Positions 1-26,138 of a DNA stretch of 26,138 nt are shown piece after piece. Below the pieces are notes generated by a model. That model was not told the DNA's origin. It saw only the letters and a list, made by a program, of their open reading frames with translations, and ran no database searches. Numbering within the stretch: position 1 is the stretch's first letter; the number at the start of each line of letters is the position of its first letter. Source of the DNA: a virus; IMG/VR virus record IMGVR_UViG_3300025806_000192, positions 1 through 26,138 of that record; one strand, written 5' to 3'. The position numbers and the translations under genes are program-made.

Positions 1-1
1 T

Positions 2-556
2 GGTGCTAAATCTGAACAAGATGTAGATTTGTTTATGGCTAACATAGCTAAAGAAATAGAACTTACTAATACTGCTGCTGTAAATGGTATGAAACAGTTT
101 AACGCTAATTCTGCAAATGCTGCGGAATCTAGAGATGCTAATCGTTTATCAGACTATGAAAAGTTTAATGCTAGTATGAAACAAGACATGTCTAAGTTTA
201 ATGAACAAGCAAGAAATAATAGAGATGCTTTTAATGCTACTAATGCAGCAGCAGTCGAAGCAGCAGATATAGCTGATAAAAGACGAAGAAACGAAATAGA
301 TACAGCAACTACCAATGCTATTAATATGCAGAATGCTTCTAATAGTTTTAAATTATCTACACAATCATTAGCATTTTTAAATCAAGAAATGAGAGATCAA
401 GCAGATTATGAATTTAAAGCTTATGAAAGTGCTGAGTCAAGAGCAGCTTCTATTGTTGTTGCTGCTTTAGGCGCAGCAGATAATACTTTTGATGATTCCA
501 AATGGAACACTAACATGAAGTCAAGTATTAATATATTATTAGGTTTAATAGGATAA
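2..556 (+). CDS. Internal virion/core-type protein, 5' end outside the window (partial)
   Basis: The reading frame is open from the first bases and no ribosome binding site precedes the internal TTG (29) or ATG (35), so the true start probably lies upstream of the window. The visible ~184 residues are rich in Asn, Ala, Gln and charged residues with almost no hydrophobic stretch, and look like one long helical or coiled-coil protein. Position just ahead of very large virion proteins, and the composition, suggest a T7 gp14-like internal core or ejection protein. That assignment comes from context; no diagnostic motif is seen. The next gene starts 4 bases after its stop. Confidence 0.75.
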   Translation, partial: GAKSEQDVDLFMANIAKEIELTNTAAVNGMKQFNANSANAAESRDANRLSDYEKFNASMKQDMSKFNEQARNNRDAFNATNAAAVEAADIADKRRRNEIDTATTNAINMQNASNSFKLSTQSLAFLNQEMRDQADYEFKAYESAESRAASIVVAALGAADNTFDDSKWNTNMKSSINILLGLIG

Positions 557-560
557 AAAT

Positions 561-1874
561 ATGAAAAGTTTTTTTAAAAAAATTGGTAAGGAACTTAAAA
601 GAGGATTCAGAAAAATTGGAAAATTTATGAATTCTAAAATTGGTAAAATTATGGGTGGTGTTTTATTAGCTTGGAATATAGGAAGTATTTTTGCAAGTTT
701 ATATAAAGGAGTAGCAGGAGCAGCTACTCAGTCAGCAGCTGTAGGTATACCGGGATCATCAGCTTCTCAAATAGCCACTGAAGCAGCTACAGGAGTTTCA
801 TCAGTAGGTATACCGGGATCAGCAGCTTCTCAAGCAGCTACGCAAGCGGCTAAAGCTGCTGCTAATCCTTTAGCTAATGCTACTATAGATTCTGCTGGTA
901 AAATTTTAATTAATAATGGAAGTGATTTAGCTAAAGTAGCACAAGGAGTAACTCAAACAGCTTTAGCTAAAGGTGCTGTATATAGCAGTATAGCTGAATC
1001 TTCAGCAGGTTTAGAAGCAGCTTTACAAGAAAATTTAAAAGTAGAAGCTACTAAAAAAACTACTAAAGCTGTAGTAGCAGAAACTGCTGCTGCTGTAGGA
1101 GATGCTAGTGTTCCTGTAATAAATGCTCCTACTCCTAATGCTGATAATGTAAATATTGTTTTTGATAATCCAGATGAATTAAAAGAAATATTTAGCGGAA
1201 ACTTGGATGACGCAGCTACTAAAAAATTAAATCTTTTAAAGACAGGACAAACTAACTTACCTAATGTAAATGCAGCAGGACAAAAGTTAAGTGAAACTCA
1301 AATGAATAATCAACTTGTATGGAATAGTACTCCGACATCTGTAAAACAAGAATTTTTAGCTAACAAAGCTAATCGTGCTTTTTACACAACTGATTTGCAA
1401 AACTTAACTTCTACTTTTAAAGCTCCGGTAGAATACGGATCTTCAGAATTTGGTACTTTAGGTGATGCTTTTAGAGGCGGTAAAAACGTGTTTGAAGGCA
1501 CTGCTAACGTAGGTAAAAAAATAATGGATACTTCTATTGGTGAAGCAACTGACGGCAGAATAGGAGGATTTTTAGGTCGTAGATCAGCAGCAGGTACAGC
1601 ATATACAGGAGTAACAACTGTTGCTTCGTTGCTTGCAGAGCCTCCTGAAGAACCTTTTACACCTAACTATGAAGCTAGATCTATAGCAAAACAGTTAGGA
1701 CAATCATCAGAAGCTATAGCTATGCAACCTTTAAGTCAAGGCCCTGCTGATATGTATATGCAAATGGATTGGACAAGCCCTGATTATTTTAAACAGCTTA
1801 TGGCTATTAATAACAATGCAGGAATGTCCTATGCTTATGGTGGCGGAGGTATGAATGCTGGACGTTACGGTTAA
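561..1874 (+). CDS. Putative virion protein with basic amphipathic N-terminus and Ala/Gly-rich repeats (437 aa)
   Basis: The gene begins 4 bases after the preceding stop. Residues 1-30 are strongly basic and amphipathic (MKSFFKKIGKELKRGFRKIG) and are followed by a hydrophobic segment at about 31-53 that could insert in a membrane. Residues ~60-120 are Ala/Ser-rich and include a 21-residue tandem repeat (AVGIPGSSASQ / SVGIPGSAASQ). The rest is low in cysteine and aromatic residues, ending in a Gly/Tyr-rich tail (YAYGGGGMNAGRYG). Placement inside the run of internal virion genes suggests a structural or ejected protein; the membrane-active N-terminus would fit a role during DNA ejection. No named family is recognised. 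Confidence 0.8.
   Translation: MKSFFKKIGKELKRGFRKIGKFMNSKIGKIMGGVLLAWNIGSIFASLYKGVAGAATQSAAVGIPGSSASQIATEAATGVSSVGIPGSAASQAATQAAKAAANPLANATIDSAGKILINNGSDLAKVAQGVTQTALAKGAVYSSIAESSAGLEAALQENLKVEATKKTTKAVVAETAAAVGDASVPVINAPTPNADNVNIVFDNPDELKEIFSGNLDDAATKKLNLLKTGQTNLPNVNAAGQKLSETQMNNQLVWNSTPTSVKQEFLANKANRAFYTTDLQNLTSTFKAPVEYGSSEFGTLGDAFRGGKNVFEGTANVGKKIMDTSIGEATDGRIGGFLGRRSAAGTAYTGVTTVASLLAEPPEEPFTPNYEARSIAKQLGQSSEAIAMQPLSQGPADMYMQMDWTSPDYFKQLMAINNNAGMSYAYGGGGMNAGRYG
741..833 (+). repeat. Two 30-bp direct repeats, 63-bp period, inside the 437-aa gene
   Basis: Positions 741-770 and 804-833 (both beginning GTAGGTATACCGGGATCA) differ at one base. The 63-bp period equals 21 codons, so the repeat keeps frame and encodes VGIPGS-S/A-ASQ twice. 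This is an internal coding duplication rather than a mobile or regulatory repeat. Confidence 0.85.
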
Positions 1875-1890
1875 ATAAAGGAATATTAAA

Positions 1891-2457
1891 ATGGCAGATA
1901 CAGATATAAATCAAGATGTAGTAGCAATGGTTAAACCTTTTGAAGGCCCTGTACCCGGACAGTCTTTAACTAACTCTCCGGGTAATTACGCATGGGAAAA
2001 ACCTCCTGAGTTTGTAACAGTTAAAGATGCTCTTGATGATATTTATATTTCGTTAATTCAGAAAGAAAAACTTTTAGCTCTTGTAGAAATACTTGCTGAA
2101 GGTGCTTACGATATTATTACTGTAGCTCAAATGCTTTTAGAAAAAGGTTGGAGAGACGGTAAGTGGAATACTGAGTTAATGCTGCTACTCGCAGAGCCTA
2201 CTATAATTATTATTATGGCTATAGCAGAAAGAGCAGGTATTGGAGATTACGAAATTTACCAAGGTGAAAACCAAGAGTTAGATGAAGAAGATGCAGATCA
2301 ATTTGTAAAAGACGTAGCTAAAGATATTAATCAAGACATGACTTTTAAAGGTATGAAAATGCCGCCAGTTAAAAAAGAAAGTGTACCTACAGAAATTCTT
2401 GAAAGCATCGAAACAGCAGAAATTCCTAAAGCTAGTTTGCTTCAGAAACCAGCATAA
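1891..2457 (+). CDS. Putative virion-associated protein (188 aa)
   Basis: An AAAGGAATATTAAA ribosome-binding region precedes the ATG. The N-terminal part has a Pro/Gly-rich segment (PVPGQSLTNSPGNYAWEKPP, ~21-40), which I associate loosely with small structural proteins of marine phages. The middle has an amphipathic helical stretch and a very hydrophobic patch (EPTIIIIMAIAERAGI, ~102-117). The C-terminal third is acidic, then Lys/Pro-rich. Flanking genes are internal virion proteins, so a structural role is likely; the exact function is unknown. Confidence 0.75.
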   Translation: MADTDINQDVVAMVKPFEGPVPGQSLTNSPGNYAWEKPPEFVTVKDALDDIYISLIQKEKLLALVEILAEGAYDIITVAQMLLEKGWRDGKWNTELMLLLAEPTIIIIMAIAERAGIGDYEIYQGENQELDEEDADQFVKDVAKDINQDMTFKGMKMPPVKKESVPTEILESIETAEIPKASLLQKPA

Positions 2458-2478
2458 TTTATTTACGGAGTATTTTAA

Positions 2479-4923
2479 ATGAGTGATAAAGATAAATGGC
2501 TTGGAATTGTTGAATCTGTAGCAGGAATGAATATAGGTGGAAGACAAAAAGGCCCTAGCAGATCTAGAAGACGCAATCAGGCATTGTTAGGTGTCGTAGG
2601 TTCTTTGTGGAAAAATTATGAAATAGATCAACTTAATCAAAAAGTAGATACTGACAACATACAAAACATGTTTGAAACAGCTAGAGCACATAAAGATTTA
2701 ATACGAGCTAAAAAATCAAACGAACAATCTCAATATTTAATGGAACTAGCTGGTAGAGATATTGATTATAGTAATTTAGAAGCTTTAAAAAGTTCTCCTT
2801 TAAGCGAAAAAGCTTGGAGACAAGCGATTAATTCTAACGAACAATTAAGAGAAATATCTGATCTTAATCCTGAAGAACAACTTTTAAAAAGTCCTGCTTC
2901 TTTTAAAAGAAATTTAAAAAGACTAGAACAAACAGGACTAGATAATAAATCTATACAGAATTTATCTTCAGCAGTTACTAATCTATATGATAGTCAAATG
3001 AAAAACTATCAAAATTTATTACTACAAGGTAAATCTGTTGCTGTTGATGAAATTACTCCTTTTTTAAAGCAAGCTCAGCAAATGAAAATTAAATTTGACG
3101 GTAGTGAGTCTTCGTTACTAGATATTTTAAGTGGGCGAGCTAGAAGAAATATTACTAGACAAGATCAAACATTTGATCAATTTAGATCAGAATTTATTAC
3201 ACAGCCTCAATTAGAAGCTAAAAGAACTATAGCTAAATTAAAACAAGTAGATCCTAATAATGTACAACAGGCTCAAGAAATTCTTAGTGGTCAAAATAAA
3301 GATGTATTTTATTTAGGTTTACCCGCTCAAACAGTTACCTTACTACAAGCTCAGCCTAATAGTGAAAAAGTATGGAATCAATTAAACGAAATTATTACTA
3401 AAGGTGGAACTAACTTAACTCAAGAAGATGTAACTTCCGCAGCTAATAATTTAATTTCAGGATTTTTAAGTCCTAATTTAACAGACACTCAGTACGCTTA
3501 TTCTAAAATAATAACAGGTATGAGAAACGCAAAAGTTCCTGAAAAAAATATTGAATTAATTCAAGAAGATCTTTTAAGATTTACAGCTTTACCTACAGGA
3601 GCTGAACTACAAAATAGATATTTAAATATTCAAGAATATCAAGATTGGCAGTCTAGCATGAAAGAAATAGTAAAAAATACTAGAGCTAATGTTGAAAAAA
3701 ATATTAAAAATCCTAGAGAACGTAAAACAAGATTAGAAGAACTTCGTATTTTAGAACAACAACTTACTTTTGATGTAAAAAAAGCAGGTACAGATTATGG
3801 AGCTTTAGGAAATACAGTAAGACAGTATTCTTTAGATGCAGCAGGAACAGGTACTCCTGAAAATTTAATTCAAAGTTTAAACGATAAATATAATCCTGAT
3901 TCTGAAATTATAAATGTTGGCGGTTTTTTAGAAGCAATAGCAAACTCTGAAGAAAATCAAGATATAGTACAACAAGATCTTCAAGATTTTAGTAGTCTTG
4001 TACAAGATTCTAAAAATCAAGCTATTTTTAGTTCTTATAATATAGATATATTAAACAGAGGTATGGATCAATTCAATGCTTCAGATAGAACTTTAGCTGG
4101 TATGGATGTTGTTAATAGTTTATCTCTTAATAATGACTATGTAGAAACAAGAAAAATTTTACTTAAAGAAAGTGGTATGGCTAGTGAACAATTAGCACAA
4201 TTTGAAAGTTATATAAAATTACAAGTAGATCTCTTATCTTCTGAAACATTAAATAATAATAGGTTAGGTACTAGATACATTTCAGAAGAAAATCAAATGG
4301 CGTTTACTTTAGATTATTTAAATAAAAACTTCACAGTAATAGATGATGTAGTTAGCATACCTACTAATGATACTACTATAGCTAATGAGTTTAAACAATT
4401 TATTAAAAATATAGATTATACAACAATAGGTAATTTAAGTGTTAACAAAAAAACTAAAGAAACTAAATTAACTGATGACGCTATTTCTTTAATAACAACA
4501 AATAAAAATGATCCTAACAAATTAACTTCTTCTTTAAATACAATTATAAATTCTTCTGAAGATCCTCTTGTTCAAAGAAAAATTATACAAAACATTTCTT
4601 TAGTTTTACAAAAACTGGAAATGGGAGATATAGATGATCTTTATGATATAGATGGAAATAATTTAGTTTTAAAATCTAATTTTGAAAATCCTGAAGTACA
4701 ACAACCTACAATAACTAAGCAAGAAATTAATGATTGGAAAAATTTTACCCCACATAGACGAGCAATGTCTGATGAAAAAGTTGAAGAAATACTTATACAA
4801 AATCAAACTCCTTGGTTTAATGCAGAAGCTTGGGCAAAGCAAAACGAACAACGAAAAATTGAAAAAAAAGAAGCTCAAAAAAGAGCATTAGAAGCTCTTC
4901 AAAAATCTTTAGATGAGAATTAA
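2479..4923 (+). CDS. Large internal virion protein (814 aa), unknown fold
   Basis: ACGGAG lies about 9 bases before the ATG. The protein is long, hydrophilic, rich in Gln/Asn/Lys/Leu, and mostly predicted helical by eye. It lacks signal peptide, membrane segments, cysteines and enzymatic motifs that I can recognise. It starts 21 bases after the 188-aa gene and ends 3 bases before the 2120-aa gene. Size and position, immediately before the giant ejection-type protein, resemble T7 gp15 in the gp14-gp15-gp16 order. That is an inference from synteny, not from sequence similarity. The C-terminus is highly charged (EQRKIEKKEAQKRALEALQK), a typical coiled-coil tail. Confidence 0.8.
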   Translation: MSDKDKWLGIVESVAGMNIGGRQKGPSRSRRRNQALLGVVGSLWKNYEIDQLNQKVDTDNIQNMFETARAHKDLIRAKKSNEQSQYLMELAGRDIDYSNLEALKSSPLSEKAWRQAINSNEQLREISDLNPEEQLLKSPASFKRNLKRLEQTGLDNKSIQNLSSAVTNLYDSQMKNYQNLLLQGKSVAVDEITPFLKQAQQMKIKFDGSESSLLDILSGRARRNITRQDQTFDQFRSEFITQPQLEAKRTIAKLKQVDPNNVQQAQEILSGQNKDVFYLGLPAQTVTLLQAQPNSEKVWNQLNEIITKGGTNLTQEDVTSAANNLISGFLSPNLTDTQYAYSKIITGMRNAKVPEKNIELIQEDLLRFTALPTGAELQNRYLNIQEYQDWQSSMKEIVKNTRANVEKNIKNPRERKTRLEELRILEQQLTFDVKKAGTDYGALGNTVRQYSLDAAGTGTPENLIQSLNDKYNPDSEIINVGGFLEAIANSEENQDIVQQDLQDFSSLVQDSKNQAIFSSYNIDILNRGMDQFNASDRTLAGMDVVNSLSLNNDYVETRKILLKESGMASEQLAQFESYIKLQVDLLSSETLNNNRLGTRYISEENQMAFTLDYLNKNFTVIDDVVSIPTNDTTIANEFKQFIKNIDYTTIGNLSVNKKTKETKLTDDAISLITTNKNDPNKLTSSLNTIINSSEDPLVQRKIIQNISLVLQKLEMGDIDDLYDIDGNNLVLKSNFENPEVQQPTITKQEINDWKNFTPHRRAMSDEKVEEILIQNQTPWFNAEAWAKQNEQRKIEKKEAQKRALEALQKSLDEN

Positions 4924-4926
4924 AAA

Positions 4927-7900
4927 ATGACTAAATTTACAGATAAAGAGTTAGAGTCTGTTTTAAGTAATTTTGACAAATCTTCTTTTAGTTTAAAATC
5001 TAAAAATTCTTTTAGAGGTAAAACTACTTTAGATACTTTAGAAAACGATAACGAGTTTTCATCAACTGCTGAAAGATTTTTAACAAGCATTGGAGAAGAT
5101 GACGATACTGTTGAATCTTTGTATGAGTATATGCGTGATGCTGACTATAACTTAGCGTCAGGAGCTTATCGTGCTTTTCAAGAACTGCCTAACTTTTCAG
5201 ATCAGCAAAAGAAAGATTATAAGTATCTTAGAACTAAGTTTGAAAATGCAGACACTGGCGGTTTAAAGCAGTGGATGAGAGCAACGGCTGACATAGGCAT
5301 AGACGTAGCTACAGACCCTACAATGATTCTTAGTGCTCTTATGGTTCCGTTTACTGGAGGGCTTTCTATGGGCGGTCGTGTGGCTGCTGGTGAAGCTACT
5401 AAGATGGGACTAAAACGTATTGGTAAAAGTTTAACAAAAGAAATACCTGTAACTCCTATGGGTTTAACACGCACTGGTAAAAGTTTTACGCAGACAGTGC
5501 CTTTAACAAAAATTATGCGGGATAGTAATTTACTTAATATAAAAGGTGGTACAAGTAAAGCTAAGGCAGCTAGATTAAAAGAAATTAAAGCTCACTTTGG
5601 TGCTGATGTTAAACAGACTGCATTAATAGGAGCTTCAGAAGGCGCAGTATTTTCAGGAGTAGCTGAGTATTTAAAGCAAGAACAAGACGATGTAGATGGT
5701 ATTAATTTACGTTATGGTCTAGATGTATTTGATATAGGTGCGTCTACTGTTTTAGGAGCTGTAGCTGGTGGTGCTTTAGCTGGTGGTATTACAAAAGTAT
5801 CTCAGAAAATGGACTCTGAAGTACGTAGGACAATAGAAAAGTTTTCAGATGAAAGACTTCTAGACGAATCTGACGGTGCTTACAGAGCAGCTAGAGCAGC
5901 CGAGTATGCTATTTCAGCTACTATAGGAAAGCCAACAACTCGTTTTAAAACTCTTTCTAATTCTTCTCCTACGTTAGCTGCTTTACTTACTAGGTTTCGT
6001 TACGATACTTTTAAAGAAGGTGGAGGTTCTGGATTTTTAGGAACTGGCTACAACGAAAAGTTACTAGAACAAGCTAGGGCAGGAGTTACTTCAAGTAACA
6101 CGAGCTACAATCAACAGCTTAACAACAGAACAGGTAAATATATTGGAAAATATGAAGATGCTATCCGTCCTTTATTGAAAAAAGAAAAATTATCTGATGA
6201 AGATAATATTCTTTTAGATTCATTAATGAGAAATAAAGATTTAGAAAAACTTTTAAAAGACCCTATAAGAAAAGACGATGAAGCACCAGCAGCATTTACA
6301 AAAAGATTTAAAGCAACAAGAGCTGCACAAAATAAAAAAGCTTTAAACATTTATGGTGATCAAGGTGTAACTTTAAACCACATAAATACTATACGCGAGT
6401 CAAGAAAATTAACTGACTCTGCACTTGAAGAATCTAAATCAGTAGGTCTGTATACACGTAAATTGTTTAAAGGCCCTAATGCTTGGTTTGCAAGACGCTG
6501 GAAAAAAAGTGTAATTGAAGAAAACAGAAATGAATTAGCTGAAATTATGATAGAACAAAATGCTGTTTCGTTATCTGACGATATAGTTTTACAGTACTTA
6601 CCTAAAGATCAGCAAAAACAATACAAAGAATTAATGCAGTATACAAATCTGTACGAAGATTTACTTGTAAACTTTAAAAGATTACCTACTTCAGAAGTTA
6701 AACTTCGTATAGACGCTTTAGATGTTAAGTTTAGACCTGAAGAAAAAAGAATGGATGGTACTCCTGAAGCGTTAATAGATATGCTTCATGAAATTCAACA
6801 ACGTAAATATGATTTAAGTAATACATTACCAGATAATTCAACTATTAAAGCAGAAAAATTTAGAGTAGCTAACGACATTATCGATACTATGGTAGATAAA
6901 CGTAACTTAGTTAACGATGTAGATAGTGAATTTAGTACTACCATGACTCCTTCATCATTTAGCTCTCGTAATTTATATATGCTTGACGATAGCACTATAA
7001 GTAAGTTTATAGACAATGATTACAATACTTTAATGCGTGATTATTTAACCGATACTTCAAGAGCTATGACACGTAAAGAACTTTTTGGTATTAATACTGA
7101 AGAGTTTAGTCGTAATTACTTAGATAAAATTAGAGATGAGCTACAAAACGCAGGTGGAACTTTAAAAGAAAATGATCGTGCTGATTTAGTTGATATGTTT
7201 GAATATGCTACAGGTTTAAAAAATACAACATTTGAAAGTGGTAAAGGTCAGACAGCTTCAGACTACGCTAAACTTTCACAGCAGATGGCTCACTTGCCTT
7301 TAGCCACGTTCTCAAGCCTTACAGAAGCTTTTATTCCTTTAACTAGGGTTTCTACAGGGACTTACTTAAAAGGTATAGGGCAAGCTATTAAAAGCTGGTC
7401 AAAGACTAATCAAAAAAACACTATGGATATTCTTCAGTCTGAGCATGGTCTTACTAAAGAAGAAGCTAATAGAGAAATGCACAGAGTGTATTTAGGTTTA
7501 GAGCAATCAGTTGCACAACGTATTGACAGCATTGCAGGAGAAGGCTTACAAGGATCTATAGCTAAAAAAATACAAACTGCATTTTTTAAAGTTAACTTAC
7601 TAAGTCAGTGGACACGTACTGTACAGCTTGCTTCGTTTACTATGGGTAAAGATTTAATAACTAAAAATCTTAGAACTGTAGCAGAGTTTCAAGGTACAAA
7701 ACTTAGTGGCGGTCAAAAAAAGAAACTAAACAGAGCAACCCAAGAACTATATGACTTAGGCGTAAACATACCTCAAGGTGTTTCTTGGGTAAAGAATGGT
7801 GCTAAAAGATATTCAGGTCGTAAAAATAGAAACACTAATATACAAGAATGGAACTCTTTTTACGAGCAACAAGTAATGCAAGGAGCTTCTAGATTTGCTA

Positions 7901-10900
7901 ATGAAATTATTCTTGATCCCTCTAAAGCTGCTGTAACTAGACCGCACGTACAAACTTCAGCTACAGGTTCTATCTTATTTCAATTTTTAGGATACCCCAC
8001 TGCTTTTAGTAATACAGTTTTAAAAAATTACTATACTCAAATAAAGCGAGATCCTTTGGTAGGTACTGCTAAGGTTGGTTCTACTGCTTTGTTTATGACA
8101 GGAGTAGCCACAGGTTTAAATGGTTTACGTACTGCTGGAGAAAGTTTTGAAAAAGATCCTGATGAAATTATTGTAGATTCTATTAGTCGTTGGGGTGGTT
8201 TAGGCTTTGGGGAATACATTAGAAATGCTAAAACAAACGCTGAAGTTGGTGGAGGCACATTAGGTACTCTTGCTAAGTCAGTTACAGGCCCTATTGTAGG
8301 AGATGCAGTCGACGCTATTCTATATCGTAAAGGCCCTACTGAATTAGCAGCAACTAACCTTCCTTTTTATTCTATGATTCCTTCTAAGTTTCGTAAAGAG
8401 TATGTCAAAAAACCTGCACAAGAAATAGATTATACAGCAGGAGTAATGGCAGGGTTACGTAAACCTAGACAAGAACCAAGTTTATATAGTGAGTTTGCTA
8501 AACCATATAAAGATTTTAAAAAAGCTTACGATAGAGATAGAAACTTTGCAGGTGGTTTAATTGATAGGTTTATAGAGCGTACAGGAGAAAATCCTAGTGC
8601 TCGCGTAGATAAAACAACAGGAACATCTTACGAAGAACAAGCAGGAGCTATACTTCAAAATAGAAAAACTTTTAGACTAGGTGGCTTTATACGTAAAGGT
8701 ATCCAATCCTACATGTCAAAGTCAGGTAAACCTGTAACTTTAGCAGAGCTAGAAGCAGATCCAATGTACCAAGAATTAGCTCCTATGCTGCGTAATATGG
8801 AAACTGTAGATGAAGCAGCAGTTTTAAAAGATGTTAATTCTGGTTTTGATATGCAGCTTACTCCTGAAGAACAGAATTATTACACATCTTCTTTTGTAGA
8901 AAACTCAGTAGAAGCTAAAGATGTTTATGCTGTAATAGGTGAAGAAGCAGACACTGGGTTGTACGGTTCTAGAATGGGATCTTATGCTCCTAAGTATAAA
9001 GAATCTGAACGTGCTCCTAATGTTGGAATGTCTAAGAATAAAATTAGAATTCGACAGCCTTTAAAGCTTGAAGAAGAAATGCCCGACATACCTTTTTACT
9101 TAATTTATAATAGTAAATTTATTTCTAGAATGAAAAACTCTAAAAAGTTTGAAGCTCTTAAAAAAGATATAACTAAAAAATTAGACATTGTACAAAATAT
9201 TGATGATTCTAATTCTTTATTTGATAAGCAAATAATAGCTGATGAAGTCCTTACTTCTGGAAACAAACAGCTTTATAAGTTACTTAACGAAGAAGGTTAC
9301 GATTCTATTGAGTTTAACGGTTCTGAAATATTTAAACCTAACCTTACTAAAAGTACAATATCTCAAAATCCTTCTACGTTTAAAGTTCCTCTTGTTAAAA
9401 CAGTAACAGGAAAAGAAACAACACCAAAATTACAAGCTGTGTTAAATGCTAACGAAGCTGGTGGAATGTCTTCTTATTTAAAACAATTAGAAGCAGAAGG
9501 TTTAAAAGATCCTAGAGAAGCAGATACTTCATATAGCATTATTGAAGACGGTGATCCTGAAAATGCTATACCAGAACAATTAGTAGATATGGAAATACCT
9601 ACTGAAGATTTACTAGGCTCACAAGTTGATAAAATTTTAGCAACTACTGAAGGCAGCTCAATCAAACAGTATTTAATTTTTAATCAAGAACAGATACTAC
9701 CTTTTGGTCTTACAGAAACTCCAACAAAACAAGAATTAAAATTTGTAAATGAATCATCAGTAGAAGATCGTTTAGGTTTCTTAGCTGAAAACGATGTAGA
9801 AAGAATAGGTGTAGAACCTAGAGATATTTTAAAAACAATAGAAAGAGACGGAGTATTTAATCTTATCTCGACAGCTACAAAGGATAGTTTTGGATCTGTT
9901 ATTTCTTACAAAGAATTAACTCCAGAATTACTTGAAGATTTAGTTAACAATAATTCTTTAAAAGCAGATTCTGCACAGCTTAGTTCTTTAAAAAATACTT
10001 TGAATGCTGCACGTATAAAGCAGCAACAAGGTTTTGAAGTTATGCAAAAAGGTAAAAAGATACGACAAAAATACATAGTTTCTGAACAGTTTTATGTAGA
10101 GCTAGAAATTATTCCGGGTCAAGAATCTTTAAATGTAAGTAATGCTCTTACAACTAAAGAATTACTTACTTCTGTTAAAACCAGCAATAAGTTTCTTTAT
10201 CATCCTGAAGACAACAATATTTTAACTAACAAAGCTAGAAAGTTTCGATTATTAAATATTGATGCAGACGATCTCCAACAACCACTTGAAGAATACCCTA
10301 GTCAAGAAGTTAGTGTTTTACGATCACTTACTTTAAATCAAACATTAAAATCTTTTGATGACAACATACAAGAAATTTCAGAACAAATTGTGCCTAAGAA
10401 AAATAAAAAAACTGGAGAACTTTTAAAGCAAGGCTTAACTGATAAAGAATATAAATTACTTTTAAGTAAGTCTGAAAAAGAAAGATTTAAACCTTTTAAT
10501 AGAACTAAAACAATAGATAAAAGTAAAGGCACTCAGTACAAAGGAAGGTATGATAAATCTTTAGATCAACAATTAGAAGAAGTAGAAGATGTTGAATTTT
10601 TTAATCCTGATTTAGGAGAAGAACCTACTGATGTTTCTGAAGCATCTGTTGTAGAAAAAGCAAACTATGAAAATAGGTTTTCTAAAGGTGTTACAAGTAA
10701 GCAAAGATTTAGTTTAGAAGCAGGAGAAAGATTTAAAAAAGAAAATCCAGAGTTTGATGATCCAGATTATGTTCCAGAAGAATTAGAAATTTTAGAAGAC
10801 AATAGTTTTACAGCTCAAAATCTTGAAACTTATGAAGACATAGTTGACCCAAAAGATAAAATTATTTTACCTTCTTTAATACCTAAAGAAAAGCAAGTAG

Positions 10901-11289
10901 AAATTAAACCTTTTGTTTATGATGACAAAGGCACAAAAGCTTGGGCATTCTATAGTCAGAAAGATGACGTTATTTATATAGATGATAAAGAATTAGAAAA
11001 AAGATATGCCTTAAAAGCATGGCTAACTCCTAAAAAAGAAGGCGTTAACCCTCTTCCTAAAAATGCTATTAATAGTTTAGAAGATTGGAGAAGCTTTATA
11101 CATGCACACGAACGATCTCATACTATTAATAAAAGAAGAGAAAATGAAGATTTACCACAGTATGAAAATAGAACAAATAAAATTGCTTTAGCTGATTTAA
11201 TATATCAAAAAGAAATAAATAAAAGAAAACAAAAATTTAAAGGTGGTAAAGTCTTAAAAGCATTGAAGAGGAAAGTTAATAATGTATAA
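4927..11289 (+). CDS. Giant internal virion/ejection protein with C-terminal zincin-like and probable ART-like regions (2120 aa)
   Basis: This is a gp16-like giant by size and position, but no lysozyme/transglycosylase motif was seen. N-terminal ~110-170 holds an amphipathic, Gly-rich stretch (DIGIDVATDPTMILSALM). Residues ~1000-1090 contain membrane-like Gly/Ala segments. About 1300-1475 resembles ADP-ribosyltransferases of phage polyvalent proteins: KIRIRQPLKL at ~1372, then GYDSIEF (1457-1463) and IFKPN. A second similar end, IKQYLIFNQEQILPF, starts at 1579. Residues ~1819-1862 resemble a segment of this phage's own DNA polymerase. The C-terminus has WAFYSQKDDVIYID and then HERSH (2061-2065), a zinc-protease HExxH, followed by a downstream YENR. 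It is probably packaged in the capsid and ejected into the cell. The enzymatic activities are inferred, and ART catalytic residues were not confirmed. Confidence 0.88.
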   Translation: MTKFTDKELESVLSNFDKSSFSLKSKNSFRGKTTLDTLENDNEFSSTAERFLTSIGEDDDTVESLYEYMRDADYNLASGAYRAFQELPNFSDQQKKDYKYLRTKFENADTGGLKQWMRATADIGIDVATDPTMILSALMVPFTGGLSMGGRVAAGEATKMGLKRIGKSLTKEIPVTPMGLTRTGKSFTQTVPLTKIMRDSNLLNIKGGTSKAKAARLKEIKAHFGADVKQTALIGASEGAVFSGVAEYLKQEQDDVDGINLRYGLDVFDIGASTVLGAVAGGALAGGITKVSQKMDSEVRRTIEKFSDERLLDESDGAYRAARAAEYAISATIGKPTTRFKTLSNSSPTLAALLTRFRYDTFKEGGGSGFLGTGYNEKLLEQARAGVTSSNTSYNQQLNNRTGKYIGKYEDAIRPLLKKEKLSDEDNILLDSLMRNKDLEKLLKDPIRKDDEAPAAFTKRFKATRAAQNKKALNIYGDQGVTLNHINTIRESRKLTDSALEESKSVGLYTRKLFKGPNAWFARRWKKSVIEENRNELAEIMIEQNAVSLSDDIVLQYLPKDQQKQYKELMQYTNLYEDLLVNFKRLPTSEVKLRIDALDVKFRPEEKRMDGTPEALIDMLHEIQQRKYDLSNTLPDNSTIKAEKFRVANDIIDTMVDKRNLVNDVDSEFSTTMTPSSFSSRNLYMLDDSTISKFIDNDYNTLMRDYLTDTSRAMTRKELFGINTEEFSRNYLDKIRDELQNAGGTLKENDRADLVDMFEYATGLKNTTFESGKGQTASDYAKLSQQMAHLPLATFSSLTEAFIPLTRVSTGTYLKGIGQAIKSWSKTNQKNTMDILQSEHGLTKEEANREMHRVYLGLEQSVAQRIDSIAGEGLQGSIAKKIQTAFFKVNLLSQWTRTVQLASFTMGKDLITKNLRTVAEFQGTKLSGGQKKKLNRATQELYDLGVNIPQGVSWVKNGAKRYSGRKNRNTNIQEWNSFYEQQVMQGASRFANEIILDPSKAAVTRPHVQTSATGSILFQFLGYPTAFSNTVLKNYYTQIKRDPLVGTAKVGSTALFMTGVATGLNGLRTAGESFEKDPDEIIVDSISRWGGLGFGEYIRNAKTNAEVGGGTLGTLAKSVTGPIVGDAVDAILYRKGPTELAATNLPFYSMIPSKFRKEYVKKPAQEIDYTAGVMAGLRKPRQEPSLYSEFAKPYKDFKKAYDRDRNFAGGLIDRFIERTGENPSARVDKTTGTSYEEQAGAILQNRKTFRLGGFIRKGIQSYMSKSGKPVTLAELEADPMYQELAPMLRNMETVDEAAVLKDVNSGFDMQLTPEEQNYYTSSFVENSVEAKDVYAVIGEEADTGLYGSRMGSYAPKYKESERAPNVGMSKNKIRIRQPLKLEEEMPDIPFYLIYNSKFISRMKNSKKFEALKKDITKKLDIVQNIDDSNSLFDKQIIADEVLTSGNKQLYKLLNEEGYDSIEFNGSEIFKPNLTKSTISQNPSTFKVPLVKTVTGKETTPKLQAVLNANEAGGMSSYLKQLEAEGLKDPREADTSYSIIEDGDPENAIPEQLVDMEIPTEDLLGSQVDKILATTEGSSIKQYLIFNQEQILPFGLTETPTKQELKFVNESSVEDRLGFLAENDVERIGVEPRDILKTIERDGVFNLISTATKDSFGSVISYKELTPELLEDLVNNNSLKADSAQLSSLKNTLNAARIKQQQGFEVMQKGKKIRQKYIVSEQFYVELEIIPGQESLNVSNALTTKELLTSVKTSNKFLYHPEDNNILTNKARKFRLLNIDADDLQQPLEEYPSQEVSVLRSLTLNQTLKSFDDNIQEISEQIVPKKNKKTGELLKQGLTDKEYKLLLSKSEKERFKPFNRTKTIDKSKGTQYKGRYDKSLDQQLEEVEDVEFFNPDLGEEPTDVSEASVVEKANYENRFSKGVTSKQRFSLEAGERFKKENPEFDDPDYVPEELEILEDNSFTAQNLETYEDIVDPKDKIILPSLIPKEKQVEIKPFVYDDKGTKAWAFYSQKDDVIYIDDKELEKRYALKAWLTPKKEGVNPLPKNAINSLEDWRSFIHAHERSHTINKRRENEDLPQYENRTNKIALADLIYQKEINKRKQKFKGGKVLKALKRKVNNV

Positions 11290-11650
11290 ATATTTTAGCA
11301 TAGATGAGCTTAAATGTCAACACTGTGGCGAGCACAATATGGATGAATCTTTTATGGTTAAAGTAGAAGCATTACGCCAAGACTTAGGTTTTCCTTTTGT
11401 AGTTACATCTGCTTACCGTTGTAAAGACCACATCATAGAACGCAAGAAGAAGGCTCCTGGAGCGCATTCTACTGGACACGCACTAGATATCGCAGTAAGC
11501 GGAGATCAGGCTTACAGGCTCCTTACAGAGGCTCTGAACGTAGGTATGACAGGCATAGGTATTAATCAGAAAGGCCCAAACAGATTTATCCATTTAGACG
11601 ACATTGAGTGGGCTGAGAACCGCCCTAGACCTTGGGTATGGAGTTACTAG
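11282..11650 (+). CDS. Peptidoglycan peptidase, M15 (D-Ala-D-Ala carboxypeptidase-like) endolysin
   Basis: The 122-residue product matches the peptidase M15A type found in phage endolysins. The zinc-binding signature HSTGHALD gives His62 and Asp69, and RFIHLD gives His104, the expected His/Asp/His set. SAYRC at 43-47 is another family hallmark. An N-terminal CQHC pair (12-15) is common in this small phage version. There is no signal peptide, so release through a holin is expected; the holin gene follows directly. It overlaps the giant gene by 8 bases, indicating coupled translation. Base composition is noticeably richer in G+C than in the neighbouring virion genes. Confidence 0.93.
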   Translation: MYKYFSIDELKCQHCGEHNMDESFMVKVEALRQDLGFPFVVTSAYRCKDHIIERKKKAPGAHSTGHALDIAVSGDQAYRLLTEALNVGMTGIGINQKGPNRFIHLDDIEWAENRPRPWVWSY

Positions 11651-12049
11651 ATGACTGTCTTAAACGCTCTCATAGGGCCTGTCACGGGCCTGTTAGACAA
11701 GTTCATAGAGGACAAGGATCAGAAGGCTGCGTTGGCGCATGAAATTGCAACAATGTCACAGAAATATGCGCAAGAAATTGCTCAGGGTCAGATGGCTATC
11801 AATCAGGTCGAGGCGGCCAACTCTAACCTCATGGTAAGTGGTTGGCGACCGTTCATTGGCTGGACATGTGGCTTAGGAATGTTTGGTAACTTTATTACCA
11901 TTCCGTTTAGTAACTTTGTTTTGGCTCTACTTGAGTTAGACATAGTTATACCTCTGGTTCCTTTGGAGACCATGATGCCCGTGTTGATGGGAATGTTAGG
12001 CTTAGGTGCAATGAGAACTTACGAGAAAAAATCAGGGGTGTCTAAGTAG
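11651..12049 (+). CDS. Holin, 3-TM (gene-transfer-agent type) family
   Basis: The gene starts immediately after the endolysin stop. The first ~60 residues form a charged amphipathic helix. These are followed by the GWRPFIGW signature (64-71), typical of the three-TM holin family known from gene transfer agents and many phages. Hydrophobic segments then occupy about 69-97 and 105-122, with a short charged tail. The family's role is to permeabilise the inner membrane and let the endolysin out. Its codon and base use (GGCGGCCAAC, GACCGTTC and similar) differ visibly from the AT-rich genes before and after. Confidence 0.9.
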   Translation: MTVLNALIGPVTGLLDKFIEDKDQKAALAHEIATMSQKYAQEIAQGQMAINQVEAANSNLMVSGWRPFIGWTCGLGMFGNFITIPFSNFVLALLELDIVIPLVPLETMMPVLMGMLGLGAMRTYEKKSGVSK

Positions 12050-12057
12050 TGACAACT

Positions 12058-12201
12058 ATGGAATTTGTAAATTCTACTTGGCCTATATTCATGGGCTTTA
12101 TTACTTTAGTAATTGTGTTGGCTAAAATGCATGGAGATATTGAGACTATAAAAGAAAAAGTTCGTGTCCTGTTTGAATTATGGAATAAAAAAAATGACTG
12201 A
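12058..12201 (+). CDS. Small single-pass membrane protein in the lysis cassette (47 aa)
   Basis: This short gene lies between the holin and the first small basic protein. ATG at 12058 is used here; a GTG at 12049 overlapping the holin stop is in the same frame and is a possible alternative. The product has one hydrophobic segment (WPIFMGFITLVIVLA) near the N-terminus followed by a charged amphipathic helix (HGDIETIKEKVRVLFELWNK). It overlaps the next gene by 8 bases. Location beside the holin and endolysin suggests a second holin, antiholin or spanin-like accessory, but the sequence alone does not decide this. Confidence 0.7.
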   Translation: MEFVNSTWPIFMGFITLVIVLAKMHGDIETIKEKVRVLFELWNKKND

Positions 12202-12373
12202 TAAAAAATCTACGGTTAATAAAGCAGGTAACTATACTAAGCCTACCATGCGTAAGAATCTTTTTAATAAGATTAAAGCTGGGACTAAAGGCGGTAAAGC
12301 TGGTCAGTGGTCAGCACGTAAGGCTCAGATGTTAGCTAGACAATACAAAGCTAAAGGTGGAGGGTACAAGTAA
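12194..12373 (+). CDS. Small, very basic Gly/Lys-rich protein (59 aa)
   Basis: The start at 12194 is chosen because its ATGACTGA overlaps the previous stop; a GTG 30 bases upstream in frame lacks a ribosome binding site and would only add residues that overlap the previous gene. The product is strongly basic (KPTMRKNLFNKIKAGTKGGK, then SARKAQMLARQYKAKGGG) with no hydrophobic segment. I recall similar short basic proteins from marine phage genomes, without known function. Nucleic-acid binding or DNA condensation is plausible from charge. The next gene overlaps at TAATG. Confidence 0.75.
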   Translation: MTDKKSTVNKAGNYTKPTMRKNLFNKIKAGTKGGKAGQWSARKAQMLARQYKAKGGGYK

Positions 12374-12807
12374 TGCTAATTGAAATTGCAGCAGCGAATG
12401 CAGCATTTCAAGTCATCAAAGGAGCATTAGAAAACGGTAAAGAGCTTTACGATGTAGCAGAACAAGCCACTAAATATTTTGATAACAAATCTGCAATAGC
12501 TAAAAAGGCTGATCGCTCTGGAGGCTCTGATGAGCTTCAGTGCTTTATGGAGCTAGAAAAGATTAAAGAGCAGGAAGCATGGCTCAAAGACCACATGGTT
12601 TATGCTGGTCGTCCAGATATGTATGAGGACTGGTTAAAGTTTCAGTCTGAATGTAAACAAAAAAGAGAACGAGCAGAGCGTTTGCGTAAGCAAAAGAGAG
12701 CGGCTGATTTAGCGTTACTTGGATCAGCATTGTTGTGGGGAACAGGCGCTTTAGTGGTTCTTCCTTTTGTACTCTACGTAGCGTTTAAAGTATTTAAAAT
12801 TGTATAA
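12373..12807 (+). CDS. C-terminal tail-anchored coiled-coil membrane protein (144 aa), possible lysis accessory
   Basis: The start overlaps the previous stop (TAATG). Residues 1-60 form a helix-rich soluble part beginning with a mildly hydrophobic IEIAAANAAFQVIKGA stretch. Residues ~55-112 are highly charged, with coiled-coil character (ELEKIKEQEAWLKDHMVYAG, then KQKRERAERLRKQKR). A strong hydrophobic segment at ~113-137 and a short FKIV end anchor it. I have seen this type of protein next to lysis genes in phages. A spanin-like or holin-accessory role is possible but the topology (TM at the C-end) is unlike a classical Rz. Confidence 0.78.
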   Translation: MLIEIAAANAAFQVIKGALENGKELYDVAEQATKYFDNKSAIAKKADRSGGSDELQCFMELEKIKEQEAWLKDHMVYAGRPDMYEDWLKFQSECKQKRERAERLRKQKRAADLALLGSALLWGTGALVVLPFVLYVAFKVFKIV

Positions 12808-12822
12808 AGGAGAGTGCAAGCA

Positions 12823-13068
12823 ATGGCTATTAGAAAACCACAGAAGTCTTTAAAAGCTTGGACAGCTCAGGACTGGGGTACTAAGTCTGGTAAGAAGTCT
12901 AGCAAAACAGGTGAACGGTATTTACCTAAGAAGGCTAGAGAGTCTCTAAGCTCTGCTGAGTATGCTCAGACAAGCGCAAAGAAACGTAAGGATACTAAGG
13001 CTGGTAAGCAGCACAGTCCACAGCCTAAGAAGATTGCAAAGAAAACTAAAAAATATAGAAAGGTATGA
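12823..13068 (+). CDS. Small, highly basic protein with WGTKSGKKS...GERYLPK motif (81 aa)
   Basis: AAAGGAG stands about 10 bases before ATG 12823; an in-frame GTG at 12814 sits too close to that site, so the shorter form is chosen. The product is about one-third Lys/Arg and contains LKAWTAQDWGTKSGKKSSKT followed by GERYLPKKARESLSSAEYAQ. This pattern is familiar from small uncharacterised phage proteins. No membrane segment is present. It may bind nucleic acid or another polyanion (inference from charge). It is in the lysis-adjacent cluster of basic proteins. Confidence 0.78.
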   Translation: MAIRKPQKSLKAWTAQDWGTKSGKKSSKTGERYLPKKARESLSSAEYAQTSAKKRKDTKAGKQHSPQPKKIAKKTKKYRKV

Positions 13069-13154
13069 TGCGCTTTATTGCAATAACACTACTATTATTT
13101 ATACTGTCTTGGATGACTAAAAAGGAAGAGGAGATTCTAAATGGCAAGTCCTAG
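13068..13154 (+). CDS. Possible tiny membrane peptide (28 aa)
   Basis: ATG 13068 overlaps the preceding TGA by one base (TGATG). It encodes MRFIAITLLLFILSWMTKKE plus eight more residues: a short hydrophobic helix with a charged tail. It ends 14 bases into the next gene. The AGGAG of the next gene lies inside it. The size, perfect junction and membrane-like composition within a lysis cassette favour a real peptide, but such a short frame could be fortuitous. Confidence 0.45.
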   Translation: MRFIAITLLLFILSWMTKKEEEILNGKS

Positions 13155-13395
13155 AAAAGGAAAGGCAAAAGTAAAAGTAACTTCTAGTGGTAAAAAGGTT
13201 AGCTATGGTCAAGCTGGTAAAGCTAAAGATGGTGGCCCTAGAGTTAAGCCGGGAACTTCTAAAGGAGATAGCTACTGTGCGAGGAGTTTAGGTATTAAGA
13301 AGCGTTTATCTAAAGCAAAGCAGAACGATCCTAATACTCCCAACAACTTGTCACGTAAGCGTTGGAAGTGTTCAGGCGCTAAGTCCAAGAAGTAA
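13141..13395 (+). CDS. Small, highly basic protein with two cysteines (84 aa)
   Basis: GAGGAG lies 8 bases before the ATG. Lys, Arg, Gly and Ser dominate. The central and C-terminal motifs are KGDSYCARSLGIKKRL and DPNTPNNLSRKRWKCSG, with one Cys in each that might pair or bind metal. I recognise the pattern from uncharacterised phage and other viral proteins but know no function. It is the last rightward gene, ending 2 bases before the stop of the opposing arm. Confidence 0.8.
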   Translation: MASPRKGKAKVKVTSSGKKVSYGQAGKAKDGGPRVKPGTSKGDSYCARSLGIKKRLSKAKQNDPNTPNNLSRKRWKCSGAKSKK

Positions 13396-13403
13396 GGTTA
13401 CTT
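13390..13403. repeat. 14-bp inverted repeat containing the stop codons of both converging arms
   Basis: AAGTAA-GG-TTACTT is a perfect dyad. Read on either strand it gives Lys-stop, so the rightward gene and the leftward gene end within the same palindrome. The loop is 2 bases and no T tract follows, so it is not a convincing intrinsic terminator. Confidence 0.75.
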
Positions 13404-13607
13404 AACTATCTTGACATCTAGGCGTTCTGCCTGTACTGCTTTTTGAGATACTTCTAAAACAAAAGATGAGTGCTTATGTAAAAGAGTTGTAATAATTTCG
13501 ATGTTCTCTTCCATTAGTTCAATGCTGGCTAAGGCTGCTACAATTTCTGAATTGACACGCAAAGCCATAGCTAGTTTTGTTTCCGGTGTAATAAATATTT
13601 CTTCCAT
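13398..13607 (-). CDS. Small helical protein of unknown function (69 aa)
   Basis: This is the last gene of the leftward arm. The product is helical in appearance, with heptad-like hydrophobics (ALRVNSEIVAALASIELMEE), no cysteine and no membrane segment. It starts 1 base after the stop of the gene before it. Only a weak AGG precedes the start, so translation is probably coupled. I do not recognise the family. Confidence 0.65.
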   Translation of the reverse strand: MEEIFITPETKLAMALRVNSEIVAALASIELMEENIEIITTLLHKHSSFVLEVSQKAVQAERLDVKIVK

Positions 13608-13608
13608 T

Positions 13609-13818
13609 TTATAATGCCTGTAATTGTTTTTCTAAAAAATTATGCAGAGAATCTAACTTTGTGTGTCCTTCTCTTAGAATAGTTCTGATATAGTTTTGAG
13701 TATACACATCTGAAAAAATTTTATTAATTTCTTTTTCAGGAAGAAAACTAAGCTCTGTGTTTATTTTTCCTTTGTCATCTATCAATACTTTAAAAGAAAT
13801 TAAATTTCCTTCTTTCAT
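13609..13818 (-). CDS. Small protein of unknown function (69 aa)
   Basis: A clear AAGGAG lies upstream of the ATG. The product begins with a short beta-like stretch (NLISFKVLIDDKGKINTELS) and ends with a charged helix. No motif is recognised. It lies between a membrane protein and the terminal gene of the leftward arm, with short spacers. Confidence 0.65.
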   Translation of the reverse strand: MKEGNLISFKVLIDDKGKINTELSFLPEKEINKIFSDVYTQNYIRTILREGHTKLDSLHNFLEKQLQAL

Positions 13819-13829
13819 ATGGAATCTCC

Positions 13830-14141
13830 TTAACTAATATATCGTGTCTCTAAAAACATAAACACAACAATAAGAGAAGTTAAATTTGAAACTATAATAA
13901 TTAATTTTTCTTTTATTATTTCTGCTGATGTTACTTGTGTTTCTGCGGGATAAAGATATAAGAACTTTGAAAAAATAATAAAATCATTTAAAAAATAAAA
14001 CACAAGACTAGCAATAGATAGTACTGCGTAAAATGGTTGATCAAATATAAAATATAAAGCTGAACAAACTAATCCTATAACAGAGGTAACTACTAATAAA
14101 TCATTAGGTAAATTTTTACTTACGAAGGCTAATAACTTCAT
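13830..14141 (-). CDS. Small multi-pass membrane protein (103 aa)
   Basis: AAAGGATTT precedes the ATG, which overlaps the previous stop (TAATG). Three or four hydrophobic segments are visible: about 14-33 (LLVVTSVIGLVCSALYFI), 37-58 and 83-98 (IIIVSNLTSLIVVFMFL), separated by short charged loops. It could be a holin-like, superinfection-exclusion or host-membrane modifying protein; nothing decides between these. It sits outside the main lysis cassette, on the opposite strand. Confidence 0.7.
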   Translation of the reverse strand: MKLLAFVSKNLPNDLLVVTSVIGLVCSALYFIFDQPFYAVLSIASLVFYFLNDFIIFSKFLYLYPAETQVTSAEIIKEKLIIIVSNLTSLIVVFMFLETRYIS

Positions 14142-14296
14142 TATAAATCCTTTAATATTTCTTTATATTCTATGTAATCTAATTTTTCTTTTTTAGACTT
14201 CTTTGATTTTTTTAATTCTTTAACATGTTTGGTATTACTTTTTTTCGTATACTTATTTCTCCTTTCACTCTTTAAATCTAAATAATTTTTATCCAT
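14141..14296 (-). CDS. Lysine-rich small protein (51 aa)
   Basis: This short gene fills the space between the DUF3310 gene and the membrane-protein gene. It overlaps both: 8 bases with the former and TAATG with the latter. The product is very Lys-rich (KHVKELKKSKKSKKEKL) with an acidic/aromatic C-terminus (DYIEYKEILKDL). The overlap pattern is the same as in accepted neighbours, which supports its being real. Function unknown. Confidence 0.6.
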   Translation of the reverse strand: MDKNYLDLKSERRNKYTKKSNTKHVKELKKSKKSKKEKLDYIEYKEILKDL

Positions 14297-14633
14297 CATT
14301 GCTTGTCTCTTTGTAATTTACAGCAGTAAGAAACTCAAGTAATTTATTTTCGTACCAATCTGCTTTCTTTAAATCTTCTATTCCGTTTTTGTATGGAAAC
14401 CTCCAGCGGTACTTCAAGCTGTTTCCTCGTAAGTAGCCTATAAACTCTTCTTCTGTCAGCATTGCTTCTATGCCGTCGATGCACTCAATACCTCCTTTAT
14501 TGTAATGTGCAGGATTATTAACTACGCTATCTACGTCTCCACTACTTTTACTAGTTGCTGTTTGTAACCATTTTACAGATTCCCAATCTTCTGGTTTAGC
14601 TTCGTTAATTTTATTTTTTGTATGTCGCTTCAT
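14289..14633 (-). CDS. DUF3310 protein, related to the C-terminal part of T7 gp1.7
   Basis: The start at 14633 is preferred: GGAGG is 7 bases upstream and ATGA overlaps the endonuclease I stop; the ATG 6 bases upstream would almost touch the ribosome binding site. The product (114 aa) has NPAHYNKGGIECIDGIEAML then YLRGNSLKYRWRFPYKNGIE and DLKKADWYENKLLE, the DUF3310 pattern. The same module forms the C-terminal half of T7 gp1.7, a nucleotide kinase acting in nucleotide metabolism. Here only this module is present, so kinase activity cannot be assumed. It lies in the DNA metabolism arm. Confidence 0.85.
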   Translation of the reverse strand: MKRHTKNKINEAKPEDWESVKWLQTATSKSSGDVDSVVNNPAHYNKGGIECIDGIEAMLTEEEFIGYLRGNSLKYRWRFPYKNGIEDLKKADWYENKLLEFLTAVNYKETSNDG

Positions 14634-15055
14634 TTCCATTCCTCCGGGAAAGTTTTTTCAGAAAACCATAGAATTTTATTTTTATCAGCCCATTCTGAAT
14701 GACTTAGTTTGGTTCCGTTTTTGCGACGACGCGCTTGAGGCATTGGCGCAAAGGGGGAAGCAAACAAAAATACTAGTTCAGTATCTTCAGGTAATACTTT
14801 AGTAATCCAGATATATTTGCTGTACTCTGCATGATCCCAAAATCTTCCTTTAGATTCTAATAAAATCTTACGACCATCTACAACTCTAATAAAATCTGGG
14901 TTGTACGTATGCTCTACAATGTAAGGAACTTTTTCAGAATGAAGATCCCAATTTTTTAAAATAGATTTATGTAACTGAGATTCCCATTTAGAATCGTATC
15001 CTTTCGGAACCTCTTTCTCAACAGGTCGTTTTACTCTAGGAGATCTTTTACTCAT
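14630..15055 (-). CDS. Endonuclease I (T7 gp3-like Holliday junction resolvase)
   Basis: The 141-residue product aligns along its length with T7 endonuclease I. The PD-(D/E)XK active site is present: Glu25 (SKWES), Asp54 (HTYNPDFI), Glu67 and Lys69 (ILLESKGRF). The conserved end FSEKTFPEEW matches the T7 pattern. In T7 it cuts branched DNA, resolving junctions before packaging and breaking down host DNA; the same roles are expected here. It overlaps the gene before by 8 bases and the gene after by 4 bases. Confidence 0.93.
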   Translation of the reverse strand: MSKRSPRVKRPVEKEVPKGYDSKWESQLHKSILKNWDLHSEKVPYIVEHTYNPDFIRVVDGRKILLESKGRFWDHAEYSKYIWITKVLPEDTELVFLFASPFAPMPQARRRKNGTKLSHSEWADKNKILWFSEKTFPEEWK

Positions 15056-15317
15056 CTAAGACTTCTTTTAATGTTATACTTTCAATAGTTTTAGATTTAT
15101 CTTTCTTCAACAAAGACAATACTCTTTTCTTAAACCACTTATAAGTATAGGAATTTAATCTGCGTTGACCTACAACAGTGTAATACTTTTCTGTAGGAAG
15201 CATTTCTAATTTTTCAAGTACTGTTTTATTATTATCAGGAAGAATATCTTCTAACCAATCTAATGATAAAGAAACTATCTTATAGTTTAACCTTTGCTTT
15301 TTACTTTTTATAACCAT
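15048..15317 (-). CDS. Basic protein of unknown function between exonuclease and endonuclease I (89 aa)
   Basis: The product is basic at both ends of its central part (SKKQRLNYK; YTYKWFKKRVLSLLKKDKSK) and contains the pattern YYTVVGQRRLNSYTYKWFKK. No membrane segment is seen. It overlaps the exonuclease gene by 10 bases and endonuclease I by 8 bases. The position suggests a helper in DNA processing, but the family is not recognised. Confidence 0.7.
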   Translation of the reverse strand: MVIKSKKQRLNYKIVSLSLDWLEDILPDNNKTVLEKLEMLPTEKYYTVVGQRRLNSYTYKWFKKRVLSLLKKDKSKTIESITLKEVLDE

Positions 15318-16147
15318 ACTTCTTGTACCTTTGGTTCGCTTACAATTTTTGTAAAATACACATATCCTTTAGAGTAGTTAAACACTCTTATTGAAGGGTA
15401 GCATCTAAACTTATGAGGACAGTAACTACAATTCTTATCTAACTTTAAGTTACCTGACTTACCTTCTGGAATAGGATCGTAACATTTTTCAGGAGGACTT
15501 TCTTCTTCTAAAGATTTTCTAATCTTTGTAATCAAATTAAAGCTGTTAGGCTTATCTAATTCTTCAGGACGATGTAGTACTAACTCACCGCTTTCTTTAT
15601 TAATAACAAGGAAGCCGCCATTGCTTGTGCCTTCAGCTTCTTCGTATCCAGATAACTGAGCAAGGTATCCAAAAGGATCGTCATCAGCTAACGTACCTTT
15701 TTTAAATTTATTAAATGCAAAGTTAGAAGCTGTTTTAATATCTATAATTTCATTGTCAATTTTACAATCAATATGCCCCTTTACTCCATTAAGATTTACT
15801 TGCTTCTGCTTGTCTGTTGCTTTATGCCCAGCTAATTCTACCAACAATAAAAGAACTTCTTCTAAGATATGACCATATAAAAATTTAATAGGTAAAAACG
15901 AATCTTCATTTTTATTTTTACTAGGATACTTTGCATCATACCACATACGCCTTAATGGTCTACCTATACCAGACATTCGGATGCTATCTTTATTTACATC
16001 TTGAGCCTTAGACCAATGACGTAAAACATCTTTCATACTTTCTCCAAAAGAATTAATTGTATCTTCTGAAATTTTTAAAGATTTATTATTTGTCAAAGGC
16101 TCTATACTTTTATAGATATCGCCCACCAAAGTATCAAGATTTTTCAT
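15308..16147 (-). CDS. PD-(D/E)XK exonuclease, RecB/Cas4-like, with C-terminal Cys cluster
   Basis: The start at 16147 follows AAGGAAAG and gives 279 residues; an upstream ATG would extend further into the HNH gene and lacks such a site. Nuclease motifs in order: GHILEE (92-97), GHIDCK with Asp127, IIDIKTAS with Asp136 and Lys138, and YLAQLSGY with Gln164. Four cysteines follow (222, 240, 243, 249; CSYCPHKFRC), as in iron-sulfur or zinc versions of RecB-family nucleases. It probably does the job of T7 gp6 exonuclease: degrading host DNA, removing primers, recombination. The metal cluster is inferred from spacing. Confidence 0.87.
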   Translation of the reverse strand: MKNLDTLVGDIYKSIEPLTNNKSLKISEDTINSFGESMKDVLRHWSKAQDVNKDSIRMSGIGRPLRRMWYDAKYPSKNKNEDSFLPIKFLYGHILEEVLLLLVELAGHKATDKQKQVNLNGVKGHIDCKIDNEIIDIKTASNFAFNKFKKGTLADDDPFGYLAQLSGYEEAEGTSNGGFLVINKESGELVLHRPEELDKPNSFNLITKIRKSLEEESPPEKCYDPIPEGKSGNLKLDKNCSYCPHKFRCYPSIRVFNYSKGYVYFTKIVSEPKVQEVWL

Positions 16148-16526
16148 TTCTTTCCTTATAAAGATTTTCATAAAAGTCTGCAACCTGTCTAATCTGTAAA
16201 GGGGTTGCTTGATTTTTTATAGAGTTAGCCATCATAGAAACAATAATAATATTGTCTTTAGTATAGCCTTGTGTATTGTCAATTCTATCTATTGATGGAG
16301 AGTTATACCATGTCTCTCTACCTACTTGAAATTTAATATGTAATATGGGGCATAACAAAGGCATGTCAATATCTTCAAAACATAAATCAAAATAAATATT
16401 TTTTTTCTTTGCTCTTGTTCTTGTTGTTCGTATTAACGTTAAAATATATGCTCTACCATTAGGCATTATTTCTTTTTGTAAATATCTTTGTCTTCGTTTA
16501 CTAGCTTTATCATTAGTGGGTTTCAC
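16134..16526 (-). CDS. HNH-type endonuclease, probable free-standing homing endonuclease
   Basis: A GTG start with AGGAG 9 bases upstream gives 130 residues. The C-terminal half matches a small phage HNH-like family: CPILHIKF (59-66), SPSIDRIDNTQGYTKDN (76-92), then IVSMMANSIKNQATP. The N-terminal half is basic (ASKRRQRYLQKE and RTTRTRAKKK), suited to DNA binding. It sits between the DNA polymerase and exonuclease genes, overlapping each by exactly 14 bases. Location next to a conserved polymerase gene fits a mobile endonuclease, but a housekeeping role is not excluded. Confidence 0.82.
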   Translation of the reverse strand: MKPTNDKASKRRQRYLQKEIMPNGRAYILTLIRTTRTRAKKKNIYFDLCFEDIDMPLLCPILHIKFQVGRETWYNSPSIDRIDNTQGYTKDNIIIVSMMANSIKNQATPLQIRQVADFYENLYKERNEKS

Positions 16527-18255
16527 TCCAGTTTTCTCCTACTTTATATTCACCATCTAAAGGGCATCTTAAATTAAAAATAGAACTAACTTCTCTGATA
16601 GCTGAAACTCCAGAACTTCCTATTGTTTCTACATAATCTTCAGCAACTTCTAACTGCCATTCATCGTGTATGTTAGCTACAAAATAAGCAGGGTAGTTAT
16701 TATTTTTAATCTTGTTGTTCAGCAATACTAAACCTTGTTTCATTACTATAGCTCCTGCGCTTTGAAGTAAGGTATTCAAAGAAGCATGTTCATGTCTTAT
16801 TTTAACTTTTCTACCGTCTAATCCTTTAAGGTATCCTTTTGACGCCGCTCTTTCAGCTCTACCTTTAAGAGTTGCAAGTGATGGGAGATTAGATAGAAAA
16901 CGTTTTCGTAATTCTTTACCATCTCTTCTACTTCCTTTAACCACTTCTCCAAGCTTACCATCTCCTGCTCCGTATAAAAACGCATAGATGAAAGTCTTTG
17001 CCTGATTTCTTGATTCAAGTCCTGCAAGTTTTTGATTTGCTGTGTGTATATCTCCTGTGAGTATTTCATTAGTATATTCCTCATCATTCATATAATGTGC
17101 AAGCATTCTTAATTCTAACCCAGAAGCATCAATACCAACAAGCTTATAATTATTAGGTACAATCCAACAACTCCTGCAATCTTTTCCGTATGGGCTATAG
17201 CTTGCTGGAATCTGAGCCATGTTAGGTTTAAAGTGTGACATTCTTCCAGTAACTGCACCGTTAGAAACAACGTACCCATGTACTCTATTGTCTTCTTTTA
17301 GATTATCAAACCAAGAGTTTACTTGAGCAATTCTTTTTTGCAACATTAAAAATGTACCAATTAAGTTTGCTTCTGGAATATCTTTAACAGTTTTTAAAGT
17401 TCTTTCATCTACTTTAGGCTGACCATTAGGAGTAAACTCTTTAGGCTTCCAACCAAAATCCTGTAAGTATTCTCCTATTTGTTTTCTAGAATTAAGATTA
17501 AACTCTTCTAATTTTTTCCTATCAAACGGAAACAGCATAGTCTCTTTAGACTTTTTTAAAATACTTTCGTACTCTTCAGTAGTTAACCCAGATTTAGAAA
17601 GCTCACCATTTTGTTTCATTCTAGGAACAACGGTCTTTATAGTTATCAATTTAGGTTTAAATACTGTTTTAACTGTGTCTTCAATAGTTGTTTTTCTTTC
17701 ATTTAACTCAGCCAACAATACAGTTGCTTTAGGAACATCAAACAAAAATCCATGCTTCTCTTGATCCTTCAACACTAAAGATACTTCATGCTCTAGATTA
17801 ATAGACTTCTGATCAAAATCAGATAACTCTTTAATAAGTTCTTCAAATACTAAAGCATTTAACTCTACATCATTTACACAATACTTTAACATGTCAAGAC
17901 TGTACTCTGTAAATCCTGTTTCCTGCATGTCTCCTTTTAAAAAATCTAAAGTAAAACCCCACTGCCTTAAGCTATGACCTCCTCTTTCTGGATTAGCTAA
18001 ACGTGATAAAACTAATGTGTCAATTATCTTTTTATTTTTAAAATTTATATCAGTCAATCTTTCTAGTACAGGAATATCAAAGCCTAATATATTATGACCT
18101 ACTAGTAACGTTGCTTTTTCAAGCAGCTTTAAACCTTCTTTAATAGATGAAGGATCAAACTTAAAAATTTCTTTAGTGTCTAAATCTTTAGCTACAATAC
18201 ACCATATTTTTGTAGCTTGTAACCCATCAGTTTCTATATCAAAAACTAGTTTCAT
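16513..18255 (-). CDS. Family A DNA polymerase with 3'-5' exonuclease (T7 gp5-like)
   Basis: The start at 18255 is set by the ATGA overlap with the small upstream gene and by alignment of MKLVFDIETDGL with the T7 N-terminus; an in-frame ATG at 18267 is less likely. Exonuclease: Asp6/Glu8, GHNILGFD (Asp60), NDVE (Asp129). Polymerase motif A GIDASGLELR (Asp376), motif B AKTFIYAFLYGAG (Lys420, Tyr424), motif C IHDEWQL (Asp531). At 580 residues it is shorter than T7 gp5 (704). The part matching the thioredoxin-binding insert is replaced by a shorter segment (~205-252). It replicates phage DNA with the primase-helicase and SSB. The processivity partner is unknown. Confidence 0.96.
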   Translation of the reverse strand: MKLVFDIETDGLQATKIWCIVAKDLDTKEIFKFDPSSIKEGLKLLEKATLLVGHNILGFDIPVLERLTDINFKNKKIIDTLVLSRLANPERGGHSLRQWGFTLDFLKGDMQETGFTEYSLDMLKYCVNDVELNALVFEELIKELSDFDQKSINLEHEVSLVLKDQEKHGFLFDVPKATVLLAELNERKTTIEDTVKTVFKPKLITIKTVVPRMKQNGELSKSGLTTEEYESILKKSKETMLFPFDRKKLEEFNLNSRKQIGEYLQDFGWKPKEFTPNGQPKVDERTLKTVKDIPEANLIGTFLMLQKRIAQVNSWFDNLKEDNRVHGYVVSNGAVTGRMSHFKPNMAQIPASYSPYGKDCRSCWIVPNNYKLVGIDASGLELRMLAHYMNDEEYTNEILTGDIHTANQKLAGLESRNQAKTFIYAFLYGAGDGKLGEVVKGSRRDGKELRKRFLSNLPSLATLKGRAERAASKGYLKGLDGRKVKIRHEHASLNTLLQSAGAIVMKQGLVLLNNKIKNNNYPAYFVANIHDEWQLEVAEDYVETIGSSGVSAIREVSSIFNLRCPLDGEYKVGENWSETH

Positions 18256-18422
18256 AGTGTCACCCATACATAAAGAAATAATAAAAATATAACGGCAGAT
18301 GTTTTAATATAAGTTCTTTCGTTCTCACTTAACTCACCCGCCGTCATGTCTTCCCAAACCCCTTTAATTAAAGAGGTCAATCTGGCTAAGATGTTTCTGC
18401 CTTTGTCCCGCAATAAACGCAT
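18252..18422 (-). CDS. Small membrane protein directly upstream of DNA polymerase (56 aa)
   Basis: A strong AAAGGAG lies 6-7 bases before ATG 18422, inside the 3' part of the preceding gene in another frame (59-base overlap). The product starts with a basic amphipathic region (MRLLRDKGRNILARLTSLIK) and ends with a hydrophobic segment (TSAVIFLLFLYVWVTL). Its TGA overlaps the polymerase ATG. The ribosome binding site, junction and composition together make it a convincing gene. Function is unknown; it might tether replication to the membrane, or simply couple polymerase translation. Confidence 0.7.
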   Translation of the reverse strand: MRLLRDKGRNILARLTSLIKGVWEDMTAGELSENERTYIKTSAVIFLLFLYVWVTL

Positions 18423-18621
18423 GTGATTCTCCTTTAGGTAGTATGTATTTCAAAACAGTTTCAAAGCATTCAACCCTCCACTCATCGTTATAAAAATCTT
18501 CTTTATGGTCAGCGTTTTCAGGATCATACCCACTGAATGTTTCAAGTAATCCCACATAGGATTCTTTAACAAACTCTATACCGATTGCATCTACTGTGTC
18601 CCAGTCTATATCAAATTTCAT
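18364..18621 (-). CDS. Small acidic protein of unknown function (85 aa)
   Basis: The start at 18621 (after AGAAGAAA, overlapping the end of the previous small gene) is preferred to a longer in-frame form that would overlap that gene much more. The product is acidic with aromatic residues (MKFDIDWDTVDAIG, then FYNDEWRVECFETVLKYILP). Its N-terminus resembles that of the gene before it (MKVDIDIIDCLID). I cannot name a function. Confidence 0.65.
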   Translation of the reverse strand: MKFDIDWDTVDAIGIEFVKESYVGLLETFSGYDPENADHKEDFYNDEWRVECFETVLKYILPKGESHAFIAGQRQKHLSQIDLFN

Positions 18622-18754
18622 TTTCTTCTCTTGCTTTATAAATTTCTTCCCATGTAAAAAACTTCCCAGTCTTATCGTTGTAAACACCTTCTAAGTCTGT
18701 TGTTCTTTCAGCGGTATCAATTAAACAATCAATAATATCTATGTCAACTTTCAT
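18611..18754 (-). CDS. Very small protein of unknown function (47 aa)
   Basis: ATG 18754 overlaps the stop of the 52-aa gene before it (ATGA), and its own end overlaps the next start by 11 bases. The product begins MKVDIDIIDCLIDTAERTTD and ends in a charged helix. The similar start in the next gene hints at a shared short motif or an old duplication. Support is from junctions and composition only. Confidence 0.55.
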   Translation of the reverse strand: MKVDIDIIDCLIDTAERTTDLEGVYNDKTGKFFTWEEIYKAREENEI

Positions 18755-18909
18755 TTTGCATCCTCTTTAATCTTCACTAGGAACGGCATGATTAAATCTA
18801 CAGCTTCATCCAAAGCACATTTGTATCCAAATATATAGTCATCAGGATAACCACTTAAATCTTGTTCTTTAAGCGTCATTAACTCCCATATTAATTCTTT
18901 CTTATTCAT
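18751..18909 (-). CDS. Small protein, paralogue of the gene at 25588-25749 (52 aa)
   Basis: The ATG overlaps the stop of the alpha-CTD-like gene (ATGA). The sequence MNKKELIWELMTLKEQDLSG, then LDEAVDLIMPFLVKIKED, is clearly related to a 53-aa product about 6.8 kb away on the same strand, with both ends nearly identical and the middle diverged. Conservation of a paralogue shows that the frame is real. Function unknown; it is acidic and helical. Confidence 0.72.
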   Translation of the reverse strand: MNKKELIWELMTLKEQDLSGYPDDYIFGYKCALDEAVDLIMPFLVKIKEDAK

Positions 18910-19391
18910 CCGTTCACCATCTCATCTTTTATAATTAACTCCACAGTTACGTCACCGTCAGGGTAAAACGCATACGCTGCAAGAAGACAGTCTCTTAGGC
19001 TTAGTATTTCTCTGAGCTGTTCTTCTGGGTCGTCATAGTCCTTAACGGTAGTAAAACAAGCAAGCATAGTCTTTCTATTTGAAAGTTTCTGGATGCCATC
19101 AATACAAACAATGCCCCTTGTATAAGCCTGAAGAATATAGTCTGCGTCTAGGTCAATCTTTACTTCGGTTCCTTCAGCAGGTACATGAGTACCAAGCTCT
19201 AGTCCATGCCTAGCAAGAACACCTTCTATTTCCGTCAACTGTTTTTTACCTATGTTGCGAGTTTTTAAAACCTGTTTTTCTGTTAACTTAACAAGCTCAC
19301 TAACTAAAGTAATTTTCTCAGCGTGAAGACAATTTGTGGAACGTACCGACAGCCCTAGCTCCTCTATCTTTTTATATAACATATCGTTCAT
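18906..19391 (-). CDS. RNA polymerase alpha-CTD-like protein (161 aa)
   Basis: Residues 5-67 match the C-terminal domain of bacterial RNA polymerase alpha. Compared with E. coli: Arg17 = Arg265, Asn20 = Asn268 (VRSTNCL versus VRSANCL), Gly48 = Gly296, Lys49/50 = Lys297/298, Glu54 = Glu302 (NIGKKQLTEI versus NLGKKSLTEI); Ser299 is Gln51. The residues that contact UP-element DNA are therefore almost all kept. The alpha N-terminal dimerisation domain is absent. The C-terminal ~90 residues (IDLDADYILQAYTRGIVCID onwards) match nothing I know. It could recruit or compete with host polymerase at phage or host promoters. A strong GAGGAG precedes the start, which overlaps the previous stop. Confidence 0.85.
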   Translation of the reverse strand: MNDMLYKKIEELGLSVRSTNCLHAEKITLVSELVKLTEKQVLKTRNIGKKQLTEIEGVLARHGLELGTHVPAEGTEVKIDLDADYILQAYTRGIVCIDGIQKLSNRKTMLACFTTVKDYDDPEEQLREILSLRDCLLAAYAFYPDGDVTVELIIKDEMVNG

Positions 19392-19579
19392 GATAGCTCC
19401 TCAGCTTCTTCATTATATAAATCAATCGTATCTTCAATAGCTTTATAAACTAACTGTATAAACCTTTCGCTTTCAAAAATATCATCTAACTTTTTTTCAA
19501 TTAAGATTTCTAAACTTGTTTGTAGTCCTTTGTCTATACTTGGCAGAGGTTCTACTGTTTTAAAAACTAAGTCGCTCAT
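19388..19579 (-). CDS. Small acidic protein of unknown function (63 aa)
   Basis: A GAGG precedes the ATG, which overlaps the previous stop (ATGA); its own end overlaps the alpha-CTD-like start in the same way. The product is acidic and helical in the second half (DIFESERFIQLVYKAIEDTI). Tight coupling with the alpha-CTD-like gene suggests co-production, perhaps as a partner, but nothing else shows this. Confidence 0.62.
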   Translation of the reverse strand: MSDLVFKTVEPLPSIDKGLQTSLEILIEKKLDDIFESERFIQLVYKAIEDTIDLYNEEAEELS

Positions 19580-19719
19580 GGTAGTTCCTCTATCTTGGCT
19601 TGTACATAAGAATTAAATTCTTCTTCAGTAATTATATTAGCTTCTAAAGCTTTCTCAAATATCTGTAAAGCTTTATCGTATACGCTTTCTTCTAATGCTT
19701 CTCTATAATGACAGCTCAT
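19576..19719 (-). CDS. Very small protein of unknown function (47 aa)
   Basis: GGAG lies 7 bases before ATG 19719, 12 bases after the primase-helicase stop. The product (beginning MSCHYREALEESVYDKALQI) looks like two acidic helices, somewhat like a short SHOCT-type segment (KALEANIITEEEFNSYVQAK), though that similarity is weak. The end overlaps the next gene at ATGA. Confidence 0.62.
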   Translation of the reverse strand: MSCHYREALEESVYDKALQIFEKALEANIITEEEFNSYVQAKIEELP

Positions 19720-19731
19720 TTTATACTCCAA

Positions 19732-21405
19732 TTAAAAAGGGATATCTGAAAATTCTAAAGTATCTTTATCTGTTAAAGGAACTTCGTTTAATCTGCCTGT
19801 TTCTTCATCATACAAAAGCTGAGCAGCTAGACCTACGTTACCTGTATAGCGAGACTTTAGAACTCTTACTCTTGTAGTCTTAGACTCTACTACATCATTA
19901 GATTGTTGGTTTCTTTCTAATGCAATAATAGAATCAGCTACATGAGCAATACCTGCTGACCCTCTAATGTGGTGCATCTTAACTTCAGCACCGTTTTCAT
20001 GTCCTTCAGTAGATCCTCTGTTCAAGTGAGATACACATATCATACCTGCGTTAGTCTCTGCTGCTAAACTTCTTAGGTTTGTCATTAGATTATCAATCGT
20101 TCTTCTTTCATCAAGAGTATCAGAACCTGAAACAAACATGTGCAAGTGATCCACTATAATCCATTTGCAATCGCAACCTATAATCATAAACCTTAGCTTA
20201 GATAAAGTTTCTTCAATGCTGTTAACACCAAAGTGAGCATGTATAAATATTTTATCTTCTGACAATACTTGATTATATAAAACACTTAGTTGTTCTTCAT
20301 CGTACTTATCTCTTACTTCTGCTAAATGAAGCTTATCATTTGCTGCAACAGAAACAATACCGTCTACAGTTCTTCTCCAATCTTCTTCTAAAGCTATGAT
20401 ACCAATCTTGTCAGGACTATTAGTTATCAGATGATGTGTCAACTCTCTAGTCACAGCACTCTTACCTAACCCTGTACCACCCGCAACTATTAACAACTCT
20501 CCCTGCCGTATCCCAATTAACTTTTCATTTAAGCCTTGCCAAGGATACTCAACTGAAGCATTCACATCTCTGTGTAGCCATTCATCTAGCTTTTCTGAAG
20601 CTCTAATAATTCCTGTAGGAGTAAAGGTACGTGCCGCCCAGAACGCTGCTGTAAATTCTTGATAGGCGTTCTGTTTGAGCATGTCATTAGCATCCTTAAA
20701 TCCTACAGGAAGAGTCATGATCTTAGCTTTGTTAGGTTTAAACAATGTTGCAACTTTAGTAGCTGCTTCTGTACCAGCTTTGTCATTATCAAAACAAATA
20801 ATTACATTGTCGTATGTCTCTAAAAATTCTAAGTTCTTTTTAATATCTGTGGTTGCTGACTGAGCACCATTCTTAATAGATACACAAGACCATTTACTAC
20901 CTGTAAGTTCGTAAGCTGCCATAGCATCACACTCACCTTCAGTAATCGTAATATACTTTCCACCTGTTTGACAGATTGACTGACCAAACAAACCCGCAGA
21001 CTGTATCTTACCTTGAGCTACAAACTTCTTAGTTTTTACTTTACGAATTTTGTAGCCTACTAACTCTCGATCACAATAGTATGGGTAGTAATGCTCATTG
21101 ATGTTACCTTCAGTATCGAATGTAACTCTTACATTATATTTCTTAGCTGTCTCTTCCCTAATCTTACGGTCAGTTAAATTGCTAAAGATGCCAATGTAAT
21201 CATCCTTAGAAAAGTGAACAACATTATTCTTAGGTTCTTGTGCTACTACACTACTTAACTTATTAGTTTCTGTTTTATAAGGTTCTTCAAAATCTTTCAT
21301 AAAATCTCCACAACTAAAACACTTTGCTGATCCATCGTCATTGATACTCACAGCGTCTGAACTTTTACACTTAGGACATGCTACATGAAACTTAACGAAT
21401 GCCAC
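19732..21405 (-). CDS. Primase-helicase (T7 gp4-like)
   Basis: The GTG start is supported by AAAGGAG about 8 bases upstream and by overlap with the previous TAG. The 557 residues show the full T7 gp4 plan: N-terminal zinc site Cys10/Cys13/Cys29/Cys32; TOPRIM primase with TEGECDA (Glu157) and ICFDNDKAG (Asp207, Asp209); a linker near 265-290; RecA-type helicase with Walker A GGTGLGKS (309-316), Walker B IIVDHLHMF (Asp419) and VSHLNR (His460). It unwinds DNA ahead of the polymerase and makes primers. The last residues (LEFSDIPF) form an acidic, Phe-ended tail, as in T7 where this tail binds the polymerase. Confidence 0.96.
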   Translation of the reverse strand: MAFVKFHVACPKCKSSDAVSINDDGSAKCFSCGDFMKDFEEPYKTETNKLSSVVAQEPKNNVVHFSKDDYIGIFSNLTDRKIREETAKKYNVRVTFDTEGNINEHYYPYYCDRELVGYKIRKVKTKKFVAQGKIQSAGLFGQSICQTGGKYITITEGECDAMAAYELTGSKWSCVSIKNGAQSATTDIKKNLEFLETYDNVIICFDNDKAGTEAATKVATLFKPNKAKIMTLPVGFKDANDMLKQNAYQEFTAAFWAARTFTPTGIIRASEKLDEWLHRDVNASVEYPWQGLNEKLIGIRQGELLIVAGGTGLGKSAVTRELTHHLITNSPDKIGIIALEEDWRRTVDGIVSVAANDKLHLAEVRDKYDEEQLSVLYNQVLSEDKIFIHAHFGVNSIEETLSKLRFMIIGCDCKWIIVDHLHMFVSGSDTLDERRTIDNLMTNLRSLAAETNAGMICVSHLNRGSTEGHENGAEVKMHHIRGSAGIAHVADSIIALERNQQSNDVVESKTTRVRVLKSRYTGNVGLAAQLLYDEETGRLNEVPLTDKDTLEFSDIPF

Positions 21406-21629
21406 TACAGCTCTCCTTTTCTAAACAACCAAAGCATATCATCTTCTACAGACTCTACAATTTGCTTTGTTAAAAATGTATTAGGTTCTTTATTTAAAAC
21501 TTTACCATTTAGTATTACCTCTCCAATTTCAATTCCTTCAGGCCATCCCACAGAAGAATCTCCGGGATCTATTGTATACTCAGCCGTTGCTTTAACCTTA
21601 TGATAACCAATATTAAAATGTGTAATCAT
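21405..21629 (-). CDS. Small protein of unknown function upstream of primase-helicase (74 aa)
   Basis: AAGGAG precedes the ATG, which overlaps the previous stop (TAATG). The product has an all-beta look with a Gly/Pro-rich centre (TIDPGDSSVGWPEGIEIGEV) and a charged C-terminus. I recall comparable small proteins in other phages, without known role. Its place between the SSB operon and the primase-helicase fits DNA metabolism. Confidence 0.7.
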   Translation of the reverse strand: MITHFNIGYHKVKATAEYTIDPGDSSVGWPEGIEIGEVILNGKVLNKEPNTFLTKQIVESVEDDMLWLFRKGEL

Positions 21630-21892
21630 TATATAATCTCCTTGTATGACACAGTGTTAAGCTTATAAAAGTCTTTAGAGTCACACTCAATGTAGACTTC
21701 AGCTCCACATGACAAAGGTTTATTACGAGAATACACAATTCTGGAAGGCCCTGTTATATTAACTTCATCTGTGTAGTAAGTCTTACCACCCATCTTTATA
21801 GTTAATACAGGCTTATAGGAAGGATTTGTTTCTAGTACTTGCTTTCTATTATGTTTGATATGATGTTGATTAACATGAACGATTGCTTTCAC
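21629..21892 (-). CDS. Conserved phage protein of unknown function (87 aa)
   Basis: AGGAGAAGCAGAGTG-type spacing precedes the ATG at 21892, about 16 bases beyond the terminator's T tract. The sequence has MKAIVHVNQHHIKHNRK at the start, NITGPSRIVYSRNKPLSCGA in the middle and a beta-rich C-terminus. I recognise it as a recurrent small protein of marine phages near replication genes; its function is not known to me. Confidence 0.75.
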   Translation of the reverse strand: MKAIVHVNQHHIKHNRKQVLETNPSYKPVLTIKMGGKTYYTDEVNITGPSRIVYSRNKPLSCGAEVYIECDSKDFYKLNTVSYKEII

Positions 21893-21907
21893 TCTGCTTC
21901 TCCTAGC

Positions 21908-21955
21908 AAAAAAAAAGTTTGGAGGTGTCCCCGAGAATAGGGACGCCCTCCGAAC
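21908..21955 (-). terminator. Intrinsic terminator after the SSB gene pair
   Basis: On the minus strand, a hairpin is formed by GTTCGGAGG (outer 5' arm) and CCTCCAAAC (outer 3' arm), with inner GTCCC/GGGAC arms and a loop of about 8 bases, followed by nine T (plus-strand A run 21908-21916). The stem is unusually GC-rich for this genome and is followed directly by the U tract, so this is a textbook Rho-independent terminator. Confidence 0.92.
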
Positions 21956-21966
21956 GTTCGTCTAAC

Positions 21967-22224
21967 TTATTCTAAAGATACTTCCTCCTCTTCTACAAGT
22001 AAAGTTTCTTCTGTCTCTTCAACAATCAAAGCATCTTCTGTTAAATTACTTTGAATACTACTGTTCAAAGACATGGCAGCAGCTTCTAAAATAACTACTT
22101 TCTTACGTAGCATTTGAATCTCTGCTTGTACTTCAACTAAATGATTAAAGGCTGTCTTAGCATCGTAGTTTAAAAGCTCTACGTTATACTTGTTTTCTCC
22201 ATCAATATAAGTCCAATTACTCAT
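21967..22224 (-). CDS. Coiled-coil protein with acidic tail, partner gene of SSB (85 aa)
   Basis: The ATG overlaps the SSB stop (TAATG). Residues ~1-25 are soluble (MSNWTYIDGENKYNVELLNY), 26-60 form a coiled coil (HLVEVQAEIQMLRKKVVILE), and the tail is strongly acidic (EETEETLLVEEEEVSLE). It is followed within 12 bases by the terminator hairpin. Acidic tails in replication proteins commonly compete for DNA-binding surfaces or bind partners; this might hold here, but no function is established. Confidence 0.72.
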   Translation of the reverse strand: MSNWTYIDGENKYNVELLNYDAKTAFNHLVEVQAEIQMLRKKVVILEAAAMSLNSSIQSNLTEDALIVEETEETLLVEEEEVSLE

Positions 22225-22661
22225 TAAAATTCCTCGTCTTCAGAAGTGATTTCTTTGATGCCTAGTTCAGCACCATCTGGTGAACTATCTCCGTAAGCTA
22301 CAAGTTCTAATACTTGAACAGCTTGTAAGTCTAAACCTTGAAATTCTCCATACTGGTTACTTACATCCCATGGTTTATATTGAACACGTACTCTTGAACC
22401 ATTACCAATCAGTTCATTCATAGGTTCTTTATCTTTATTAACTAATTTAGGTACAGAATTTTTTACTCCTTTCTTGTTTGTAACTTTTCGTTTAATAACA
22501 ATACAAGGCCCTTCTTCTAGCTGCTTAACTTTAAATCCTTTAGCAGCAAATTCTTGTGCTTCTTGATCGTCAATAACTAAGTTGATTGTATACACTGGGT
22601 CAAACTTAATGTTAGGTACACTAACTGATGCCCAATAAGCTTTGCCTTCGATAACTGCCAT
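22224..22661 (-). CDS. Single-stranded DNA-binding protein (T7 gp2.5-like type)
   Basis: The 145-residue product has an OB-fold-like, beta-rich body (VIEGKAYWASVSVPNIKFDP; then SRVRVQYKPWDVSNQYGEFQ and LDLQAVQVLELV) and a short acidic tail ending in Phe (ITSEDEEF). That tail is the hallmark of gp2.5-type proteins, which use it to bind polymerase and primase-helicase. It coats single-stranded DNA and coordinates lagging-strand synthesis. It is preceded by its own strong promoter and followed, after one more gene, by a terminator, indicating a separately regulated, abundant product. Confidence 0.85.
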   Translation of the reverse strand: MAVIEGKAYWASVSVPNIKFDPVYTINLVIDDQEAQEFAAKGFKVKQLEEGPCIVIKRKVTNKKGVKNSVPKLVNKDKEPMNELIGNGSRVRVQYKPWDVSNQYGEFQGLDLQAVQVLELVAYGDSSPDGAELGIKEITSEDEEF

Positions 22662-22686
22662 GTTGTAATTCCTTAATTAAGTGGTT

Positions 22687-22720
22687 TGTCAATACTATAG
22701 AGTCTAAATAGACCTGTCAA
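22687..22720 (-). promoter_or_regulatory. Sigma70-type promoter of the SSB operon with internal dyad
   Basis: On the minus strand TTGACA (22720-22715) is a perfect -35; TATAGT (22699-22694, 15-bp spacer) or TAGTAT (22697-22692, 17-bp spacer) can serve as -10. Between them lies the dyad GTCTA-TT-TAGAC (22702-22713), a likely repressor site. A second TTGACA lies at 22692-22687. The 20 bases upstream of the -35 (22721-22740) are A-rich on the minus strand and look like an UP element. Transcription would start near 22685, about 25 bases before the SSB ATG. Confidence 0.75.
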
Positions 22721-22740
22721 GCTTTTTCTTTGTTTATTTT

Positions 22741-22806
22741 CTCCAACAATAGTATACTTAGTAACCATCATTAAAAAAAAATATGAAGCAGTTTAATCAC
22801 ATGCTT
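22741..22806 (-). promoter_or_regulatory. Duplicated control element, copy 1 (TATACT box, A/T tract, dyad)
   Basis: The 16-mer CTCCAACAATAGTATA (22741-22756, plus-strand reading) is identical to 26012-26027. It is followed in both copies by a similar AG/AAC segment, an A tract, and a dyad with an 11-base spacer. In this copy the dyad is AAGCA-11-TGCTT (22786-22790 / 22802-22806). On the minus strand the order is dyad, T tract, TATACT, ATTGTTGGAG, which resembles an activator-type promoter without a good -35. It lies ~80 bases before SSB, compared with ~75 bases before the 62-aa gene for copy 2. Confidence 0.62.
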
Positions 22807-22819
22807 AGGTGAACTAAGG

Positions 22820-23839
22820 TTATGCTGCAATTCTAAAGACAGGCTGAGTCTGAATTACCTTACGAACTTTCTCAGATGCTTGCACCTGTAAAGAAGAAAT
22901 CGTATGAGGTGATTTGCTTTCACGCATGTTCTGATGATGCGTACTCCAGTCAGTCATTGTGTTATACAGAGCTAACAGATTGCTACCAAGAGAAGGAGAG
23001 TACTCTTGCTTATAAAGATTCCAAAGAGTTTTCAAAGAACTTTTCTTACGTTCATGTCCATTCTTAGTCTTCGTAGCTTTGTCTAACATTTCTAGAATAT
23101 TAGATGCTGTATCAAACGGAGAATTGTTTACAGTATCTATACCTGCAATAGCATGTCTGTTCTCTGAGAGAGTAGCAAGAACTTGAAAGGCTTGCTTGTC
23201 TGAGACAGTAACCTGTCGGTATTGATTCCAAAGCTCACCTTCTTTCATAAAAGATTCTAAACAATTACCTAGCTCAGCTACTGCACCTTCAATGTTTGAA
23301 TGCTTTGTATGTCTTCGTCGAGACACAGCAGTCACAGTTCCAATAACCTGAAGGTTACAACAGATCATTCTCCATGCTCCTAGCTCAAAGATAGAGGGCC
23401 ATGAGCCATCAAAGCTATTACGGCCTACCATTTCCATTACAGTCTCATCACCTTCTCCTGTCTGTACTGTGTGAGCAGGGAAGCGATACCTAGCATACGC
23501 TCTCCCACCACCGTGAGATACTGATATCTCTCTACTTAAACCTTCTAAGTTTAATGTAGAATTAACAATCATATCTTCCATGTAACCAAACTGATCAGCA
23601 TGTGAGTCAGTATTTTTATAGTTTCTACCAACTATAGATAACGGCTCGTTAGTATGATCATTCATAAGCAATACACGCTTGTGATACTTAGACATACCAG
23701 TACCTTCTGTTTTCATATCATCATAGAACAAAGGCAAAGTGTATGTTCCAAAGGTTACACTTTCTGGCAACGATCCTAAGTCTTCAATGATCTGCTGTCG
23801 CTTGTTACTTCTTGATGTAAATGTAGCTACTGTGTTCAT
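22820..23839 (-). CDS. DUF932-type phage protein (339 aa)
   Basis: The start at 23839 is preferred (AAAGGAAATATA upstream); a longer frame would run into the preceding gene and through a hairpin. The product resembles the DUF932 family of phage/plasmid proteins: an N-terminal VTFGTYTLPLFYDDM region, then VSHGGGRAYARYRFPAH, a central GSWPSIFELGAWRMICCNL, and a helical C-terminal half. The family is found near replication genes and its activity is not established. It lies between the early small genes and SSB. Confidence 0.75.
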   Translation of the reverse strand: MNTVATFTSRSNKRQQIIEDLGSLPESVTFGTYTLPLFYDDMKTEGTGMSKYHKRVLLMNDHTNEPLSIVGRNYKNTDSHADQFGYMEDMIVNSTLNLEGLSREISVSHGGGRAYARYRFPAHTVQTGEGDETVMEMVGRNSFDGSWPSIFELGAWRMICCNLQVIGTVTAVSRRRHTKHSNIEGAVAELGNCLESFMKEGELWNQYRQVTVSDKQAFQVLATLSENRHAIAGIDTVNNSPFDTASNILEMLDKATKTKNGHERKKSSLKTLWNLYKQEYSPSLGSNLLALYNTMTDWSTHHQNMRESKSPHTISSLQVQASEKVRKVIQTQPVFRIAA

Positions 23840-23870
23840 TATATTTCCTTTATTTTCTAGTTGAGTGAGT

Positions 23871-23896
23871 GAAACCCCACAGGATTGAGGGGTTTT
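23871..23896. promoter_or_regulatory. Hairpin in the leader of the DUF932 gene
   Basis: AAACCCC (23872-23878) and GGGGTTT (23889-23895) pair perfectly around a 10-base loop. On the minus strand there is no T tract (CACTCACTC follows), so it is not a standard terminator for the leftward genes. On the plus strand only TTTT follows. It may protect or process the mRNA 5' end. A similar hairpin sits at 25967-25989. Confidence 0.6.
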
Positions 23897-23906
23897 AAAC
23901 ACGAAG

Positions 23907-24167
23907 TTACTTAATGGTATAACTAAACTTATCAAGTTTATCTTGATACTGTACATGTCTTATGAGTCCTTCGGCTGCTAAGTCCCACTCTCTTTTATGC
24001 AACCCATTTACTAACCGCTTCTTTAGTTTGCTTCCACTAGATAAACCTAGTAGCTGGCTAACTGTAGTCCATCCTAAGTCTTTAGGATTAGCGTGATCTC
24101 TTAACTTATTTCTAAGAAAGGTAATCTTCTCTTCATAAGACAAACTTGGTTCAATTGTTGGTTTCAT
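23907..24167 (-). CDS. Small basic protein with possible helix-turn-helix (86 aa)
   Basis: ATG 24167 is chosen; AGGAGG lies 12 bases upstream, rather far, and an in-frame ATG at 24191 would begin at that AGGAGG itself. The overlap with the gene before is 17 bases. The central part, LGWTTVSQLLGLSSGSKLKK followed by RLVNGLHKREW, has the look of a helix-turn-helix or other small DNA-binding module, with a basic recognition-like helix. It is a candidate regulator for the dyads seen nearby. The family is not recognised. Confidence 0.65.
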   Translation of the reverse strand: MKPTIEPSLSYEEKITFLRNKLRDHANPKDLGWTTVSQLLGLSSGSKLKKRLVNGLHKREWDLAAEGLIRHVQYQDKLDKFSYTIK

Positions 24168-24504
24168 TTTTAATTTTATCCTCCTCCTCATATATTGCTA
24201 TTCGTTTCTTAGATTCTTCTTCATTCATTTTAAACCTACCAAATGAAAGTATAACTGAAGTTATTAAATTATTATAATACATAGTTCTACTAGGCTCTTC
24301 AGCATACATAGCTCTTCGCTCTAAGTATTTTAATAAAGACTTTGTAATAGCAGGTGTTGAACTAATGTAAGTTAACATGTCTAACTTACAATCTAATACT
24401 TCAACAGCAACTATAACTTCATGTAACTTTTCTTCTAAGTAACTCAGTTCTGATATCTCATCTAACTCTTCTAGTTCTAATAATATATTATTTAAAGAAC
24501 CCAT
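24151..24504 (-). CDS. Early protein of unknown function (117 aa)
   Basis: GGAG lies 7 bases before the ATG. This is the first gene after a strong promoter and a leader stem-loop. The product is helical with an acidic, Leu-rich N-terminal part (LLELEELDEISELSYLEEKL) and a charged C-terminus (EESKKRIAIYEEEDKIKNE). No known domain is seen. First position in an early-type operon would fit a host-takeover or regulatory role, but this is only context. Confidence 0.7.
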   Translation of the reverse strand: MGSLNNILLELEELDEISELSYLEEKLHEVIVAVEVLDCKLDMLTYISSTPAITKSLLKYLERRAMYAEEPSRTMYYNNLITSVILSFGRFKMNEEESKKRIAIYEEEDKIKNETNN

Positions 24505-24535
24505 TGTAACACTCCATTAAAGTTTAAGATTAAAA

Positions 24536-24588
24536 GAAGTACCTTTAAAACCTAGCAATTAGTAGCAATAACGTTTTAAAGATACTTC
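24536..24588 (-). promoter_or_regulatory. 16-bp stem-loop in the early-gene leader
   Basis: On the minus strand GAAGTATCTTTAAAAC (24588-24573) and GTTTTAAAGGTACTTC (24551-24536) pair over 16 positions with one G-U, around a 21-base loop that holds ATTGCTA twice. It begins ~16 bases after the predicted transcription start (~24604) and ends ~31 bases before the ATG. It could be an RNase III processing site as in T7 early mRNA, an attenuator, or a protein-binding operator. Confidence 0.75.
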
Positions 24589-24600
24589 AGTAAAGTAAAA

Positions 24601-24639
24601 CTACTAAAATATTTTAGCATATTTTAGTAGTAAAGTCAA
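24601..24639 (-). promoter_or_regulatory. Strong sigma70 promoter embedded in a 10-bp inverted repeat
   Basis: On the minus strand: -35 TTGACT (24639-24634), exact 17-bp spacer, extended -10 TGCTAAAAT (-10 hexamer 24616-24611). CTACTAAAAT (24601-24610) and ATTTTAGTAG (24621-24630) form a perfect inverted repeat over the -10 and start region; a 14-bp palindrome CTAAAATATTTTAG (24604-24617) sits within it. This looks like a host-polymerase early promoter with a built-in repressor operator. Confidence 0.82.
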
Positions 24640-24657
24640 TGACTAGTTCACACTTAT

Positions 24658-24822
24658 TTATTGCACCTTCTTAATAGATAGCTTGCTGCTGATCAAGTCT
24701 ATGTTTTTCTTCGTAGACTCTAAACTATCTAAAGCTTTTTGCTGAGTGTCATAGACTTCTAACGACTCCCATATTCTAGAGTCTGAGCTATACAAATTAA
24801 CAGCTATGTATACAAATTTCAT
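24658..24822 (-). CDS. Small protein of unknown function (54 aa)
   Basis: The start at 24822 overlaps the previous stop (ATGA) and has GGGAAG upstream; an in-frame ATG at 24846 is possible but would overlap the preceding gene further. The sequence (MKFVYIAVNLYSSDSRIWES then LEVYDTQQKALDSLESTKKN) has a short beta strand followed by a helix. It is the last gene before the 24.60-kb promoter region. Function unknown. Confidence 0.62.
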   Translation of the reverse strand: MKFVYIAVNLYSSDSRIWESLEVYDTQQKALDSLESTKKNIDLISSKLSIKKVQ

Positions 24823-25046
24823 AAGCCTACTTCCCTTGCTAACCACATTACATTGACTGCTTTGTTTGGATGACGCTTAACTTTTCCGTCTACTATTTTA
24901 TAATAGTAACCATACATAGCTTCTGAAGGCTTAGTTTTACAAACAAGAATCTGATCTTCTTCGTTAAAGTTTCTAAGAAAACCTTTTAAAGTTTTACTCA
25001 TCCACCACATTTCAATGTTTGCTCTAGCTTTAGTTGCATAATACAT
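24819..25046 (-). CDS. Small protein, paralogue of the gene at 25320-25586 (75 aa)
   Basis: The chosen start gives MYYATKARANIEMWWMSKTL, which aligns with MYYARRAYSVSNIWTLSDTI of its paralogue; both continue with a GF-plus-basic stretch and a (Y)YK(I/V)-containing strand. A longer frame upstream lacks conservation and would overlap the gene before. The pair indicates a local duplication in the early region. Function unknown. Confidence 0.68.
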   Translation of the reverse strand: MYYATKARANIEMWWMSKTLKGFLRNFNEEDQILVCKTKPSEAMYGYYYKIVDGKVKRHPNKAVNVMWLAREVGL

Positions 25047-25050
25047 ATTA

Positions 25051-25296
25051 TTATCCTTTGTTAATTTCAAAAATGTAACGATTCTCTGATACTTTATAAA
25101 AAGTATAGCGACCTTTACAATAAACATTAGCTGCTGCACCTACTCGACTGTACATTTTATCACCAGTTTTACACTTAACTTCAAACCAATGACCACGTTT
25201 CATAGGTGCTAGTAACTCTCTCCAGTTTGATGCTGGCTGAGTATTTCTTTTAGGTGCTGGACGATTAGTAATTACTTTTAATTTTAAAATGCTCAT
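25051..25296 (-). CDS. Small basic beta-rich protein (81 aa)
   Basis: ATG 25296 follows AAAGGAAATAAC; an ATG at 25320 overlapping the prior stop has a weaker site. The core, NWRELLAPMKRGHWFEVKCK followed by GAAANVYCKGRYTFYKV, looks like a small beta-rich module that recurs in phage proteins and may bind DNA, but I cannot name it with confidence. It sits between the two paralogous MYYA-type genes. Confidence 0.66.
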   Translation of the reverse strand: MSILKLKVITNRPAPKRNTQPASNWRELLAPMKRGHWFEVKCKTGDKMYSRVGAAANVYCKGRYTFYKVSENRYIFEINKG

Positions 25297-25319
25297 GTTA
25301 TTTCCTTTGATAGATTTCA

Positions 25320-25586
25320 TTATTTAGTTCCTGTTACAGTTGCATTAGAGCTAACCCAAACTTTATTTATAAGTTTATAAACTTCTAAAGTTTGATCTTT
25401 TATTTCTTTATTACGAACTACTGTAGTCCCACTAACCTTATAATGTTTTGCAATTACATCATTATTAGGATTTTTATTTGTTATAACAATGTTATCTCCT
25501 CTTGTGAAATGTTTAGTAAACCCTTGAATAGTATCAGATAATGTCCAGATATTAGATACTGAGTAAGCTCGTCTTGCATAATACAT
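25320..25586 (-). CDS. Small protein, paralogue of the gene at 24819-25046 (88 aa)
   Basis: AGGAGAATAAA precedes ATG 25586, and the start aligns with its paralogue. The longer upstream frame is not supported because the 53-aa gene ends there. Residues 1-60 are the conserved part (ending KHYKVSGTTVVRNKEI); the C-terminus is an extra Val/Lys-rich stretch. It is a local duplication within the early genes; the role is unknown. Confidence 0.68.
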   Translation of the reverse strand: MYYARRAYSVSNIWTLSDTIQGFTKHFTRGDNIVITNKNPNNDVIAKHYKVSGTTVVRNKEIKDQTLEVYKLINKVWVSSNATVTGTK

Positions 25587-25587
25587 T

Positions 25588-25749
25588 TTATTCTCCTGAT
25601 AAATCTTCAATCTTTATTAAAAACGGCATGATTAAATCTATAGCTTCATTCAAAGCATCTCTATATCCAATCTTAAATTCAAAATCATAATTATCTAGAT
25701 CTTGTTCTTTAAGAACCATTAACTTCCATATTAATTCTTTCTTATTCAT
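25588..25749 (-). CDS. Small protein, paralogue of the gene at 18751-18909 (53 aa)
   Basis: The ATG overlaps the previous stop (TAATG). The start MNKKELIWKLMVLKEQDLDN and the segment ALNEAIDLIMPFLIKIED match the other copy closely, while residues ~20-30 and the last few differ. The DNA is also recognisably similar over most of the length. Function unknown. It ends 2 bases past the next start. Confidence 0.72.
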   Translation of the reverse strand: MNKKELIWKLMVLKEQDLDNYDFEFKIGYRDALNEAIDLIMPFLIKIEDLSGE

Positions 25750-25937
25750 TACTCTACCTCATCTATAAATTTAATTTCTTTACCATAACCAAAACAATAT
25801 ATAATAACTTTATCTCCTTTATCATCTGTTATAATTACATCCCAGTTAGGATCAGAATCAGATCCTTTTCTTTTAGTACACTTCTTTAAAGTAACGCTAA
25901 CTGCACTATGTACAAAAGTTCTTGTTCCTATTGTCAT
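25749..25937 (-). CDS. First leftward gene in the window, unknown function (62 aa)
   Basis: CAGGAGATGAT precedes the ATG. The product is small, beta-rich and Lys/Asp-rich (KKCTKRKGSDSDPNWDVIIT, then IIYCFGYGKEIKFID). No domain is recognised. It is the first gene after control element copy 2 and the 25.96-kb stem-loop, and probably heads the early leftward transcript within this window. Confidence 0.68.
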   Translation of the reverse strand: MTIGTRTFVHSAVSVTLKKCTKRKGSDSDPNWDVIITDDKGDKVIIYCFGYGKEIKFIDEVE

Positions 25938-25956
25938 ATCATCTCCTGTAGTTTTA

Positions 25957-25998
25957 AAAAAAATTGAAGCCCGTAAGGGTGAGGGGTTTAATTTTTTT
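25957..25998. terminator. Bidirectional terminator-like stem-loop
   Basis: AAAAAAATT (25957-25965) pairs with AATTTTTTT (25990-25998), and AAGCCC (25967-25972) pairs with GGGTTT (25984-25989), with one bulged G and an 11-base loop. A GC core flanked by A and T tracts is the form of a two-way terminator; pairing is slightly better on the plus strand. For leftward transcription it would lie between copy 2 of the control element and the 62-aa gene, so it could act as an attenuator. Confidence 0.65.
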
Positions 25999-26011
25999 GA
26001 TACCTATCTTG

Positions 26012-26076
26012 CTCCAACAATAGTATATCTAGAAACTTATTTTTAAAAAAACTGAACAGTTTACAGACATGTTCAG
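26012..26076 (-). promoter_or_regulatory. Duplicated control element, copy 2
   Basis: CTCCAACAATAGTATA (26012-26027) repeats copy 1 exactly. An A tract follows, then the dyad CTGAACA (26052-26058) / TGTTCAG (26070-26076), again with an 11-base spacer beginning GTTTA and ending CA. Relative to copy 1 the inner arms change from AGCA/TGCT to AACA/TGTT, keeping complementarity. On the minus strand the TATACT box would direct transcription into the 62-aa gene ~75 bases away. Confidence 0.62.
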
Positions 26077-26099
26077 GTCTTTCTAATACTAAAGTAAAT

Positions 26100-26134
26100 G
26101 CTGATCTCTATGATCATATAGATCTAATATCAGC
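26100..26134. repeat. Nested palindrome near the window end
   Basis: GCTGAT (26100-26105) and ATCAGC (26129-26134) enclose a near-perfect 22-bp palindrome (26103-26124, GATCTCTATGATCATATAGATC; one mismatched pair). No coding frame with a start signal covers it. With copy 2 of the control element it forms the ~200-base gene-free end of the window. It may be a repressor operator or an origin element; neither is shown. Confidence 0.6.
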
Positions 26135-26138
26135 TCTG

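Follow-up and report, generated by a model that had tools for sequence, protein, structure and literature searches.

The window, i. e. the whole stretch of 26,138 nucleotides of viral DNA analysed here, encodes on its minus strand at 18906-19391 a protein of 161 amino acids in which an N-terminal RNA polymerase α-CTD is joined to a phage C-domain (Table 1). This open reading frame (ORF), which we could confirm, shares 4 bp with each of its two neighbours and thus belongs to a densely packed, coupled operon. In the window and in the 40.8-kb record G004 alike, the gene is located between those for a primase-helicase and a DNA polymerase, within the replication module. The position behind the fusion gene is occupied by one copy of a duplicated ORF of 52-53 amino acids (MNKKELIW...), corresponding to a 146-nt direct repeat (80%) at 18764-18909 and 25604-25749 of the window. 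Six further contigs encode the fusion, one of them as an identical protein specified by different DNA, which excludes an assembly artefact; the E-value, the predicted fold and these independent contigs together rule out a chance match. A full RpoA or host contamination was also discarded, with the flanks being phage replication genes and no α-NTD detected by Pfam in the 161-aa ORF. The sequence-only reading of this locus, which had described an α-CTD lacking the dimerisation domain, was thus right in this respect.

Table 1. Features of the fusion locus and candidate target elements in the window.
Feature	Position	Strand	Basis or remark
Fusion ORF, 161 aa, α-CTD head and phage C-domain	18906..19391	(-)	ORF call, Pfam, other contigs
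α-CTD domain, residues 1-70	19182..19391	(-)	PF03118, PDB sequence matches, predicted fold
DNA-contact stretch, residues 17-54	19230..19343	(-)	Equivalents of R265, N268, C269, N294, G296, K298, Q(S299), E302
Linker, residues 71-77	19161..19181	(-)	pLDDT dip; start point of stand-alone C-domain proteins
C-domain, residues 78-161, β-β-α-β	18906..19160	(-)	84-100 aa stand-alone protein in relatives
Swapped cassette, about codon 91 of fusion through next small gene	18751..19118	(-)	Alignment to G004
Preceding 63-aa ORF	19388..19579	(-)	4-bp overlap with fusion ORF
52-aa ORF after fusion	18751-18909		4-bp overlap with fusion ORF
Conserved 85-107 aa gene	18364..18687	(-)	After C-domain gene in many relatives
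Primase-helicase, upstream of fusion	19732..21405	(-)	phrog_239, E=2e-172
DNA polymerase, downstream of fusion	16513..18267	(-)	phrog_17, E=5e-142
Promoter-like element TTTCTAGATATACTATTGTTGGAG behind T/A tract	26012..26035, wider 26009-26051	(-)	Candidate target, speculative
Second copy, 3 mismatches, upstream of SSB-like gene	22741..22764, wider 22738-22780	(-)	

Residues 3-60 of the head match PF03118 (RNA_pol_A_CTD) with an E-value of 1.1e-19 and 70.4 bits at a curated cut-off of 23.8, and the top matches among PDB sequences are exclusively RpoA α-CTDs, including those of Caulobacter and E. coli. In an AlphaFold2 model built from the family alignment, residues 1-70 reach a pLDDT of about 83-95, which drops to about 58 in the linker region (residues 71-80). 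The α-CTD fold that this model displays agrees with E. coli α-CTD 3n4m_B at a Foldseek TM-score of 0.93 by target length, and each of the best 50 matches listed (50/50) is an RNA polymerase α. Since the significant sequence matches and the listed fold matches are thus RNA polymerase α, a generic helix-hairpin-helix (HhH) protein of DNA repair, the outcome that the earlier reading had named as contradicting its proposal, can be ruled out. The identity to bacterial RpoA α-CTDs amounts to about 48-55% over ~67 residues, the closest of these among the matches listed being only ~55% identical, which also speaks against a host contaminant. Bacterial RpoA carries its α-CTD behind an α-NTD, whereas the phage α-CTD precedes a phage domain. 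The six phage α-CTDs form one clade (100/100) that is placed within the proteobacterial α-CTDs on a long branch, and an attempt to infer the host from this position failed.

Mapping onto the E. coli protein equates R265, N268, C269, N294, G296, K297, K298 and E302 with R17, N20, C21, N46, G48, K49, K50 and E54 of the phage protein, with Q51 in place of S299. Seven of the eight positions which we take to be the DNA contacts of E. coli α-CTD (R265, N268, C269, N294, G296, K298, S299 and E302) are therefore kept in the window protein, and the contact set listed from the sequence alone, with S299 to Gln as its single change, was correct. Residue retention was determined for the six phage α-CTDs against 20 RpoA sequences, picked across the matches listed in a search through Pseudomonadota genomes that evenly sample the phylum. 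N268, G296, K298 and E302 are present in all six phage copies and R265, C269 and N294 in five of six each, while the S299 position harbors Ser in 20/20 bacteria and Gln in 6/6 phage copies. Mean retention is 0.81 at the eight contact positions versus 0.29 at 14 further conserved positions (polar or Gly/Pro), a gap with a permutation p of 0.0018 that is indicative only, because the six phage copies are related. The non-DNA surfaces, compared in a larger bacterial sample that was partly selected by sequence pattern, have diverged: E261 is lost in 5/6 phage copies, and Q283 and E288 in 6/6. Presumably, E261 belongs to the 261 determinant for σ contact and E288 to the 287 determinant for activator contact, as in E. 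coli α-CTD; judged from these residues, the loss of both makes it less likely that the protein simply replaces host α-CTD in touching σ or CRP-type activators. Both are functional surfaces of RpoA on which assignment to PF03118 does not depend. The one copy lacking the key DNA contact R265 (L005), which has Cys instead, belongs to the near-identical phage G004.

When viral contigs were scanned with the family alignment, 43 loci were obtained. Besides a few fused loci and fragments at contig ends, these encode a stand-alone product of 84-100 amino acids that aligns to residues ~67-161 only. The C-terminal ~85 residues hence constitute a discrete domain that occurs by itself in over 30 related viral contigs, and PF03118 is present in 6 of the 43 records searched. 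It follows from this distribution that the α-CTD is the added part. While the earlier reading had correctly pointed out the α-CTD, the absent α-NTD and the absent phage polymerase, and also suggested that the C-terminal part might be phage-specific, its view of the two parts needs correction: as far as these sequences tell, the C-domain is the phage product with the wider distribution and the stronger constraint, onto which the α-CTD was joined as an accessory piece. Pairwise dN/dS values, all rough Nei-Gojobori estimates from short sequences, are 0.08-0.36 for the C-domain versus about 0.6-0.8 in most α-CTD pairs, which corresponds to weak purifying selection on the latter.

The C-domain is predicted to adopt a β-β-α-β fold (pLDDT 86, pTM 0.71) for which Foldseek returned no significant match in the PDB or among the viral models of BFVD. 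Its weak neighbours, with phi29 p6 on top and PII-like folds also included, have Z-scores of at most 4.1, none of them significant, and the absent match does not amount to a new fold. Neither Pfam nor PHROG contains a family for the C-domain, and a match in annotated phages was not found. The stand-alone gene often precedes the same 85-aa gene, either directly or with one small gene in between, which is then followed by ThyX. Directly after the C-domain gene, small genes of the GerE/LuxR helix-turn-helix (HTH) type are seen at L004:584-802, L039:4261-4479 and L047:4279-4470 (Pfam was run on two of these, L004 and L047), which suggests that this slot is a regulatory one.

Comparison of the window with G004 reveals how the two domains have been combined. 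Both genomes are about 90-99% identical over most of their common length and 97% in the longest blocks. The fusion genes are near 98% identical up to codon 91 and then drop to about 50-80% in codons 91-144; the small gene after the fusion differs as well. A cassette with about 60% identity thus resides in an otherwise about 97% identical genome, i. e. the C-domain has been swapped behind a constant α-CTD. In the C-domain tree, the fused copies are distributed over three subfamilies, its well-supported branches require at least four changes, and a single C-domain clade of fused copies is rejected. The one α-CTD clade, the three C-domain subfamilies and the swap together indicate that one α-CTD head was joined with three C-domain subfamilies; L005 has, in addition, a tandem stand-alone C-domain from a different subfamily. 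We infer from these alignments that the combinations were made by recombination at or close to the conserved beginning of the C-domain, and the order of events is deduced in the same manner.

The window protein is not unique, because α-CTDs without α-NTD recur across several phage lineages, as judged by sequence. Bacillus phage vB_BmeM-Goe8, a herellevirus, encodes in its terminal repeat an 'RNA polymerase subunit alpha' (QDP42789.1) of 210 amino acids with a C-terminal α-CTD (E=4e-22). Like the window protein, it combines a phage-encoded α-CTD with a phage-specific domain and lacks an α-NTD; in contrast, its α-CTD is C-terminal and Firmicutes-like, its partner domain, which matches an SBSphiC protein over residues 1-143 and thus outside the α-CTD, is unrelated, and it represents a separate capture. 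Microbacterium phage Atraxi gp24 is another such protein, and IMG/VR contigs, some of them maybe prophage or host DNA, contribute further α-CTD proteins of 97-406 amino acids without recognised α-NTD. In three viral contigs (L232, L236 and L238), Pfam assigns σ70 region 4 together with an α-CTD; these proteins share the α-CTD module and the missing α-NTD with the window family, but have a σ region 4 HTH as their recognisable partner, and L232 branches apart. By eye, a σ70-region-4-like HTH with an α-CTD and no α-NTD can also be seen in L233, L239-L241, L244, L245 and L251-L253. A 142-aa protein at L247:2794-3222 shows a below-cut-off match to the late activator phi29 gp4, followed by an α-CTD. 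In the α-CTD tree, which has few columns and long branches, the other phage α-CTDs lie apart from the window family with Firmicutes- or alphaproteobacterial-like sequences. PHROG families gave no match for the window, Goe8 or Atraxi proteins, a first scan of genome contigs, queried with the alignment of the phage α-CTDs, yielded no confirmed relative, and in the open-licence literature we came across no account of a solitary α-CTD encoded by a phage. Many 'phage' database matches were rejected as bacterial rpoA in mislabelled records, e. g. L215 and L217.

With 49% identity, the DNA polymerase of the window, which stems from a marine phage, is closest to that of HTVC103P-type pelagiphages. This group and related unclassified metagenomic genomes have HMO-2011-type structural genes in common (PMC8528129). 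As the sequence-only reading had noted for the window, a single-subunit RNA polymerase (PF00940) is found neither there nor in G004, HTVC104P and relatives of 47-51 kb, some of which may be partial records, while Pelagibacter phage HTVC011P, the positive control, matched at 2e-91. The divergent control region of G004 contains TTGACA-17-TATAAT and TTGACA-17-TATACT on opposite strands. These putative promoters match the σ70 consensus at 12/12 and 11/12 positions, which is consistent with use of the host polymerase.

G004 further harbors four copies of a 51-nt element around GTTTCTAGATATACTATTGTTGGAG (L009:12381-12431, 12667-12717, 12841-12891 and 15955-16005), of which the fourth is diverged and two lie in the window. 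Each is preceded by a T/A tract and has an early gene downstream. This promoter-like repeat, TTTCTAGATATACT, includes a -10-like TATACT and no canonical -35 box, and it may, speculatively, be the target of the fusion protein. A common target for all family members is unsupported, since the repeat was found only in the phage species of the window and not in other relatives, most of whose records are without control regions.

We consider the chances about even that the fusion protein is an early phage transcription factor, in which a captured bacterial α-CTD has been joined to a small phage-specific domain. Judging from its kept contact residues, the head would hold A/T-rich promoter DNA, and the C-domain could provide a phage-specific contact to host RNA polymerase, another promoter-bound factor or itself. 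As the searches detected no RNA polymerase of the phage, the protein would most likely act on the host polymerase at phage promoters, with the TATACT repeat as candidate site; its use is probably to steer or to block host polymerase. This reading is favoured by the identity of the head in sequence and predicted fold, the retention gap, the lack of a phage RNA polymerase match in G004 next to a working positive control, the σ70-consensus promoter matches of G004, the HTH genes adjoining the C-domain gene in L004, L039 and L047, the terminal-repeat location of the Goe8 gene, the proteins with σ70 region 4, and the gp4 match of L247. Against it count the place of the gene in the replication module, Gln for S299 in all six copies, Cys for R265 in G004, the weak selection on the α-CTD compared with the C-domain, and the restriction of the repeat to one phage species. 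The phi29 late activator p4 works through the host α-CTD. Like p4 and T4 factors, the fusion protein would be a small phage protein that controls host polymerase via the interface of α-CTD and upstream DNA, but those act on the host α-CTD, whereas the phage of the window encodes its own.

Activation at phage promoters is favoured, on sequence grounds, over four alternatives. The solitary α-CTD could instead, without bringing polymerase, cover the A-tracts or UP elements that belong to strong host promoters, e. g. of rRNA; host α-CTD would then be displaced and host transcription reduced, and phage promoters with canonical -35 boxes would remain active. A DNA face kept alongside the loss of E261 and E288 is as expected of a binder outside activation, and the phage control region does have σ70-consensus promoter matches. 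Monomeric α-CTD binds DNA weakly, however, and such a competitor would therefore need high expression or oligomerisation via the C-domain; since it also leaves the C-domain swap behind a constant head unexplained, we regard it as unlikely. Somewhat less likely again is a role in replication or genome handling, for which the α-CTD would be reused as a generic HhH module of minor-groove binding that brings a small, replication-linked protein to phage DNA. This idea is in line with a gene flanked by primase-helicase and DNA polymerase in the window and G004, and with the DNA-organising phi29 p6 as top, non-significant fold neighbour of the C-domain, but the head resembles RNA polymerase α rather than repair HhH proteins in its listed matches, the C-domain gene of relatives precedes ThyX, ahead of SSB and primase, and the second domain of other phage α-CTD proteins, where recognisable, is in most cases transcriptional. 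It appears improbable that the α-CTD is a decaying accessory of little function next to a C-domain that does the work: its dN/dS of 0.6-0.8 in most pairs, the R265C change in L005 and its absence from most relatives would agree with decay, yet the head still has an open frame, forms one monophyletic family across divergent phages (57-96% identity), retains its DNA face and is paired with three C-domain subfamilies. Least probable is a decoy that mimics host α and absorbs an α-CTD-targeting factor of the host or a rival phage, thereby protecting or re-routing transcription, because, even though phage factors that act on α exist in T4 (review, PMC2988021) and in the form of Rac of phiKMV-like phages (PMC7552054), the diverged part of the head comprises the non-DNA surfaces, where most protein partners bind.

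A broader proposal, which we advance tentatively and at less than even odds, is that phages make repeated use of the α-CTD as a module that has escaped recognition: separate captures from host RpoA, joined to unrelated phage domains or to σ region 4, may have given rise to proteins that bind promoters in trans and redirect host RNA polymerase, with an unchanged head receiving different phage-specific partners in the present family. RNA polymerase is known to recognise UP elements through α-CTD as an integral component of the enzyme. If this component indeed resides on a separate phage protein, this would be a natural test of α-CTD action in trans, and a solitary α-CTD would give polymerase-less marine phages control over host transcription. 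The similar finds in unrelated phages suggest an overlooked class of transcription factors.

Before early genes of many relatives, a conserved hairpin-forming motif resembling CCTGAGTATG..TAAACTACTCA is found in intergenic sites of L027, L034, L026, L045, L039, L047 and L041, and in L009 near 12650, and the intergenic stretch L027:809-1156 carries tandem copies of GGGATCTATATAGGGCTTT. At L009:11754-11856, there is a perfect 21-nt inverted repeat with 61 nt between its arms, the right one of which covers AAGGAG, the ribosome site of an early gene that is the first of its kind and encodes 158 aa, making a translational switch possible.
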